From an uncultured Spirochaetota bacterium (GTDB lineage: Bacteria > Spirochaetota > UBA4802 > UBA5550), in NCBI GenBank assembly GCA_937872225.1, contig CALMRZ010000038.1, positions 1 to 64,000 on the forward strand: DNA of 64,000 bases, written 5' to 3'. Of the stretch, positions 1 through 64,000 are shown in pieces. Positions within the stretch are counted from its first letter, which is position 1. Every line of letters begins with the position of its first letter. The notes beneath the pieces are model-generated. The model was not told where the DNA came from. It was given only the letters and a program-made list of their open reading frames with translations, and did not search any database. Both the position numbers and the translations under genes were made by a program.

Positions 1-1263
1 CCGCCCTGGGAGGAAGTCGAGGTCATCGAAGAGGGATCGGCGGTCACCGACGGCTCCTTCACAACCTTCCGGATGAAGATCGGGCCTTTGACAATACCAT
101 GGACGGCCCGTCACTGCGATATCATCCCCGGCAGGCAATTTGCCGACGTCCAGGTTTGGGGGCCCTTTTCCTCATGGCGGCACGAGCATCACTTCATACC
201 GGAAACCGACAGCTCCAGTTTTCTGGAAGACCGGATACAATACCGATTCAGATTCCACTTCATCAGCAGGTTTATCATCGGCCGCTACATACGTAACAAG
301 ATAGAGAGGATGTTCGAATACCGCCACCGGGTAACCCTCGATGATACGCTCCTCCGGCAGGGGCGCCGCCCCCTGGGCATAGCCGTCACCGGGGCGAACG
401 GCATCATAGGCAGAAGTCTGCTCCCGTTCCTCCGAACCCAGGGGCACCGTGTCACCGCCCTGTCCCGCGGGGACGGGGACGCGTCCTGGGACCCTATCCG
501 CGGCATCATCAGGCATGATTTCAGCGGCGACGACGCAGTCATCCACCTTGCCGGGGAGCCCATCGGCGAAGGGGCCTGGACAAAAAAGAAAATGACGGCC
601 ATCATCGAAAGCCGCGTGAAAGGCACCCGCCTCATCGCGGAGAAGCTGGCCGCCATGGAAAAGCCGCCGTCAACCCTCATATGCGCCTCGGCCGTGGGTT
701 TTTACGGCAATCGCGGCGGCGCCCTGATGACCGAGGAGGACGGCCCCGGCAGGGACTTCATATCTGGGGTCTGCCGCGCCTGGGAGGCCGCGGCCAGGCC
801 GGCCGCGGACCGCGGCATCCGCGTGGTGTTCCTCCGTATCGGCGTGGCGCTCCATCCCGGCGGCGGCGCCCTGAAACGCTACCTCCCGGCGGCGCGCCTC
901 GGCCTCGGCGGAAAGATGGGACGCGGCAATCAATACATCAGCTGGATATCCATGGAAGACGTCATAGGCGCGATTGAACACCTTCTGTTTGCCGGGGCCG
1001 TCCGGGGGCCCGTCAACCTGGCCGCGCCGGAGCCGGTCACCAACGCCGGCTTTGTCCGTACCCTTGCCGGGGTATTGGGAAAGCCGGCCCTTCTCACCGT
1101 CCCGGCCCCTTTCATCCGCCTCTTCTACGGCAGGATGGGGCGGGAGGTCATCCTGTCCAGCACCAGAGTATCTTCGAAAAAACTCGTCGATTCCGGATAT
1201 CGCTTCAGGCATGAAAAGCTCGGGGATGCCCTTCATTTTTTGCTTGGTTTATACCGGCCGTGA
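1..1263 (+). CDS. TIGR01777-type SDR epimerase with N-terminal SRPBCC domain (5' end outside the window)
   Basis: The reading frame is open from base 1, and the residues before the first in-window ATG (73) belong to the SRPBCC (polyketide-cyclase-like) domain, so the gene begins upstream of the window. The SRPBCC part, with the typical GPF..W.H.H.F pattern, runs to about in-window residue 105. It is followed by an extended-SDR Rossmann domain whose nucleotide-binding motif is GANGIIG (near base 395), then the SAVGFYG and C-terminal VNLAAPEPVTN motifs of the YfcH/TIGR01777 family. These proteins are cytosolic and probably bind NAD(P); no substrate is established for the fusion. The next gene starts 50 bases downstream on the same strand, so co-transcription is plausible. 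Family assignment is firm; function is not. Confidence 0.88.
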   Translation, partial: PPWEEVEVIEEGSAVTDGSFTTFRMKIGPLTIPWTARHCDIIPGRQFADVQVWGPFSSWRHEHHFIPETDSSSFLEDRIQYRFRFHFISRFIIGRYIRNKIERMFEYRHRVTLDDTLLRQGRRPLGIAVTGANGIIGRSLLPFLRTQGHRVTALSRGDGDASWDPIRGIIRHDFSGDDAVIHLAGEPIGEGAWTKKKMTAIIESRVKGTRLIAEKLAAMEKPPSTLICASAVGFYGNRGGALMTEEDGPGRDFISGVCRAWEAAARPAADRGIRVVFLRIGVALHPGGGALKRYLPAARLGLGGKMGRGNQYISWISMEDVIGAIEHLLFAGAVRGPVNLAAPEPVTNAGFVRTLAGVLGKPALLTVPAPFIRLFYGRMGREVILSSTRVSSKKLVDSGYRFRHEKLGDALHFLLGLYRP

Positions 1264-1313
1264 AATTATAGTGCCCGCTGGTCCGCCCGGCCGGAGGCAC
1301 CGCAGGAAATGCC

Positions 1314-2399
1314 ATGAACCGTATGACAAAAATAATCCTTATCGTCACCATGACCGCCGCCCTGGTTTTCGGGTTCCTTCACCTGTTCATGCCGGGCGTT
1401 AATTTCGAGCGCCTTCATATATTTCTCTTCAACCTCTGCAGCGGCGGCTCCTTCATTCTCATTTACTCAGAGGGGAAAAAATCCTTTTCACCGAAAACGG
1501 CATCATTTTATATCCTCTCTGTTCTTTATGCCCTCTTCGCCTTTTTCCAGATGTACCTATACGCCATAGTTATCGCCGTCATCCTCGCCCTCCTGGTGGA
1601 AACGATCAGGTCAGCCAGGTTTTCCTTTTTCCCCCGGGATTTTTTCAGCGGTACGGCGCCGATCGGGGCGAAGTTCCACCAGGCTTCTCTCCTTTGCCTG
1701 TCGCTGGGACTTGTCATCTCCTCCCTGGTCATAGGCAACCATGAATACTGGCGGATATTCTTGTCGCCAAAGCTGACCCTGGACATATTTTTCCTCGGAT
1801 TCTCCTTTCCCGTCTCCCTGATCACCATGTCGGTGATGTTCGGTATGATGGAGGGTGCCGGAGGACGATGGACCCGCGTTTTCAAGGAATACAGCTTCTG
1901 GGCCGTCAACCTCGGGGTCATCACGTTTTTCCTTTTCATAATCCTGGAGCTGGCCAGGGCCGAGCTCGCCATCGCCCTGGCCCTTTTCGTCACGGTCGTC
2001 ATCGTCTTTGTCCTTTACATGAAGCTGGGGGCGCCCCGGCAATCCAAGGCCTTTCTCACCTCGGGAGCGGTCTTCCTGATAATGACGGCCGTCACGGGGA
2101 TCGCCTATATCATTCTCTACGCGGCCATCCCGCATCCGCCGGGCGGGAAGCTCCTGCTGAAGCTGCACGCCCTCGTATCGCTCTACGGCTGGAACCTGAA
2201 CGGCCTGGCGGTCATCGGCCGGTATGACGATTTCCCGATAAAGCTGAATTCCGGCCGGATCATCCTGATGCACTGGATCATAGTCGTGGCGCTGGCCCCC
2301 CTCGGATTCTACTTCCGCGCCCTGTCCATTGTCGCGGTTGCGGCCTACGCGGTATTCCTGTATCTTGTATTTTTTACCGAGAAAATATCAAAAACATAA
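1314..2399 (+). CDS. multi-pass integral membrane protein, family not recognised
   Basis: This 361-residue protein is almost entirely hydrophobic, with about ten predicted membrane segments, short loops and an uncleaved N-terminal helix. The start ATG is preceded by a plausible ribosome-binding site (CAGGAA, six bases upstream). Several histidines lie in or next to membrane segments, including one in a KLHALVSLYGWN motif near residue 295, a pattern that recalls haem-binding membrane proteins; that resemblance is a guess. It sits just downstream of the SDR epimerase in the same direction and has no soluble domain that would suggest enzymatic activity. No function can be given. Confidence 0.75.
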   Translation: MNRMTKIILIVTMTAALVFGFLHLFMPGVNFERLHIFLFNLCSGGSFILIYSEGKKSFSPKTASFYILSVLYALFAFFQMYLYAIVIAVILALLVETIRSARFSFFPRDFFSGTAPIGAKFHQASLLCLSLGLVISSLVIGNHEYWRIFLSPKLTLDIFFLGFSFPVSLITMSVMFGMMEGAGGRWTRVFKEYSFWAVNLGVITFFLFIILELARAELAIALALFVTVVIVFVLYMKLGAPRQSKAFLTSGAVFLIMTAVTGIAYIILYAAIPHPPGGKLLLKLHALVSLYGWNLNGLAVIGRYDDFPIKLNSGRIILMHWIIVVALAPLGFYFRALSIVAVAAYAVFLYLVFFTEKISKT

Positions 2400-2431
2400 C
2401 CCGGCACATCCTGTCTGAATCGTCTCTCAAT

Positions 2432-2457
2432 AAAAAAGGGCCGTCTATCGACAGCCC
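2432..2457 (-). terminator. rho-independent terminator of the TMEM43-like gene
   Basis: Read on the minus strand, an 8-bp stem (GGGCTGTC with GACGGCCC, one G-U pair) with a four-base loop is followed by six T residues. It lies 30 bases past the stop codon of the minus-strand gene ending at 2487 and also separates it from the convergent gene ending at 2399. Confidence 0.8.
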
Positions 2458-2486
2458 CTTCGGTATTCGTTCCGATTGGTATCGGC

Positions 2487-3581
2487 TTACGCGGTCGCCG
2501 GCTTTTTCATCTTCCTGATGACAATCATCGCCACAACCCCCGCGATGATCAGTATCAGCCACAGGAACCAGAGCTTGATGAGCCAGTAGAAGAGTGCCGA
2601 GATAACGAGGGCGATGATGGTGAGGACCACCCTGATCGCGCCCGCACCGAGATCGCCCAGGAAGGGTATGAACTCAAGGAGCGTGGTCAACGGTCCCGCC
2701 ATGCCGTTCAGGCCGATGGCCATGAGGATGAAGCCGCCGAAGAAGAAGAGGATACCCTTCATCTTGTCTTCCGATTTTAATCCCTGTATCAGGGCGTCAA
2801 AGCTGCCGGTCCCGCCGGCCAGCTTGGTCTCCTTGCCCGATTCAAAGGGGATGATGCTCTTGCCGCTCACGCCGCCGGCAAAGGTGTACTCCACTCCCGA
2901 GGGCTGCGCTGTATAGTTGATCCGCTTGTCCCCCAGGACCGGCGCCCCTTCCTTTCCCTTGACATACTTGGAGCCCATGTCCTTTGATCCTGAGTAAAAA
3001 GAGACAGATTTCACGTCAATGGCATAGCCCTTGACCTGGCAATTATTGGCGTAAATTGAAGTGGCCTTCTCTTCCAGAGTGGGGTTCTGCACATTGGGGT
3101 TCACCCTGTTGTTGTTGCAGAAGGTCTGCCACTTGTCCTGTTTAAAGCTCGAGATCGGCTTTGGATCGCCGGTCCATTCCAGCGCGTAGGAATAGGTCTT
3201 GGTCGTGGTGGTCTTCTTGCTCGCGACGCCTGTCCGCTCTTTCTTTGACTCTTCTTTAACGTGTTCGACCCAGGCATACACCTGGGGAGTCTTCGATATC
3301 ACCAGGTAGTCACCCACGGCGACATTGGGAGGATCGCCGATCTTTTCCGCGGTGGCAATGCCGGTTACATAGGCCGGCTTGCCCGACTTGGCCTGTTCGA
3401 CCGGAACGGCCTCTTTGAGCACCTTGCCCCACATGACCCTGGTGGCTCCGCAGTACAGCACCGGAAATGCCGCTATGAAGCAGATAAGGCCGATAAAAAC
3501 GCCTTTAATGGACGAACCGAGCTGGCTCAGCGGGCCCTCGGTTGTTACGGTAGTATCGCTCATGCCGCTGTCATCAACCAT
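2487..3581 (-). CDS. TMEM43/LUMA-family membrane protein
   Basis: The 364-residue product has one N-terminal membrane segment (about residues 25-47), a large extracytoplasmic region, and three to four C-terminal membrane segments ending in a basic tail. This is the architecture of the TMEM43/DUF1625 family, which also contains the GDYLVI.. and VKS..F.. stretches of the central domain. I chose the ATG at 3581 because AGAGGAGG lies seven bases upstream; a longer frame to 3659 lacks such a site. The role of bacterial members is unknown. The gene is monocistronic: terminator at 2432-2457 and a divergent gene beyond 3900. Family assignment is moderately sure. Confidence 0.75.
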   Translation of the reverse strand: MVDDSGMSDTTVTTEGPLSQLGSSIKGVFIGLICFIAAFPVLYCGATRVMWGKVLKEAVPVEQAKSGKPAYVTGIATAEKIGDPPNVAVGDYLVISKTPQVYAWVEHVKEESKKERTGVASKKTTTTKTYSYALEWTGDPKPISSFKQDKWQTFCNNNRVNPNVQNPTLEEKATSIYANNCQVKGYAIDVKSVSFYSGSKDMGSKYVKGKEGAPVLGDKRINYTAQPSGVEYTFAGGVSGKSIIPFESGKETKLAGGTGSFDALIQGLKSEDKMKGILFFFGGFILMAIGLNGMAGPLTTLLEFIPFLGDLGAGAIRVVLTIIALVISALFYWLIKLWFLWLILIIAGVVAMIVIRKMKKPATA

Positions 3582-3905
3582 AATGAATCCTCCTCTTATT
3601 GTATTAAACTCTTCCGGGGTGAACTGCATGCCGCCGGAAGCAACTGCATGCAAGGTCACGAACCATTTAGAATCGACGGGTATAAGCTAGGTCACAGTCA
3701 CGCACAAATGTCAAGAATTTAAATGTTACGATCATTCCATCCGCCGTTTCCGGCGCATGAATTCAAAATATTTCTCTTTCCCCATCAATTCTACTTGAAA
3801 AATATATAGTATGGATATTGTATGAATACTAGCCCGCGCCTCCGGCGCGGGTACGCGTTAATACGGTATTTTTAACCGCATCCATGGAACCAGCGAATAA
3901 TCCCA
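3582..3905. other. intergenic region between divergent genes, with a GC-rich hairpin
   Basis: No gene is visible in these 324 bases. The sequence AACTGCATGC occurs twice within 30 bases (near 3620-3650). A perfect 8-bp stem with a three-base loop (CCCGCGCC/GGCGCGGG, 3833-3851) stands 55 bases before the next gene and is not followed by a T-run, so it is not an ordinary terminator. An AT-rich stretch at 3795-3830 probably holds the promoter of the metal-transport genes, but no clear -35/-10 pair could be fixed. Confidence 0.5.
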
Positions 3906-5195
3906 ATGACCGACCGGGCCCGACATACGTCCTTCGTATACCTTTCCCAGATCATCAACCTGCCGGTTGTCGACGTGAAGAGCGTCAAGATCGGCAGGCT
4001 CTATGATGTTATTGCCGATGTCCACGGCATGTATCCCAGGATCAACGCCCTCGTCGTGCGGAAGGGAGTAAGAAAAAAACTCATCTATTATCCGTGGAAA
4101 TGCATTCACAATATCCTGGAGGACAGGCTTGTCGTCATTGAAGACTCCGACCGCGCCCAGGAGCCCTTCAAGCTCTCCGCCAACGAACTGAGGCTGCGGG
4201 AGACCTTCTGGGACAGGCAGATAGTCGACATCGCCGGGTCCAAGGTGGTCCGGGTGAACGACCTGCACATCCTGAAGGACGGCATCAAGCTCTGGCTCGT
4301 CCACGTCGATGTGGGGTTCAAGGGCCTTCTCCGGAGGCTCGGCTGGCTCAGGTTCTTCAATTCCGCGGTGAAATGGCTCTTCGCCTACGAGCTGAAGGAC
4401 AAGTTCATATCATGGAAATTCGTCCAGCCCATTACCGCGGTGGACGACGTCCGGTCCCTTTCCCTCAGGGTGCCGTCGTCCAAGCTGTCGCAGCTCCACC
4501 CGGCTGACCTGGCGGACATCCTCATCGACCTGGGCGCCGAGGAGCGGATGCTCATATTCAATTCCTTTGACGACGCCACCGCTTCGGACATCCTCCAGGA
4601 GCTGCCGCTAAAGATGCGGCTCATGATGGCGAAGTCCCTCGAGCACGACCGCCTGGCGCGGATACTCGACGAAACGCCCATGGACGAAGTCGTCGACCTG
4701 CTCGACGAAATGCCCTACGAGACCGTGAGCGCACTGTTCAAGCTGCTCCCGGAGGAGAAGGTCGCCCAGATCAAGACCCTTCTCAAGCATTCCGACCGCA
4801 TCGCCGGCAGTCTCATGAACACTGAGTTCGTGTCTGCGCAGGAAAACGAGACCGCGGCAAAGGTCCTCAGGAGGATCAAGAAAGTCGCCGAGGACATTGA
4901 ATCGATCTATTACATCTACGTGCTGAACGACCGGGACGTTCCCATAGGCGTCCTCACCCTGAAACAGCTTCTCCGGGCCGGGGCCAAGACGCCCATGCGG
5001 GAAATAATGAGGGAAAACGTCGTCAGGGTCAAGATCGACACCCACATCAAGCTGGTGGCCCAGATATTCTACAAGTACAACTTCACCGTGGTGCCCGTGG
5101 TCGACGAGTTCGACCGGATCCAGGGCATCATCACCATAAAGGACGCCCTCGAGCCCGTGTTCCCTGAAATCCGCGAGGAGACCGAAGAAGTGTAA
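3906..5195 (+). CDS. PRC-barrel / MgtE N-domain / CBS-pair protein, likely cytosolic regulator of the adjacent Nramp transporter
   Basis: The 429 residues show PRC-barrel-like segments in the first ~185 residues (start FVYLSQIINLPVVDV), then a superhelical MgtE-type N domain (about residues 190-310, with HPADLADIL and the junction AGSLMNTEFVS) and a CBS pair (about 310-425). The membrane domain that normally follows in MgtE Mg2+ channels is absent and no membrane segment is present. In MgtE these cytosolic domains sense Mg2+ and, in some members, ATP. The stop codon overlaps the start of the Nramp gene by one base (TAATG), so the two products are translationally coupled and probably act together. 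Regulation of the transporter is inference from context. Confidence 0.82.
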   Translation: MTDRARHTSFVYLSQIINLPVVDVKSVKIGRLYDVIADVHGMYPRINALVVRKGVRKKLIYYPWKCIHNILEDRLVVIEDSDRAQEPFKLSANELRLRETFWDRQIVDIAGSKVVRVNDLHILKDGIKLWLVHVDVGFKGLLRRLGWLRFFNSAVKWLFAYELKDKFISWKFVQPITAVDDVRSLSLRVPSSKLSQLHPADLADILIDLGAEERMLIFNSFDDATASDILQELPLKMRLMMAKSLEHDRLARILDETPMDEVVDLLDEMPYETVSALFKLLPEEKVAQIKTLLKHSDRIAGSLMNTEFVSAQENETAAKVLRRIKKVAEDIESIYYIYVLNDRDVPIGVLTLKQLLRAGAKTPMREIMRENVVRVKIDTHIKLVAQIFYKYNFTVVPVVDEFDRIQGIITIKDALEPVFPEIREETEEV

Positions 5196-6451
5196 TGAAA
5201 TTAATCGAATCGTTAAAATCAAACCACCGGGTGCAGAGGCTCGTTATTTTCCTTTCCGTCATGGGGCCCGGGATCATCACGGCCAACGTGGACAATGACG
5301 CCGGCGGCATCACCACCTATTCCCTCGCGGGCGCCAATTTCAAGTACTCCCTGCTCTGGACCCTTATACCGATTACCGTCGCCCTGGTCCTGGTTCAGGA
5401 AATGTGCAACCGCATGGGTGTCATAACCGGCAAGGGCCTCTCCGACCTGATCAGGGAGAAGTTCGGCGTGAAGATCACGTTTTACCTGATGATCATGATA
5501 CTGCTGACCAACTTCGGCAACATCATATCGGAGTTCGCCGGCATCGCGGCGAGCCTTGAGCTCTTCGGCGTCAGCAAGTACGTGTCGGTGCCCGCCGGGG
5601 CCTGCATCGTCTGGTATATCGTCGTCAAGGGGTCGTACAAGTCCGTTGAGAAGGTGTTCCTCTTCGCGTGCGTCTTCTATATCAGCTATATCATATCCGG
5701 GTACATGGTGGAACAGCCGTGGCGCGAGATCATGGGCGAGGTCATACGGCCGCGCATCGACTTCAAGTTCGACTATCTCCTCGCCTGCGTCGGCGTCATC
5801 GGGACGACCATCGCGCCGTGGATGCAGTTCTACCAGCAGGCCTCGGTGGCGGAAAAGGGGATACAGGCCGAGAACTACGGCTACTCGAAAATAGACACCA
5901 TTGTCGGCTGCATCGTCGTCAACATCGTAGCCTTCTTCATAATCGTCGTGTGCGGGACGGTCCTCTTCAGCGGCCACGGGCAGCAGCCGATCAAGACCGC
6001 CGCGGACGCGGCCAGCGCCCTGCGCCCCCTGGCGGGCGACTACTGCTATTATCTCTTCGCCCTCGGCCTTCTCAACGCGTCACTTTTCGCGGCCTCGATA
6101 CTCCCCCTGTCCACGGCCTACAGCGTGTGCGAGAGCTTCGGGTGGGAGACGGGGGTGGACAAGAACTTCACCGAGGCCCCCCAGTTCTACATCCTCTACA
6201 CGCTCCTTATATTCATCGGGGCCGGGATCATCCTCTTCCCCGACATCCCCCTCATCAGGATCATGATGATATCCCAGGTCATCAACGGGCTCGCCCTTCC
6301 CTTTGTCCTGGTCTGCATGCTCATCATCATCAACGACCGGAAGATCATGCGTGAATATGTCAACTCGAAGTTCTACAACGTGATCGTGGTCGTTTTCACG
6401 GCCGCCATATCCGTTCTTTCCCTGCTGCTTGTCATCAGCTCCGCATGGTAG
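5195..6451 (+). CDS. Nramp-family divalent metal transporter with altered metal site
   Basis: The 418-residue membrane protein has about 11 hydrophobic segments and the Nramp (SLC11) fold signature GPGIIT at the start of TM1. The usual DPGN metal motif of TM1 reads DAGG (residues 35-38) and the TM6 motif that is normally MPH reads APW (207-209), so both the Asn and Met ligands are lost. Altered ligands at these positions are, as I recall, found in Nramp-related Mg2+ transporters, and the coupled MgtE-like protein upstream points the same way. I therefore would not call this mntH. Substrate (Mg2+ rather than Mn2+/Fe2+) is inference. It is the second gene of a two-gene operon. Confidence 0.85.
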   Translation: MKLIESLKSNHRVQRLVIFLSVMGPGIITANVDNDAGGITTYSLAGANFKYSLLWTLIPITVALVLVQEMCNRMGVITGKGLSDLIREKFGVKITFYLMIMILLTNFGNIISEFAGIAASLELFGVSKYVSVPAGACIVWYIVVKGSYKSVEKVFLFACVFYISYIISGYMVEQPWREIMGEVIRPRIDFKFDYLLACVGVIGTTIAPWMQFYQQASVAEKGIQAENYGYSKIDTIVGCIVVNIVAFFIIVVCGTVLFSGHGQQPIKTAADAASALRPLAGDYCYYLFALGLLNASLFAASILPLSTAYSVCESFGWETGVDKNFTEAPQFYILYTLLIFIGAGIILFPDIPLIRIMMISQVINGLALPFVLVCMLIIINDRKIMREYVNSKFYNVIVVVFTAAISVLSLLLVISSAW

Positions 6452-6511
6452 CCCCGGGCGGACGGTTGAGAGCGCCCCGCACCGGCAACTGGTGACGGTG
6501 AAATTATTATC

Positions 6512-6540
6512 TTGACATATTCATGGAACCGTATGGCAAT
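6512..6540 (+). promoter_or_regulatory. possible sigma-70 promoter of the hybrid kinase gene
   Basis: A perfect -35 box TTGACA (6512-6517) is followed after 17 bases by GGCAAT (6535-6540), a weak -10 match. It lies 100 bases before the start codon at 6640. Only the -35 box is convincing. Confidence 0.3.
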
Positions 6541-6639
6541 TATTTCCAGGTGACGCGTTTACATTGAACGCCGGATGAGGCGGTCCCCATTCGTCCGGGA
6601 CGGCGCGGGAATCGAAATAACATTAAACGACAAACAGAC

Positions 6640-9141
6640 ATGCGGGCACACCCCTTACGGGCAATAACCGGATACTTTCTGCACAAGTATCAGAACAAAG
6701 ATTTCATCCTCCTGCAGAAAGCGAGGATCGTGTTTACGATCTGCGGGACAATCCTGGTCTTCATCATACCGATATATCTCTTATTTTCTTTCTATCTCGG
6801 ATGGGGGTTATATTACAAAGTCCCGATACTCATGCTTGCGGCTGCCATCGTCATCACATTATTCCTGCTGCGGTCCGGCAGGCTACTCATCGCCTCCCAC
6901 ACCTTTCTCGCCGTCACCTTTTCAGTCCTCTGGTCATATTTTTTCATCAACATCGGCAGCGGCGATTATTTTGAACGGATGCTGTCGGCCGTGCTCGTCC
7001 TGGGCCTCCTCACCTTCACTCCCCTCATCGTGGACCGGATGACCCATGTCATCATATTCTATTATTCGGTCAACATTGTCATACTCGCCGTTTTCATCGT
7101 CGTAATCAATAACCGCGCCGCTATACCCGGGTCAGTGCTGATCTCCTATGCAGTTGACACCATGACCGCCTTTATCATGAGCGGAGCGATATCGTACCAT
7201 ATATATTCAATAAACCGCCTGGCACTCGACAAGGCCAAGGCGGCCGAAGACGAGATCAGGAAGAGCGAAGAGCTGTTCCGCGGCATCATCGAGGAGTCCC
7301 CCCAGATCATGGCCATCGTCAACGAAGACGGTTCCCTTGACTTCATGGGCAGGTCCCATGACACGGTCTTCGGTTACACGAAGGAAGACCTGCCCACCAT
7401 CGACCGGTGGTGGGAACTGGCCTACCCGGACGATGGTTACCGGACCCTCATCAAGAACGAATGGGACCTTATCGTCAGCCATTCAGGAAGGAGCAATGCC
7501 CTGAACACCATCGAGACAAAGGTGCAGGCAAAGAACGGGATACCGCAGGACGCCATGATCCGGTACGCGCGCCTGGGCCAGAGCGGCAGGGGCCTCATGC
7601 TCCTGGACAACATCACCAACAGGAAAATCATCGAACGCTCGCTCCTGGCTTCCGAACGGCGGTACCGCAAGCTCTACGACAGCATGCTCGACGGTTTCGT
7701 GAGCCTGGACATGAACGGCAGGGTCATCGAATTCAACTCGGCGTACCAGCAGATCACCGGGTACCCGCCCGAAGAGCTGTATTCCCTGACGGTATGGAAC
7801 CTGACCCCTCCCCGCTGGCATGATTTGCAGAAGAAGATCATACAGGAACAGGTCCTTCCCAGGGGCCACTCCGACCTGTTCGAAAAGGAATACAGGAGAA
7901 AGGACGGCGCCCTGGTGCCGGTCGAGCTCAGGATATACCTCATCCAGGACGAAAACGGCAACAACACGGGCATGTGGTCCATCGTCCACGACATCACCAA
8001 GCGCAAGCAGACGGAAAACGAGCTCCTCAAGACAAGCAAGATCGAATCGCTGGGAATCTTTGCCGGCGGCATCGCCCATGACTTCAACAACCTGCTGACC
8101 GCCATCATGGGAAACATATCCATCGCCAAGCTCGACTGCCCCGCAGATTCAAAGAATTTCGAGATACTCACCGAGGCGGAAAAGGCTTCGGAGCGGGCGA
8201 AAGACCTTACGATGCAGCTCCTGACCTTCTCCAAGGGAGGGGCCCCCATAAAGAAGATCGCCTCAATCCGGGACCTTCTCGTGGACACGGCCGATTTCGT
8301 GCTGCGCGGGTCCCAGATAAAAAGCATCTTCGACATACCGGACAACCTGTGGAACGCCGAGGTCGACGAGGGCCAGATCAGCCAGGTGATACACAACCTG
8401 GTCCTGAACTGCCGCGAGGCCATGCCGGGCGGCGGCATCGTGACGGTTTCGGCTGAAAACCGCGTCATCACGTCCAAGGACAACCTCCCCTTTTCGCCGG
8501 GGAACTACTTGGCGATAAAAATTTCGGATACGGGATACGGCATCCCCAAGAAGCACCTGCACAAGATATTCGACCCGTTTTTCACGACGAAGGAAAAGGG
8601 AAGCGGCCTCGGGCTTTCGGTGACCTATTCCATCATCAGAAAGCACAACGGCTACATCAATGTTGAATCAACCGAACAGAAAGGAACCTGCTTCACCATA
8701 TACCTTCCCGCGACGGAGCAGACCGTTGCGCCGGCCGCAAGCCACCCGTACCACAAGAGCCTGAACGGCGGCAGGGTCCTGGTCATGGACGACGATGACA
8801 TGGTCCTCGAGGTTGGCAGGAAAATACTGGGCCGGCTCGGCTTCGAGACCGTGGGAGCGCACGACGGCAAACAGGCCATAGAGCTCTACAAGACCGCGCA
8901 ACAGTCCGGCAGGCCCTTCGATTTCGTCATCATGGACCTGACGGTCCCCGGGGGCATGGGCGGCAAGGAAGCCATCATCATACTCAGGGAGCTTGACCCC
9001 TCGGTCAAGGCCATCGTCTCGAGCGGCTATTCCATCGACCCGGTCATGGCCGATTACCGGTCCTTCGGTTTCTGCGGTGTCGTGGCCAAGCCCTATGCCG
9101 TCGATGACCTTAAAGCAGTGATCCAGAGCATAATGGAATGA
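6640..9141 (+). CDS. hybrid sensor histidine kinase (membrane sensor, two PAS, HisKA/HATPase, receiver)
   Basis: The 833-residue protein has about six N-terminal membrane segments (residues 30-195), a short coiled coil, two PAS domains (about 205-335 and 340-465), a dimerisation/phosphoacceptor domain with GGIAHDFNNLL (His480), an ATPase domain with N, G1 (SDTGYGIP), F (FDPFFTTK) and G2 (GSGLGLS) boxes, and a C-terminal receiver with MDDDD, phospho-acceptor Asp766, SSGYS and KPY. It should autophosphorylate at His480 and relay to Asp766; no partner response regulator with a DNA-binding domain is nearby. No clear ribosome-binding site precedes the ATG at 6640, so the start is uncertain. Its stop overlaps the next gene by four bases. 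Confidence 0.93.
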   Translation: MRAHPLRAITGYFLHKYQNKDFILLQKARIVFTICGTILVFIIPIYLLFSFYLGWGLYYKVPILMLAAAIVITLFLLRSGRLLIASHTFLAVTFSVLWSYFFINIGSGDYFERMLSAVLVLGLLTFTPLIVDRMTHVIIFYYSVNIVILAVFIVVINNRAAIPGSVLISYAVDTMTAFIMSGAISYHIYSINRLALDKAKAAEDEIRKSEELFRGIIEESPQIMAIVNEDGSLDFMGRSHDTVFGYTKEDLPTIDRWWELAYPDDGYRTLIKNEWDLIVSHSGRSNALNTIETKVQAKNGIPQDAMIRYARLGQSGRGLMLLDNITNRKIIERSLLASERRYRKLYDSMLDGFVSLDMNGRVIEFNSAYQQITGYPPEELYSLTVWNLTPPRWHDLQKKIIQEQVLPRGHSDLFEKEYRRKDGALVPVELRIYLIQDENGNNTGMWSIVHDITKRKQTENELLKTSKIESLGIFAGGIAHDFNNLLTAIMGNISIAKLDCPADSKNFEILTEAEKASERAKDLTMQLLTFSKGGAPIKKIASIRDLLVDTADFVLRGSQIKSIFDIPDNLWNAEVDEGQISQVIHNLVLNCREAMPGGGIVTVSAENRVITSKDNLPFSPGNYLAIKISDTGYGIPKKHLHKIFDPFFTTKEKGSGLGLSVTYSIIRKHNGYINVESTEQKGTCFTIYLPATEQTVAPAASHPYHKSLNGGRVLVMDDDDMVLEVGRKILGRLGFETVGAHDGKQAIELYKTAQQSGRPFDFVIMDLTVPGGMGGKEAIIILRELDPSVKAIVSSGYSIDPVMADYRSFGFCGVVAKPYAVDDLKAVIQSIME

Positions 9142-9704
9142 ACGAAACCGACCTCAGGCGCTGGGCCATTTTCTCCGACACCCACGGGAACCTTGACGCC
9201 ATGAGGGACGCCCTGGCGAAGGCCGGGCCCTTCAGCGCCATGATACATCTCGGCGACGGGGTCCTCGACGCGTCCGCGGTAGCCCGGGAACGTTCACTGC
9301 CGCTGACAGCGGTGGCCGGTAACGAAGACGGCGTCTCGGAATACCCGGAACGCGCGTGCCTGGCGATGGGCGGCTGCATGGCACTGCTTCTCCATGGACA
9401 CCGGCTGGACCTCAACCCGTACCAGCCGTCCGTTATATGGGAAAAGCAGTACGCAGCCATGGACGCCCTCATGGCCGTTTCCGGGGCCCGGGTCCTCCTT
9501 TTCGGCCATACCCATGTGCCGGTATTGCGGCGCACGGATCACGGCATCATCTGCAACCCCGGAAATCACTTTGCCGGCTCGCAAACGCCGCACACCTTTG
9601 CCATCGCCGAAACTGCCGGGGACGGCCTGAAGGTCTGCCTGGCCATGAAGGGCAACGGGGGATGGATCATAACGGACGAGGCGTCGATACGCGCCTCCGA
9701 CTGA
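9138..9704 (+). CDS. YfcE/MJ0936-type metallophosphoesterase
   Basis: The 188-residue protein carries the calcineurin-like phosphoesterase motifs in order: SDTHGN, LGDG, GNED (usually GNCD), HGH and GHTH, which bind two divalent metals. Members act as phosphodiesterases in the cytosol; the substrate here is unknown. The start ATG overlaps the stop of the hybrid kinase (ATGA), so the two are translationally coupled, which may mean it works in that signalling path, although coupling alone does not prove this. Confidence 0.9.
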   Translation: MNETDLRRWAIFSDTHGNLDAMRDALAKAGPFSAMIHLGDGVLDASAVARERSLPLTAVAGNEDGVSEYPERACLAMGGCMALLLHGHRLDLNPYQPSVIWEKQYAAMDALMAVSGARVLLFGHTHVPVLRRTDHGIICNPGNHFAGSQTPHTFAIAETAGDGLKVCLAMKGNGGWIITDEASIRASD

Positions 9705-9741
9705 CCACGGCACCCCGGCCGGATGCCATGGAAAAGAGCGG

Positions 9742-10083
9742 TCATGGCACGAAAAAGGTCTTCCTGAAGTCTTCTTCCGACATTAATTCGAATATGCTGT
9801 CAAGCTTGGATACGTCGAACAGCGTGGAGACATGGTCGGTTATGTCCAGAAACACCAGCTTGATGTCGTGCTTTTTCGCTTCCTTCGAAAACTTTATGAA
9901 AAGACCGAGGCCGGACGAATCAAGGCTGTGGAGCTTTTTGCAGTTCATCCCTATGACCTTCGGCCTGGCGGATATTTTCTCCATGATCACCCTGTCTGCA
10001 TCTTCCATGTCGTTGAAGATAAGCTCGCCGTTGAGCGATATGATGAGCACGTCTTTATGATCGGAGAAATCTATGGTAAGCAC
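9742..10083 (-). CDS. STAS-domain anti-sigma factor antagonist
   Basis: The 113-residue protein is a single STAS domain with the phosphorylation-site motif LDSSGLG (Ser56/Ser57), as in SpoIIAA and RsbV. Such proteins free a sigma factor by binding its anti-sigma kinase when dephosphorylated. The start is GTG at 10083 with GGGGG eight bases upstream. It is the last gene of the minus-strand run that begins with proA, 17 bases after the lipoprotein gene. A SpoIIE-type phosphatase that could act on such a protein lies at 33-35 kb, but no link is shown; no anti-sigma kinase is present in the window. Confidence 0.88.
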   Translation of the reverse strand: MLTIDFSDHKDVLIISLNGELIFNDMEDADRVIMEKISARPKVIGMNCKKLHSLDSSGLGLFIKFSKEAKKHDIKLVFLDITDHVSTLFDVSKLDSIFELMSEEDFRKTFFVP

Positions 10084-10100
10084 TGTCTGATACCCCCACG

Positions 10101-10580
10101 TTATTTCTTCAGGCCTGTCGACGGGACTTCCCCGCCCGACACATCCTCAATCCGGGTAAGATCTATCTTCAGCGCCATCCCGTCTATCGTCATGGCGATC
10201 TTTTTTTTCCTGCCGTTGACGGTGGCATACAGCCACACCATCGTATCGCCTTTTGTGTAGGGCGATATGCCGTCAACACGGTACGATTTCAAAACCCTGC
10301 CGGGGTTCAGGCGCTGGGTCTCGGTGAACTGGCGCACGAACAGCTCCTCATCGCTTAACCGCTGCAGGTCGGGCGTGAGCTTCTGCGTGCGCAGGGCCCG
10401 CATGAAGGCGGCGTCAGTGATCCTGTAGAGGGCCTTCCAGTCCTTCTTCTTCCATGTCTCGAAAAACTGCGTCGCCACATGGGGCGGGTCCAGGTCCTTG
10501 AGCCGGTCAGGGCCTTTTCCGCACGAAACACTGAAGGCCGCGACGGCCAGCGCCACAAGCAGGAACACGCGCCTAATCAT
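10101..10580 (-). CDS. predicted lipoprotein, NTF2-like fold possible
   Basis: The 159-residue product has a lipoprotein signal peptide with lipobox FSVSC (Cys20). The mature part begins with a helix and a FFETWKKKDWKALYRI stretch, resembling small NTF2-like/DUF4878 lipoproteins. It would be anchored in the envelope. The gene lies 21 bases after rsfS and 17 bases before the STAS gene in the same direction. Function unknown. Confidence 0.78.
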   Translation of the reverse strand: MIRRVFLLVALAVAAFSVSCGKGPDRLKDLDPPHVATQFFETWKKKDWKALYRITDAAFMRALRTQKLTPDLQRLSDEELFVRQFTETQRLNPGRVLKSYRVDGISPYTKGDTMVWLYATVNGRKKKIAMTIDGMALKIDLTRIEDVSGGEVPSTGLKK

Positions 10581-10601
10581 ATCTTTACAACCGTCCCCAC
10601 A

Positions 10602-10964
10602 TCAAAATGAAATTCTTTTAGCATCGCCCCACAGCTTCTCAAGCTGGTAATACTCCCGCAGTTCCTGGGTGAAAATGTGCACTATCAGTTCGCTGCAATC
10701 GAGGATGATCCACCCGGATTCATAATCCGGCCTGTTCCGGACGCGGAGCCCGCGGCCGTATATGAACTTTTCAAGCTCCCGCGCCAGGGAGCGGCAATGG
10801 ATCCGTGAATTGCCGGTCGTTATCAGGAAATAATCGAGATAGCTGTTGACGTCCCGCAGGTCCAGGAAAACGATCTCCGCGCCTTTCTTGTCCGACAGGA
10901 GCCGGGCGCATTCACGGTAGGTCTCCACCATCTCCTCTTCCGTTCTTTTTTTCAGGTCCGTCAC
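10602..10964 (-). CDS. rsfS: ribosomal silencing factor RsfS (YbeB/Iojap family)
   Basis: The 120-residue protein matches the RsfS family over its length: AEIVFLDLRDVNSYLDYFLI near the N-terminus, TGNSRIHCRSLA, the GYESGWIILDCSELIVHIF-like core and a C-terminal YYQLEKLWGDA. RsfS binds uL14 on the large ribosomal subunit and blocks subunit joining under starvation. The start overlaps the stop of the LCP gene by four bases. The order nadD-LCP-rsfS is typical, as RsfS and NadD genes are neighbours in many bacteria. Confidence 0.95.
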   Translation of the reverse strand: MTDLKKRTEEEMVETYRECARLLSDKKGAEIVFLDLRDVNSYLDYFLITTGNSRIHCRSLARELEKFIYGRGLRVRNRPDYESGWIILDCSELIVHIFTQELREYYQLEKLWGDAKRISF

Positions 10965-12085
10965 TTTGCAAGGTCCTCGCCGAGAATGATCATTATATTA
11001 TGCAGTTGCGTGTTGTCAATGATATGATAAATGTTCTGTATGCCTGTCAGTTCTGCCACCCTGTTTACCGCGGCCACGTTGCCCCGCCTGTTGATGATGA
11101 CTGATTTGGTCATCTTGCGGTACGGCGATGTGCCGAACTCGACCACGTTCAGCCCTTCGCGGATAAGGCTTTCCCGCATTTTTCTCGCCAGTCCCGGCGT
11201 ATCGGTGCCGTTCAGGATCTTGATCTTGATCGACGCGTCGATCTCTTTCTGGCTCTGGTCGACGATCAGGAGCGCGAGGAACTCCTTTTCGTAAATCCGG
11301 AACGTGATGTCATCCATGGCGTAATAATTATCCTTGAAGAACCCCGGCAGGACCGTCGCCATCACGTCCCCGTCCTTGAAGATGAGCTCGCATATCCCCA
11401 TGACCTCCTGGGGCAGCAGGTTTGTCTTGACCGACTTCATCATCTCGCCGATGAACCTGATATTGTTGAAGCGCTCGAGCCGCTCACGGTCCTTGTAGAG
11501 CGTCATGATCACGTCAAGGATCCGGTCGTACTTCAGGTAAATTGAATTCTCATCAACGGTATTGATGTACCGCATCACCTTCTGTCCGTCCAGGTAATTG
11601 ACGCCGAAAACCGGCGCCTGGGCGTCCCGATCCTTGTACCCGGGCTGGTCAAGGGCAAACAGTTCGACCCCCTCCATCAGGTTGACCAGGCGCTCCACGT
11701 CCGGCGCGTAAATCTCAACGTAGAAGGGGATGTTGAGCCGGAGGTCCTTCTGGAGCGAATACCGGAGCCGGTTGAAATTGAACACCACCACCTCGTCGAT
11801 GCGGGCGCAGTGGTCGCCGTCGTCATCGAGCCGTATCTTGTAGGACGGCGGGATAAAGGTTATGCCTATCCGCTTGTTGTCGGGGTTGATGCTCACGATG
11901 GCGAAAAATTTGTGCTTGTGGTCATTGTCCTTGTTGCTCCCCGCCACCAGGATGTTTATTATCTTTTTTTTCTGGATCAGCTTTTCGACGGCGTTCCTGG
12001 TCCGCACGCCGTGGCAGTAATACACGAGGAGCGAAACGAGCACCAGGAGAAGGACCGTTCCGGCTATGATAACTTTGCGTTTCAA
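10961..12085 (-). CDS. LytR-CpsA-Psr (LCP)-family protein with LytR C-terminal domain, degenerate active site
   Basis: The 374 residues comprise an N-terminal signal anchor (residues 5-25), an LCP-like domain (about 40-190) and a C-terminal LytR_C domain (about 285-370, start IKILNGTDTPGLARKM). LCP enzymes transfer glycopolymers to peptidoglycan. The sequence where the catalytic R.DT motif is expected reads KHKFF, and the SIPRDT motif reads FIPPSYK, so the usual catalytic Asp/Arg residues are missing; it may be a non-catalytic or divergent member. It overlaps nadD and rsfS by four bases each. Subcellular location is probably the outer face of the cytoplasmic membrane. Confidence 0.82.
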   Translation of the reverse strand: MKRKVIIAGTVLLLVLVSLLVYYCHGVRTRNAVEKLIQKKKIINILVAGSNKDNDHKHKFFAIVSINPDNKRIGITFIPPSYKIRLDDDGDHCARIDEVVVFNFNRLRYSLQKDLRLNIPFYVEIYAPDVERLVNLMEGVELFALDQPGYKDRDAQAPVFGVNYLDGQKVMRYINTVDENSIYLKYDRILDVIMTLYKDRERLERFNNIRFIGEMMKSVKTNLLPQEVMGICELIFKDGDVMATVLPGFFKDNYYAMDDITFRIYEKEFLALLIVDQSQKEIDASIKIKILNGTDTPGLARKMRESLIREGLNVVEFGTSPYRKMTKSVIINRRGNVAAVNRVAELTGIQNIYHIIDNTQLHNIMIILGEDLAK

Positions 12086-12663
12086 TTTCTGTACAACCCC
12101 TTTCTGGCAATATAATCAATGACGGCGTCAGGCACGAGAAACCGCACCGACGTGCCCGCCCGAAGCCGTTCCCTGATGAGGGTGGAGCTGATGTCAATCA
12201 GCGGATTTTCCGCGTACCTGACGTTGCAACCGCCCAGGTCGACGTCCGGGGCCGGCTTCTCCCCGGGCCGCCGCATGACGATGAGCGACACGTGATTCAG
12301 CAGGTGCTCGGTCTCCCGCCAGGTATCTATGGTATTCAGGGAATCCGTCCCGACAATGAGATTGAGTTCGCTGCCGGGATACTGCTCCTGCAGGGCATGG
12401 ACGGTGGTTATGGTATAAGACGGCTCTTTCCTGTCAATTTCAATACGGGAGACCTCGTATTCCGGCGCGCCACCGACGGCAAGGGCCGCCATGGCGTACC
12501 TCTCTTCGGCGGGCACCTCCCCCGCCAGGGACTTGTGCACCGGGTACCGGGCAGGCACCAGTATGATCCTGTCGAGTTTGAAATCCGACCGTATGATTTC
12601 AGCGTTTATAAGATGGCCGTAATGAATCGGGTTGAAGGTCCCTCCGAAAATGCCCAGTTTCAA
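12082..12663 (-). CDS. nadD: nicotinate-nucleotide adenylyltransferase
   Basis: The 193-residue protein begins with the nucleotidyltransferase motif GGTFNPIHYGH and has the C-terminal ISSTLIRERL motif, both diagnostic for NadD. It makes deamido-NAD from nicotinate mononucleotide and ATP in NAD synthesis. It lies three bases after proA and overlaps the LCP gene by four bases, inside a co-transcribed run. Confidence 0.95.
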   Translation of the reverse strand: MKLGIFGGTFNPIHYGHLINAEIIRSDFKLDRIILVPARYPVHKSLAGEVPAEERYAMAALAVGGAPEYEVSRIEIDRKEPSYTITTVHALQEQYPGSELNLIVGTDSLNTIDTWRETEHLLNHVSLIVMRRPGEKPAPDVDLGGCNVRYAENPLIDISSTLIRERLRAGTSVRFLVPDAVIDYIARKGLYRN

Positions 12664-12666
12664 AGC

Positions 12667-13917
12667 CTACCGCACCTCGCCTTTCCCGTATACGACGTAT
12701 TTCAGTGTCGTCAATCCCTCCACGCCCATGGCGCCCCGGGCATGGAGCTTTTCGGTCGAAATGCCGACCTCGGCGCCCAGGCCGAATTCCCCGCCGTCGT
12801 GAAAGCGGGTCGACGCGTTGACGAAGACGGCCGCCGAATCCACCTCCCGGAGGAACCGCTCGGAATTCATGTAGTCGGACGTAACGATCGCATCGGAATG
12901 GTTCGAGCCGTACCGCGCGATATGTTCCATGGCTTCCTCAATAGAATCGACTATCTTCACCGCGAGCACCAGGTCGCCGAACTCGCACCCGTAATCGCCC
13001 GGGGCGGCGGGCCTGACGACGCCGGGCATGAGCGCGACCGTCCTCCCGCATCCCCTGATTTCCACGTTCCGGTCCAGCAGGCTTTTCAGAAGCGATTCCT
13101 TCCGCGGATACTTCGCATGGATGAGGAGCGTCTCCAGGGCGTTGCACACGGCGGGACGCTGCACCTTGGCGTTAACCGCGATGCGGTTGGCCATGTCCTC
13201 GTCTGCGCTTTCGTCCACGAAAACGTGGCACACGCCCTTGTCGTGCTTGATGACCGGTATCGTCGATTCCTCGGTGACGGTCCTGATGAGGGACTCGCCG
13301 CCGCGGGGGATGACCACGTCGATGTACTGCTTCATCCTCAGCAGCACGGGTACGAGCTCCCGCTCGGTCCTGCCGATGAAGGTCACGGCGCTCTCGGGGC
13401 ATCCCGATTCCGCCAGCACCCCGCGGACCACCGCGTGGAGGGCCGTGTTGGAGCTGATCGCCTCCTTCCCGCCCCGGAGGATGGCCGCGTTACCCGATTT
13501 GATGCAGAGGGCGGCGATATCGGTGGTGACATTGGGACGCGCCTCGTAAATGACGGCGACAACGCCCAGGGGTATGCGCATCTGGCCCACCCGTATTCCG
13601 GAGGGGCGCATGGTCATTTTCTCAATCCTTCCTACAGGGTCCGGCAGCACCGCAATTTCCTCGATGGAAACCGCCATGCCGTCGATCCGCTCCCGGTTCA
13701 GGAGCAGGCGGTCATGGAGGGCCTTGCTGACGCCCGCCTTTTCAGCGGCGTCCAGGTCCTTTCTGTTCTCGGCGATGATAAAGTCGGCCTTCTTCCTCAG
13801 ATCGGCCGCCATCTTCAGGAGAAGGTTGTTCTTCTGGACGGTGGTGTAGTTGGCGATGACGCGGGACGCGGCCCGGGCGTCACGGCACAACTGTTCTATA
13901 TATTGCTGGTTATCCAT
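12667..13917 (-). CDS. proA: glutamate-5-semialdehyde dehydrogenase (gamma-glutamyl phosphate reductase)
   Basis: The product (416 residues) is a full-length ProA with the aldehyde-dehydrogenase-like fold, including RPNVTTDIAALCIKSGNA, VIPRGGESLI, and the catalytic-cysteine region VQRPAVCNALETLL. It reduces gamma-glutamyl phosphate to glutamate semialdehyde in proline synthesis. I place the start at 13917 because GGAG lies seven bases upstream; the frame extends to 13971 without such a site. The partner proB is not in the window. It heads the minus-strand run ending with the STAS gene. Confidence 0.95.
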   Translation of the reverse strand: MDNQQYIEQLCRDARAASRVIANYTTVQKNNLLLKMAADLRKKADFIIAENRKDLDAAEKAGVSKALHDRLLLNRERIDGMAVSIEEIAVLPDPVGRIEKMTMRPSGIRVGQMRIPLGVVAVIYEARPNVTTDIAALCIKSGNAAILRGGKEAISSNTALHAVVRGVLAESGCPESAVTFIGRTERELVPVLLRMKQYIDVVIPRGGESLIRTVTEESTIPVIKHDKGVCHVFVDESADEDMANRIAVNAKVQRPAVCNALETLLIHAKYPRKESLLKSLLDRNVEIRGCGRTVALMPGVVRPAAPGDYGCEFGDLVLAVKIVDSIEEAMEHIARYGSNHSDAIVTSDYMNSERFLREVDSAAVFVNASTRFHDGGEFGLGAEVGISTEKLHARGAMGVEGLTTLKYVVYGKGEVR

Positions 13918-14032
13918 ACTATTACTCCATAAACGTAGTTCCTTTATGCAGCATCCGCTTTTCTTTGACAAGAATAAAATTTAACCCTGCCGGCATGATC
14001 AATGATATTGTTTTCAGACAGATAAAGCACCT

Positions 14033-14095
14033 GAAAAAAGAGCCGAACGGCCGAGGACTGTCTGAGTCAGCAATTTCCATGTCCAAGTTCCGCAG
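14033..14095. repeat. dispersed intergenic repeat, copy 1
   Basis: A segment starting at 14033 is almost identical (one base gap over 26) to 15051-15076. Two blocks, CGAGGACTGTCTGAG (14052-14066) and AGTTCCGCAG (14086-14095), recur in the same order on the minus strand of the element at 57.3 kb, with an unrelated spacer between them. Confidence 0.6.
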
Positions 14096-14203
14096 GCCGG
14101 GAGGCTTTTTTCTGATGCTTTGTGTCACAATCAGATCTTACGTTTCAGGTCTGATGACGTACGGGGAAAATGAAGCCTGTGAACAAACAACCATGTGAAG
14201 GAA

Positions 14204-14710
14204 TCAATCAGGTATAACCGGGCGAGTCAACTTGTTCTCTTTGACAAAACCGTCAAAGTATTTCTTATCGAGTCTCTTCATGTAACGGAGGATATCCATC
14301 TTCAACGAGTCATCGCTGGTCTTGTATATGGAAGCGTAAAACTTCACGGCCCTGTCCCTGTCTTTCGCATGGCTGAGGACCCAGAGGAGAGTCCTCTGCG
14401 TGACGATGAACTGCTCGCGGCCATACCGGTCGGCAATGAACTTCTCATTGACCATGTTGACATCCACCAGCGAATAATAACCGCTCAGACGTCTGAAGGG
14501 ATTGGAACTGTTGATCAGCGAATAAACATCATAAAACTGGTTCACCGGCCGGGAAAGCAGAAGGGGGAACCTGCCCTCCCGCAATATAATGCTCTCCACG
14601 AACCTGCTTCCAATCAGCAGCCCGGCACCGTATCCGGCCAGCATGAGGGCTACGCAGAGGGCGGCAACGCCTCCGGCGGCCTTAATTTTATGTGTGTCCA
14701 GGCAAGTCAT
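14204..14710 (-). CDS. hypothetical protein with one N-terminal membrane segment
   Basis: The 168-residue product has a hydrophobic segment at residues 11-33 (signal anchor or uncleaved signal) followed by a soluble, charged, mostly helical region. Nothing in it matches a family I recognise. The gene stands alone between repeat copies at 14033 and 15051, its codon use looks like that of its neighbours, and its stop is close to the repeat-rich region upstream of it. The reading frame is long enough and rich enough in typical codon bias to be real, but no function can be suggested. Confidence 0.6.
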   Translation of the reverse strand: MTCLDTHKIKAAGGVAALCVALMLAGYGAGLLIGSRFVESIILREGRFPLLLSRPVNQFYDVYSLINSSNPFRRLSGYYSLVDVNMVNEKFIADRYGREQFIVTQRTLLWVLSHAKDRDRAVKFYASIYKTSDDSLKMDILRYMKRLDKKYFDGFVKENKLTRPVIPD

Positions 14711-14900
14711 ATATGATCTATAAGGTTAGATCGGAGTAAAAAGGATACTGCCGATCCTGTCAATTTTTTATTTCTTATCTTAAAAAGCATTCGATCATTG
14801 GCAGAGATTATATATGATGGAGCTGACCCGGCGAGGCCGTTAGTGCTAAAGCAGTTTCTGATAGATCGCACCAGGCGGGATGTGGGTACTCCCGCTCACG

Positions 14901-15150
14901 GGGAACAGCATGTTCCCGCCCGCGTCCCCGGTATAAACATTTTCCAATTATTAATGTGGCATAGGGTGCTCAAAAACAGAGGGAGCAGGATGCTTCCGCC
15001 CATCCTCCCAAAACAGTATTATCCAAGGGATTAAACACAATAGTGCGTCAGAAAAAGAGCCGAACGGCCGAGGACTTTCCCCTGTCCTCCACACAAACAT
15101 TTCCCAATGATCGTAAAAGACGGGATAGGAGCATGCCCCATCCCGCATTA
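14901..15150. repeat. about four degenerate tandem units of ~80 bases, each with a hairpin
   Basis: The units start near 14901, 14981, 15061 and 15122. Unit 1 begins with a perfect palindrome (GGGAACA-gca-TGTTCCC), unit 2 with GGGAGCA-gga-TGCTTCC exactly 80 bases later, and unit 4 with a GGGAT..ATCCC stem. Downstream parts of units 1 and 3 share AAACATTT.CCAAT. The whole 14711-15180 stretch contains no gene. Confidence 0.5.
15051..15076. repeat. dispersed intergenic repeat, copy 2
   Basis: This is the second, same-orientation copy of the block at 14033; both read GAGCCGAACGGCCGAGGACT. The two copies flank the small gene at 14204-14710. Confidence 0.65.
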
Positions 15151-15180
15151 CCAGAATAAATCCATTGGAAAATGCCAAAC

Positions 15181-15224
15181 ACGGCTCATTTTGATTGACA
15201 AAATATAGCCGTATACGACATAAA
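15181..15224 (+). promoter_or_regulatory. purC promoter with an overlapping nested dyad
   Basis: TTGACA (15195-15200) and CATAAA (15219-15224) with an 18-base spacer form a plausible promoter 67 bases before purC. Around the -35 box lies a nested inverted repeat: ACGGCT/AGCCGT (15181-15186, 15207-15212) enclosing ATTTTG/CAAAAT (15188-15193, 15199-15204). This is a candidate operator; the regulator is unknown. Confidence 0.45.
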
Positions 15225-15291
15225 ATAACCATGGCTGGATTCCTCCATCCACGCGGCCCTGTGTGCCATCTACCTTTATGGGGAGCCCTAT

Positions 15292-16179
15292 ATGAAACCC
15301 GTGGTCAATATAAAGATACCAGGCGTTAAAAAAAAATACAGCGGCAAGGTGCGCGACCTGTACGCCGTCGACAAGGAGCACCTTCTCATCGTTTCAACGG
15401 ACCGGCTTTCCGCCTTCGACCACGTGTTCCCCAACGGGATACCCGGCAAGGGCATCATACTGAACAAGATATCAAACCTCTGGTTCAAGAACATCAAGGT
15501 CATAAAGAACCATATTGTCGAGGACGACGTATCACGGTTCCCGAAACCCTTCTGCGATTACCCCGAACTGCTGAAGGACCGTTCCGTCATCGTGCGAAAA
15601 ACCGAACGCATCGATTTTGAATGCATAGCCCGGGGCTACCTCATCGGGACGGGCTGGAAAGACTACCAGGAAAAAGGATCGGTCTGCGGCATATCCCTGC
15701 CGGCAGGCCTCCAGCTCGCGGAAAAGCTTGACGCTCCCCTCTTCACGCCGGCCACCAAGGAAGACACCGGCCACGACGTCAATGTGCCGGTCGACGTGAT
15801 GCGCGCCAAGCTCGGGGACGAGCTGACGTACCGGCTGGGCGAGGTGACCCTCAGGATCTATGAATTCGCCCGCGACCTCCTGATACGGCAGGGCATAATC
15901 CTAGCCGACACCAAGATGGAATTCGGCTTTGCCGACAACGAGATAATACTGATCGACGAGATCCTGACGCCGGACAGCTCGCGGTTCTGGGACGAAGAAT
16001 CCTACCGTGTCGGAACATCCCCGGTAAGCTTTGACAAGCAGTACATACGCGATTACCTGGAAACCACCACGTGGGACAAAAATTCGCCGCCGCCGCCCCT
16101 GCCGGATGAAATCGTGGACAAGACCCTGGAAAAATACCGGGAGATCCTCCAGAGGATCGAGGCGATCTTCAGCCGGTAG
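15292..16179 (+). CDS. purC: phosphoribosylaminoimidazole-succinocarboxamide synthase
   Basis: The 295-residue protein is a complete SAICAR synthetase: GKVRDLY near the N-terminus, STDRLSAFD, the ECIARGYLIGTGWKDY stretch, EDTGHDVNV and the C-terminal LTPDSSRFW motif. It joins aspartate to CAIR in purine synthesis, using ATP. GGGGAG seven bases before the ATG fixes the start. No other purine genes are adjacent. A promoter with a dyad lies just upstream. Confidence 0.97.
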   Translation: MKPVVNIKIPGVKKKYSGKVRDLYAVDKEHLLIVSTDRLSAFDHVFPNGIPGKGIILNKISNLWFKNIKVIKNHIVEDDVSRFPKPFCDYPELLKDRSVIVRKTERIDFECIARGYLIGTGWKDYQEKGSVCGISLPAGLQLAEKLDAPLFTPATKEDTGHDVNVPVDVMRAKLGDELTYRLGEVTLRIYEFARDLLIRQGIILADTKMEFGFADNEIILIDEILTPDSSRFWDEESYRVGTSPVSFDKQYIRDYLETTTWDKNSPPPPLPDEIVDKTLEKYREILQRIEAIFSR

Positions 16180-16470
16180 CCCCGCAGGACACCGGCCTCC
16201 TTTTCCCTGCTCATGGGAAGCCAGTCCCGATTATAGTCACGCGATCTTTTATTTTTCATGATGATGAATGATGGATTTGTCCAATTACGCAGCGCGCAAC
16301 GCACTTTATGCATTAAAAGACGACTGAGCGCTGGAATTAATGATTCAGATTGATTAGTATTAATACGATAATAGAAAAGGATCAGATGCTTTAAAGCACA
16401 TACCCGCCCTTGAGGGCCAGGGAAAGGCGCCGGTGGCGGCGCCGGTAATCATTGCAGACCGGGGGAATCA

Positions 16471-16905
16471 ATGGCCTTGCCTGAAAAGAATCCTTTCAAC
16501 GAGTACAAGAAGACCCAGATCACCACGGCAAACCAGGGTAAATTGATCGTCATGCTTTACGACGGCGCGATCAAGTTCCTGAACATCGCCATCGACAACA
16601 TGCACCCCAAGACCTACGATATCGTCAACACGAACATCATCAAGGCCCAGGATATTATAACCGAGCTCCTGCTGTCCCTGAACATGAAAGAGGGCGGTGA
16701 AATATCGCAGAACCTCTTCAACCTGTACCTCTACTTCAAGAAAGCACTCCTCGAAGCCAACATAAAGAAGGACCCGGAACAGATACAAGGCGTATTGAAG
16801 CTCATCAAGGAGCTCCGGGACGCGTGGGACAAGATATCCGCCAACGAGACCACGGCGGACAAAACCAACATCGGAGCGAAAGGAAGCTTCAGCATTGAGG
16901 GATGA
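16471..16905 (+). CDS. fliS: flagellar export chaperone FliS
   Basis: The 144-residue helical protein has the FliS signature YKKTQITTANQGKLIVMLYDGAIKFLN-type N-terminus (residues 12-38) and a conserved C-terminal LRDAWDKI. FliS binds flagellin in the cytosol and keeps it unfolded for export. Its presence shows that the organism is probably flagellated. The next gene starts within its last codons. The 291 bases upstream, back to purC, hold no gene or obvious promoter. Confidence 0.95.
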   Translation: MALPEKNPFNEYKKTQITTANQGKLIVMLYDGAIKFLNIAIDNMHPKTYDIVNTNIIKAQDIITELLLSLNMKEGGEISQNLFNLYLYFKKALLEANIKKDPEQIQGVLKLIKELRDAWDKISANETTADKTNIGAKGSFSIEG

Positions 16906-17368
16906 CGCAGCATCTATCGCCGCCGACCTTGTCCGCCTGTACGCGGCGAAGCTTCAACTGCTTGACAGACTGCTCCTGAGCGAATCTGACAAAATTCATT
17001 ACTGCAGGTCGGGGAACCTGGAAAAGGTGTTCGGGATGGTAGGCGCCGATGAAGGCATTATCGGCGATATCGACGCCGCCGATTTCGACATAGCCCGGGC
17101 CGAGGCTTCCCTTGCGGCCCTTGCCGGGGTCCGTACGCGGCTGCTGTACGACGCGCTCCGGGACGACCGGGACGCCGACGGCCTTCTGGCGGTCAGGAAC
17201 ACGGTTCTGGAGACACTGGACAGGCTCCTCGCCGAACGCGCCAGGCTGGCGGCCATGCTGGAGGCCGCTTCCGGCGAGATCCGGGACAGCATCGATGATC
17301 TATCGCGCCTCACCAGGCTGAAGGAGGCCGACGCCGGCGGCATCGACCGCGCCGGTCGGCGATCCTAA
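16895..17368 (+). CDS. helical protein coupled to fliS, possibly a flagellar accessory chaperone
   Basis: The 157-residue product is predicted to be almost wholly alpha-helical and rich in Ala, Arg, Leu and Asp, like FlgN/FliT-type chaperones, but I cannot see a family signature. The start is TTG at 16895, eight bases after AGGAAG, overlapping the end of fliS by 11 bases. Its stop overlaps the convergent gene by four bases. A flagellar role is inferred only from coupling to fliS and helical character. Confidence 0.65.
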   Translation: MRDDAASIAADLVRLYAAKLQLLDRLLLSESDKIHYCRSGNLEKVFGMVGADEGIIGDIDAADFDIARAEASLAALAGVRTRLLYDALRDDRDADGLLAVRNTVLETLDRLLAERARLAAMLEAASGEIRDSIDDLSRLTRLKEADAGGIDRAGRRS

Positions 17369-18264
17369 AGGTCCACGATGTTCTTCTTCTTGAGGAGTAC
17401 CTCCCTTCGCTTTACCATCTCATCGTATTCGAACCGGTAGTGCTTGCGCCGGTAATACTTGTTGTAGACCGACGTGTATTTTTTCGAGTGGAAATACTCC
17501 CTCATCCGCTCTGAAACATAAAACACCTGCTCCGAGGGCGCGTAGGCCTGGGGCTGGTTCTTGTATTCCTCAATGATGGTCTGGGTGATGATGCCCCAGG
17601 AGATATCGGCAAGGGAGTAGCCGCCCAGGTCCCGCATGATGGCGCGCAGGATCCCCTCGTGAACGGGATTGAAGAATTTGAATTTTTTTGAGTACATGAT
17701 CGCGCCGTGCATGTGGTCGGGGATGTCCAGGAACCCGTCCTTGATAACTTCCCGGGCCACAATGTACATCATCTCAAAGCAAAAGTTCAGGATCCCCAGG
17801 CCGGGCGACTTCTGGCCGGGAAGCTGGGGCTTGTCCGCATTGAATTTATGCATCGGGTTCTGCGCCGAGAGCCATTCGATGACGATCATGTCGTAGGTAT
17901 GGATCATCTCGTCCTCGAAGAATTGCTTTTCCGGGACGAAGCGCGACTCGCTCAGCCTGAGGTCCAGCAGGAGATTGTCCGGGTCTATGTCCTTATAGTA
18001 CAGCTTGAGATAATGGACATAGGATTCGTCCACGTCGACTTCCACCTTCATGTCCGAGAAGCCCTTGGACTCGAGGTGGTCTATCAGCTTGACGTCCTTC
18101 ATCAGCTTGTACATGTCAGCGGCGGTGAAGGACCTGAGGAACAGCTTCTCCCTTTTCCGCGATGTGTCGGGAAGCACCAGTCCGAAATCGATGGAGCCCA
18201 TCTCTTTTTCTATGGTGGTGCTGAAATCCATCGGCTGGAGATATTTTGAAAACTTGTTTTTCAA
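17365..18264 (-). CDS. conserved-looking hypothetical protein
   Basis: This 299-residue soluble protein has no signal peptide or membrane segment. It contains a striking LPGQKSPGLGILN motif around residue 150 followed by a helical region with DIPDHMHGAIMYS, and a very basic C-terminus (YYRRKHYRF..RREVLLKKK). I do not recognise the family; the PGLG motif recalls a nucleotide- or CoA-binding loop, which is speculation. It is the third gene after prfB and the 285-residue gene, separated from the latter by 60 bases. Confidence 0.7.
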   Translation of the reverse strand: MKNKFSKYLQPMDFSTTIEKEMGSIDFGLVLPDTSRKREKLFLRSFTAADMYKLMKDVKLIDHLESKGFSDMKVEVDVDESYVHYLKLYYKDIDPDNLLLDLRLSESRFVPEKQFFEDEMIHTYDMIVIEWLSAQNPMHKFNADKPQLPGQKSPGLGILNFCFEMMYIVAREVIKDGFLDIPDHMHGAIMYSKKFKFFNPVHEGILRAIMRDLGGYSLADISWGIITQTIIEEYKNQPQAYAPSEQVFYVSERMREYFHSKKYTSVYNKYYRRKHYRFEYDEMVKRREVLLKKKNIVDL

Positions 18265-18324
18265 TACGGTACTCCCTGCGGTGCTGTCAACTGACGGGCC
18301 GCCGGACGGCCCCTGCGCTCCTGT

Positions 18325-19182
18325 TTACAGCCACCGGTCGTTGTTATACACCAGCTTAACCTGGTGGAAGAAATCATGACTGTTCGTGTGGTCCAGCGAA
18401 GGAACCACCAGGAGGCGCACGAACTTATCATAGTTGCGCACCTGCAGGAGGGCCCTCTTGTAGAAATCATCAAGCTTTTCCCCGATGATGATGAGCCGCG
18501 CATTGGACCTGATATACTCCTCGAGAAGCATCCCCGGCTCGGTGACCGAAATTACGTCCTCCGTCGCTATAAAATCCGGCGCTATAACGTTGCCCGGCTC
18601 CTGGCTCCGGGAGACGATCAGGGATATGAGATCGGTATTAATCTTGAAGCGCTCTATGTATTCCTTCTGCCGCGCCACCTTGAGGTCGACAAAGATAATG
18701 ATGGCCACCTCGGAATTGCGGTACTGGAAATAATGGTTCCGGTCCACGTCACGCTTCAGGTTGTTCCACTTCTTGAAGTCGACCGGCTCGTTGTTGCGCA
18801 GGAGTATGATCCGCTTGCCCAGGGTCTTGTCCACGCCGTAGATCTCGCCGATAATGCGGACGTAGCGCTTCCGCTTCGACTGGGTGTTCGCGTCCCGCAA
18901 GTCCTCGAGCATCTTGTCCATCTCGCTCATGCTGCACCGGCCGTAGGGCTTCCTGAACTCCGCGGGGAACTCCCTGGTCAGGTGCTCGTACAGGACCGGG
19001 GTGAAGAAAACCTCCACTTCGCCGATGCCGTTTTCGGCAAGGCGCGGCAGGTGCGCCGGAAGGACCAGGTCGGTGGAGAGGAAGCAGCTATCCTTGATCA
19101 GTATATCGTCAAAATACTTGATCTCCGTGCCGTCGCCGTACTTTTCAAACAGATGGCTAAGTTGTCCGATGGTCAGCTTCAT
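18325..19182 (-). CDS. conserved-looking hypothetical protein
   Basis: The 285-residue soluble protein begins MKLTIGQLSHLFEKYGDGTEI, here cut short, and has alternating alpha/beta character, including the hydrophobic strands SEVAIIIFVDLKV and SNARLIIIGEKLDDF that look like two Rossmann-type strands. No catalytic motif is recognised. It starts 23 bases after the stop of prfB and is probably co-transcribed with it and with the downstream 299-residue gene. Confidence 0.7.
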   Translation of the reverse strand: MKLTIGQLSHLFEKYGDGTEIKYFDDILIKDSCFLSTDLVLPAHLPRLAENGIGEVEVFFTPVLYEHLTREFPAEFRKPYGRCSMSEMDKMLEDLRDANTQSKRKRYVRIIGEIYGVDKTLGKRIILLRNNEPVDFKKWNNLKRDVDRNHYFQYRNSEVAIIIFVDLKVARQKEYIERFKINTDLISLIVSRSQEPGNVIAPDFIATEDVISVTEPGMLLEEYIRSNARLIIIGEKLDDFYKRALLQVRNYDKFVRLLVVPSLDHTNSHDFFHQVKLVYNNDRWL

Positions 19183-19205
19183 TATCCCTGCTCATGCCTG
19201 CCCCG

Positions 19206-20369
<1,164 letters not shown>

Positions 20370-20455
20370 AGTATTCTTCTCATTGTTTATAACAGACATG
20401 AGGTTTAAGAATTGGTCAACAAAATAACATTAATTTATAAATAATTTTTCATATG

Positions 20456-21208
20456 TTTTGACCGAGAGTCGGTCGGCATTAATCCGAGGGCAAGAGGGCT
20501 GCGCGCCCTCTCACCCTTGGGCTCCCTCTCACCCCGCCGCCTCAGGCGCCGGCGGGGGCTTGGCGATTAACTCGCCCTCATTCACTACGCTTCGCTTCGT
20601 TCTGTGAGGGCTCAGACAACAATCGCCTATCAGTATCCGCCCTTCGGGCGGATGTTTTGAGGGCTCATTCTATGATGCGCTTTATAATCGCTGCATGGTT
20701 CTATGTTTTTAAGAAAGTAAGAAGTGCCTATTGGCTTTCGCTCCGGAAGCCGCATCTGCTAACCACAGGATGTGGTTAGTGCCGGCGGAGACAGGATGTC
20801 TGAAAACCGCCGGCTGGCATCCTCGCGACGCCGGGCCTCGTGCCCGGCGACTGGTTATCTCTACACCTACCCATTAAGTCTGGAGAAAAAGCCTCAATCC
20901 CCCGCCCTCTGTTTCGCCGAGCATCGCAGACATACGCAGGCTATAATCCTATCGGATAGGCATAATCATATATATTCGTCAATAGCGTGATACAGAATTG
21001 ATAATTGTAAACGTTAAGCCCTCACAATGTCCGCCGACAGGCGGACAAACCTAACAAGGGTGGATGCCCGAGTCGAATCCGGCGAAGCCGGTTCGACGAG
21101 TTCACCCGAAGCCTCCGCCGGCGACTGAGGCGGCACGCGGGGGGTTGATAGGGGGGCCTTCGTGCAAAGGCCCCCCTATCCCCTTACCGACCCGCATCCG
21201 GGTCAAAA
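20456..21208. repeat. non-coding element with inverted ~105-base structured ends
   Basis: No gene fits in this stretch. Both ends carry the same three-part module in opposite orientation: a terminal 6-bp stem-loop (GACCGA/TCGGTC at 20460-20474; GACCCG/CGGGTC at 21189-21204), a longer hairpin (7 bp near 20492-20512; a perfect 14-bp stem at 21147-21180), and a GC-rich block (20536-20562 and 21109-21134, 23 of 26 alike). A third copy of the module is at 57647-57753. The element ends 22 bases from the stop of the radical SAM gene. Confidence 0.6.
20708..20932 (+). ncRNA. candidate structured RNA family, copy 1
   Basis: A 25-base block (20727-20751) is identical to the minus strand of 57537-57561, and a 32-base block (20901-20932) matches the minus strand of 57387-57418 at 31 of 32 positions, in the same order. 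Between them CATCCTCGC and GCGAC flank a stem that reads CGCCGGGC/GCCCGGCG here and CGCGGCGC/GCGCCGCG in the other copy. Arms that differ yet stay paired argue for selection on structure. Transcription and strand are not shown. Confidence 0.4.
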
Positions 21209-21229
21209 TCCCTGCCCAGGTAGGACATA

Positions 21230-22336
21230 TTAATAAAACTTTTCCTTGAGATGACACGAGAAGGCTTTCTCAAGATCTTCCGAGGTCTTATATTCAACAT
21301 CAAAAACCTCGCGCCACACGCTTTCCGTCTCCATGCAGAGATAAACGAAGGGCGCATCGCTGTATGACCTGATTTTTTCAACCATGGCCCGGTATGCCTT
21401 CACCCTGACATGCTTCAGGTAGCGGAATTTGCCGTCAGGGCCGGGGAAAAGCTCCGCCGAGGTCAGGGCCTGGCCGGGAAAGGCATCCCTGATTATTTCC
21501 CTGAAGCCCGGGCTGTAGCGGAAGCATCCCAGGGACGCCCAGGCGACCCTGGCCGGGTCGACCCGTGTGAAAAGCCGGTCCACAACTTCGAGATATTCAT
21601 CAACCCACCCGTCAGAGCGTATCATGGGGTCAAAATGAAAGGCCGTCAGGTATCCGGCGCGGCTGGCGGCTTCCGCTGCGTCAAGACGCTCTTCCAGCGA
21701 AGCCGAGCCCGCCTCGTAGAGCCCGATATTCCGCGGCGTGTTCAGGGTCCAGGCAAGGACGGCGTTACCCCTGCCGTCGATGTCAAGGAGGTGCCGGATA
21801 TTGGCGGATTTCGTTTTCAGCTCCACAAAGATGTTACGGTACGGGGCCGCCGCGCGTATGAGCGATTCCCCGATGCCGGTTATCCCGTCAATCATCAGGG
21901 AATCGGTGTATTCACCGGAGCCGATCCGGTATACCGTGTCGGGGTTTGACGCGGCGGTTCGCTCAATTTCCCGAAGCGAATCCTCCACGTTTATGAACTG
22001 GACCAGGCCGAAGGAATTGAGATAATAATTCAGGAAGCAGTAGGTGCAGTTATAGAGACAGTTGAAGCCGATGTTTACCAGGAGGTAGTTGCAGCAGATC
22101 ATTCCCGGCGAACCGGGGCATTTCTGGAACATGCGGCCGGAGAACTTTTTCAGGATGACCGCCTCCTTTGAGGCGACCCGCCGGGCCCTGACGGACCCAA
22201 TGGCCGTCTCCATGGCGGCATCATCGGCGCATTCAATCATTTCCCCGGCCGCGAGCGCGGTAAACCGCCGGACGATCGGGTTGTCCCGATCCTCGCGAAG
22301 ATACAGGATGGCCCTGATGTCGTCGACGGTTTTCAT
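21230..22336 (-). CDS. SPL-family radical SAM protein (spore-photoproduct-lyase-like)
   Basis: The 368-residue protein contains the radical SAM cluster motif C93-LYN-C97-TY-C100 in the context NIGFNC..CFLNYYLN, the GSGEYTDSL SAM-binding motif and LKTKSANI, which match the SplB-like family. SplB itself repairs thymine spore photoproduct, but many members occur in bacteria that do not sporulate, and their substrates are unknown. A DNA-repair role is possible but not shown. The gene is divergent from the rhodanese gene and lies next to the non-coding element at 20.5-21.2 kb. Confidence 0.85.
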   Translation of the reverse strand: MKTVDDIRAILYLREDRDNPIVRRFTALAAGEMIECADDAAMETAIGSVRARRVASKEAVILKKFSGRMFQKCPGSPGMICCNYLLVNIGFNCLYNCTYCFLNYYLNSFGLVQFINVEDSLREIERTAASNPDTVYRIGSGEYTDSLMIDGITGIGESLIRAAAPYRNIFVELKTKSANIRHLLDIDGRGNAVLAWTLNTPRNIGLYEAGSASLEERLDAAEAASRAGYLTAFHFDPMIRSDGWVDEYLEVVDRLFTRVDPARVAWASLGCFRYSPGFREIIRDAFPGQALTSAELFPGPDGKFRYLKHVRVKAYRAMVEKIRSYSDAPFVYLCMETESVWREVFDVEYKTSEDLEKAFSCHLKEKFY

Positions 22337-22342
22337 GCCACG

Positions 22343-22372
22343 ATTGTGCAGACACCGGCTCTTTCATGTCAA
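22343..22372 (-). promoter_or_regulatory. possible promoter of the radical SAM gene giving a near-leaderless mRNA
   Basis: On the minus strand TTGACA (22367-22372) and CACAAT (22343-22348) are 18 bases apart. If used, transcription would start within a few bases of the ATG at 22336. The -10 box is weak. Confidence 0.3.
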
Positions 22373-22404
22373 TACTAATACAGAAACGGAAACCGTCATG
22401 CCCC

Positions 22405-22433
22405 TTGACGATTACCATGTATTTTAGTATATT
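22405..22433 (+). promoter_or_regulatory. sigma-70-type promoter of the rhodanese gene
   Basis: TTGACG (22405-22410), a 17-base spacer and TATATT (22428-22433) match the consensus at five of six positions each. It is 30 bases before the ATG at 22463, which has AAGGA upstream. Confidence 0.6.
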
Positions 22434-22462
22434 AGTATAATCTTAATAATAAGGATACTATC

Positions 22463-22873
22463 ATGAAAATAAAAATATATGCATTCGCATCGATCATCGG
22501 GGCGGCGCTCCTTGCCGGTGGTACAGGCAATGCCGCCTCAGGGATACTGCAGGTCGGTCCGGACGAGGCAGCAGAACTGATGCGGGCCAACGCGGGTAAC
22601 AAAAATTTCGTGATACTGGATATCCGCACACCGGGCGAATACCGGGACGGCCATGTACCGAATTCGGTGCTCCTGGATTTTTATTCGCCGTCTTTTCGGG
22701 ACAGCCTGGCGGCCCTTGACAAAAACAGGACCTATCTCATTTACTGCCGCAGCGCCAACCGTACCGGCAGGGCCATCGGCATCATGAAGGAGCTGGGCTT
22801 CACAAAGATAGTAGAGCTCCGCGGCGGCATAAAGTCGTGGCTTTCTTCGGGGCGCACCCTGCAGGTGCAGTAG
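22463..22873 (+). CDS. exported single-domain rhodanese
   Basis: The 136-residue protein has a signal peptide (cleavage near residue 25, after GNAAS) and one rhodanese domain with VILDIRTPGEYRDGHVPNS and the active-site loop C95-RSANR. Rhodanese domains transfer sulfane sulfur through the loop cysteine; a periplasmic location follows from the signal peptide. The substrate is unknown. It has its own promoter and is followed 41 bases later by the pentapeptide-repeat gene. Confidence 0.9.
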   Translation: MKIKIYAFASIIGAALLAGGTGNAASGILQVGPDEAAELMRANAGNKNFVILDIRTPGEYRDGHVPNSVLLDFYSPSFRDSLAALDKNRTYLIYCRSANRTGRAIGIMKELGFTKIVELRGGIKSWLSSGRTLQVQ

Positions 22874-22914
22874 CCGGGCAGCAGCGGCGGGAAGTTCCGT
22901 GGCCCTTCCATTGA

Positions 22915-23421
22915 ATGGACCGTCGGCCCCCAGGGCCCCGGTGGTCCTGGTTTAAATCTATTGCCTTCCTGAAAAGATCCAGCTTTGCCGAGGCCCAGTT
23001 CGTCAACGCCGACCTGACCCGCCGCACCGTTGCCGACTCATATCTTGATGGAGCGAATTTCCAGGGCGGGACCATGGTCTCGGCAACCATCAGCGGCGTC
23101 CAATTACGAAACGCGAACCTGAGCAAGACATCCATCAAAAACGCAACGGTGCAAAACACGAATTTAAGCAACGCGAATCTCACCAAGGCGGACCTGAACG
23201 GGACGAAACTCATCAATGTCAATCTGAGCAAGGCCAATTTGAACAGGGCCGACCTGACAAACGTCCAGCTTGACAATGTTGATTTCTCCCATGCAAATCT
23301 GCGCAAGGTAAAACTCAACGATTCCCATCGTGCCGTGATCGAAAAATTCCAGGTGAGAAATTTTGATACGATAGAGTGGACGGAGGCCGGACCCAGCGGT
23401 GCAAAAATTAAGAGCGAATAG
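22915..23421 (+). CDS. pentapeptide-repeat protein
   Basis: The 168 residues contain about 20 tandem pentapeptide repeats (A[N/D]LXX pattern: AQFVN ADLTR, ANLSK, ANLTK ADLNG, ANLNR ADLTN) from about residue 22 to 140, which fold into a right-handed four-sided beta-helix. No signal peptide is visible with the ATG at 22915, and no good ribosome-binding site precedes it, so the true start is uncertain. Some such proteins mimic DNA and bind gyrase, but most have no known role, and nothing here points to a partner. Confidence 0.75.
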   Translation: MDRRPPGPRWSWFKSIAFLKRSSFAEAQFVNADLTRRTVADSYLDGANFQGGTMVSATISGVQLRNANLSKTSIKNATVQNTNLSNANLTKADLNGTKLINVNLSKANLNRADLTNVQLDNVDFSHANLRKVKLNDSHRAVIEKFQVRNFDTIEWTEAGPSGAKIKSE

Positions 23422-23456
23422 GCTTTTTTCCTGTTAGGGTGGGGGTTCGGCTTACA

Positions 23457-23864
23457 TCAAATCCATGTGTTCCTTGTTTTCTCGACAATCCTTTCGACAA
23501 CCACGAAGGCCACGGCGTGGTCCGAATTGTGACTTATGCTGAGATGGAACGAGTATGTTTCCCGGGGGTCCCGGTTTTTGAGCAGCATATCGGGGTTTTT
23601 AAAGCACGGCCTTCCGCTGTCGTCGTTCAGGACAGTTACCGAAGCAAAGCTGAATCCCCGGTGGCCCAGGGCCTTTGCCAGGGCGCCCTTCGCCGCGTAC
23701 CTGCCGGCCATGAAGGTCTCAGGGTTCGTGTCGGGCATATTTGAGATCTCCTCGGGAGAGAGGTTTTTCCGGTTGAAGCTTTCCCGCTGCCCGGAGTCCA
23801 TGCGCCGCAGGCGCCACACGTCCACGATGTCGGTCCCGATGCCGACGATAACGCCCTGCTCCAT
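23457..23864 (-). CDS. acpS: holo-[acyl-carrier-protein] synthase family protein with a substituted metal ligand
   Basis: The 135-residue protein matches AcpS over its length: GIGTDIVDV (Asp12), AGRYAAKGALAKALG, VLNDDSGRPCF and LSISHNSDHAVAFVVVE. AcpS transfers phosphopantetheine from CoA to acyl carrier protein, using Mg2+ bound by the Asp and by a Glu in the KEA motif. Here that Glu is Gly60 (codon GGC), so the metal site may be impaired. It may be a divergent active enzyme or a decaying copy; a second AcpS elsewhere in the genome would favour decay. It converges on the pentapeptide-repeat gene. Confidence 0.82.
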   Translation of the reverse strand: MEQGVIVGIGTDIVDVWRLRRMDSGQRESFNRKNLSPEEISNMPDTNPETFMAGRYAAKGALAKALGHRGFSFASVTVLNDDSGRPCFKNPDMLLKNRDPRETYSFHLSISHNSDHAVAFVVVERIVEKTRNTWI

Positions 23865-24137
23865 CCGTCAATCCTCCCGGTGCCGTTTCTGCCGCAGAGG
23901 CCAGGCGGCACCATCTTGTGCCATGTAAACACTCAGGTGTCGCAGACGGGCCATCCTGTCAATAAATTTAACGTCTCCGCCGGGACTATTTGCCTTCCCG
24001 GCAGAATGATCTTCCGGACCACCGTTCAGATATCGGGACACCTTTCCTACTTGACTTTTCACCGTATCGGCTATAAGATACACGTCAGCCTGCCGCAGTG
24101 TCCGATCATATCTTTCGCGGCACGAGGAAATACGCCG

Positions 24138-24338
24138 ATGAGCGACATTGAAACAGTCGATCCGAAGCCGGCTCCGGAGTTCGAGCTGGCCGACAGCAAC
24201 GGCCGCATGCCCGCCCAGCTGATCGTCGACAGGAACGGCATGATACGCCACAAGCATTACGGCAATGCCATGTCCGACATCCCGGAAAACGGCGATATCC
24301 TTGCAAAAATAGACCAGTTGAACGGCGAAGGGGCGTAG
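24138..24338 (+). pseudogene. peroxiredoxin (AhpC/TSA-like) remnant with an internal deletion
   Basis: The 66-residue frame starts at ATG 24138 behind GAGGAA. Its first part (PAPEFELADSNGR) is the start of a peroxiredoxin domain and its last part (PAQLIVDRNGMIRHKHYG followed by MSDIPENGDIL) is the end of the same domain. About 90-100 residues between them are missing, including the peroxidatic-cysteine region, but the frame is kept. It could still be translated but cannot be a working peroxidase. Bases 23865-24137 and 24339-24556 around it hold no other gene. Confidence 0.65.
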
Positions 24339-24556
24339 GGGAACGCACGGATGTGGCCGCCGCTATGCCGGCATCCTGCAGGCGGCGGCATACAGACATC
24401 CAGTTTTATCAGTGTGCGCGGCCCTCTTTCCCTCGCAACCATGCAGATCTGCTCCCGGTCACGCAGTAGTTTTATCCTTGACTAAAACCAATTTTTCCAT
24501 TTTCCTGTGACATGACGCAGGCGCACCCGCGCTGATTCATGTCAAAGGAGAAAACC

Positions 24557-24904
24557 ATGGGCTGCTTATTCTGCAATATCATCAACGGCTCCACGCCGTC
24601 AACAAAAGTGTACGAAAACGACAGGGTCTACGCCTTCGCCGACATCAACCCCCAGGCGCCGGTGCACGTCCTGGTGATCCACAAGCAGCATATCGAACGC
24701 ATCGAGGACCTCGACCAGGGAAACAGCGCCATCATGGGCGACCTCTTTCTCGCGGTAAAGGAAGTGGCCAGGATCAAGGGGATCGACCGGAAGGGCTACC
24801 GGGTCATCATCAATAACGGCACCGCGGGCGGCCAGGTCATCTGGCACCTCCACGTTCATGTCATGGGCGGGAAGGAAGACATGGGGCCTATGGTTGTCCG
24901 CTGA
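24557..24904 (+). CDS. HIT-family nucleotide hydrolase (HinT-like)
   Basis: The 115-residue protein begins MGCLFCNI and carries the histidine triad HLHVHVMGG (His97, His99 catalytic, His101). HinT-like proteins hydrolyse adenosine phosphoramidates and related nucleotides. I chose ATG 24557 because AAGGAG lies six bases upstream; an in-frame ATG at 24539 lies before that site. The 3' end overlaps the convergent CNNM gene by 17 bases. Length and motif are normal for the family. Confidence 0.94.
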   Translation: MGCLFCNIINGSTPSTKVYENDRVYAFADINPQAPVHVLVIHKQHIERIEDLDQGNSAIMGDLFLAVKEVARIKGIDRKGYRVIINNGTAGGQVIWHLHVHVMGGKEDMGPMVVR

Positions 24905-26171
24905 CCTTTTTTTTATTTTTCAAGGTCTGAACGATAACTTTCTCTATTGAGCGCTCCGTCGCCTGGTCGATGATAAAGGTATATTTCTCATAGTCCAGGC
25001 GGTCGCCTTTTTTCGGAATCCTTCCCAGGCGGTACTCGATGAACCCGGCGAGGGTCTCAAAGCCCTTCTTGTCTATGTGGATGTTGAAGCTCCGCATGAA
25101 ATACTCGATGTCCATGTTCCCGCTCAGGAGGAACTTCCCCCTCCCCATCTCGACTACAAGCTCCTCCTCGGACTGGTCCCTGGTCTGGATCTCGCCGACC
25201 ACCTCCTCGGCGATGTCCTCATGGGTGACCATGCCCACGACCGCCCCGTGCTCGTCGACGATGAACACCATGGGGATCAGGTTCTCCACCATCTCGTTGT
25301 ACAGTTCCACGATACGCTTGGTGGTGGGAACGTAGTGCACCTTGTTCATGACATCGGCTATCTTCTTCGCGCCTCGGTGCTTCAGAATATCCCGGTAAAA
25401 CACGTACCCGACAAGGTTGTCAACCCTGCCGCTGTACACGGGGATCCGCGAGAACCTGGTACGCACGATGAGATCGGCAAGCTCGCGCACGCTTGATTCA
25501 ATATCGATGGACACGATGTCGATGGTGGGCGTCATTATTTCCCTGGCCGTCATGCCCCTGAAAGAGAGTATCTCTGAAACATACTCGTGGTGCTCCACGT
25601 TGATGACGCCCTCCTCCTCCCCGATTTTAAAGAGGATATCGATCTCCTCGCGGGACCTGACGCTGCTGCGGCCCGAATCGGTTATGCCGACCATGGATTT
25701 CAGCGCTTGAGCAAAAAGAAGTGAAACACCCACCGCCGGCTTCATGATGAAGAGGAGAATGTGAATAGGATAGGAGAAGAACATCAGGAACGCCTCGGCC
25801 CGCGCCCGGGCGACAACCTTCGGCGTCACTTCACAGATTATGAGAAACAGGATGGTCTGTACCGCCGTCACCACCAGCATCCCCGGTTCCGTGAGCATGA
25901 AGGCCGTGGTGGCGATATAGGTTATGAAGGCCGCGGATGATATGTTGACGATATTGTTCCCGATGAGTATCATTCCCATGGCGTTTTCGATAGTGTCCAC
26001 TATCTTCAGCGACAGTTTTGCGCGTCGGTTCCCGGTCTTGGCGAGCGATTCCAGGTAGAACCGGTTGGAGGTAAGGAGCGCCGTTTCCGTTCCCGAAAAG
26101 AAGAAGGACAGGAACATCATTATCCCGATGAGGGTGATATACGCATGGTATTTCGCCAGAAGGACCATCAT
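24888..26171 (-). CDS. CNNM/CorC (HlyC)-family membrane protein 1
   Basis: The 427 residues show a CNNM membrane domain with three to four segments (about 1-180), a CBS pair (about 200-325, with REIMTP) and a C-terminal CorC/HlyC transporter-associated domain (about 345-420). CNNM proteins handle Mg2+ or Na+ at the membrane; the label haemolysin is historical. It starts by ATGA overlap with the second CNNM gene and is the last gene of a coupled set that also encodes PBP1A and a LytM peptidase. Two adjacent CNNM genes may form a heteromer, which is inference. Confidence 0.9.
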   Translation of the reverse strand: MMVLLAKYHAYITLIGIMMFLSFFFSGTETALLTSNRFYLESLAKTGNRRAKLSLKIVDTIENAMGMILIGNNIVNISSAAFITYIATTAFMLTEPGMLVVTAVQTILFLIICEVTPKVVARARAEAFLMFFSYPIHILLFIMKPAVGVSLLFAQALKSMVGITDSGRSSVRSREEIDILFKIGEEEGVINVEHHEYVSEILSFRGMTAREIMTPTIDIVSIDIESSVRELADLIVRTRFSRIPVYSGRVDNLVGYVFYRDILKHRGAKKIADVMNKVHYVPTTKRIVELYNEMVENLIPMVFIVDEHGAVVGMVTHEDIAEEVVGEIQTRDQSEEELVVEMGRGKFLLSGNMDIEYFMRSFNIHIDKKGFETLAGFIEYRLGRIPKKGDRLDYEKYTFIIDQATERSIEKVIVQTLKNKKKVSGQP

Positions 26172-27439
26172 GACAGCAAGTCACCCCCTTCCGACGGCCG
26201 TATCACTTCGACGGTCTCTATCTTGTTCTTCCTGATATGACGGATCCTGAGGACATAGGCCCCGACCCTGAGGACATCGCCCCGCTTCGGTATGTACGCG
26301 AGCTTTTCGATTATATACCCGCCGATCGTGTCGGCGTTCCGGCTTTTCAGGTCCTCGCCGAAAGCTGCATTGAAGTCATCGATCTGCAGCTCTCCCGATA
26401 TGACGGAGGTGCTGCCATCAATTTTTCGTATATGGTGGCTGGCATGGTCTTCCCACTTGGTCATGTCGCGGCCCAACAGCTCCGAGAGCAGCTTGTTGAG
26501 CGTAACAACGCCGGCAGTCCCCCCGTATTCGTCAACAACGACGGCTATCTGTATGCCCTCTGTCAGGAAATCGTTCAGGAGGTCATGGAGATCCCGGGAG
26601 GCCGGGAAAAACTTGATCTTCTGGATAAAACGGTTTATGTTACGGGCCTTCTTGAAGCCCAGGTGGTAGGGAATCAGTTCCCGCGAATCGACCATGCCGA
26701 TTACATGGTCGATGTCTTTTTGATAGACCGGGATCCGTATCACGCCCGATTCGATGAACAGCTTCATCGCGTCCCTGATCGACGATCCGTAAGGGAGGAA
26801 CACGGCGCTGCTGCGGGGAAACATTATATTGGCGGCGTCCTTCTTGGCGAAGCGCAGCACGTTCTGGATGAAGGCGCCTTCGTCCTTGCCGATGACCCCC
26901 TTCTCTTCACCCAGCTTCACCGCCAGCTTCAATTCGTCACGGGTGATCGCCTTGTGGGTCAGCTTCAGGTTGAAGATTTTTATCATCATGTTGGTGAAAA
27001 TGAGCAGCAGCGCCCGGACCGGGGCAAGCATGAAGTGGAAAAACCGGAGCAACGGCAGCGCCTTTTTAGAAACCTTCTCATAGGAGCTCATGGCGATCAA
27101 CTTCGGCGATATCTCGCAGAAGATGATAATGAGCGGCGTCAATACGGCAATGGTAATGACGTCCCCCCAGCGTGGCCACACCTGGAGCAGGAGGCTGGTC
27201 GAGAGCATCGATATGAGAAGGTTCACGAAGAGGTTTCCCGTGAGAAGCGTGATCAGGATCTTCTGCGGGTCCTTCATGAAGGCGTAAATGGACTTTTCCT
27301 TTTTCTGGTGGGAATGGGAAAAACGGTGGATGTCCGATTTCGTGAGTGAAAAGAGGGCGCTCTCCGATCCGGAAAAAAACGCGGACAGCGCCATGCAGAC
27401 AATGAGCGCGGCGAGTTCTCGGTAGATCTGGTCCATCAC
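26168..27439 (-). CDS. CNNM/CorC (HlyC)-family membrane protein 2
   Basis: The 423-residue protein has the same layout as its downstream neighbour: CNNM membrane domain (about 1-185), CBS pair (about 210-330, with VDEYGGTAGVVT) and CorC/HlyC domain (about 345-415). The two share the fold but are clearly diverged, so the duplication is old. Its start overlaps the LytM peptidase gene and its stop overlaps the other CNNM gene, each by four bases, so all are probably translated from one mRNA. Confidence 0.9.
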   Translation of the reverse strand: MMDQIYRELAALIVCMALSAFFSGSESALFSLTKSDIHRFSHSHQKKEKSIYAFMKDPQKILITLLTGNLFVNLLISMLSTSLLLQVWPRWGDVITIAVLTPLIIIFCEISPKLIAMSSYEKVSKKALPLLRFFHFMLAPVRALLLIFTNMMIKIFNLKLTHKAITRDELKLAVKLGEEKGVIGKDEGAFIQNVLRFAKKDAANIMFPRSSAVFLPYGSSIRDAMKLFIESGVIRIPVYQKDIDHVIGMVDSRELIPYHLGFKKARNINRFIQKIKFFPASRDLHDLLNDFLTEGIQIAVVVDEYGGTAGVVTLNKLLSELLGRDMTKWEDHASHHIRKIDGSTSVISGELQIDDFNAAFGEDLKSRNADTIGGYIIEKLAYIPKRGDVLRVGAYVLRIRHIRKNKIETVEVIRPSEGGDLLS

Positions 27440-28302
27440 TCCTGGCTGATATCAAGCTTCACATTAAAGGTGTATTCCTTCTCGGCGGTGTTCCCGGCAT
27501 AGTCAGATGCCGTTACTTTCACCACGTTCTCCCCTTCCGCGTAGGTCAGTCCCTCTATCTTGTAATAGCCCTTGCTGTCGAAGAGGTTTTCGAATTTTTT
27601 ACCGTCCACGGTCAGGCGCCCCCGGGAGACGGCTATGGAGCCGAATTCCTTCTTTAAAACGTTCCTGCCGTTGAATTCAACGGTGAGGCGGTACACGCCC
27701 AGGTTTTCCCGCCCCGTCATGGCGTCGTTTATCTTCACCAGGAGGGGATAATGCCGGGTGAGCCGTATATTGGCCTTGTCACGCACGATGATGATCTTGT
27801 CGCCGATGTGGAACGCTATTTCCGAAAGGACCGGCGCCTTCGTGTCCTCCCATGCGGGAAGGATTTTCAGGGGATTCACCGAAACCCGTCCGGGGTACTG
27901 CATGATGGAAAAATGGATGTGCTTGTTAATCGAGTGGCCCGTGTTGCCCATCATGCCGACGGTGTCCCTTTCGGCATAGGTTTTCTTCGAGGACAGGCCG
28001 TTTTCAAGGTGCATGTAGAGGGAATAAACGCCGTTGCGGTGCTCCAGTATCTTGAAATTGCCGCCCCCGGGGTAATTATCCAGGGGAAAGAGGGCCTTGT
28101 CCCAGTAAAAGAGGAGTTTACCCGGTTCCACGGGATACACCCTGTCATCGACGGAAGTCATGTCGATGCCGTCATGAAAATGGTCCCACCTGGATTCGCA
28201 GAAGGTCGAAGTGATGGTGCCGCTGTCGACCGGCCACCGGAACGACACGAACGACAGGGCCAACATGACAAGCAACAGGCAGAACAGGCGACGACGTTTC
28301 AT
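27436..28302 (-). CDS. exported LytM/M23-family peptidase
   Basis: The 288-residue product has a signal peptide (residues 1-22), then an M23 domain with both zinc motifs, HDGID (about residues 43-47) and HIHFS (about 129-133), and a C-terminal Ig-like beta domain (about 150-285, with TASDYAGNTAEKEYTF). M23 enzymes cut peptidoglycan cross-bridges; all expected ligands are present, so it should be active in the periplasm. It sits between PBP1A and the CNNM genes with four-base overlaps, in keeping with a cell-wall role. Confidence 0.9.
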   Translation of the reverse strand: MKRRRLFCLLLVMLALSFVSFRWPVDSGTITSTFCESRWDHFHDGIDMTSVDDRVYPVEPGKLLFYWDKALFPLDNYPGGGNFKILEHRNGVYSLYMHLENGLSSKKTYAERDTVGMMGNTGHSINKHIHFSIMQYPGRVSVNPLKILPAWEDTKAPVLSEIAFHIGDKIIIVRDKANIRLTRHYPLLVKINDAMTGRENLGVYRLTVEFNGRNVLKKEFGSIAVSRGRLTVDGKKFENLFDSKGYYKIEGLTYAEGENVVKVTASDYAGNTAEKEYTFNVKLDISQE

Positions 28303-30641
28303 TTTACTCCTTCCTTTTCTTCGGTTTCTTTATTATCATCTTTCTTTTTGTCTTTTCCGGCGTGGATATGGCAGTACTTGCCGGGCTCGGTTCCCGAGTA
28401 ATAGAGTACGTCCCTGGCCACCCGGGGACATTCGCCGTCCCTGCCCGCCACTTCCCCTGAATCCAGGCAGATCGTTTCCATTGACAGTCCCTGCTCGGGT
28501 TTCCTGAAATCACCGGGCGGGTTGCCCCGGAAAATCGATGATATGTACTCTACCCAGACGGGGGCCGCGACGACCCCGCCTGCCCTGCCCCATCCGAGGG
28601 ATATGGCCCCCTCCTTGTTTCCGATCCAGACCGCCGTAACATTGTTCGACGTTAATCCGGCGAACCAGGCGTCATTATAGTTGGCGCTGGTCCCTGTTTT
28701 TCCGGCCACGGGAAAATCTATCCTGCCCCCACTGAACGCCCCGGCCGCGGTGCCGCCCTCATCGAAAATGCTTTTCAGCATGGATATGGTAATGGCGCAG
28801 GCCGCAGGATCGATTATCCGCCCGGTCTCTTTCCTGCGCTCGTCGGTAAGCTTGCGGATCTCCTCCTCATTGTTCCAGACAACATTGTCATTGTAGTCCC
28901 TGACCTGGCGGATGCCGTAGGGAAGAACGTATTCACCGCCGTTTACGATGACGGAATGAAGCATGCAGTTTTCCAGGGGCGATACCTCGTACGTCCCCAG
29001 GGCCAGGGAGAGGGTCCTGCCGAAACGCTCTTTCAGCTCCGCGTCGGACAGGTAGAGACTTTTCTTCAGGATGGTGAAAATCCCGTCATAACCGGTCTTT
29101 TCGAGGACCTTGACGGCGACCACGTTGATCGACTTTTTCAGCGCTTCGCGCACGATCACCTCGCCGAGGTACTTCCCGTCGTAATTGCGCGGCTCGTATC
29201 CCCCGGGAAATTTCGTCCTCTCGTCGTTAAAAACCGTCGAGGGCGTAATATCCCTGCTTTCAACGGCCGCGACATAGAGGACCGGTTTGAAGGACGATCC
29301 GGGCTGCCGCCTGATCTGGGCAACATGGTCATTCTGGTTCTTTGAAGAAAATTCATATCCGCCGACGTATGCCAGCAGTTCCCCGGTCGCCGGGTCCATG
29401 GAAACCAGGGCCCCCTCTATGTTCTGGGCCTTTTTCATCTCGGCGTCCGCCTTCAGCTTGTCCTTCAGGCGTCCCGCCAGCTTCAGGTGATACTCGCGCT
29501 GGCGCAGGATACCCGCCTTGAGCGCCGCGGTGGCGATGTCCTGTTTCTCGGCGTCGATGGTGGTAAACACCTTCAGGCCGCCCTTTTTCACGGCCTCCTC
29601 GCCGAATTTTTCCACCAGGACGCGGCGGATGCTCTCGTTGAAGAAGGGGGCCCGGTTCACCCGGTACGAACTGAAGACGAAGTTCCCGATGAGGGAAGAC
29701 GCGGCGACCCCCTTTTCGTCGTACACGACCTCCCATTTTCTCAGGAACTGACCGTACATCTTTCCGGTGTTCCTGTTTTTCAGGAAACCGGCATCGGACA
29801 TCGATTCCAGTATCCGTTTCGTTTTGCGGAGCGATGCATCGAGGTCTGAAAGGGGTGAATATATCTTCGGGTTTGAAATGGTGGCGACGATCATGGCGCA
29901 TTCGACCGCGGACAGCTCCTTCACCGAAACGCCGAAGAACATCTTGGCGGCCGACTCAACGCCGTAGGCGCCGTTGCCGAAATAGATGAGGTTCAGGTAC
30001 ATGGAGAGTATGTCCTGCTTGTCATAGCGCTTCTCGATCTCCCGGGCGCAGAAAGCCTCGTATATCTTACGCTTCAGGTTCCGCTCCATGTCGGTGAAGA
30101 GGACCTTCGCCAGCTGCTGGGTTATGGTGCTGCCGCCCTGGACGACCCGGAAATGGACCAAGTTGACCAGTATCGCGCGAAAAATGCCCCGGTAGTTTAT
30201 GCCCCGGTGGTTGTAGAAATCGCGGTCTTCGCTGGCTATCACCGCCTTGACCAGCCATTCGGGGATATAGTCATAGGGCACGATCTCCCGCTTCTGCTCG
30301 AAGAATTCCCCGATGATCTCGTTGTTACGGTCGTATATGCGGGTGGGAATGTCCACAACCTTGACCTTGAGGTCGACATCGCTGTAATTGTAGGTATATC
30401 CTTTCTTGAGTTCCTCGGTCCGGTCGATGAGCTGTTTGTACTTGGTCAGCTTTTTGAGGGCCCCGTCGCGGTCGCCCTGCCACATGAAAAAGATCACCGT
30501 CACGTACGCCGCAAGGAGGAAGGTGATCGCTGTCGGCACGTATATAAACACGACCTTCTTATGCGTCATGATCCAGGCACATGCCTTTTTTATGAAATCC
30601 ATGACCGGTGCCATTATCGATCTCCAGTCAAATCCGCCCAT
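28299..30641 (-). CDS. class A penicillin-binding protein (PBP1A-like)
   Basis: The 780-residue protein has an N-terminal membrane anchor (about 35-55), a GT51 glycosyltransferase domain with ASEDRDFYNHRGI and GGSTITQQLAK, and a transpeptidase domain with SSFKP (catalytic Ser), SIN (SxN) and KTGTS. It polymerises and cross-links peptidoglycan at the outer face of the inner membrane. GAGG upstream supports the ATG at 30641. It heads a four-gene coupled set with the LytM peptidase and two CNNM proteins; a promoter candidate lies at 30730-30757. Confidence 0.95.
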   Translation of the reverse strand: MGGFDWRSIMAPVMDFIKKACAWIMTHKKVVFIYVPTAITFLLAAYVTVIFFMWQGDRDGALKKLTKYKQLIDRTEELKKGYTYNYSDVDLKVKVVDIPTRIYDRNNEIIGEFFEQKREIVPYDYIPEWLVKAVIASEDRDFYNHRGINYRGIFRAILVNLVHFRVVQGGSTITQQLAKVLFTDMERNLKRKIYEAFCAREIEKRYDKQDILSMYLNLIYFGNGAYGVESAAKMFFGVSVKELSAVECAMIVATISNPKIYSPLSDLDASLRKTKRILESMSDAGFLKNRNTGKMYGQFLRKWEVVYDEKGVAASSLIGNFVFSSYRVNRAPFFNESIRRVLVEKFGEEAVKKGGLKVFTTIDAEKQDIATAALKAGILRQREYHLKLAGRLKDKLKADAEMKKAQNIEGALVSMDPATGELLAYVGGYEFSSKNQNDHVAQIRRQPGSSFKPVLYVAAVESRDITPSTVFNDERTKFPGGYEPRNYDGKYLGEVIVREALKKSINVVAVKVLEKTGYDGIFTILKKSLYLSDAELKERFGRTLSLALGTYEVSPLENCMLHSVIVNGGEYVLPYGIRQVRDYNDNVVWNNEEEIRKLTDERRKETGRIIDPAACAITISMLKSIFDEGGTAAGAFSGGRIDFPVAGKTGTSANYNDAWFAGLTSNNVTAVWIGNKEGAISLGWGRAGGVVAAPVWVEYISSIFRGNPPGDFRKPEQGLSMETICLDSGEVAGRDGECPRVARDVLYYSGTEPGKYCHIHAGKDKKKDDNKETEEKEGVK

Positions 30642-30729
30642 TGGTCAAATCCTCATGTCCCGCAAAACACGCCCCTGCCAAGAATAGACCCCCCTTTCCC
30701 GAGGGGCCCATGGGGGTCATTTCAGTTAC

Positions 30730-30757
30730 GGTATAATAGTATCCCGATAAAAGTCAA
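30730..30757 (-). promoter_or_regulatory. possible promoter of the PBP1A operon
   Basis: On the minus strand TTGACT (30752-30757) and TATACC (30730-30735) are 16 bases apart, in the gap between rlmN and the PBP gene. Confidence 0.4.
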
Positions 30758-30765
30758 ATACATTC

Positions 30766-31836
30766 CTACGGGAGTTCCCCTCTATCACAGCCGCTCGAGG
30801 CGGCATAGCGCTTCCCCGAAAGCTGGCCGCAGGCCCCGCTGATGTCGCGGCCGAAGCTCTTGCGCACCGTTACGGGGACATTCATGATCTCAAGGTCCCT
30901 GACGAAGCGCTCAACCTCCGCCTCAGCGGGCGGTTCGCATCCCTGCCCGCCCACGTTGAGGGGGATCAGGTTGAGCTTGATCCGGTTGTAGCGGAACATT
31001 TTCTTCAGCCGCCTCGCGTCCTCCGTGGAAATGTTGTCCGCCCGCATCACGTATACGACGGTAAGCCTGTTCCGCGATGCCGGGAACTTCTCGTTCAGCA
31101 TTCGGGATATGGCGCTGAAGGGATTGGACCGCTCCACCGGCATGATGCGCTCCCGTTTGCCGGGTTCGGTGTCGTTGAGGGATATGGCCAGGTTGTAGGG
31201 CCGCTCTTCGTCAATGAACCGCTCGATGCCCGCGATGACGCCCGAAGTCGATATGGTGATTTTCCTCACCGAAACATGGAAGCCGAAGCTGTAATTCATG
31301 ATTTGGGCGGCTCGGATCACGTTGTCGTAATTCATGAAGGGCTCGCCCATGCCCATGAACACAACGTTGTTGTTCCGCTGCCCCGAGATCCTCCTCACGT
31401 GACAGAGCTGGTCGATGATCTCCCCCGTTTCAAGGTTCCGGATGAAACCCAGTTTCGCGGTCTCGCAGAAACGGCACCCCATGGCGCACCCCACCTGGCT
31501 CGAGAGGCAAACGGTGATCCTCCCGTCTTCAACGCCCTCATTCCTGATCAGGACGCTTTCTATATAATTGCCGTCACGGGTCTTGAAAAGGTATTTTTCC
31601 GATCCGTCAACGGCCGAAACCAGCCGCTCTTCCGGGGAGAGGGCATTCACGGCAAAGGTCCCTTCGAGGGCGCCCCGGAGCTCCCGGGAAACGTCCGTCA
31701 TCGCGTCAAAGGAGTCCACGTTCTTCTCGTAAAGCCAGATCATGATCTGCTTCGCACGGTACCGCTTTTCGCCGATAGAGCCGAAGTACTCTTCAAGTTC
31801 TTCGATGGTGTAGCTTTTTATTAATTTCCTGTCCAT
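30766..31836 (-). CDS. rlmN: 23S rRNA (adenine2503-C2)-methyltransferase RlmN
   Basis: The 356-residue protein is a radical SAM enzyme with C117-AMG-C121-RF-C124, the MGMGEPFMNYDNV motif, and a C-terminal GACGQLSG cysteine that carries the methyl group in RlmN. It methylates A2503 of 23S rRNA (and A37 of some tRNAs). The N-terminal domain (about 1-90) is also typical. It lies upstream of the PBP operon in the same direction, 124 bases away. Confidence 0.95.
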   Translation of the reverse strand: MDRKLIKSYTIEELEEYFGSIGEKRYRAKQIMIWLYEKNVDSFDAMTDVSRELRGALEGTFAVNALSPEERLVSAVDGSEKYLFKTRDGNYIESVLIRNEGVEDGRITVCLSSQVGCAMGCRFCETAKLGFIRNLETGEIIDQLCHVRRISGQRNNNVVFMGMGEPFMNYDNVIRAAQIMNYSFGFHVSVRKITISTSGVIAGIERFIDEERPYNLAISLNDTEPGKRERIMPVERSNPFSAISRMLNEKFPASRNRLTVVYVMRADNISTEDARRLKKMFRYNRIKLNLIPLNVGGQGCEPPAEAEVERFVRDLEIMNVPVTVRKSFGRDISGACGQLSGKRYAASSGCDRGELP

Positions 31837-31917
31837 CGCTTACAAGATAGGGAGTGACGGTCCCCCGCTGCAAGAAATATTTATTACTCACCATCCACGT
31901 ACGTTCAGCCGGTGTTC

Positions 31918-31979
31918 CCTGCATGCAATGTCCCCGGCCTCTCAACACGAAGCGTTGTCGCCGGCTCTCTGCATGCAGG
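31918..31979. repeat. nested inverted repeat in a gene-free gap
   Basis: CCTGCATGCA (31918-31927) and TGCATGCAGG (31970-31979) enclose CCGGC (31934-31938) and GCCGG (31960-31964). The outer arm contains the GCATGC palindrome that also appears near 3.63, 42.7 and 45.3 kb. Confidence 0.45.
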
Positions 31980-32070
31980 CCTGTGCGGCACGCCCCGGGG
32001 GGGCGATGACATAATCGCGGATACGGCCGACACGGAGATCGGGTCTGCTTTTTCAAGGTTCATGGCGCCA

Positions 32071-32564
32071 TCACAGATACAGCGGCGATGACGCGATCAC
32101 GAACTGGGCCGCATAGTAAAGCCGTAATCCAGCTTCATCGGCTTTTCCATCGCCGCGACCGCCACGATGCCGATGAGCGCGGGGGCTACCGACAATACCA
32201 GCGAGGTGCCGGTCCAGTCATAGTTCAGGAATATCGCCGCGATGAAGAAAAAATGGCCCGCCAGGAAGGAGTAGAACCCCCCGAACAGATATGCATCCCT
32301 GTCCTTTGCATAGACATACTTCAGGTCGAGCCAGATGTCCCCCAGAAGGCCGCAGACAAGGCCCATGATTATCAGCAGGGCGTAGTTGAGCCGGCCCGTG
32401 CTGGCGCCAAGGGCCGCGCATGCCGTCGCCATGAAGAATACGCTGGCAATCGCCTTCGCCATAAGCGCCGGCACGCCGCCCCTCCGTACCCTTATCACGA
32501 GAAAGAAAACCGTAGCCGCGATACCCAGAACCAGCGTTGTCCCGTGAATCCCGATGCCCGTCAT
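32071..32564 (-). pseudogene. YhhN (lysoplasmalogenase-like) gene with an out-of-frame internal deletion
   Basis: From ATG 32564 (GGGAGG seven bases upstream) the frame encodes the first ~150 residues of a YhhN protein, including GDIWLDLKYVY and the FLAGHFFFI segment, up to MKLDYG. The frame then ends within eight codons. In another frame the next bases encode YYAAQFVIASSPLYL and a stop, which is the usual YhhN C-terminus. About 65-70 family residues between these points are missing. The simplest reading is a deletion that also shifted the frame. A short protein from 32097 could still be made but would lack several membrane segments. Confidence 0.6.
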
Positions 32565-32615
32565 GTTGGTGCCTCCCGGATATTCGTCCGTCTTAAACAT
32601 ATCGCCGGATCATTC

Positions 32616-33179
32616 TTATTGCCGCCCGGCCGCTTTCGACCGGCGACACCGTGCCAGCGCCACATAGGCCATTACCGGGACGAGCACAAGGTAGAACCCC
32701 GGCCCCGAAACGAACGCCCACATTGCTCTTGATGAATACTCCGCGGTGTATAGAATGGCCATCACATGAAACACGATATATACTGTCATGATTACAAGCA
32801 TACGCTTCAGAAGGGGAAATGCAGCGTGTGTGAGGGCCCTGCCCGGCGGCATGTAGCGGCCGAAATATCTCGAAAAAACCCCTTCCGGAGCAAACACAAA
32901 AAAAAGAAGAAATGGGACGAACAGGGCCTCGATCAGTGCCGGCTTGACCCTGAAAAAGCGGTCGTCATTGGTCGCGATGGAAACGCCCCCCATGACGGCG
33001 ATGAGCGCCAGGTCTGCCAGTAGAAAATAGTCGAACGTTCCTGACGCATGCCAGGTGATCCCGGCCTGGACCGCGGTGAACAGCACCGCCGAAATGATTG
33101 AAACCGCCGTATTTTCAATGACGGAATCGACCACCATGAAAACAACTATCGGCAGAAACTGCAGAAAAAGAAAGGTCAT
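32616..33179 (-). CDS. integral membrane protein, resembles intracellular septation protein A (YciB/IspZ)
   Basis: The 187-residue protein has about five membrane segments. The order FLPIVVFMVVDSV, ITWHASGTFDYFLLADL and DDRFFRVKPALIEALF follows the IspZ/YciB (PF04279) pattern, though similarity is weak. YciB-type proteins sit in the inner membrane and affect cell-envelope synthesis. I chose ATG 33179 (AGGGGA five bases upstream) over GTG 33197. It precedes the decayed yhhN in the same direction. Confidence 0.6.
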   Translation of the reverse strand: MTFLFLQFLPIVVFMVVDSVIENTAVSIISAVLFTAVQAGITWHASGTFDYFLLADLALIAVMGGVSIATNDDRFFRVKPALIEALFVPFLLFFVFAPEGVFSRYFGRYMPPGRALTHAAFPLLKRMLVIMTVYIVFHVMAILYTAEYSSRAMWAFVSGPGFYLVLVPVMAYVALARCRRSKAAGRQ

Positions 33180-33295
33180 GGACGTCCCCTGTGCCACTAG
33201 GCGAATAGTACCTCCACCGGTGCAGGATGCAAGTTTATTTTTCTATCCTTCCGCGTGAAGCCACGGGCGGCGGGCAGAACCGGGCCGCGAGAATG

Positions 33296-33321
33296 AAAAA
33301 CCCGCCGGGCAGGGGCGGGTT
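33296..33321 (-). terminator. rho-independent terminator after the PP2C-TPR gene
   Basis: On the minus strand ACCCGCC and GGCGGGT form a stem with a seven-base loop, followed by five T residues. It is 60 bases past the stop at 33381. Confidence 0.8.
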
Positions 33322-33380
33322 CAATTCACACGCTGTATCCCTAAAACGCGGTTTCGAGAACGCGTTTTCAGCAAAAACAT

Positions 33381-35588
33381 CTATTTTTTCTCAGTCATGC
33401 TCCTGATCTCAAACATGGCCATCTTGTTGTCCGGGTCTATATTAATGACCTTTTCAAAGGACCGCATCGCGCTCTCCTCGTCCCCTTTCTTCTTGTACGC
33501 CATGCCCATGGCAAACAGGGCGTTCACAAAACCGGGATCTATTTCAAGGCCTTTTTCAAAAAAAAGGATGGCATTGTCAAAATCCCCAAGCTGATAATAG
33601 GACGCGCCGCCGATATAATAGGCGTTCTTGTTCATCTTGTCGTTCTCGATGTATGCCTGGATCCTGTCGATGGCCTTGCGGAAGCTGTTCACCCTGAAGT
33701 AGTTCTTGGCAAGGTTGTAAAGGATCTTCTGGTTCTCCGGGTATTTCTTGAAGCCTTTTTCAAGAACCTCGGTCGCCTCCTGGTACTGGTGGGCGTTGAT
33801 GAGCCGCTTCGAATTCTTGATGATATCGACCGCCTCGTCGCGGGAAAGCTCGACGACCAGCAGGGTGATATCGTCGACGAGCTGGGCGTTGCCCATGAAC
33901 TGTCGGACGTCATTGATGATGGCCTCGGCGAATTCCTCCGCGGGAAGCGAACGGTATCTCCTGATCGCCTCTTCAAGGCGTCGGTTGGAATACTCGACCC
34001 GTTCCTCGTTGATGGCCTCCGGTATCCCGTCCGTGTACAGAACGACGCGGTCCCCGTATTCAAGCTTGGTCTTCTTCTCATCGTATGACTCGCGCGCTTC
34101 CTCAATGGCGCCGATGAACAGGCCGTTGGTGTCGAGGAGCTCTATGTCCCCCTCATGCCTCAGGAGTATCGCCTTCTGGTGGCTGGCATTGGAATAGACC
34201 ATGTTGTAATCGTCATCGACGGCGAGCATGAAGCAGGTCATGTAGTCCTGGGTCTTGACGTGGTCAAGGATGTTCTGGTTCATTTCCTGGAAAATCTTTT
34301 TCGGCGAGTCGTACTTGGATCCCGCGTTCCCGAAGGACATCTTCGCCATGGTGGTGACCAGGGCGGCAGGGATGCCATGGCCGGAAACGTCGGCGATCAT
34401 GACGCCGATCTTGTCGTCCTTCAGCAGATGGACGTCGTAAAAGTCGCCCCCGATCTTTTCCATGGCGATGTAGCGGACCGCGAACTTCAGCTCGTTCCAA
34501 TCGTCGATCTTTCCGGGAAGGATGCTGCGCTGGATGACGCTGGCCATGTCCAGCTGCTTCTGTATCTGCTCGTCCCTGCTCCGCAGGCTCGACAGGGCCT
34601 CCTCGAGCTCCTCGGTCCGCCTGGCGACCTTTCCCTCGACGTCACGTCTGAAATCGTCGATTTCCCGGGCCGTTTCCATGAGGGCGAACTCGATCGCGGT
34701 GAATTCCCTCTCCAGGGAAAGGACCTTGTATCCCGCGGTCCCGCCGGAAGCGATGGTCCTGGTAACTCGTATCAGGTCGTTCAGGATGCGCATGATGGAC
34801 CGAGTGGTGATCTGCATCAGTAAAAAGCTGGCCAGGACCGATATGCCGAAATACAAGAATATGATCGCTATATTAAACTCCTCGAAAAACCGCACCTTTT
34901 CCATCAGGGCGGCAAAGGTCAGCAGGGTAATGACCATGAGCCAGACGAAGAACAGAAACTTGAGCCTGATGCCGATGAGGGCCCGCGGCTTCACGCTCGC
35001 GCCGGTGCTCACGATTTTATTGTACATGGCGCTCCGCTCCGGGTTTGTGAGCGACTCGGTGAAGAGGTAGGTGGACATGCCGTACAGGATGATGATGATG
35101 ATCACCGTCAGGGATGTCGCCTTTATCATGGCGGAAAATTCCGGCGCGGTGTAGGCGCCCAGAATCCGATACTCATAGAACGCGAGGCCGAGGATAATTA
35201 TGCCCGCCACAGCCGTCAGAAGGGTGCAGTGGAGCAGATTATACATGGGAAGGTCTGAAAAATTGGTGTATACCTTCTTAAAATCTTCTTCAGGGATTTC
35301 AAGATTTTTTTTGTATGCCTCATTGACCGCCCTCAGGGGCTCCATAAGGGGGGGGATCTTGAGGGGAGCCAGCAGACCAAACAGTATCCAGTGCACCAGA
35401 GTCGGGATTGCCACCGCAACAGGGAGCCATTTCATGTAAAACAGGGACAGCTTATCGAAGGATATCATGATAAAGGATGTCCCCAGGAAAAAGGCAAAAA
35501 GGCTCAATACCCAGCTGGTCGCGACGGTAATGGCGGAAAGGGCAAAGGTATAATTTATATTTTTAGCCAGAAATTGAAAAAACTTCAT
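33381..35588 (-). CDS. membrane-bound SpoIIE/RsbU-type PP2C phosphatase with C-terminal TPRs
   Basis: The 735 residues comprise about six membrane segments (15-265), a HAMP-like linker and coiled coil (about 265-350), a SpoIIE-type phosphatase domain (about 365-575, with GGDFYDV, ADVSGHG, YTDGI and DDITLLVVE) and three to four TPR motifs (about 590-735). Such phosphatases dephosphorylate STAS anti-anti-sigma proteins and so release sigma factors; a STAS protein is encoded at 9742-10083, but a link is only a guess. The TPRs may bind a partner. It stands alone and ends at a terminator. Confidence 0.92.
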   Translation of the reverse strand: MKFFQFLAKNINYTFALSAITVATSWVLSLFAFFLGTSFIMISFDKLSLFYMKWLPVAVAIPTLVHWILFGLLAPLKIPPLMEPLRAVNEAYKKNLEIPEEDFKKVYTNFSDLPMYNLLHCTLLTAVAGIIILGLAFYEYRILGAYTAPEFSAMIKATSLTVIIIIILYGMSTYLFTESLTNPERSAMYNKIVSTGASVKPRALIGIRLKFLFFVWLMVITLLTFAALMEKVRFFEEFNIAIIFLYFGISVLASFLLMQITTRSIMRILNDLIRVTRTIASGGTAGYKVLSLEREFTAIEFALMETAREIDDFRRDVEGKVARRTEELEEALSSLRSRDEQIQKQLDMASVIQRSILPGKIDDWNELKFAVRYIAMEKIGGDFYDVHLLKDDKIGVMIADVSGHGIPAALVTTMAKMSFGNAGSKYDSPKKIFQEMNQNILDHVKTQDYMTCFMLAVDDDYNMVYSNASHQKAILLRHEGDIELLDTNGLFIGAIEEARESYDEKKTKLEYGDRVVLYTDGIPEAINEERVEYSNRRLEEAIRRYRSLPAEEFAEAIINDVRQFMGNAQLVDDITLLVVELSRDEAVDIIKNSKRLINAHQYQEATEVLEKGFKKYPENQKILYNLAKNYFRVNSFRKAIDRIQAYIENDKMNKNAYYIGGASYYQLGDFDNAILFFEKGLEIDPGFVNALFAMGMAYKKKGDEESAMRSFEKVINIDPDNKMAMFEIRSMTEKK

Positions 35589-35777
35589 GGTATCCCCTTT
35601 TGTATATCTATCGGAAAAACACGAGTATTATATATGATATATTCTGCATAATTGTCATAAAATCAAGCTAAATATACCCCTCTCCCCCCCTGAAGGGAAC
35701 TTTAATAAACATGCTGTGCCAAGTAATCCCCCACCGGCAGTGTCGGGGGCATATAGCCATAATGACAGTTTCAAACA

Positions 35778-36983
35778 CTATTCCTTTTCCCGGTCTGTGA
35801 CCTCCACGTCCTTGACGCAGCGGAACCCGGCCATGTTGTCCGAGTACAGGTTCGGCATGCCGCCGATTTCCCTGCTGCTGACGCGCAAGCGGTACCGCTG
35901 GCTGTACCAGGAACCGCCCCGGACAACCTTGAACTGTTTTCCATACCGTTTGAATTCCTTACCTTCCCTGGAGCGGTTTCCCTCATAGGGCATGTACCAG
36001 CTCGAGGTCCATTCCCTGGCATTGCCGGCCATGTTCAGCGCACCGCAGGGAGAGGCCCCCTCCGGGTCGAAGGAATTAACCGGCATCAGCCCCTTCGTTG
36101 CCGCGCCGAATCGCTTCTTCAGGTGAGCCCCCGTCTTCTCATCGGCCCAGAAATCGGCGCCATTGGCCCGTTCCGCGCCATACACCCTGCCCCAGGGATA
36201 GATAAAATTCCTCGCATCGGCTTCACCGCTGGCGCGGCCGGGGCCGCGGGCCGCTTTTTCCCATTCTTTCTCAGTCGGCAGCCGCTTCCCCGCCCAGCGC
36301 GCATAGGCTTCGGCCTCAAAGTAGGTGACCATGACCGGCAGGCCGCCCTCGCCTTCCCGGTACCTGCCGCCTTGCCAGGACAGGGGCGGTTTCACATTGC
36401 CGGCCTCAACGAACCTGAGATAATCCTGGTTGGAAACTTCATGGACGTCGATATAGAAGTTATCAGCATAATCGGTATGCTCCGGCATTTCGTCACGGTC
36501 GCCGTTGTTTGAACCGCATACGAACTTCCCCTCCGGCACGAGCACCATCTGCCTCCGGTCCTTGTCCGTGGTGATGGAACGGCGGTAACCGCGCTCCCGC
36601 GCCGGCGCCTCATCGGCGAACTCCCTTTCGCCTTTCTTCCGCGGAGCCACCAGGGCGATATCGACGCCGGCCCGGATAAGCCTGGAAAATTGCCTGTTGG
36701 TCAGGGTGTAGCGGGCGGCGGCCCGGTATGTATACCGTCCCGTCCTGTTGAACACCACTGATTCGATCTCTATGGTCCCGTACACGGTCTTATCCTGTAT
36801 TATATAATAGGACGTTTCCCGGGGCCGTTCGCTCAAGAGGATAACGATATTGTTTTCTTTGGCAACTGACTCGATCCTTCCCATGATGTCGAACTCGGTT
36901 ACGGCGGAGAGGCCGGGCAGAAGACACTGCGCCGCCGCCGTCAGGGCCAGCAGCATATGAAATTTAATTTTTCGTGATACCAT
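35778..36983 (-). CDS. exported SUMF1/FGE-fold protein lacking the catalytic cysteines
   Basis: The 401-residue product has a signal peptide (residues 1-27), a short N-terminal domain, and a formylglycine-generating-enzyme-sulfatase domain (about 145-395, with MVLVPEGKF, RLPTEKEWEKAARG, NMAGNAREWTSSWY and VVRGGSW). Genuine formylglycine enzymes have two cysteines after RGGS; here the segment reads RGGSWYSQRYRLRVSSR without cysteine, so it cannot make formylglycine that way. The fold is often used as a binding or scaffold domain in exported proteins. Function unknown. Confidence 0.85.
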   Translation of the reverse strand: MVSRKIKFHMLLALTAAAQCLLPGLSAVTEFDIMGRIESVAKENNIVILLSERPRETSYYIIQDKTVYGTIEIESVVFNRTGRYTYRAAARYTLTNRQFSRLIRAGVDIALVAPRKKGEREFADEAPARERGYRRSITTDKDRRQMVLVPEGKFVCGSNNGDRDEMPEHTDYADNFYIDVHEVSNQDYLRFVEAGNVKPPLSWQGGRYREGEGGLPVMVTYFEAEAYARWAGKRLPTEKEWEKAARGPGRASGEADARNFIYPWGRVYGAERANGADFWADEKTGAHLKKRFGAATKGLMPVNSFDPEGASPCGALNMAGNAREWTSSWYMPYEGNRSREGKEFKRYGKQFKVVRGGSWYSQRYRLRVSSREIGGMPNLYSDNMAGFRCVKDVEVTDREKE

Positions 36984-37064
36984 TGGTTACCTCGCACGCC
37001 CCCTGCATCCCCCGGAGGGGGACTTTTTTATTTCCTCGTGAGCCCCCTTTGGGGGGCTTATCAC

Positions 37065-37091
37065 GATCGCCTCGTTTCACTCGCGATGACA
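37065..37091. repeat. single half of a GTCATCGCGAG-type dispersed repeat
   Basis: On the minus strand this reads TGTCATCGCGAGTGAAAC followed by GAGGCGATC, the same type as the ends of the element at 62612-62737. Two G/C hairpins (GGAGGGGG type) adjoin it at 37013-37055. Confidence 0.5.
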
Positions 37092-37114
37092 GATAGACGC
37101 CATCTCCCAATCAT

Positions 37115-37771
37115 CTACCCCCTGATCAGCTCCCTCGTCGGCCACACGAGACAGGTGAGCTGGTTGCCCATGATGACGCCCGAATCTATGCCGATGATGT
37201 TGCGCTGGACGTCATTGTATATCGGACCCTCCCGGGACAGGTAGGCCACCGGAGTGTGGCCGAAGATGACCGTTTTATCCCACCGCTTGTTACCTAAAAA
37301 AAACTGCTCCCTGATCCAGACCAGGTCATGTTCATCCTGCGCTTCGAGACGGTCCACCGCGGGATTCAGCCCCGCGTGGACGGCAATGAAATCCTCCCCC
37401 TCGTAATAGAGACTGAGGGCGCCCATAAACTCGCGGTGGTGCTTCGGCAGTTCGAAGACGCCCCGGTGCGCTATATAGCTCCGCATGGTGGCGTCTCCCC
37501 CGTTGATGATATAGGCGCCGACGGTGTCCTCGCCCCGGAGATAAGCCATGAACATGTCTTCATGGTTCCCCTTGAGGAACACCGTGTTCATGGTCTGGGT
37601 CCGGGAAAGCTCTATGAGAAAATCCACCACCTCGTACGAGTGGGGCCCCCGGTCAATGTAATCCCCCAGGAATATCAAGGTATCGGCCGGCTTGATCCTG
37701 GCCGACACCCGGTCAAAGACACCGACAAGCCGTTTGAAATAGCCGTGTATATCGCCGATGATATAATACAA
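37115..37771 (-). CDS. PPP-family serine/threonine-type metallophosphatase (PrpA/lambda-phosphatase-like)
   Basis: The 218-residue protein has the PPP motifs GDIHG, GDYIDRG, GNHE, HAG and FGHTP in order, as in lambda phosphatase and bacterial PrpA/PrpB. It should use two metals, probably Mn2+. The start is TTG at 37771 with AGGGG six bases upstream. The target may be a phosphoprotein or a nucleotide such as diadenosine tetraphosphate (the ApaH group is related). The neighbouring lipoprotein gene begins further upstream on the same strand, 39 bases away. Confidence 0.9.
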   Translation of the reverse strand: MYYIIGDIHGYFKRLVGVFDRVSARIKPADTLIFLGDYIDRGPHSYEVVDFLIELSRTQTMNTVFLKGNHEDMFMAYLRGEDTVGAYIINGGDATMRSYIAHRGVFELPKHHREFMGALSLYYEGEDFIAVHAGLNPAVDRLEAQDEHDLVWIREQFFLGNKRWDKTVIFGHTPVAYLSREGPIYNDVQRNIIGIDSGVIMGNQLTCLVWPTRELIRG

Positions 37772-37810
37772 TGAAAACCCCTGGTGCCGGGCCCGCTGAT
37801 GCCATGCCCG

Positions 37811-38746
37811 TTACGGTCTGTTGCCGCCGGATTCTTTTTTTTCAGCCCTGTTTTTGATCTCCGTCAGGAGGTATCCAATAATCAGATTCCCCTCATTCAA
37901 AGTATCGGCATTGAGGACGCCAAAAATCCATTGTTTATACTGGCATATGATCAGATACTCCGTTTCACTGATGATCCGTATGGCAGGTTGGAGTTTCCCC
38001 ACCCTGCTCAATATATATTCATTGCCGCCCGCTTTCAAGATGCCGAGGTATTCCTGCTCTGCGTCAAAGGCCGATGGGTAGATCGCGCAGACCAGATCGT
38101 GTTTCTTCCCTGCCAGGACGCGCCGTGTCACCGCGGCGTTTTTCAGTCCGGGGACGGCATCCATGCTTTTCTTGTAGTAGACGATCTCCCTGGAGGAACG
38201 GTTTTTCGCAAAAATGAAGAGCTGTTCGGGCAGGCTGTCATCGCCGGCCAGGCTTTTCAGGTTTCCCCGCACCACGCCGAGGAACTGGTCCACAACGCTC
38301 CCCGCCTGGTCCCCCAGGTTTTCATAACCGATCTTGACGTAGTATTTCCCGATTCTCGCATACAGACAGGTCGTCGTTGCGTAGGCGTTATCGTCGAAGA
38401 ACTGGTACCTCCCGTCCAACCCCCGTTCCCTGCTGTAAAATCCGAAGGAATCAAGGGACGAGCCGAGCCTGATCATCTCAACCCTGACGGTCCTGCTTCT
38501 ATCCGACAGGTGGGCATATTCCGTGATTGCCAGTTCCACGGGATTGTGCTCGCCGTACAGCGGGCTGAACTGCGCCATCTTCCGTGAGCTGGTGGTGCGA
38601 TACTGGCGCTCCACCACCCATCCGGGCACATCGGTCTCCCGGGGCATGGCATCCTGTATGGTTGGGGTCCTGGGAAAAAGGCTGCAGGAGGATAGCGTTA
38701 ACGAGGACATGGATACAAATAAGAATAATGTTAGAAAATTTTTCAT
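37811..38746 (-). CDS. predicted lipoprotein, DUF6599-like
   Basis: The 311-residue product begins with a lipoprotein signal ending in LTLSSC (Cys21 from the ATG at 38746). The mature part has the mixed alpha/beta character and LGSSLDSFGFYSRER motif seen in DUF6599-type envelope proteins; that family match is tentative. A GTG seven codons upstream is an alternative start. It lies upstream of the PPP phosphatase gene in the same direction. Function unknown. Confidence 0.72.
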   Translation of the reverse strand: MKNFLTLFLFVSMSSLTLSSCSLFPRTPTIQDAMPRETDVPGWVVERQYRTTSSRKMAQFSPLYGEHNPVELAITEYAHLSDRSRTVRVEMIRLGSSLDSFGFYSRERGLDGRYQFFDDNAYATTTCLYARIGKYYVKIGYENLGDQAGSVVDQFLGVVRGNLKSLAGDDSLPEQLFIFAKNRSSREIVYYKKSMDAVPGLKNAAVTRRVLAGKKHDLVCAIYPSAFDAEQEYLGILKAGGNEYILSRVGKLQPAIRIISETEYLIICQYKQWIFGVLNADTLNEGNLIIGYLLTEIKNRAEKKESGGNRP

Positions 38747-38806
38747 AGGGAACCGAACTATTGCCACATTATTTTACTTTATACAAATACCGTTTCGGCA
38801 CGTCCT

Positions 38807-38829
38807 CCCTCCCCCTTGACGGGGGAGGG
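38807..38829. repeat. GC-rich hairpin downstream of the oligopeptide permease genes
   Basis: CCCTCCCCC (38807-38815) and GGGGGAGGG (38821-38829) form a perfect 9-bp stem with a five-base loop. No T-run follows on the minus strand, so it is not a standard terminator. Confidence 0.5.
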
Positions 38830-38970
38830 CCGAGGAGGGGGTGGTTCAGTAAGTGATACATTAATAAATAAATTGCAGACCAAAAATAATCTTTCACCCT
38901 CCCCTGCCCCATCCCATCAAGGAAGGGTGATATGCATACCGTGATTGATCCCGACCGGAAAAGGTTTCAC

Positions 38971-39948
38971 CTACTTGCTGATCGCCTTCGGATCGATCGC
39001 GTCCTGGAGCCCCTCCCCCACCAGGTTATAGGCCGTAATGGTCAGGAATATGGCGAAACCGGGTATCAGGGTGAGCCACCAGGCGAAGTCCATGAAGTCC
39101 CGCGACTGCGACAGGATATCGCCCCAGCTGGGCGTGGGGGGCTGCACGCCGAAGCCGAGGAAACTCAGGGACGACTCGATCAATATGGTCGAGGCGATGC
39201 CGAAGGTGGCCGAAACCAGGACCGGCGCCAGGGAATTGGGGAGGATGTGGCGCATGATGATCCGCGCGTCCCGCGCCCCTATGGCCCGGGAGGCCACCAC
39301 GAAATCCATTTCCCTCAGCTTCATGAACTCCCCCCTGACGATCCGCGCGATCCCCGGCCAGCCTGTCAAGCCGATGACCACCATGACGTTCACCAGGTTG
39401 GGGCCCACCAGGGCGAGGATCGTCAGGATCAGGAAAAAGGTCGGGAAGCACATGATTATTTCAATCAGACGCGAGATGACCATGTCGATCCAGCCGCCGT
39501 AATAGCCGGCGATGGAGCCGACGACGATGCCGATGGCAACATAGATGGCCACGGCGATGAAGCCGATGAATATCGAAACCCTGCTCCCGTGGATCATCCG
39601 TGCCGTCAGGTCCCTCCCCTGTTCGTCCGTCCCCAGTAGGTGCTTCGCGCCCGGGGGAATGACGATGCTGTTCAGGTCATACTCCGAATAGGAATAGGCC
39701 ACCGGCGGGAAGATCTTGAACCCCTTAAAGGAATCCCTGCGGAGATCCGCGTCCTTGAGCTCCGGGTAATTGAAGAAGATCGGGAAATAGACACGCCCCT
39801 TGTCCGCGTACACGTAGGGCCTGCTGTTGGCCAGCAGCGGGGCGAATATGGCGACAACGAACAGCATGACGACGAAGACCAGCCCCGCGAAAGCGAGGCG
39901 GTTTTTCCTGAATTCCCTCCAGACCCGTGCCCAGTATCCGCGCCTCAT
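38971..39948 (-). CDS. oligopeptide/dipeptide ABC transporter permease, OppC/DppC type
   Basis: The 325-residue membrane protein has an N-terminal segment, a periplasmic loop and the binding-protein-dependent permease domain, including the EAA-like loop VVASRAIGARDARIIMRHILPN that docks on the ATPase. It forms the import channel with the OppB-like partner. The start ATG at 39948 overlaps the stop of the partner gene (ATGA); the longer open frame upstream is only a shadow of that gene. The ATPase genes (OppD/OppF) are not found next to it, so they must be elsewhere. Confidence 0.93.
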   Translation of the reverse strand: MRRGYWARVWREFRKNRLAFAGLVFVVMLFVVAIFAPLLANSRPYVYADKGRVYFPIFFNYPELKDADLRRDSFKGFKIFPPVAYSYSEYDLNSIVIPPGAKHLLGTDEQGRDLTARMIHGSRVSIFIGFIAVAIYVAIGIVVGSIAGYYGGWIDMVISRLIEIIMCFPTFFLILTILALVGPNLVNVMVVIGLTGWPGIARIVRGEFMKLREMDFVVASRAIGARDARIIMRHILPNSLAPVLVSATFGIASTILIESSLSFLGFGVQPPTPSWGDILSQSRDFMDFAWWLTLIPGFAIFLTITAYNLVGEGLQDAIDPKAISK

Positions 39949-40946
39949 ATCTTCGCCTCCAGCCTGATCCGGGGGTCCGCCAGCGCGTAGGCCAGGTCGG
40001 CGACCAGTATCCCCGCCAGGGTGAGAAGCGCGGCGATGGTTTCGATGGCCATGATGACCGGAATGTCCCGGGAGAGTATCGCCTCGAAGGCGAGCATCCC
40101 CATGCCGGGGACCGAAAATATCGATTCCACGATGACGCTTCCGCCGAGGAGGCCCGGGAGGAGCGTGGCCATCAGCGTTATGAGGGGTATGAGGGAGTTC
40201 CTGAAGGCGTGGACGAAGATCACCTTTTTCTCGGCGAGCCCCTTGGCGCGGGCGGTCATGATGTACTGCTGGTTGATGACCTCCAGCATGTTCGCCCTGG
40301 TGTACCTTGACAGAAAGGCGAAGCCGCCGTAGGTCAAGGTCACCACCGGGAGCACCAGGTGCCATCCCACGTCAAGGATCCGGGTGAGAATGCCCGCCTC
40401 CGCCGCCCAGTCTGACCTGAACCCGCCGAGGGGAAAGAGGTTCAGGTACTCGCCGCTCCCCAGGTAGAGGAGCAGGAGGAGCCCCACCCAGAAGGTCGGC
40501 AGCGAATAGAGTATGAAAAGGACGAGGCTTGAACCCCGGTCAAAGGCGCTCTCCTTTTTCACGGCCGAAACGACCCCCATCGGGATGGATATGATGTAAA
40601 TGATGATCATGGATATGATGTTCAGCGTCAGCGTGATCGGAAGGGCCTCGGCTATGCGCTTCGAAACGGGCCTCCCGTCCTTGCGGGACGTTCCGAAGTC
40701 GAGGCGCGCCGATTTAGCGAGCCAGTCGACGTAGCCGACGACGATCGGCTTGTCAAGGCCGTAGAGCTTCTTCTCCTGCTCGAGGATCTCCCTGGAAATG
40801 GAGCCGGATTTGAGGGCCCCCTCCATGCCCATTTTCAGCTTCGTGTAATCGCCGGGGGCAAGGCGTATCATCAGGTACGTTATGAAGGTTATCCCCAGGA
40901 GAGTGGGAACGATGAGGAGTATCCTTTTTACCAGGTATTTCTTCAT
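39945..40946 (-). CDS. oligopeptide/dipeptide ABC transporter permease, OppB/DppB type
   Basis: The 333-residue protein has six membrane segments, the N-terminal VKRILLIVPTLLGITFITY stretch of the OppB family and the EAA-like loop TRANMLEVINQQYIMTARAKG, here cut. It is the first permease of the importer. The ATG at 40946 overlaps the stop of the binding-protein gene by four bases, which fixes the start. Confidence 0.93.
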   Translation of the reverse strand: MKKYLVKRILLIVPTLLGITFITYLMIRLAPGDYTKLKMGMEGALKSGSISREILEQEKKLYGLDKPIVVGYVDWLAKSARLDFGTSRKDGRPVSKRIAEALPITLTLNIISMIIIYIISIPMGVVSAVKKESAFDRGSSLVLFILYSLPTFWVGLLLLLYLGSGEYLNLFPLGGFRSDWAAEAGILTRILDVGWHLVLPVVTLTYGGFAFLSRYTRANMLEVINQQYIMTARAKGLAEKKVIFVHAFRNSLIPLITLMATLLPGLLGGSVIVESIFSVPGMGMLAFEAILSRDIPVIMAIETIAALLTLAGILVADLAYALADPRIRLEAKI

Positions 40947-42532
40947 TGCGGTTTTCTCACCTTCCATTCAAGATAATTCATCCCCCGCGTGTGCACCTTG
41001 ACATTGGTGAAGCGCTTGCTCACCACCGCCAGGGCCGGGCTGGTGTACATGAACGTGTAGGGCTGCTCGTCATGGAGGATGCGGTGGAACCGGTGGTACA
41101 TCCTGTTACGCTTCGCCTCGTTGAACTCGGTGCGCGCCGCCTCGATTATCCTGTCCGCTTCCCTGTTGCTGAAGCCGATATAGTTCGACCCGCCCTTGAT
41201 CTGGGAAGAGTGCCATATCTGGTACGGGTCATCCTGAAAATCGGGATCGGACCATCCCAGGGAGGTGGCGTCGAAATTTTTGCTCTGGATCTTGTCGAGA
41301 TACACGGCCCATTCGTACCGGTTGATGTCCATCTCTATGCCGACCTTTCCGAAATCCTCTTTCAGGATACTTACCAGGCGCTCGGCGAACTTGCTTCCCG
41401 ACGATATCGTGAAGGTAAAGGAAAATTTCTTCCCGTCCTTGTCGAGGATGCCGTCACCGTCATGGTCGACCCAGCCGGCCTCTGTTAAAAGCTGCTTCGC
41501 CCGTTCCGGGTCATAGGGCCACGGCCTTATGCCCGGATCATTCGCTTTCCCGAAAATATAGAAGGGCCCGGTGACGATCTCCCCCAGTCCGAAAAGGAGC
41601 TTGCCCAGGATCTCCTTCCTGTTAATAAGATGGGTCATGGCCAGGCGGACCCGCCTGTCCTTGAAAAAGGGCCTCTGGGAGTTCCACCCGATGTAGCTGA
41701 AGGATGGCATGTAATATTTCAGCTTGTAAAAGTTATCGGTGAATTTCTTTGAATTGGTCTGGCGCACCCATTCAATGTCGCGGACGCCCATCAGGTCTAT
41801 CTCCCCTTTCTTGAGCATCTGGAGCGCCACGCTCCCTTCGGAGATTATCTTGTACACCACCCTGCGGATTTCCGGCTTTGCGCCGCGGTAGCGCTCGTTG
41901 CGGACGAGGATGATGTTCTTTCCGGTGTCCCACCGCTCGAACCTGAATGGTCCGGTGCCGATGGGAAAACGGTTGTTCTTATGGGTATTGAAGTCGGTGC
42001 CGTTGTTGAAAATATGCTTCGGTACGATGGGCATGCCGCCGCAGAAAATGAGGGCCAGGTAGTAGGGCCGCGAATACGTGAACTCCACCGTGTACCGGTC
42101 TATCTTTTTACAGCTTTGTATATCGATGTAATACACCTTGAGCTGGGCGCTGGACACCTTAGGGTCCATGATCCTGTCGTATGAATAGACCACGTCGTCG
42201 GCGGTGAACTCGGCCCCATCGCTCCAGACGATCCCCTTTTTCAAATAAAAGCGGAACTTCAGGTGGTCCGGGGATATTTCCCACCGCTCCGCCAGCATGG
42301 GCTTGACATCGAGGGTATCGTAGTCACGGTCCACCAAGGTTTCATATATTTTAAGGTTGATGGAGTGGGCATAGGAATCCGTCGCGGTTATCGGATTCAG
42401 GGTACCCGGCTCGGCCCCCATGTGGATCCTCAGGGTATAGGGGTCCAGTTCAGGCGCGATGCCGGAACACCCGCAAAGGAGCATTACACCCAGCATGTAT
42501 GCAAGGGCCGGTAACAGCCGTTTGGTTTTCAA
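40943..42532 (-). CDS. peptide-binding lipoprotein of an ABC importer (SBP family 5)
   Basis: The 529-residue product has a lipoprotein signal with lipobox LLCGC (Cys22) and a family-5 substrate-binding domain, including ADDVVYSYDRIMDP and the FRFYLKKGIVWSDG hinge region. It should capture peptides in the periplasm and pass them to the two permeases, whose genes follow with four-base overlaps. A good promoter lies 70 bases upstream at 42601-42629. Exact ligand is unknown. Confidence 0.93.
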   Translation of the reverse strand: MKTKRLLPALAYMLGVMLLCGCSGIAPELDPYTLRIHMGAEPGTLNPITATDSYAHSINLKIYETLVDRDYDTLDVKPMLAERWEISPDHLKFRFYLKKGIVWSDGAEFTADDVVYSYDRIMDPKVSSAQLKVYYIDIQSCKKIDRYTVEFTYSRPYYLALIFCGGMPIVPKHIFNNGTDFNTHKNNRFPIGTGPFRFERWDTGKNIILVRNERYRGAKPEIRRVVYKIISEGSVALQMLKKGEIDLMGVRDIEWVRQTNSKKFTDNFYKLKYYMPSFSYIGWNSQRPFFKDRRVRLAMTHLINRKEILGKLLFGLGEIVTGPFYIFGKANDPGIRPWPYDPERAKQLLTEAGWVDHDGDGILDKDGKKFSFTFTISSGSKFAERLVSILKEDFGKVGIEMDINRYEWAVYLDKIQSKNFDATSLGWSDPDFQDDPYQIWHSSQIKGGSNYIGFSNREADRIIEAARTEFNEAKRNRMYHRFHRILHDEQPYTFMYTSPALAVVSKRFTNVKVHTRGMNYLEWKVRKPQ

Positions 42533-42600
42533 TCAGCTCACCATTGAGATGAATTATGCAACCGGGTTTTACGACAGACCATACATCAGCGACAGGCGAC

Positions 42601-42629
42601 ATACTATAGGGGCGGTAATTGACTGTCAA
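42601..42629 (-). promoter_or_regulatory. sigma-70-type promoter of the oligopeptide importer operon
   Basis: On the minus strand TTGACA (42624-42629), a 17-base spacer and TAGTAT (42601-42606). The -35 box is perfect. The predicted mRNA leader is about 60 bases. Confidence 0.6.
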
Positions 42630-42648
42630 GGAATATGCGAGGGATAAG

Positions 42649-42692
42649 GCCTTCCGGGAGGGTCGGGCATGAACCTGACCCTCTCAGAAGGC
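42649..42692. repeat. long interrupted hairpin in the 42.5-43.0 kb intergenic region
   Basis: GCCTTC..GAGGGTC (42649-42664) pairs with GACCCTC..GAAGGC (42677-42692): 13 of 16 positions pair, with a 3x3 internal loop and a 12-base loop. The rest of the gap (42693-43030) is AT-rich with no gene or clear signal. Confidence 0.5.
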
Positions 42693-43030
42693 AATCGTTA
42701 CTTGCATGCACCACCAGAGTGTTCTGGCCGGGTCAGAAAATGACCAGTACGGGCATCGGCTCTGAAAGGGCCAGACTAATAAGCAGGCATCGAATTATCT
42801 GCTTGTGCATGATCGCGATATCCGGTAAAACGTATAAGAGTAAATATACTCATATACATATCGAGTATACTTATAAATAACCGCGCATGTCAAGATTTAT
42901 GGGAAATTATAGGCATGGCGGGGAAACGATCCGGAACGGAAGGTGAAAAAGACGATTATTATATGACAAAACATCCGCCCCATACAGGCGCCTGCATGTT
43001 TATATGACCATCAGGGCGGATGTTCAATGC

Positions 43031-43708
43031 CTAATTGGGGTTCGCCAAGACCACCAGGGCGTCAACGACGACCGGTTTGCTTCCTGAAATGATAAGCGGG
43101 TTGATGTCAATCTCTGCGATCTCGTTGTTCCGGTATCCGAGATCGCCGATGCCCACGAGGGCCTTCACCAGCTCTTTTTTATCCACGGCGGGACTGCCGC
43201 GGAACTCGTCGAGGAGCTTCTTCATCCGGATCTCTTCGATCATCTCTTCGGCGTCCATCTCGGTGAGGGGGGCGACACGGAAACTCACATCCTTGATGAC
43301 CTCGGTGAAGATGCCGCCGATGCCGAACATGACGCAGGGGCCGAACTGGGGGTCGCGGCTCAGGCCGATGACGAATTCCCGTTCCCCCTTTATCATCTCC
43401 TGGACCAGGACGCCGTCGAGCTCAACGCCCTTGCCGATAATCTCGTCATAGGCTTTTTTAACATCATCAGCACTGGCAAGTTTGAGCTTGACCAGCCCCA
43501 TCTCGGTTTTGTGGGCTGCCTTGTCGGAGCAGCCCTTGAGCACCACGGGGTAGCCGATCTCTTCGGCGAATTTCACGGCCTCGTCCTTGGTCCGGGCCAG
43601 CTTTTCCCTGGTTATCGGCACGCCCACCGATTGGATGACCTGCTTGGAATCGTATTCCGACAGGGTTTTCTGGCCCCGCTCAAGCGCTTTCTTTATGATC
43701 TGCTCCAT
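43031..43708 (-). CDS. ADP-forming acyl-CoA synthetase, beta (ATP-grasp) subunit
   Basis: The 225-residue protein is an ATP-grasp_5 domain: YPVVLKGCSDKAAHKTEMG, VQEMIKGEREFVIGLSRDPQFGP, and EIDINPLI near the C-terminus. With the alpha subunit it should convert acyl-CoA, ADP and phosphate to the acid, CoA and ATP. GGAG lies eight bases before the ATG at 43708, which is inside the 3' end of the alpha gene (29-base overlap), so the two are coupled. Acetyl-CoA is the commonest substrate in the family but others are possible. Confidence 0.9.
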   Translation of the reverse strand: MEQIIKKALERGQKTLSEYDSKQVIQSVGVPITREKLARTKDEAVKFAEEIGYPVVLKGCSDKAAHKTEMGLVKLKLASADDVKKAYDEIIGKGVELDGVLVQEMIKGEREFVIGLSRDPQFGPCVMFGIGGIFTEVIKDVSFRVAPLTEMDAEEMIEEIRMKKLLDEFRGSPAVDKKELVKALVGIGDLGYRNNEIAEIDINPLIISGSKPVVVDALVVLANPN

Positions 43709-45098
43709 AGGGATTCTCCTTTTTCAATTGGTATCTGTAGTGCTCGTGCGAAACGACCAGCGCCCGAACGGCCTCCTCCATGCTGTCGAAGAGGGGAAGC
43801 CTGAATTCCCTGCGTACCGAAATAATCCGACCCACGGAATTGGGGGTGTAGATAGCAGCAGGCTTGTCGTACTCTCTGCACATTTTTACAAGCTCTTTCA
43901 TGACGTCAATGACAAATTCCCTCCAGATGCTGGACATCAGGAGCAGGCCGTCAACCTCCTCCGCTGACAGCAAAATCCGGAAAATGTCCAGGTATACCTG
44001 GGGCGGCGCCGGCCCAATATCAACGGGATTGTTCACGTTGAAAACACCCCCCACCTTCCTGAGGCGCTCCCTGGTTTCCGGGGCCAGGCGCGGCATTTTC
44101 AGGCCGGCCTCCACCATCAGGTCCGCGGAAATGCTGCCGAAGGCGCCGGAATTGGTGAAGGCCGCTATCCGTTTGCCCCGCAGGAGGGGCATCTCGGTAA
44201 GCATCTTGGGCATGGAATGGATCTCGCTTATCGACTTGAGCCTGATGATGCCCGCCTGCCGGCAGGCGCTGTCGAACACGGCATCATTGTTGGCCATGCC
44301 GGCCGTATGGGACAGGGCCGCGGCGGTGCCCTCATCGGTCCTTCCCGACTTGAAGACCAGGATCGGCTTGGAGACCCGCCTGGCCACCTTCATCAGCTTT
44401 TCCCCGTGGGCGATATTTTCCAGGTACATCGCTATGACCCTGGTGGCATCCTGGTTAAAATACTCAATCAGGTCGGCCTCGTCAACGTCCGACTTGTTGC
44501 CGATGCTGACCATCTTGTTGATCCCCTCGACGTCGTCCATGAGGGACTCTATGATCACGACGCCAACGCCGCCGCTCTGGACGATGTATGACACGCCGCC
44601 CGGCTTCTTGAAGACGTCCATGATCTCCTTGTAGGCGCCGTAAAAGCAGCAAAAGTGGGAATGGTTGTCGAGGACGCCAAGGCAGTTAGGTCCGAGAACG
44701 CGTATGCCGTAGGTCCTGACGGCATCGTCAATCTCGCGCTGGAGGCGCTTTCCGTCTTCGCCCTGCTCACTGAAGCCGGCGCTCTCGATGACGACGTTGC
44801 GGATCCCCTTCTGGCCGCATTCCCTCATGAAGTGGGGAACCACTGCAGCAGGGGTGATTATAACGCCGAGTTCAACCTGGTTCGGGATATCAAGAACCGA
44901 CGTATAACCGGGCCAGCCATGGACCGATTCGCCCTTTCTGTTAACGACATATACTGAACCGGAAAAAGGGATATACTCCTTGAGACAATTGCATATGGTT
45001 GCGCCCAGGTTGAAGGGCGCATTGGAAGCACCGATTACTGCAACTGAAGAAGGATTGAAGAATTTATCAAGGGACGGATCTTTGAGTTTAACATTCAT
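43680..45098 (-). CDS. ADP-forming acyl-CoA synthetase, alpha (CoA-binding/ligase) subunit
   Basis: The 472-residue protein has an N-terminal CoA-binding Rossmann domain (VAVIGASN), then two succinyl-CoA-ligase-like domains with the phosphohistidine site region GRTDEGTAAALSHTAGM. It pairs with the ATP-grasp subunit encoded next to it and would make ATP from acyl-CoA in fermentation. I chose ATG 45098 (AGGTGG upstream) over 45128. A promoter covered by two palindromes lies 23-64 bases upstream, and a TetR gene lies further upstream in the same direction. Confidence 0.92.
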   Translation of the reverse strand: MNVKLKDPSLDKFFNPSSVAVIGASNAPFNLGATICNCLKEYIPFSGSVYVVNRKGESVHGWPGYTSVLDIPNQVELGVIITPAAVVPHFMRECGQKGIRNVVIESAGFSEQGEDGKRLQREIDDAVRTYGIRVLGPNCLGVLDNHSHFCCFYGAYKEIMDVFKKPGGVSYIVQSGGVGVVIIESLMDDVEGINKMVSIGNKSDVDEADLIEYFNQDATRVIAMYLENIAHGEKLMKVARRVSKPILVFKSGRTDEGTAAALSHTAGMANNDAVFDSACRQAGIIRLKSISEIHSMPKMLTEMPLLRGKRIAAFTNSGAFGSISADLMVEAGLKMPRLAPETRERLRKVGGVFNVNNPVDIGPAPPQVYLDIFRILLSAEEVDGLLLMSSIWREFVIDVMKELVKMCREYDKPAAIYTPNSVGRIISVRREFRLPLFDSMEEAVRALVVSHEHYRYQLKKENPYGADHKESA

Positions 45099-45120
45099 GG
45101 CGGCCACCTGGGATAATATC

Positions 45121-45162
45121 GTAAACAATGTTTACTATAAAAAACGACGTTTATAGTGTCAA
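45121..45162 (-). promoter_or_regulatory. promoter with overlapping palindromic operators upstream of the acyl-CoA synthetase genes
   Basis: On the minus strand TTGACA (45157-45162), a 17-base spacer and TATAGT (45134-45139) form a near-consensus promoter. ACTATAAA/TTTATAGT (45134-45141, 45150-45157) spans the spacer, and the palindrome GTAAACAATGTTTAC (45121-45135) covers the expected start point. The arrangement fits repression, most simply by the TetR protein encoded upstream. Confidence 0.65.
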
Positions 45163-45498
45163 GTTATTTTACAAAAAAAATATGAATGTATAAAAAAACA
45201 TACATGTTGATTCAAGTGTCTAATGTGTGTATAAACAGTTCAAATATTTGATAAAAAAGGGATGAATTTATTAAAATAATGGGGTCAGAGCAACCATGCA
45301 TGCAAGGCTGGTTGTTTGGATTATGAATCTCGATGGTCAAGATGCCGCGGAAACAGTGATAGCTATCGGTACCTATTCGGTAGTTATCGGTGAACAATCG
45401 TTAAATGTTATAAAAAATACAGGGTGTCAGAGCAAGGCAGGATGAGCAGAAAGAAATCTACATATCCGAATATGTAATACGTCATGTTGTATTAATAC
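45163..45498. other. gene-free AT-rich region
   Basis: These 336 bases contain no gene. A small inverted repeat (ATGTAT/ATACAT around 45183-45205) and two AT-rich stretches are the only features seen; there is no clear terminator after the TetR gene. Confidence 0.45.
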
Positions 45499-46119
45499 CT
45501 AGTCCTGTCGCCCAGCCAGGCCAATGAAGAGACGCGCCAGGTTTTCCGCAACGAGCCTGCGGTGCTTAAGGACCTCTTCATCGTTTTTTAAGGGATGGTT
45601 GCGGAACGTGGCCACGATCCCGGTCAATGCCGCGAACATGGTGTGGGAATGGAGGCGGATATCGCCCTCCAGTTTCATCTTCCGGAAGATGATATCGAAA
45701 TTGTCCAGCATCTGCCGCTCCATGACATTGAGCTTGTCGAAGAGATCACGGTCGACCGAACCATCCATGAAAAAATTCATCAGCATCCTGAAATACTGAT
45801 CGTGCATGGTGAAGTATTCGATGAACACCCGGGCGATCTCTTCGATGGAACCGTCCGGTGATTCGTCGATTGTTTTATAGAGGCCCTTGAACACCTCCTG
45901 CACGCCCCGGGAAAACGTTTCGGCAAACAGCGACTGCTGGTCCGGGAAATGGCGGTAGATAAGCGCCGGCGATATACCGGCCCGTTTCGCGATATCGCGC
46001 ATGGTGACTTTGTTGAAGGGTTTGGTGGCGAACTCCCTTTCGGCGGCGTCAACGATGATCTTACGCCGGGCGTCCTTTTCCTTTTCCTTCAGGTCTGACA
46101 GTGTGTTGTTCTTTTTCAT
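45499..46119 (-). CDS. TetR/AcrR-family transcriptional regulator
   Basis: The 206-residue protein has an N-terminal TetR helix-turn-helix (about residues 18-64: KVTMRDIAKRAGISPALIYRHF) and a helical ligand-binding C-terminal domain. It should bind palindromic DNA as a dimer and let go when a small ligand binds. It lies 400 bases upstream of the acyl-CoA synthetase genes and in the same direction; the palindromes at 45121-45157 are the best candidate sites. The ligand may be an acyl-CoA, as in related regulators, but this is inference. Confidence 0.88.
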   Translation of the reverse strand: MKKNNTLSDLKEKEKDARRKIIVDAAEREFATKPFNKVTMRDIAKRAGISPALIYRHFPDQQSLFAETFSRGVQEVFKGLYKTIDESPDGSIEEIARVFIEYFTMHDQYFRMLMNFFMDGSVDRDLFDKLNVMERQMLDNFDIIFRKMKLEGDIRLHSHTMFAALTGIVATFRNHPLKNDEEVLKHRRLVAENLARLFIGLAGRQD

Positions 46120-46237
46120 GGCAACAAAGGCTTAATGAGGGGTGATACTATGCATCATTTAGTAAAATGTCAAGAAATATCAGTACCCCGCACTTCCCGG
46201 AGTAAAAAAATCGTCATAGACGCGGGAGCTTCACCGG

Positions 46238-49200
46238 TCACACGTCCTTGAACATGTCCAGTTGCAGATCATCGGACCTTGATTTCTTCCCCGGCTCGCG
46301 CTTGCCTTTTTTAAGCAGTTTTTCCTCGAGCCGGTCCAGGAAGGGGCTCCGCTCCTGCTTCAATATCCGCCCCTTCACGGCTCGTTTCTTCGCGTAGGTA
46401 AGATAGAGGTTCCGCACGGTCCTGGTCACCCCCACGTAAAAGAGGCGCTCCTCCTCGGCCAGCTCGCCGTCGTTCTTTTCGCCGTAGAGCTCGAAGGGGA
46501 TGATCCCCTTTTCGCAGGCGGGGATAAAGACCGTGTCGAACTCGAGCCCCTTGGAGGCGTGGATGGTCATGAGGGAGACCGCCTCGGCCCGGTCGTCACG
46601 GTCGTCCGCTCCCTGGCGGAGCGAGCAGGACCTGAAAAAATCATGGTATGCCCTGCCGTAGGGTTCTGCAAAAGAGACCATCCGCAGGATCGCGTCCTCG
46701 GGCGCCTCGGCAAAGACCATCAGAAACTTCAGCACGTCGGAGACCCGGTCCCCCTTTTTTATCATCCCCCAGATGTCGCTGGTCACGGCCAGGGAAACCG
46801 CAGGGTCCGACCCGGTGTAGAATATCTTTTTCAGGGAGCGCACCGCCTGGCGGTACGGATCCCGCCTGACCAGGGACTCGCTGCCGGCCACCTGGTAGGG
46901 GACCGCGTGGTTCCTGAAGGCCTCGATGATGGCGTCAAACAGGAAGGACGACCGGCACAGCACGGCATAATCCCCGAGGCTCACCTCCTCGTCTTCGGCG
47001 TCGCCCTCGGTAATGCCGCTGTCCATGGAAAAGCTCCTGAGGCCGCCCATGCTCTTCTCGATGGCGGCCGCGATCCAGTCCGCCTCGGAGAGGTCAGTGG
47101 CCATCTCCTGTATGTGTACCTTCATGTCGATGTCGCGCCCGACGACCGGCTTTTCCCTTCCCAGGACCTGGGCGGCGGCGCGCATGACCGGGTCGGGACA
47201 GCGGAAACTGCGGTCCAGGCGCAGCACGCGGGTGCCGGGGTATTCCTCCATCACCCGTGAGAGGAACCGGGCGTCGGAGCCGCGGAACCCGTAGATCGCC
47301 TGGTCCGGGTCGCCGATCATGAACAGGTTGGGGCTCCCCTCCCCGGCCAGGAGCTTGAGGAGCTCGTACTGGGCGGCGTTGATGTCCTGGAACTCGTCCA
47401 CCAGGATCCAGCGGTACCGGCGGCGGTATTCCTCCAGTATGGCTGGATCATTTTTAAACATCTCGACCGGCAGGGCGATCAGGTCAGCCAGATCAAAGGC
47501 ATTGAGGCGCTTCAGCTCTTCGTTATACTTCCCGAGGTATTTAATCGTTTCCCCGTCGGCATCGGCGCCCTGCTTGGCGGCCTCGATGGCGCGGACCGTC
47601 CGGGTTATCTTCTTTTCTTCCCTGACAATACCGGCGATGATGTCGGAAATGTCGTCCTCATCGACGATAATGAAATCCTCCCTTCTTCCGGCGGCGGCGC
47701 AATGTTCTTTCAGGATGCCGAGACCGAAGGCATGGAATGTCGATATGACCAGGTCTTTCGCCGGCATGATCGCCTCGACCCGCTCCCGCATTTCCCGGGC
47801 CGCACGGTTCGAAAAGGTGACGGCAAGGATCTCCCCGGGCGGCACGTCCAGGTTCTTCACCAGGTGGAGGATGCGCCGGGTCAGGATGGCGGTCTTCCCG
47901 GTGCCCGGCCCGGCGATGACCATGCAGGGACCTTCGCCGTGCTCGATGCCGGCGCGCTGGTCGTCGGTGAGGCCCTTTGACAGCGCCTGCCCGGCCGCGC
48001 CTTCGGGCAGATCGAAAAGGACCCGCGGCGCTCCCTCCTGCAGGCCCAGCTTCTCATGGAGTTCCTTGAACTCCGCTATGTCGAATTTCATGGAAGATGA
48101 TGCCGACCCCGCAGGGGCCATCGCCGTGCCCGGGCCGAAGAGACCGCCGCCCGTGAATGTCTTTGCCTCGCCTTCCCTGAAAACCTTGATGCGGCCGAAT
48201 TCCCCGTCATAGCCCTCCTCTATGACCACGTCGCCGCTCCGAAGGCGCCTGATCCCTTCGGCAAGGAGATCGCCGCCGGCCTCCTGGATTTCCTGCGTCG
48301 GGGCGTCCAAAAGAATGTAGAATTCCGACCCCAGGGAGCCGATCAGCCGGTGATACTCCTTCGTCACTTTACCCGACTTCGCGCTTTTCTGACCCAGTAT
48401 CTCCGCCAGGATATCCGGAAGCTGGGTTATGGAATGGAATGAGTCCCGCCGTCCCCCCGCCTCTTCATGACGGTCAGCCAGTTCGGCCACGCGGTAGAGC
48501 ACCCCCCGGGTCACCGGCTTCCCGCACACGGGGCAGATGCCCCGGTGGCGCATCGTTTCAAGGGGGTCCCACCGGATGCCGCATTTGCGGTGTCCGTCGT
48601 AATGGTATTTCCCCTCCTGGGGAAAGAATTCTATGGTTCCGAGAAACCCCACTCTCCCCTTCAGGGCGTCCACCATGGCGCCGTATCCCAGCTCCGCATC
48701 GAAGATATTGGCCTCCCTGCCCAGCTTTTCCGGAGAATGGGCGTCTGAATTCGAGACCAGGGTGAAGCGGTCGAGGAATCCGCAGGCGCGGTTCATCGGC
48801 GGGTCGCTCGAAAGGCCCGTTTCCAGGGCGAAGATGTGCCGTGTCAGGTCGTCATAGCATTCCTCGATGCTGTCGAAGCCTGACTTCGACCCGAGCACGG
48901 AAAACCAGGGGGTCCAGATGTGGCAGGGGACAAGGAACGACTGCTCCGATGATTCCAGCACCATTTCCAGGATGATCTTCGAATCTATGCCGAGGATCGG
49001 CCGCCCGTCCGACCTGATGTTCCCCATCCGGTCGAGCCGGGACTGGACCTTCTCCGCGGCGGCAATATCGGGAAACACGCACAGGTTATGCACCTTGCGG
49101 ACCCTGCCGTTCTTCTTGTAGATGCTGCTGATCTCGCCGGTGAGGACGAAATAGACCTCCCGTGGCATGTTCTTGCCCGAAAGGTACCGCGACTCCTCGA

Positions 49201-49414
49201 GACGGTATTCGTTCTTGAGACGGTAGAGACCGTTCTCCGCCGGCTCGAGCTTTTCCTTTATTTCATCCAGCCAGCCGGGATGGATGCAGTCGCCGGTGCC
49301 CACAACATCGATGCCCTTCAGGCGCGCCCAGTATTCCAGGTGCTCCGGGACCAGGTTGCCGCTGGTTGCCACGGAAAAGTGCGAGTGTATATGAAAATCC
49401 GCGATGTATTTCAA
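46238..49414 (-). CDS. fusion of endonuclease Q-like PHP nuclease and UvrD-type helicase
   Basis: The 1058-residue protein starts with an EndoQ-like PHP domain (about 1-280: ADFHIHSHFS, GTGDCIHPGW, VSNSDAHSP), a zinc-finger-like segment (CGIRWDPLE..CPVCGKP, about 275-305) and the rest of the EndoQ region to about 415. It continues with a complete UvrD/Rep helicase: VIAGPGTGKT, VDEFQDIN, GDPDQAIYGFRG, RSFRCPD, TIHASKGLEFDTVF and ERLFYVGVTR. EndoQ nicks DNA at deaminated bases and abasic sites; the helicase could unwind from the nick. I chose the TTG at 49414 because GGAG lies six bases before it and family members start MKYIADFH-like. Confidence 0.9.
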   Translation of the reverse strand: MKYIADFHIHSHFSVATSGNLVPEHLEYWARLKGIDVVGTGDCIHPGWLDEIKEKLEPAENGLYRLKNEYRLEESRYLSGKNMPREVYFVLTGEISSIYKKNGRVRKVHNLCVFPDIAAAEKVQSRLDRMGNIRSDGRPILGIDSKIILEMVLESSEQSFLVPCHIWTPWFSVLGSKSGFDSIEECYDDLTRHIFALETGLSSDPPMNRACGFLDRFTLVSNSDAHSPEKLGREANIFDAELGYGAMVDALKGRVGFLGTIEFFPQEGKYHYDGHRKCGIRWDPLETMRHRGICPVCGKPVTRGVLYRVAELADRHEEAGGRRDSFHSITQLPDILAEILGQKSAKSGKVTKEYHRLIGSLGSEFYILLDAPTQEIQEAGGDLLAEGIRRLRSGDVVIEEGYDGEFGRIKVFREGEAKTFTGGGLFGPGTAMAPAGSASSSMKFDIAEFKELHEKLGLQEGAPRVLFDLPEGAAGQALSKGLTDDQRAGIEHGEGPCMVIAGPGTGKTAILTRRILHLVKNLDVPPGEILAVTFSNRAAREMRERVEAIMPAKDLVISTFHAFGLGILKEHCAAAGRREDFIIVDEDDISDIIAGIVREEKKITRTVRAIEAAKQGADADGETIKYLGKYNEELKRLNAFDLADLIALPVEMFKNDPAILEEYRRRYRWILVDEFQDINAAQYELLKLLAGEGSPNLFMIGDPDQAIYGFRGSDARFLSRVMEEYPGTRVLRLDRSFRCPDPVMRAAAQVLGREKPVVGRDIDMKVHIQEMATDLSEADWIAAAIEKSMGGLRSFSMDSGITEGDAEDEEVSLGDYAVLCRSSFLFDAIIEAFRNHAVPYQVAGSESLVRRDPYRQAVRSLKKIFYTGSDPAVSLAVTSDIWGMIKKGDRVSDVLKFLMVFAEAPEDAILRMVSFAEPYGRAYHDFFRSCSLRQGADDRDDRAEAVSLMTIHASKGLEFDTVFIPACEKGIIPFELYGEKNDGELAEEERLFYVGVTRTVRNLYLTYAKKRAVKGRILKQERSPFLDRLEEKLLKKGKREPGKKSRSDDLQLDMFKDV

Positions 49415-49433
49415 CTGAGTCTCCAGGTCATGG

Positions 49434-50237
49434 TCAGGCCTGCAATCCGTGGGCATTTTCCAGCAGCGCGGTTAAATCAGCCATAAACCGCGCCGCCGGA
49501 GCGCCGTCAATGACGTCATGGTCAAACAATACGGTCAGGTAGAGGACCTTCCGCGCCATGACCCTGCCCTGTATGACCCGGGGCGTATCGACTATCGAGC
49601 CGACGGCAAAGGCAAGGGGGATGACCGTGATGGGTATGAACCAGCCGCGGACGGTCCCGAACATGCCCACGGACGTCACCGTGATCGATCCCATCTGCCT
49701 GTTGGCAACGGACGGCATCTTCAGCACTGCGCGCCAGTATGCCCTTCGTATGAATCCCGGCAATGCGTAATAGATTCTCAACAGCAGCGGGCTCACCGTG
49801 TCCTCAAGCAGCGGCCGCTCCCGCGACAGTTCCCTGACCCGGGCGGCTTCGATTTCGCCGGTTATCGCGTCAACACCCTTGTCATGCGCCCCGCGGATAA
49901 CGCAGGGATAGGGCACCTTCTCGCCTCCCACGTCCCGTTCCACCAGGACCGTGATGTCCACGTCCCGGAAGACCATTGACCTGTTGCGTTTCAGGTAATA
50001 TGCGTGAATGTCCGGATACTTCCCCACAGCCTCGGCAACGCATTTGACAAACCACGCGGTGAAGGAAAGCTTCTTCCGCGTCTTCTTCCTTATCGATTGT
50101 ATTTTTTCCAGGGCGCGCGTCACATCGATCTCAAGCATGACCGGGATGTGGTGCTTTCTTTTACCCACCGCGAAGGTGTCAATGGATGCCATGCGGTGGA
50201 CCGGAAATGTGCGGATATCCGCCGATGTTTTTATCAT
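49434..50237 (-). CDS. stand-alone 2-oxoacid dehydrogenase acyltransferase (E2) catalytic-domain protein
   Basis: The 267-residue protein corresponds to the E2 catalytic (chloramphenicol-acetyltransferase-like) domain only, with the active-site motif DHDVIDGAPAARF near the C-terminus and no lipoyl or subunit-binding domain. Proteins of this type occur in bacteria apart from dehydrogenase complexes; the acyl substrate is unknown. It starts upstream of the EndoQ-UvrD gene, whose start is about 20 bases after its stop. Confidence 0.85.
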   Translation of the reverse strand: MIKTSADIRTFPVHRMASIDTFAVGKRKHHIPVMLEIDVTRALEKIQSIRKKTRKKLSFTAWFVKCVAEAVGKYPDIHAYYLKRNRSMVFRDVDITVLVERDVGGEKVPYPCVIRGAHDKGVDAITGEIEAARVRELSRERPLLEDTVSPLLLRIYYALPGFIRRAYWRAVLKMPSVANRQMGSITVTSVGMFGTVRGWFIPITVIPLAFAVGSIVDTPRVIQGRVMARKVLYLTVLFDHDVIDGAPAARFMADLTALLENAHGLQA

Positions 50238-50339
50238 ACGCTGTTGTCCGGTTGCGATTACCTACCGTTGCGACGCGACAGCGCTTTTGTCAAACGCAAT
50301 TCTCTGAAAAAAACCCGAATTTCCGGCTGACCGTTTAAT

Positions 50340-50366
50340 AAAAAAAAACCCGCTTTCGCGGGGTTG
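50340..50366 (-). terminator. rho-independent terminator of the OB-fold protein gene
   Basis: On the minus strand AACCCCGC and GCGGGTT form a stem with a four-base GAAA loop, followed by a run of eight or more T residues. It lies 45 bases past the stop at 50412. Confidence 0.85.
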
Positions 50367-50411
50367 GAGGTAAACACTTTAAGTTAGTAGGATACTGCAT
50401 GCGGTTGATGG

Positions 50412-50834
50412 TCACCGGTGCCAACGGCCCTGGCCTGCCCAGAGGGGGGTGCCGTCATCTTTTCTCAACTGGACCTTCACTCCTCCTTTTTCGACTTCGC
50501 GGGCAATGATCGCGGCAACACCGTCATAGGTTACCCGGGAACCGGTCACGGAAATGACATCGCCCTTGGCTATTGTTACCTTCTTGTCCAGGTAAAATGC
50601 CGGACCCAGGTGTACATCGATGGAGCCCTTATCCGCTTTCAGCGTTACATGGATACCGCCCCTGTCGTAGGTTTTTATATCAACAACAGTGCCCTTTCTT
50701 GTTTCTACCGTGGCCCTGTCATACTGCCTCCATGCCTGGCCCTGACCGCCGCAGCACTGACGCGCGTGTGCTTCCGGGATCGAAAAGACCGCCCCTATTC
50801 CAACAATTACCAGCGATAATAAAAATCGTTTCAT
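50412..50834 (-). CDS. small exported OB-fold-like protein
   Basis: The 140-residue product has a signal peptide (residues 1-25, cleaved near AHA) and a mature region with a beta-barrel pattern: GTVVDIKTY, VHLGPAFYLDKK, GDVISVTGSRVTYDG and a C-terminal GTPLWAGQG. This matches exported OB-fold proteins that databases sometimes label DNA-binding or MamS-like; neither function is established. GAGGAA four bases before the ATG at 50834 supports that start. The gene is alone between a terminator and the DUF362 gene. Confidence 0.75.
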   Translation of the reverse strand: MKRFLLSLVIVGIGAVFSIPEAHARQCCGGQGQAWRQYDRATVETRKGTVVDIKTYDRGGIHVTLKADKGSIDVHLGPAFYLDKKVTIAKGDVISVTGSRVTYDGVAAIIAREVEKGGVKVQLRKDDGTPLWAGQGRWHR

Positions 50835-50919
50835 TGATTTCCTCGTAAACTTGTATTTTATTATTTTATAATATACTAAATTATTTTGCAAACGTCAAGT
50901 AATTAAGGATTAAAAATTA

Positions 50920-52053
50920 TCAGACTCCGTAGCCCTGCATCCTTCCCATGAGCCCCTTCAGGCTCCATGCCCCATCGGGACAGAGTTCCTGGCAACAGAG
51001 GCACCTGATGCATTTGGTCTGGTCGATAACAGGATAGTCATCCATTTGCATCGCGCCGGTGGGACACTCCTTGTTGCAGATCCCGCATTTCCTGCATCTA
51101 TCCTTATCAAGGACGAGTTTGCTGCGAACCAGGTTCGCGAAAAACCCGCTGTTCACCACACGACTGAGCCTGAACCTGCTCACGGTCACCGGCAGCCGGA
51201 ATTTCAAATCCCCCGGCATTTCCCCAACCACATCGATTGAAGCGCGGTCAATGGGCCCATGCCCCATGGACGAGGCCTCCCTGATGTGATGGACCAGATC
51301 GGGCCTGATGCCCATGATGCCGCACATGACCGCGTCAAGGGCGACGGCATTGTCAGAGGCGAGGATTCTGCCCACGTGCTTCGGTTTCCCCGCCGAGGGG
51401 CCGTTGCCTTCCATGGCCATCACCGCGTCCATGACGGTAAAATCAGGGGGCCGGATGGAGAAAATCTCCGCGAGGATCCGTCCGAAATCCTCCCCGGCTG
51501 GTGCGGCCGCATGGGACTTCCCCTTCCCCGCGCCGGAGATGAGGCCGAACATGTTCTTGACCGCGCCGGTGACGATGGTGAGGGAATGGGTCTTCATCTT
51601 CGGAAGGTTAATGAGGACATCGGCATCGAGCATGTCCTTCGAGACAACGAGGGAATCGAGGTAACGGGACTTGAGCTTCACCAGCTTCGTTGCCGTGGCC
51701 ACGTTCCGGTAGGTCCCCAGGGACGCGTCGAAGACGCCGGTGTGTCGCGCGACGCGCTCATTGAGGCCGTAGCCGCCGACGCCGCAATTGTCCCCCACGG
51801 TCACCTTCGCCCCGGCGTCAAGGAGCAGTCTGACCATGGCGGAGACCAGGGCGGGGTTCGTGGTGGCCCCGTTTTCCAGGGGGAACATGCCGAGGAGGTT
51901 CGGCTTGAGGAAGACTTGTTTCCCTTTGAGATTTTTCAGCCACGGACCCTTGCCAAGGAGGCTCATGATGGTCTGCACGGCGGCATCCATCATTTCATAA
52001 TTTGCTTCAGCTATGGCGACTTGCACCCGCACGCCCTGTGCCTGTTGTTTCAT
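50920..52053 (-). CDS. DUF362 protein with two [4Fe-4S] ferredoxin motifs
   Basis: The 377-residue protein has a DUF362 domain (about 10-290) with PKMKTHSLTIVTGAVKNMFG and GDNCGVGGYG, followed by a bacterial ferredoxin domain with two CxxCxxCxxxCP motifs (CRKCGICNKECP and CIRCLCCQELCP, about residues 312-355). The clusters suggest electron transfer. DUF362 proteins have no settled function. It is monocistronic and divergent from argC. Confidence 0.9.
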   Translation of the reverse strand: MKQQAQGVRVQVAIAEANYEMMDAAVQTIMSLLGKGPWLKNLKGKQVFLKPNLLGMFPLENGATTNPALVSAMVRLLLDAGAKVTVGDNCGVGGYGLNERVARHTGVFDASLGTYRNVATATKLVKLKSRYLDSLVVSKDMLDADVLINLPKMKTHSLTIVTGAVKNMFGLISGAGKGKSHAAAPAGEDFGRILAEIFSIRPPDFTVMDAVMAMEGNGPSAGKPKHVGRILASDNAVALDAVMCGIMGIRPDLVHHIREASSMGHGPIDRASIDVVGEMPGDLKFRLPVTVSRFRLSRVVNSGFFANLVRSKLVLDKDRCRKCGICNKECPTGAMQMDDYPVIDQTKCIRCLCCQELCPDGAWSLKGLMGRMQGYGV

Positions 52054-52409
52054 GGTGTTCCTGCCTGAACATGGTCTGCTACAATAATTGACGATGTCAA
52101 GAGCGGCATGAGTTGTTCACGCAAACAGGGATCAGGAAGACCCCGCCCGCCAAAGCTCGGGGAGTGCTCTTTTGGCGTGTGAGTGGGAGCAATTCGCGCC
52201 GCTTCTTACTCCGGGTAGAGAATCTATACATTTACGAATTGACTATGTTAATGAATAAAACACATAATTTCATCTTACGCCCTGTCAACATATTTACATG
52301 ACCGGCTGGTCGGATGATCTTTATAATAAATAAAAAATATCTTTACAAAATCGGCTGATAAACTCAATGCTCTTTTTTATTTATTAGTACGCCAGCAGGG
52401 GTAGCAGCC
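52054..52409. other. intergenic region between the divergent DUF362 and argC genes
   Basis: These 356 bases hold no gene. A TTGACA box at about 52089-52094 (minus) could serve the DUF362 gene, but its -10 box is poor. An AT-rich stretch at 52205-52360 should hold the argC promoter; no convincing arginine-operator palindrome was seen. Confidence 0.4.
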
Positions 52410-53456
52410 ATGAAAAACGCATCCATCATCGGGGCCACCGGCTTCGGAGGGCTCGGGCTCATCGAGATCATCCTCCGCCACCCGCACCTGAAGATTAAAC
52501 AGCTGATCGCCCGAAAGGACGCCGGCAGACCGATAAGCGAGGTCTACCCGCACCTGAAAGGCTTCTGCGACATGCCGGTGCAGACGCCTGAAGAAACAGC
52601 GTATGACGGCGTGGACATCGCCTTCTTCTCCACGCCGGACCGCGCCGGCATGACCATGATCAACGAATTCTTCGACCGCGGCATCCGCGTCATAGACTTC
52701 AGCGGCGATTTCCGGTTTCACAGCGTCGAGGAATACTCCGTCTACGCCAGGAACAAGGGCATGGATGACCGGCACCTTGCCCCGGAGAGACTGCCGGAGA
52801 CCGTGTACGGCCTGCCGGAAAAATACGCGGACAAGATCAAAACCGCCAGGATCGTCGGGAACAGCGGCTGCTTTGCCATCGCAATGACCCTTGGGCTACT
52901 CCCGGCGGTGGAATCCGGGCTTCTTTCTTCCGGCACCATCGTCTGCGACGGCAAGAGCGGCGTATCCGGGGCCGGCAAGAGCTCCGGCGAGGCGAACCTC
53001 TATCCGCAGCGCCATGAGAACGTGAACACCTACCGCGAGGGAAAACACCAGCACCTGGTGGAAGTGGAGAACGTGCTGAACGACGGCCGCGCGTCAGGCA
53101 TCAAGGTCCTCTTCGTACCCCAGGTAATCCCCCTCAACAGGGGCATCCTCATGACCAGCTACCTGGACATACAGAACGGCCATGACACAGCGTCGGTGCT
53201 CAAGCTCTACCGCGACTTTTACCGCGGCAAGCCCTTCGTTGTCATTACCGACAAGTCGCCCAATACCGCGGACGTCCGCGGATCGAACCGCTGCCTCATC
53301 CGTCCCCTCGTGGACGAGCGCACGGGAAAACTCCTGGTCGTGTCCGCCATTGACAACCTGGTGAAGGGACAGGCGGGGAATGCCGTGCAGTGCGCCAATC
53401 TCATGCTCGGGTTCGACGAAACAGCGGGCCTCAACGTGCCGGCATTTTATCCGTAA
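52410..53456 (+). CDS. argC: N-acetyl-gamma-glutamyl-phosphate reductase
   Basis: The 348-residue protein has GATGFGGLGL for NADP binding, AFFSTPDRAG, and the catalytic-cysteine motif GNSGCFA (Cys154). It reduces N-acetylglutamyl phosphate in arginine synthesis. AGGGG lies ten bases before the ATG. No other arg genes are adjacent; the next gene, ptsI, starts 115 bases later. Confidence 0.95.
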   Translation: MKNASIIGATGFGGLGLIEIILRHPHLKIKQLIARKDAGRPISEVYPHLKGFCDMPVQTPEETAYDGVDIAFFSTPDRAGMTMINEFFDRGIRVIDFSGDFRFHSVEEYSVYARNKGMDDRHLAPERLPETVYGLPEKYADKIKTARIVGNSGCFAIAMTLGLLPAVESGLLSSGTIVCDGKSGVSGAGKSSGEANLYPQRHENVNTYREGKHQHLVEVENVLNDGRASGIKVLFVPQVIPLNRGILMTSYLDIQNGHDTASVLKLYRDFYRGKPFVVITDKSPNTADVRGSNRCLIRPLVDERTGKLLVVSAIDNLVKGQAGNAVQCANLMLGFDETAGLNVPAFYP

Positions 53457-53571
53457 TACAGCCTGGGGCCTTCCGCGGGAAAAGTCTAAAAAATCTTGAC
53501 AGGGGAAAAAATGTGTATTACGTAACATCCCACCTGCCCTTCCAGGGGGATTTTACAAATACAGCACTAGT

Positions 53572-55314
53572 ATGTCAAAGACCATAGAAAAAGGGATCAT
53601 CGCGTCACCGGGCATCCGCATCGGCAAGGCCTATGTGTATCACGGGGACACGATACTCATCCAGAAATACACCATACGCGAGGAAGACGTCACCTTCGAG
53701 ATATCACGGCTTGAAAGCGCCATCGAGAAAACCAAAGCGGAGCTCAAGTCCATCCAGGAGCAGATCGCCGAGAATCTCTCCCGCGACATGGCCGACATCT
53801 TCACCAGCCACATCATGGTCCTGGAAGATCCGCTTCTCGAGGAAAAATACCGGAAAACGATCATCGAGCACCGCCGCAACGCCGAGTGGGCCATCAATGA
53901 CATTTCCCTGGAGCTGATCAACAGCCTTTCCTCGATCAAGGACGATTACCTGCGGGACCGGATCATCGACATATCCGACATCAGCAAGCGTATAATATCG
54001 AACCTCCAGAAAACCGAGACATCGTCGCTCCAGGATATAACCGAGGAGGTCATCGTCTTCGCCCAGGACCTCACCCCGTCGGAGACGGCCCTGATGAACA
54101 AGGAACGGATCCTCGCCTTCGTCACCGACCGCGGCGGCCGCACCTCGCACACGGCCATCATGGCGCGGGCCCTGGAGATCCCGGCCATCGTCGGGACGAT
54201 AAACGCCACCTCCATGGTTAAGGACGGCGACACGGTAATCGTCGATGCCATCCACGGCCGCATCATCATCGGGCCGTCCCGGGAGGAAATATCGGAATAC
54301 CGCCGTTACGAGGAGGAATTCGAGGAGCTCGAACTGGAACTGGCCAAGCTGACCACCCTGCCGTCAAAGACCCTCGATTCAGAGGATATCTTCATTTACG
54401 GGAACATCGAGATACCCGATGAAATGAAGATCATCAAGGACCACGGCGCCCAGGGGATCGGGCTGTTCCGTTCCGAGTTTCTCTTCATGGACCAGTCGCT
54501 GCCGGACGAGGAGAAGCAGTTCCAGGAGTACCGGCGCGTCGTGGAATACTTCAAGCCCCTCCCGGTGACCATCCGCACCATCGACGTGGGCGCCGACAAG
54601 GTATACGCCTACACGAACCATTACAAGGAGCGCAACCCATTCCTGGGCTGCAGGGCCATACGCTTCAGCCTCGAGAACGAGGATCTGTTCCGGATCCAGC
54701 TGCGGGCCATCCTCAGGGCGAGCGCCTTCGGCACCCTGAAGCTGATGTTCCCGATGATCACGGCCATCGAGGAGTTCAAGCGGGCGAAAAATATCACCCT
54801 GGAGATCATGGAGGACCTGCGACGCGAAAAAATCGCCTTTGACGAGAAGATCAAGATAGGCCTCATGATCGAGGTCCCCTCCGCCGTCGTCTATGCCGAC
54901 GTGCTGGCGAAATACGCCGACTTTTTCTCCGTCGGGACCAACGATCTTGTCCAGTACCTCCTCGCGGTGGACCGCATAAGCGAGAAAATCGCGTACCTGT
55001 ACAATCCGCTCAACCTTTCCGTGCTCCGCTTCCTGAAACAGGTGGCGGACACGGCGCGCAATAATTCCACGCAGCTTTCAATCTGCGGCGAGATGGCAGG
55101 CGAGCCCCAGTACACCATGGTGCTCCTGGGCCTCGGCTTCCGCCACCTCTCAATGAGCCCTGTGTACATGCACCAGGTTAAAAAGATAATCCGCTCGGTA
55201 TCCATAAGCGAATGCGAAGAGCTGGTCCAGTCCCTCATGGCCCTTGAAGAAACGGAAGATATCGAAAATCTGGTCCGGAAGAAATTCAAGGAAAAGTTCG
55301 AACATTCCCAATGA
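53572..55314 (+). CDS. ptsI: phosphoenolpyruvate-protein phosphotransferase (enzyme I)
   Basis: The 580-residue protein is a full enzyme I: N-terminal HPr-interacting helical domain, the phosphohistidine motif GGRTSHTAIMARA (His193), and the C-terminal PEP-binding barrel with GLFRSEFLFMD, VGTNDLVQYLLAVDR and the active-site Cys region SICGEMAGEP. It passes phosphate from PEP to HPr. No HPr or EII gene is in the window, so it may serve a regulatory PTS, which I cannot confirm. Its stop overlaps the methyltransferase gene by four bases. Confidence 0.95.
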   Translation: MSKTIEKGIIASPGIRIGKAYVYHGDTILIQKYTIREEDVTFEISRLESAIEKTKAELKSIQEQIAENLSRDMADIFTSHIMVLEDPLLEEKYRKTIIEHRRNAEWAINDISLELINSLSSIKDDYLRDRIIDISDISKRIISNLQKTETSSLQDITEEVIVFAQDLTPSETALMNKERILAFVTDRGGRTSHTAIMARALEIPAIVGTINATSMVKDGDTVIVDAIHGRIIIGPSREEISEYRRYEEEFEELELELAKLTTLPSKTLDSEDIFIYGNIEIPDEMKIIKDHGAQGIGLFRSEFLFMDQSLPDEEKQFQEYRRVVEYFKPLPVTIRTIDVGADKVYAYTNHYKERNPFLGCRAIRFSLENEDLFRIQLRAILRASAFGTLKLMFPMITAIEEFKRAKNITLEIMEDLRREKIAFDEKIKIGLMIEVPSAVVYADVLAKYADFFSVGTNDLVQYLLAVDRISEKIAYLYNPLNLSVLRFLKQVADTARNNSTQLSICGEMAGEPQYTMVLLGLGFRHLSMSPVYMHQVKKIIRSVSISECEELVQSLMALEETEDIENLVRKKFKEKFEHSQ

Positions 55315-56063
55315 AACTCTACCACGAACTGGCGGAACACTATTTTGCCATCGAAAACAACCACCGAGACATCCGTACCGATGTGGCGTTCATCACCTCC
55401 CTTCTCGGGAGCAGGGAAAACCCGTCGCTCCTCGACCTGGGCTGCGGCTCCGGCGAGCACCTGGGGCTCCTGTCGCGGAAGGGGATCCGGTGCACGGGAA
55501 TCGACATCAGCGGGGACATGCTGGCGCAGGCGCGGGAACGGTTCCCCGAAGGCATCGAGTTCATACGGGCCAGTATGGCCGATATCGATTACGAGGAAGC
55601 CTTCGACATCGTCCTCTCACTTTTCGGCTCCTTCAATTACCTGATCGACGACGCAGAAATAGACTCGATGCTCGGGAAGATCCGCAGGGCCCTCAAGCCG
55701 GGCGGCGCGGGCATCCTCGAGGTATGGAATTCGCCACCCATCATAAAGATACGAGAAAAGGATATCGGCCCGGTATCAACGACCTTGCATGGCGGCTCCA
55801 CGATCAGGCGGGAGCGCGGCTTCAAGCTGCGGGACGACGCCTACAAGACCGTGGTTGAAGTCAACTACCGTTACACCGTGGACGGTCCGGGAGGAACGAA
55901 AAACATCCGCGACCGCCATATCATGAGGTGTTTCACCACCGGGGAGATAACCAGGTTCCTCTCCGCGGCCGGTCTGACGGTCATATCTATTTTCGCAAAT
56001 TTCAAATCGGAGCCGTATCTGGAGAATTCGAACAGGATGGTGGTGTTGTTTGAGCGGCCGTAG
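55311..56063 (+). CDS. SAM-dependent class I methyltransferase
   Basis: The 250-residue protein has a Rossmann methyltransferase domain with LDLGCGSGEHLGLL (about residues 43-56), the acidic FITGIDISGDMLA-type strand region and a MRCFTTGEITRF segment. The substrate is unknown. The start overlaps the stop of ptsI (ATGA), so the two are co-translated, an unusual pair whose meaning is unclear. Its stop codon lies inside the 44-base palindrome at 56055-56098. Confidence 0.88.
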   Translation: MKLYHELAEHYFAIENNHRDIRTDVAFITSLLGSRENPSLLDLGCGSGEHLGLLSRKGIRCTGIDISGDMLAQARERFPEGIEFIRASMADIDYEEAFDIVLSLFGSFNYLIDDAEIDSMLGKIRRALKPGGAGILEVWNSPPIIKIREKDIGPVSTTLHGGSTIRRERGFKLRDDAYKTVVEVNYRYTVDGPGGTKNIRDRHIMRCFTTGEITRFLSAAGLTVISIFANFKSEPYLENSNRMVVLFERP

Positions 56064-56098
56064 CAGGGGCACGGCATGCCGTGCCCCTGCTACGGCCG
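56055..56098. repeat. 44-base perfect palindrome between convergent genes
   Basis: The two 22-base arms (56055-56076 and 56077-56098) are exactly complementary with no spacer. The left arm includes the methyltransferase stop codon. There is no T-run on either strand. It could stop transcription in both directions or act as a cruciform or protein site. Confidence 0.75.
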
Positions 56099-56107
56099 GT
56101 TGGCTCA

Positions 56108-57115
56108 TCACTTCATCAAATAGCTCTTGTTGATCCACTGCCCCTTGTTGTCGGCGTCCCGCGTTTCGTAGTAAAGCCTGTCTTCCGCTTCCTTTTCCAC
56201 GATCTTGGTGCGGCGATTGACGTCCCGGGCCGCCACGGTTCCCGCTTTTTCCGAATCATTGATGAACTTCTTCACTTCGTCGGCGGTCTTCGCTTTGTAT
56301 GTTCCGCCGGCCCCCGACGCGGCCACGGCCTCGACGATGCTCGATTTCAGCAGCTTGGGCCAGAGCTTCTTGAAGAGCACATTTGAAGCAAAGACCTCGG
56401 CGCTGTTTATCTTCCCGTTTATCACGCAGGAATAGCCGATGACATCCTTCTGGTCCTTCATGATATTGTCCAGGGCCCTGGCATACTCCTGATGTGCCTC
56501 CTTGACCTTGCCATGCTCGAGGGTAAGCTGCAGGCTCGATGCCGACTCACCTTTCACCGGCGCGCCGAGGTTCTTTTCCAGGTTGCCCTGCATCTCGGCA
56601 ACCTTTGACCAGACCTGGGACTGGGACTTGTCCTTTTTCACGCTCATCTTCAGGTCCTTCGAGGCGATCATCTCGCGGGACGAACTGAACCGCTCCTGGT
56701 TCTCGCTGCCCCGCTTCTCCCACCGGCCGCTCTCGACGCAGAATGACTGCACGGGCATCCGCTTGCTCCCCGGCGGAACGATGTAATTGTACTGTATCAC
56801 ACGGTCCTGCTTGCCGCCCTTCACGATATCGCCGGACATGATAAAAATGTTGAAATTGGAGCTGTTGGTAATGGTCAGCTGGTTCACGTTCTCCGTTTCG
56901 TGGACCGTGGCCTTTTTCGCGTCCATGGCCTCTTCCAGGGTGAGGAACTTGTCCGCGTCTATGGCATTTTTGCCGTGGACGAGATAAATCGAGATGTTCT
57001 TGTGCGTGTAGGGCCCGGTGATGTTCAGATTTTCCGCCGGTTCCCCGCTGGTGAGAATACCTGCCGTAGCGAGAAGGCATAATAACAGTGTTCTCAATAC
57101 GTTTTTCTTTTTCAT
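56108..57115 (-). CDS. exported ARPP-1/DUF6569-like protein
   Basis: The 335-residue product has a signal peptide (residues 1-24) and a domain with FLTLEEAMDAKKATVHET, IFIMSGDIVKGGKQDR and VPVQSFCVESGRW-like motifs (PVQSFCVESGRWEKRG, about residues 115-130), matching the ARPP-1 (DUF6569) family. Function unknown; the family is found in diverse bacteria and archaea. The ATG at 57115 has GGGAG upstream; a longer frame runs into the repeat element and has no start signal. Confidence 0.8.
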   Translation of the reverse strand: MKKKNVLRTLLLCLLATAGILTSGEPAENLNITGPYTHKNISIYLVHGKNAIDADKFLTLEEAMDAKKATVHETENVNQLTITNSSNFNIFIMSGDIVKGGKQDRVIQYNYIVPPGSKRMPVQSFCVESGRWEKRGSENQERFSSSREMIASKDLKMSVKKDKSQSQVWSKVAEMQGNLEKNLGAPVKGESASSLQLTLEHGKVKEAHQEYARALDNIMKDQKDVIGYSCVINGKINSAEVFASNVLFKKLWPKLLKSSIVEAVAASGAGGTYKAKTADEVKKFINDSEKAGTVAARDVNRRTKIVEKEAEDRLYYETRDADNKGQWINKSYLMK

Positions 57116-57228
57116 GGGCCGTCTCCCTCCTGAATATGACATTAAGACAGGGAAAGTTATGAAAAAGATCTCTTTTTTTTGCCCCGGGCCAAGGCTGAGT
57201 TTGCCCGGGTTCCCCGGGCGGGGGCTTT

Positions 57229-57275
57229 CACACTTTTCTTTTGTCACCAAAAGAAAAGTGTGCAAAAGAAAAGTG
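57229..57275. repeat. 15-bp perfect hairpin plus a third partial arm
   Basis: CACACTTTTCTTTTG (57229-57243) and its exact complement (57248-57262) enclose a four-base loop; the last 13 bases of the right arm pattern (CAAAAGAAAAGTG) are then repeated at 57263-57275. I have seen similar motifs dispersed in other bacterial genomes. Confidence 0.7.
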
Positions 57276-57386
57276 CCCGCCCGCTGTTTCGGCCTTCGGC
57301 TCCCCTGCGCTTCTCGACAGACGCGGGGGCTGCGGAACTCGCCTGCCTGCGGCAGGCTCAGACAGTCCTCGCCCTTAATCCGCGTC

Positions 57387-57583
57387 TGTCTGCGATGCTC
57401 GGCGAAACAAAGGGCGGGTTTTGCTCCTAGCGGATAGCCACAATCAGACTCGTATATAACATGGGTGCTTATAGAAACTTATACATACCCGTCGCGGCGC
57501 AGGAGGCGCCGCGGTGCGAGGATGCCACAGGATGTGGCTTCCGGAGCGAAAGCCAATAGGTACATCTTACATTCTTAATAAGC
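57387..57583 (-). ncRNA. candidate structured RNA family, copy 2
   Basis: Read on the minus strand this is the homologue of 20708-20932: upstream 21 bases about 80% alike, then the identical 25-base block (57537-57561), the CATCCTCGC box, a stem CGCGGCGC/GCGCCGCG whose arms differ from copy 1 but pair perfectly, GCGAC, and the 31/32 block at 57387-57418. Confidence 0.4.
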
Positions 57584-57812
57584 TGAACATAACAACGCGA
57601 CAACAAAAACAGAAAAATAAAAAACCATAAAAAAACATCAACCTTGAGCCCCCGCCGGCGTTGAGGCGGCGGGGGTGATGGTGAGCGCGAGAGGAAGAGG
57701 GGAAGTCACCCCTCTTCCTCTCGCACAAATCCAGACCGGATCCCGGTCGAAACCATGCCCTGTTCAGCGCTCTTGAAGAGATAGCGTATTGCAGTGTGTG
57801 AACTACACATGG

Positions 57813-57853
57813 ATAATAAAAAATCGCCGCTTGTGGCGGCGATTTTTTATTAT
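57813..57853 (-). terminator. strong terminator after lon
   Basis: Perfect 18-base arms (57813-57830, 57836-57853) around a five-base loop; the GCGGCG core is flanked by six T residues on either strand, so it works in both directions. It lies 16 bases past the lon stop at 57869. Confidence 0.9.
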
Positions 57854-57868
57854 CTATATTGAGGTTGT

Positions 57869-60313
<2,445 letters not shown>

Positions 60314-60333
60314 GGTGACCCTTCATGGGTGCG

Positions 60334-60357
60334 TTGCGCCCCGTTTCCGGGGCGCAA
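60334..60357. repeat. 10-bp perfect hairpin between clpX and lon
   Basis: TTGCGCCCCG (60334-60343) and CGGGGCGCAA (60348-60357) flank a TTTC loop. The adjoining AATGACACG recalls the GTCATTGCG-type dispersed repeats at 37.07 and 62.6 kb. No T-run follows on the minus strand. Confidence 0.5.
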
Positions 60358-60440
60358 TGACACGTTATGATAAATTAAACTTTCCGTTATCTAAAAGATA
60401 CAAGAACTACATTCCCGATGCAACAGCATCACCCATTTTT

Positions 60441-61697
60441 TCAGGCTGTTTTTTCCTCCTCGCGGTAACTGATTTCCGGACCCTTGGTGCCGGCGACCAT
60501 TTCACGCGTGATGATTATTTTCGCGATATTGTTCATGGACGGTATCTCGAACATAAGGTCGAGCATAAGCTTCTCGAGGACAGCCCTGAGCCCCCGCGCG
60601 CCGGACTCGCGGGCCATCGACTGGATCGCGATCTCCTCTATGGCGCCCTCGGAGAATTCAAGGTCCACGTCCTCGAAGGAGAAGATCTTCTTGTACTGCT
60701 TGGTAAAGGCGTTCATCGGCTCCGTCAGGATCCTGATCAGGGCGTTCCGCGAGAGCTCGTCGAGTACCGCGACGACCGGGAGACGGCCGACGAATTCCGG
60801 TATGAGGCCGTACTTGATAAGGTCCTCGGGGATCAGGTGCCGGAGCTCGTTCTCGCCGGCCTCCTCCTTGCGCGATTTAATGTCGGCGCCGAACCCGAGG
60901 AGCTTGTTGCCGATCCTCCGCTCCACGATCTTGTCCAGGCCCACGAAGGCGCCGCCGCAGATAAAGAGTATGTTGGTCGTATTGATCGATATGAACTCCT
61001 GGTGCGGGTGCTTCCGCCCGCCCTGGGGAGGCACGTTGGCGATGGTGCCCTCGATGATCTTCAGGAGCGCCTGCTGCACCCCCTCACCCGACACGTCCCG
61101 GGTGATGGAGGGATTGTCCGATTTCTTCGAGATCTTGTCGATCTCGTCTATGTAGACGATGCCGATCTCGGCCTTTTTCACGTCGCCGTCGGCGTTCTGG
61201 ATAAGCCTGAGAAGGATGTTCTCGACGTCCTCGCCGACGTACCCCGCCTCGGTGAGTGACGTGGCGTCGGCTATTGCAAAGGGCACCTGGAGTATGCGGG
61301 CCAGGGTCTGGGCCAGGAGCGTCTTCCCGGAACCGGTCGGGCCGGCAAGGAGGATGTTGCTCTTGTCAAGCTCGACATCGTTCTTTTTTAAATTCTTGTT
61401 GGAATAGATCCTCTTGTAGTGGTTGTACACCGCGACGGACAGGATTTTCTTCGCCTCGTCCTGGTCGATGACGTACTTGTCGAGGATCTCCTTGATCTCC
61501 TTCGGCTTGGGAAGGTTATGGAAATCCTCCTCGAAGGACTTGCTGCGGTCCTCAGCGACGATCTCGTTGCACAGCTCGATGCACTCGTCGCATATGTACA
61601 CATCGGGCCCGGCGACCAGCTTTTTAACGATGTCCTGGCTCTTGCCGCAGAACGAACAATTCAGCCGCGCCGCTTCTTCTTTCTTTTTAGAGGACAT
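60441..61697 (-). CDS. clpX: ATP-dependent Clp protease ATP-binding subunit ClpX
   Basis: The 418-residue protein has the N-terminal zinc-binding domain (Cys14, Cys17, Cys36, Cys39), the Walker A motif GPTGSGKT, Walker [10 protein letters not shown] and sensor motifs of AAA+ unfoldases, and the GAFVGLD pore-loop region. It unfolds substrates and feeds them to ClpP. It starts 12 bases after the clpP stop and is co-transcribed with it. Confidence 0.97.
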
Positions 61698-61709
61698 AGG
61701 CTCTCCTTG

Positions 61710-62294
61710 CTATTTGCTTCTTTCGATCACTTTGTCGATGAGGCCGTACTCCATGGCCTCCTGGGGAGACATGAAGTAATCGCGGTCAACGTCTTTTTCA
61801 ACCTTATCCACCGCCTGACCGGTGTGCTTTGAATATATCTCGTTCAGCTTTTTCTTAACCTTGATGATCTCTTTCGCCTGGATCTCGATGTCCGACGCCT
61901 GGCCCTGGAAGCCGCCCGCCGGCTGGTGAATCATGATCCTCGAGTTGGGCAGCGCGGAGCGCTTCCCCTTCGTCCCCGCCGCAAGCAGGAGGGAGCCCAT
62001 GGAGGCCGCCTGGCCTATGCAGATGGTGGCCACGTCCGGCTTGATGTACTGCATGGTGTCGTAAATCGCAAGACCGGAGGTCACGATTCCCCCCGGGGAA
62101 TTGATGTACAGGTAGATGTCCTTGTCCGGGTCTTCGGCCTCAAGGAACAGCATCTGGGCTATGACCAGGCTTGAAATATGGTCGTCGATGCCTTCGCCGA
62201 GAAAAATGATCCTGTCTTTCAGCAGGCGGGAATATATATCATAGGACCGCTCGCCGCGGCTTGTTTGCTCTATTACAAAGGGGACCAGACTCAT
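61710..62294 (-). CDS. clpP: ATP-dependent Clp protease proteolytic subunit
   Basis: The 194-residue protein has the full catalytic triad: Ser98 (QAASMGS), His123 (MIHQP) and Asp172. It forms the proteolytic chamber for ClpX. It lies between tig (456 bases upstream) and clpX (12 bases downstream). An inverted repeat at 62373-62392 may belong to its promoter region. Confidence 0.97.
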
Positions 62295-62372
62295 GTTTTT
62301 TTCACCTCGGATTTTTATTAAGCCGGCCCTGCAATCAGGGCCTTATGGCTTATCAGAATGTATACAATTAAT

Positions 62373-62392
62373 GATTTAGAATCCACTAAATC
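62373..62392. promoter_or_regulatory. inverted repeat upstream of clpP, candidate operator
   Basis: GATTTAG (62373-62379) and CTAAATC (62386-62392) are perfect complements with a six-base spacer, 79-98 bases before the clpP start. It does not match the CIRCE or CtsR sites I know. The AT-rich surroundings (62300-62600) otherwise show no gene. Confidence 0.4.
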
Positions 62393-62611
62393 GTTACAAC
62401 TTTTATGTATTTTGTAATAATATTAGTTTCGGCAGAATGATCGGATTCCAACTACCCATTTTTCCATTTATATACATTCAGTATATCAAGATATATTAAA
62501 ATGAGACATATATCAAGTAATTAATCGGCATATCTTTTTAATTTACCGTCCAACAGGCTTTTACAGGGATAAATCAGCATAAAACATAAAATCGAGGAAA
62601 CTCATATCTGC

Positions 62612-62737
62612 TGTCATCGCGAGCCGAGTGAAGCGATCCCGAAAATAACTTTATGCGGCAATGGGAATATACAGAATGCGCATCGGTAGTTTACAGAAAA
62701 CAGGATTACTTCGTCGCCGCGCTCCTCGCAATGATAA
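62612..62737. repeat. MITE-like element with imperfect inverted ends
   Basis: The left end (TGTCATCGCGAG then GTGAAGCGATCC, 62612-62639) and the complement of the right end (TATCATTGCGAG then GACGAAGTAATCC, 62702-62736) are diverged copies of one sequence in opposite orientation. The element lies in the gap between tig and clpP and codes for nothing. Confidence 0.65.
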
Positions 62738-62750
62738 TAGAAAAACTGCC

Positions 62751-64000
62751 CTATCTCCTGCCCCTGGTGCGGGCGAATTCCTCGAAGGTTATCGGCTTCA
62801 GCTTTTTCACCTTGGCGTTGTCATAGATGAATTCCATGGCGCCGTCCAGGAGGAGCTCCATTTCGATATTCTCCCGGCTCTCATTTTCGATTATGATCTT
62901 CTCTATTTCTTCCACGGTCTTGTTGTTCCGCTTTGCTATGTTTTCAACAACCTCTTTGTAGCGGTTTTCATCGACCTTGATATCTTCTTTCTTGGCGATC
63001 TCCAACAGGGCCAGGGTCGTTTTGATCGTCCGGGTCGCCTCGTCATGGAGCCGGTTCCGGAAGCCCTCGGGCTCGATGCCCATCAGGGAGGCGAATTCAT
63101 CAAGGTTCTCGGAATAGTAACCGACGCTTTCGCAGGTCCTTTTGAAAAGCCTGCCCATCTCGTTCTGAATCATCGACTCGGGGAGATCAAACGTGCTGTC
63201 TTCGACGATCTGCTTGAGTATCTGGGCCTTGGCGTCGCCCTTCGTTTTTTCCGCGGTGTACTTTTCGAGATATTCCCGGGTCTTCGTACGGTACTGTTCA
63301 ACGGTATCGTAACCCATTTTCTTCGCAAATTCATCGTCAAGGGGCGGCAGTTCCATCGTGTTTAACTCGGTAACGACGACCAGGTATTTGACCTTCTGGC
63401 CGGCAAGGTCCGTAAGGTAATAATCCTTGGGATACTTGACCTCGACTTCTTTTTCCTCGCCGGCCTTCATGCCGGCGATATGCTTATCCAGGGCGGAATC
63501 GTCCTTGCTTCTCCCGACGACGATCTGGTATTCCTTGAAGTCAACGCTGTCGCGCTCCGAAGCGGCCACGTCATCGACCCGCTTCACCTGTATCTTGACC
63601 AGGTCGCCGTTCTGCACCGCGGCGCCCTCTTCTTTCTTATCTATCTTGGCCAGGCGCTCCCGCATGGCGGTAATCTCGGCTTCGACATCCCCGTTAACGA
63701 TCTCGCAGACCTGCTCGTCGGCGGACAATCCCTTGTACTTTCCCAGCTCGATCGTGGGAGGCACCTCGAAGGTTGCCTTGAAGGAAAAAGGCTCCCGGCG
63801 GGATATCCGCTCGAATTCGTACTGGGGATAGGCGATCGGATTGTACTGCTTTTCCTGCACCGCCTCGAGAAACATCGATTTCAATAAATTCTCCGCCACC
63901 TCCTGGTCGGCTTCCTTCTGGTAGCGGGCCTCCACCATGTGCAGGGGGGCCTTTCCTTTCCTGAAACCGTCGATCTTGGCGTAATTCTTGAACTTGTCAA
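62751..64000 (-). CDS. tig: trigger factor (5' end outside the window)
   Basis: The frame is open to the window edge; the upstream-most residues include the ribosome-docking motif GFRKGKAP, so the gene begins beyond 64000. About 416 residues are present: the end of the ribosome-binding domain, the FKBP-like peptidyl-prolyl isomerase domain (about 63310-63640) and the helical C-terminal chaperone arms. Trigger factor binds nascent chains at the ribosome exit. It precedes clpP, clpX and lon in the order usual for many bacteria. Confidence 0.95.
   Translation of the reverse strand, partial: DKFKNYAKIDGFRKGKAPLHMVEARYQKEADQEVAENLLKSMFLEAVQEKQYNPIAYPQYEFERISRREPFSFKATFEVPPTIELGKYKGLSADEQVCEIVNGDVEAEITAMRERLAKIDKKEEGAAVQNGDLVKIQVKRVDDVAASERDSVDFKEYQIVVGRSKDDSALDKHIAGMKAGEEKEVEVKYPKDYYLTDLAGQKVKYLVVVTELNTMELPPLDDEFAKKMGYDTVEQYRTKTREYLEKYTAEKTKGDAKAQILKQIVEDSTFDLPESMIQNEMGRLFKRTCESVGYYSENLDEFASLMGIEPEGFRNRLHDEATRTIKTTLALLEIAKKEDIKVDENRYKEVVENIAKRNNKTVEEIEKIIIENESRENIEMELLLDGAMEFIYDNAKVKKLKPITFEEFARTRGRR

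Follow-up and report, generated by a model that had tools for sequence, protein, structure and literature searches.

The closest described relatives of the locus analysed here are the nrmT operons of Shin et al. (2014, PLoS Genetics; PMC4072509). In the sections of that paper drawn on here, a homologue of the MgtE cytoplasmic domain adjoins most nrmT genes, and the gene order is that of the present locus, with the MgtE-cytoplasmic-domain gene directly upstream of the gene for an Nramp-related Mg2+ transporter. Shin et al. proposed that this arrangement provides feedback regulation, which is the same idea as the one put forward below, and named a role as metal chaperone as the alternative. They also reported M-boxes before the nrmT/MgtE-like operons. 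The C. acetobutylicum transporters imported Mg2+ without an MgtE-like gene. When the Acidobacterium capsulatum pair was co-expressed, there was no gain in rescue over the transporter, and the transporter looked more like a Mn2+ importer, giving full rescue of Mn2+-uptake mutants and rescuing Mg2+-uptake mutants only with low-millimolar Mg2+. Since the A. capsulatum experiment asked for a gain in rescue and not for a limit on uptake at high internal Mg2+, its outcome is compatible with negative feedback. The term 'CBS' occurs 0 times in the main text of Shin et al., and an exclusion of MgtE channels was not found in the sections drawn on here.

The transporters themselves have been characterized further. 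Ramanadane et al. (2022, PMC8806188) defined the motif of the NRAMP-related Mg2+ transporters (NRMTs) as DxxG-TxxA, with DxxG in helix 1 and TxxA/T in helix 6. EleNRMT from Eggerthella lenta (7qia) also transports Mn2+ and, in the sections of that paper drawn on here, was studied without any sensor partner. Among open-licence papers, no demonstration was found that the sensor controls the transporter. Papers treating the PRC-barrel together with MgtE, or NrmT together with a CBS domain and magnesium, were likewise not found among them, and NRMT together with MgtE was found only in the two papers of 2014 and 2022 cited above.

An MgtE-type sensor serving an Nramp-family transporter had been presented in a preliminary description of this locus as an arrangement with no characterised example. 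The arrangement fits all of the findings below and the pair is conserved, but the pairing has been known since Shin et al. 2014, and the feedback idea is equally old. What is new, as computation only, is the near-obligatory pairing, the exclusion of MgtE channels, a conserved second barrel in the sensor, the retention of N/CBS ligands where plug ligands have been lost, and a single sensor lineage within which transporters have been exchanged.

The gene pair and its two proteins

The window, a stretch of 64,000 nucleotides, comes from an uncultured Spirochaetota bacterium whose genome is a 4.7 Mb assembly of 95 contigs, 97.7% complete. The features of the locus are as follows.

3906..5195, + strand: sensor gene, encoding a soluble PRC / second barrel-like domain / MgtE_N / CBS-pair protein of 429 aa (ORF, Pfam, AlphaFold2 (AF2) model, fold match)
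3927..4145, + strand: first PRC barrel, residues 8-80 (Pfam PRC E 1.5e-5; beta-rich in the AF2 model)
4182..4433, + strand: second barrel-like domain, residues 93-176 (invariant columns; strands in the AF2 model)
4434..4475, + strand: low-confidence linker from the barrel half to the MgtE half, residues 177-190 (pLDDT <50)
4494..4796, + strand: MgtE_N superhelix, residues 197-297 (D228, D260 and D264 correspond to E59, D91 and D95 of T. thermophilus MgtE, TtMgtE)
4797..5165, + strand: CBS pair, residues 298-420 (D413 equals TtMgtE D247; N392 stands at D226)
5193..5197, + strand: TAATG stop/start overlap of one base (read from the DNA)
5195..6451, + strand: gene for a predicted NRAMP-related Mg2+ transporter (NRMT-type), 418 aa (ORF, Pfam, match to EleNRMT)
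5297..5308, + strand: helix-1 binding-site motif D35-A-G-G38, DxxG (motif match)
5804..5815, + strand: helix-6 binding-site motif T204-T-I-A207, TxxA (motif match)

The junction of the sensor and transporter genes is GTGTAATGAA, so the A at 5195 is both the last base of the TAA stop and the first base of the ATG start, in agreement with the one-base overlap reported at the outset. The same order and strand were found again in several bacterial phyla among the loci surveyed, and this recurrence across genomes rules out a chance neighbourhood or overlap of two genes.

The upstream protein had been described as carrying PRC, MgtE_N and CBS domains and no channel, and the Pfam matches bear this out: PRC at residues 11-79 (E 1.5e-5), MgtE_N at residues 197-297 (E 2e-20) and two CBS stretches (E 3e-19). 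No membrane segment was found in the sensor (maximum 19-residue Kyte-Doolittle mean 1.13, with 0 windows above 1.6; the transporter, for comparison, has 67). The MgtE pore domain, PF01769, is absent from the sensor and from the window's whole genome. The cytosolic domain of TtMgtE aligns with sensor residues 191-425 (E 5e-35), and the same domain (2yvy) is the top fold match of the AF2 model of the window sensor (pLDDT 84.1, pTM 0.43), with a Z of 20.3 over 236 residues and an rmsd of 6.0. A degenerate or truncated MgtE gene is ruled out by the full extra N-terminal half and by the absence of a pore anywhere in the genome.

The N-terminal half is made up of two domains rich in beta structure, at residues 8-78 and 94-169 of the model. 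A PRC match (PF05239) was obtained for 13 of 13 sensors of set A6, and in the window sensor it covers the first barrel alone. The second domain (residues 93-176) may be another PRC barrel: its strands in the AF2 model are arranged much as in a barrel, but it matches no Pfam family in the window, and the fold search bears on the MgtE half of the protein. The second domain is the most invariant part of the sensor: 8 of the 13 columns that are invariant in 74 aligned sensors lie within it (D103, Q105, R116, N118, D119, R143, R144 and W170). A candidate amphipathic helix at residues 144-160 was dropped, its hydrophobic moments being merely ordinary. Two sensors encoded by two ORFs (L057 and L116) were considered as clean domain splits and rejected; their frames are broken inside MgtE_N, so they are uninformative on modularity.

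The transporter matches the Pfam Nramp family (E 3e-102). Its best solved relative (phmmer against the PDB) is EleNRMT (7qia; E 2.4e-106), followed by the best Mn2+ transporter, MntH, at 5.8e-21. It shares with EleNRMT the DxxG-TxxA site as well as the overall sequence. In 88 aligned NRMTs, D35, G38 and both Thr residues are invariant, and position 207 is Ala in 86, Cys in 1 and Thr in 1. EleNRMT as the closest solved relative, together with the NRMT motif, rules out an ordinary Mn/Fe Nramp; by its sequence the transporter belongs with the NRMTs, and Mg2+ transport is predicted. The preliminary description had spoken of an Nramp pore, and the family was right but a generic Nramp pore is not what was found. 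With an NRMT-type transporter as its partner, the sensor goes with a predicted Mg2+ importer. The transporter is the sole Nramp-family protein in the window's genome, in which two CorA-family proteins score above the family cut-off.

Predicted metal ligands of the sensor

The Mg2+ ligands of TtMgtE were taken from NMR and channel work (PMC5882242, drawn on in part) and counted in 97 sensors. The counts leave out sensors cut by a contig end (L045, L050, L065, L092) and those whose frames are odd or broken (L057, L070). Also excluded are L017 and L107, each identical to another locus, and L001 and L003, which are the same locus as the window. The Mg6 ligand D95 is Asp in 97 of 97 sensors. At the Mg4 pair D91/D247, 73 of 97 sensors have Asp/Asp and the other 24 have Ser with Asn or Ser, never a mixture. 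The 24 sensors that lack the Mg4 pair form one clade (support 1.0), so that this is one loss event. The Mg7 ligand E59 is acidic in 77 of 97, no more than 20 of 97 have Asp at the Mg5 ligand D226, and the plug-helix ligands E258 and D259 (Mg2, Mg3) are acidic in about a tenth each. Three residues outside the ligand list used (D32, E166 and D234) are acidic in 91-98% of the sensors, so ligands are not alone in being kept acidic.

The window sensor possesses the N/CBS-interface ligands of MgtE, namely D228 (Mg7), D260/D413 (Mg4) and D264 (Mg6). It has N392 at the D226 position (Mg5), and E424/E425, within an acidic tail, at the plug-ligand positions. Judged from the alignment, the N/CBS-interface ligands of MgtE are mostly kept and the plug-helix ligands are lost. 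The sensor thus compares with T. thermophilus MgtE (2yvx/2zy9) in having the same MgtE_N and CBS fold and part of the Mg2+ ligand set. However, it has no pore domain, its plug-helix ligands are not conserved, it carries an additional barrel half at its N terminus, and it is partnered by a separate carrier of the LeuT fold. With Asn at the D226 position in the window and no conservation of the plug ligands E258 and D259, the gating geometry cannot be that of MgtE.

CNNM/CorC proteins give a weak, CBS-only sequence match to the sensor. In these proteins a CBS pair also controls Mg2+ transport, but it is located in the same chain, an MgtE_N is not known from them and the membrane domain is different.

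Distribution of the pair, MgtE channels and transporter exchange

Genome contigs were scanned with an NRMT alignment and the best 80 loci were kept. In 71 of them a sensor gene precedes the transporter gene on the same strand, and in 7 of the remaining 9 the contig ends first, leaving 71 of 73 testable loci with a sensor; among these best 80 it is truly missing at two NRMT loci, L073 and L079. An Nramp-family match at E 1e-20 or better was obtained for 12 of 198 Spirochaetota genomes. All 8 NRMT-type places in the 198 genomes have a sensor, and no sensor was found beside the 5 distant Spirochaetota Nramp places (24-27% identity). The Bacillota sample consisted of 299 genomes from the phylum of G243 (the genome of locus L095), with an Nramp-family match at 1e-40 or better in 38. 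The sensor is present at 27 of 27 Bacillota loci with a strong NRMT match (E 1e-120 or better), one with a broken frame, and at 0 of 3 weaker Nramp loci examined. Reverse searches with the barrel half alone returned the same 8 Spirochaetota genomes and, in the Bacillota sample, 31 strong places, of which 28 adjoin an NRMT, 1 is at a contig end and 2 are alone. The pair is nearly obligatory. The preliminary description had made its proposal depend on conservation across genomes, and the pair proved to be highly conserved (71 of 73 testable loci; 27 of 27 in the Bacillota). It had also looked to natural fusions of the two genes, and none was found in the 80 + 30 + 8 loci read. In a list of 101 pairs, 25 overlap and 79 are within 56 bases, counts that include repeats of the window locus and duplicates and in which overlaps are overstated, since the first possible start codon was used.

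Genomes that carry the pair almost never carry an MgtE channel. In the Spirochaetota the MgtE channel domain is found in 144 of 198 genomes, 0 of 8 with the pair versus 144 of 190 without it. In the Bacillota sample it is found in 189 of 299 genomes, 3 of 27 with the pair versus 186 of 272 without it. Fisher p values for this exclusion, uncorrected for relatedness, are 2e-5 and 6e-9, respectively. The contrast is also seen between close relatives: of two genomes in a single Spirochaetota genus (g14), the first has the pair but lacks MgtE and the second has MgtE but lacks the pair, and the same holds between genomes of a Spirochaetota family (f5). Bacillota genomes with only a weaker Nramp-family match have MgtE in 7 of 11 cases. 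It therefore appears that the pair functionally replaces MgtE, and this supports a role in Mg2+ supply independently of the riboswitch.

The M-box was found in 9 of 48 genomes searched. Of 15 loci scanned, 13 have an M-box immediately before the sensor gene, one being cut by a contig end; these loci were chosen, and 8 were picked since their genome already had a match adjoining the pair. No M-box was found in positions 1-12000 of the window or in the window's genome, which was searched with over 40 genomes under stricter filters. The window pair differs in this respect from the operons preceded by an M-box in Shin et al. 2014.

All 8 Spirochaetota sensors group in a single clade (support 0.997), whereas the transporters of the same 8 genomes fall into two clades of 5 and 3 (support 0.999 and 0.998), and the common ancestor of these two spans 84 of 97 sequences in the midpoint-rooted tree. 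One sensor clade against two distant transporter clades means that there is no strict co-divergence in Spirochaetota. A genome of the window's own genus (G097, locus L009) has a sensor that is 74% identical and a transporter that is 51-52% identical. The clade mismatch and these identities together indicate that the transporter has been exchanged at least once while its position behind the sensor was kept.

A proposed feedback unit and its alternatives

How is Mg2+ uptake restrained in bacteria that have neither an MgtE channel nor a Mg2+ riboswitch, as in the window's genome? It is suggested that the two genes would constitute one Mg2+-uptake unit. The NRMT-type carrier would import Mg2+, and the soluble upstream protein would read cytosolic Mg2+ through its MgtE-type N and CBS module and restrain the carrier when Mg2+ is plentiful. 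This would be the equivalent in trans of the job done by the attached cytosolic domain in the MgtE channel. A trans-acting Mg2+ sensor exerting direct or indirect negative feedback on the NRMT carrier is given a probability of roughly 0.6. Several observations weigh against it: Mg2+ import without the MgtE-like gene and no gain from co-expression in Shin et al. 2014, the lack of strict co-divergence, two NRMT loci with no sensor and two sensors with no NRMT neighbour, loss of the Mg4 pair in one clade, the changed Mg5 and plug positions, and the missing M-box in the window's genome. Physical contact, a docking surface and the direction of the regulation are what we infer within this reading. 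A more specific version, in which the gating module of MgtE became detached, came to serve in trans as a subunit of a LeuT-fold carrier, docks by its conserved second barrel, and has, with its carrier, replaced the one-piece MgtE more than once, is tentative and falls a little short of even odds.

Two results bear on contact between the proteins. In 97 pairs, divergence of the second barrel gives the best correlation with divergence of the transporter (r 0.61, partial 0.39, against partials of 0.17 for the first barrel, 0.15 for N and 0.00 for CBS), although such distance correlations are open to distortion by conservation level and shared ancestry. A read-through co-fold of a related pair, translated through the stop codon, has a pLDDT of 88.8, and its transporter part matches 7qia with a Z of 53.8. 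The pTM of 0.72, against 0.43 for the sensor alone, is only suggestive as a predicted sign of contact, as the species, length and alignment differ and the comparison is not a controlled one. Together the divergence correlation and the co-fold give a hint of docking via the second barrel.

The sensor could instead be a Mg2+/ATP-responsive partner for the folding, insertion or membrane stability of the transporter, or for metal hand-over, and have no part in gating. The metal-chaperone alternative of Shin et al. 2014 is of this kind; conservation in the sensor is highest in the second barrel-like domain, not at the Mg2+ sites, and transport was obtained in a foreign host without the MgtE-like protein in the sections of that paper drawn on here. 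On the other hand, the retention of D95 in 97 of 97 sensors and of D91/D247 in 73 of 97 argues for Mg2+ sensing, and a chaperone needs no MgtE-type switch, which makes a partner of this kind unlikely. Slightly less likely again is a unit that serves Mn2+ or another divalent metal sensed by the MgtE-type module. The full Mn2+ rescue and conditional Mg2+ rescue by the A. capsulatum transporter (Shin et al. 2014) and the Mn2+ transport by EleNRMT (PMC8806188), in the portions of these papers drawn on here, fit with this, as does the window's genome, which lacks an M-box and has this transporter as its only Nramp-family protein. The NRMT motif, the M-box before the pair in 13 of the 15 chosen loci and the near absence of MgtE channels from genomes with the pair all point to Mg2+ supply instead.

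It is very improbable that the genes share an operon through metal supply while the proteins never touch and the sensor regulates something else. The replacement of the Spirochaetota transporter at least once under a conserved sensor lineage and the two sensors without an NRMT neighbour would be in keeping with such independence. However, sensor and NRMT each occur almost exclusively in the company of the other, and the exchanged transporter again lies directly behind the sensor.

If the sensor gates the NRMT, a channel and a carrier would be under the control of one sensor design, and the pair would be a clean system in which to study the arrest of a LeuT-fold transporter by a soluble Mg2+ sensor. 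In the version with a docked subunit, Mg2+ feedback would be split, with one cytosolic sensor design serving two unrelated membrane architectures, and the carrier would be exchangeable while the sensor stays. Structural and transport work on NRMTs that omits the sensor may concern the unregulated half of the unit. The survey provides concrete targets: the second barrel with its invariant residues, the Mg4 pair, and those closely related loci in which the transporter has been exchanged.

The N and CBS module of the sensor probably also reads an adenine nucleotide. The ATP contacts of MgtE, taken from the sections of PMC5529423 drawn on here, are partly kept in the 97 sensors: Y170 is Tyr in 79, R187 is Arg or Lys in 86, and D188 is Asp in 48.

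MgtE_N on a CorA transporter

Besides the sensor paired with the NRAMP-related Mg2+ transporter (NRMT), the window's genome encodes a second MgtE_N protein, a fusion in which MgtE_N (E 1.6e-12) is joined to a CorA domain (E 2.7e-47).

locus L002, 1309-2805 (contig C94, about 16244-17533): MgtE_N-CorA fusion, 498 aa, with matches to both domains

Since this fusion is present in the genome, a third transporter type also bears an MgtE sensor domain. Relatives have frames of similar length to the fusion that match MgtE_N, the one domain scored in them.

Variation in the sensor and its partner

Two sensor genes have no NRMT neighbor.

locus L166, 3523-4776: second sensor gene of genome G247
locus L166, 4963-6909: permease assigned by eye to the APC type, carrying a long soluble tail
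locus L167, 4131-5432: lone sensor gene

The permease lies 186 bases downstream of the sensor gene in place of NRMT, and no transporter ORF adjoins the sensor gene of L167. Within the Spirochaetota the transporter beneath one conserved line of sensors appears to have been swapped (loci L009, L010 and L011 versus the window pair).

One clade of 24 of the 97 sensors (e.g. L025, L030, L049), its named records mostly Syntrophaceae or delta-proteobacteria, has jointly lost both Mg4 ligands of Thermus thermophilus MgtE, with Ser at the D91 equivalent and Asn or Ser at the D247 equivalent. Helix 1 of the transporter reads NDANG, not NDAGG, in L077, L081, L082 and L091, whose record titles are Acidobacteria, Terriglobia or Terriglobales.

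Broken frames and flanking genes

Two sensor frames are broken within MgtE_N, either by sequencing error or by a real break.

locus L057, 2645-3917: broken sensor frame
locus L116, 193-1492: broken sensor frame

In the window, the pair is flanked upstream by a TMEM43-family gene on the opposite strand and downstream by a histidine kinase gene.

2487-3659 (-): TMEM43-family membrane protein (E 3.6e-23)
6640-9141 (+): hybrid histidine kinase of the PAS kind that includes a receiver domain

Follow-up and report, generated by a model that had tools for sequence, protein, structure and literature searches.

Two intergenic loci in the window, the 64-kb stretch of DNA analysed here, carry copies of a hairpin cassette (module A) that is a real, well-supported structural family, probably misread as RNA in an earlier note. 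On the best reading, what is new is a family of non-autonomous palindromic repeats (MITE- or BIME-like, with PIT-type ends) of a kind already known; its wobble-free covariation and triplex-type ends are unusual in a palindromic repeat family. Module A would then be the central hairpin cassette of a non-autonomous intergenic DNA repeat family whose constraint lies on DNA, including mobilisation in trans, a reading that we rate at most moderately probable; action at the DNA level in the broader sense, whether the fold is under selection or not, is likely.

Two loci and two modules

The 25-base block at 20727-20751 (+) recurs identically at 57536-57560 (-), with a chance expectation of 0, and a third copy is absent from the 64-kb window. 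The second block (20901-20932) differs between the loci at one of 32 bases and holds a 23-base core that is exact at both; the hairpin between the blocks has the arms and loops claimed for it, CGCCGGGC-CTCGT-GCCCGGCG (20829-20849) and, in the 57-kb copy, CGCGGCGC-CTCCT-GCGCCGCG. Of the flanks said to enclose this hairpin, GCGAC overlaps its 3' arm. A nearer conserved hairpin, GCC-ACATCCTGT-GGC in the 57-kb copy, had been overlooked; at 20.7 kb its position is held by a two-hairpin arm of ~55 nt instead.

The two loci are real, as described, but what had been presented as a pair of unlinked loci turns out to be part of a dispersed repeat family. When the 57-kb copy was compared with its own genome (blastn; 4.69 Mb, 95 contigs), 20 matches were obtained that represent two independent modules: module A, composed of the 25-base block, hairpin 2, CATCCTCGC and hairpin 3, and module B, to which the second block belongs. 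The two blocks do keep the same order at both loci, but as separate modules, each of which also occurs without the other elsewhere in the genome.

Composite elements in the window

The first composite element (20456-21208) lies in the intergenic region between prfB (ending at 20399, -) and a gene for an SPL-like radical SAM protein (21230-22336, -). It is built around inverted arms (20456-20472/21192-21208; 20536-20561/21109-21134, 92% complementary; 20647-20665/21017-21035), and the profile of composite ends matches at 20455 (+) and 21233 (-). From the left, it begins with an end hairpin, GACCGAGAGTCGGTC (20460-20474), that recurs elsewhere with altered stems, followed on the plus strand by an intrastrand-triplex-capable hairpin (20484-20520) with its third strand CTCCCTCTCACCCC (20522-20535; together 20484-20535), which entered the third-strand test below. 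The GCCGCCTCAGGCGCCGGCGG hairpin (20536-20561) has its inverted copy at 21109-21134; the interior modules AACTCG-[stem]-CTCAGACA and ATCCGCCCTTCGGGCGGATGTTTTGAGGGCT (20562-20665, +) have a partly inverted copy at 21017-21108 and recur in other composites. Module A follows at 20711-20853 (+) in a 143-nt form (covariance model R1, 82.2 bits, E 1e-21); its core, GCTCCGGAAG ... CATCCTCGC (20740-20826, +), comprises hairpin 2 with its internal loops, and hairpin 3 (20829-20849, +) is the one named above. The inserted arm (20759-20814, +) sits at the tip of hairpin 2 and consists of CTAACCACAGGATGTGGTTAG (20759-20779) and GCCGGCGG..CCGCCGGC (20781-20814). The same type of arm was found in the congener G012 (twice at L134, once at L131); other module A copies carry a second type of insert at this tip, and either of two larger arms can replace hairpin 2, one of them being that of the 20.7-kb copy. 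Beyond module A lie a fragment of module B (20901-20932, +), which occurs intact elsewhere with or without A, a right triplex-capable hairpin GATAGGGGGGCCTT/AAGGCCCCCCTATC (21147-21180) with its third strand (21137-21146; together 21137-21180, -), and the right end hairpin GACCCGCATCCGGGTC (21189-21204).

The second composite element (57203-57748, -) was recognised by a left-end profile match and contains module A in an 88-nt form (57489-57576, -; R1 103.2 bits, E 3e-28), a triplex-capable hairpin GCGAGAGGAAGAGGGG..CCCCTCTTCCTCTCGC with third strand GCTCACCATCACCCCC (57671-57724, -), and module B (57226-57420, -), at whose end stands an A/T-rich triplex-capable hairpin (CACTTTTCTTTTGGTGACAAAAGAAAAGTGTG). 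Module B has ~250-bp matches on three other contigs (C64:96.6k, C38:98.8k, C81:67.7k); it is a repeat of its own of ~250 bp, with long-range complementarity between GCAGACAGACGCGG and CCGCGTCTGTCGAG.

Extent of the family

Copies are not few: model R1 recovered 15 convincing copies of module A in the own genome, one of them degenerate, 1-30 copies per genome in five congeners, and isolated weak matches in two further genera of this family. The iterated model R2 matched 16 of 393 genomes of the phylum, 15 of them from the same order; a pattern scan of genome contigs matched Spirochaetes bacterium MAG Zod_Metabat.30 as the sole genome, and plasmids yielded no match. In two congeners, G010 and G011, many copies are located less than 1 kb from a contig end (for example G010:C16 and G011:C9, C29 and C52); since repeats break assemblies, copies in these MAGs have probably been undercounted. 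The 1.18 Mb of own-genome contigs that were read were chosen mainly for carrying copies, and element density cannot be derived from them.

All own-genome copies read in context are intergenic and lie inside composites of ~450-800 bp. Inverted pairs of the composite-end profile flank most composites, and the ends have diverged; they comprise a GACC hairpin, an intrastrand-triplex-capable hairpin and a GC-rich hairpin. Terminal inverted repeats are present and no gene lies inside, as in MITEs; both features extend to a second, unrelated 180-bp inverted-repeat element with different terminal repeats, in which the module A core also occurs (G012 and G008). This A/T-rich element has the ends GGCGAAATATGCCTGTTTA(T/G)TGC, with ~6 copies in G012 and several in G008 (L139, L140, L141, L098, L158, L159); at L141:4130-4620 a tandem array of ~130-140-bp units (GGGGTCAAGGGGCGAAGCCCCT...) adjoins it. 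In another family of the order, the module A core adjoins A/T-rich triplex-type hairpins.

Pairing, covariation and the scarcity of G-U

The conserved pairing on which the earlier note had built its claim is borne out: 95-98% of cells are paired, and covariation reaches 0.36-0.60, compared with 0.08-0.16 in shuffled and at most 0.13 in slid alignments; for the 15 own-genome copies the values are 98.5% paired and 0.358, compared with 0.076 shuffled and at most 0.06 slid. In the consensus fold, GC..GC and GGA..TCC pairings nest with a five-pair stem that contains A-A mismatches, and there is also a hairpin of eight pairs. Across 43 copies, 558 stem-pair cells include 127 changed on both sides, 17 non-pairs and a single G-U pair, and 49 matches including the inserted forms show 107 double changes and four G-U pairs; the copies are related, and neither cells nor double changes are independent events. 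Transfer RNAs from the same contigs contain 10 G-U among 234 pairs and no other non-Watson-Crick pairs (Fisher p 4e-5 against module A), a control that is small (n=11) and drawn with ARAGORN, which favours standard pairs. Counted between orthologs, stem changes comprise 13 double and four single ones, a weak basis in that conversion had altered the cassette subtype in about half of the eight pairs. The wobble tolerance expected of covarying stems in a structured RNA was thus not found.

The unpaired parts of module A are conserved on one strand. An NTCST pentaloop is strand-specific in hairpins 2 and 3, with C or G at the fourth position in ~84 of 86 loops; inside A, 14 own copies hold 23 loops of this type against one in the opposite orientation, and the joints CATCCTCGC and GCGAC are found in nearly all copies.

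Strong covariation and strand-specific loops would also suit a structured RNA, a small RNA or mRNA element in which two adjacent hairpins present UCCU-type loops for pairing with Shine-Dalgarno sequences or for binding by a protein, with the composites as no more than its carriers. TATAAT-like boxes 5' of several copies point the same way, as does a weak similarity to Bacillaceae-1 RNA (RF01690; 25.3 bits against a cut-off of 35). Against this stand the near-absence of G-U, unlike the tRNAs of the same genome, the embedding in inverted-symmetric elements, and the missing element at the prfB site in congeners; at gathering and relaxed Rfam thresholds no family scored above cut-off. Of the proposal of a conserved RNA or hairpin-DNA, the hairpin-DNA half is the better supported, and the RNA half is disfavoured by 1 G-U in 558 cells, inverted-repeat boundaries and element-less or truncated sites. 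We regard the structured RNA as unlikely for the family; some module A copies may have an RNA function.

A more specific RNA reading, a CsrA sponge transcribed from the opposite strand, starts from loops that read AGGAT or AGGAG on that strand; such AGGAN loops resemble those of CsrB, and each of the six genomes of the genus has a CsrA gene. The GGA is lost in ~26 of 86 loops (TCGT/TCAT types), the AGGA loops of the inserted arm lie on the other strand, and G-U pairs are again nearly absent, so that this reading is highly improbable.

Gain, loss and swapping among congeners

The gap between prfB and the radical SAM gene is a short intergenic region without the element in three congeners (G008, G010 and G011), and holds a truncated element in G012 and an unrelated insert in G009. 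This insert belongs to a different family with the ends CCCCCTAAATCCCCCGGAGGGG (L166, G009 C49), which occurs in the own genome at C78:3600-3870 and C37:11.9k. The 57-kb element is shared, among the five congeners, with G012 (the closest) only, where the left half and module A are the same and the right half is different; in G008-G011 the match is confined to the neighbouring gene. For about eight own-genome composites, the orthologous place in G012 is likewise occupied by an element, and movement is therefore slow or old. At ~4 of 8 orthologous loci compared with G012 the whole cassette subtype of A differs, and one G012 element (L123) has an own-genome counterpart (C28:117.3 kb) without a composite. 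No clear target-site duplication was seen at the compared sites, where the element ends have diverged. At one G012 locus (L134, C3:138100-149200), two module-A elements enclose ~3.3 kb of additional, gene-bearing sequence at a place where just one element is present in the own genome (C64:115.3 kb); the element there may have hosted or bounded the insertion.

Replacement of copy type at orthologous loci, together with G-C to C-G swaps there and perfect Watson-Crick arms, would also be produced by passive palindromes whose fold is unselected, perfected by template switching and spread by inter-copy recombination and duplication. Template switching perfects quasi-palindromes in one step and is documented in E. 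coli (PMC7202029); since this correction yields the same pattern in DNA, compensatory changes alone are no proof of RNA. Loops, bulges and joints are kept on one strand throughout an order, and two unrelated element families share the core; both facts speak against the absence of selection, and we consider passive palindromes somewhat less probable even than a structured RNA.

Triplex-type ends

Each composite end has a purine hairpin and, after it, a run of pyrimidines in mirror arrangement. Scored against its own stem, the third strand reaches 8.16, compared with 5.28 for swapped ends (19 distinct ends; none of 20,000 permutations as high); stem G faces C at 169 of 179 positions, and stem A faces A or T at 67 of 84. 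The purine-motif rule places G on G-C and A or T on A-T (PMC4666352); read on the other strand, the third-strand pattern equals this rule and has the sequence make-up of an intrastrand triplex motif. From this base pattern, these purine hairpins and their third strands are predicted to form intrastrand triplexes.

A proposed model of non-autonomous DNA elements

We favour a family of DNA repeats in which composites would be assembled from interchangeable hairpin modules between diverged inverted ends. The constraint would act on DNA: loops, bulges and joints of A are fixed on one strand, and stems appear free to vary as long as they are Watson-Crick paired. A protein that binds a folded single-stranded DNA hairpin would impose such a constraint, comparable to TnpAREP on REPs, the experimental model for recognition of folded single-stranded DNA (PMC8266576); the inverted ends and the absence from relatives fit such a protein too. 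Recognition of the central hairpins in folded, single-stranded form is probable, and a single-stranded intermediate is postulated. Stems were probably rewritten by replication template switching and recombination between copies, not by slow RNA-type compensation.

No mobilising enzyme came to light. By end pattern, only elements of ~125-240 bp were found, and no autonomous relative appeared among the 180-bp-type copies or in the 1.2 Mb searched for composite ends. Y1 (HuH) transposases are present in 40 of 46 genomes of the order whether or not these carry the element; of the five Y1 genes that the own genome encodes, four are of RAYT size, with other or no matching flanks. Three RAYT-like transposase genes of 196-225 aa (L022, L023, L024), two with palindromic flanks of the GGGGTCAGAGCC type and one of the GGCTCAGAGCC type, apparently constitute a separate REPtron. 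The fullest version of the favoured reading, in which an undescribed enzyme would mobilise the family in trans, recognising loop and joints instead of stem sequence, with the triplex hairpins as ends, is a tentative proposal with a low probability; if true, the arms would be freely swappable, and bacterial PIT repeats might have originated as ends of such elements.

Compensatory arm changes are standard evidence for functional RNA. Here they affect more than 100 cells, are practically wobble-free and occur in mobile-looking DNA elements; counting G-U pairs is therefore an inexpensive test that may tell DNA palindromes and RNAs apart. Triplex-forming hairpins, whose origin was left open by Holder et al., here terminate inverted-repeat elements, so that their spread can be tested.

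Comparison with known systems

With REP/BIME sequences and the REPtrons of TnpAREP (RAYT) (PMC3733652, PMC8266576), the family shares intergenic palindromes, mosaic arrays and inverted copies, perfectly paired stems whose loops and flanks are conserved, and a likeness to REPs in being candidates for recognition as folded single-stranded DNA; unlike them, it has no GTAG tag or CGTC-AT...AT-CCA consensus, forms ordered composites of 450-800 bp, and is not linked to TnpAREP. As a GTAG REP it lacks an unpaired GTAG at the hairpin foot, where the joints are CATCCTCGC and GCGAC, and the RAYT-like genes are flanked by GGGGTCAGAGCC or other sequences. CGTC REPs have a CGTC tag, A-T first pairs, a CCA tail, a stem of 8-9 bp and a loop of 4-5 bases (PMC3733652); module A agrees in the sizes of stem and loop and shows a CGTC when the opposite strand is read, but has neither A-T first pairs nor the CCA tail. 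The Bacillaceae-1 RNA matches two adjacent hairpins weakly, with a score under the gathering cut-off; it differs in taxa, and module A is nearly without G-U.

MITEs and the modular repeats BOX, RUP and SPRITE (PMC3049150) are likewise non-coding, modular, intergenic and slow in turnover, and MITEs have terminal inverted repeats; here, by contrast, the terminal repeats are hairpins with drifting stems, there is no known parent transposon, and module types are more numerous. The PIT/TMECO repeats (PMC4666352) likewise combine a purine hairpin with a third strand and are often arranged as inverted pairs; one example is the gap between ugpA and ugpB in E. coli, where the two repeats lie ~150 bp apart (L227:590-735). 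This pair resembles a minimal version of the ends described here, with the third strand outermost in E. coli; the inward order purine-pyrimidine-pyrimidine of the present elements is the reverse of that in TMECO, and the hairpins here end a larger element.
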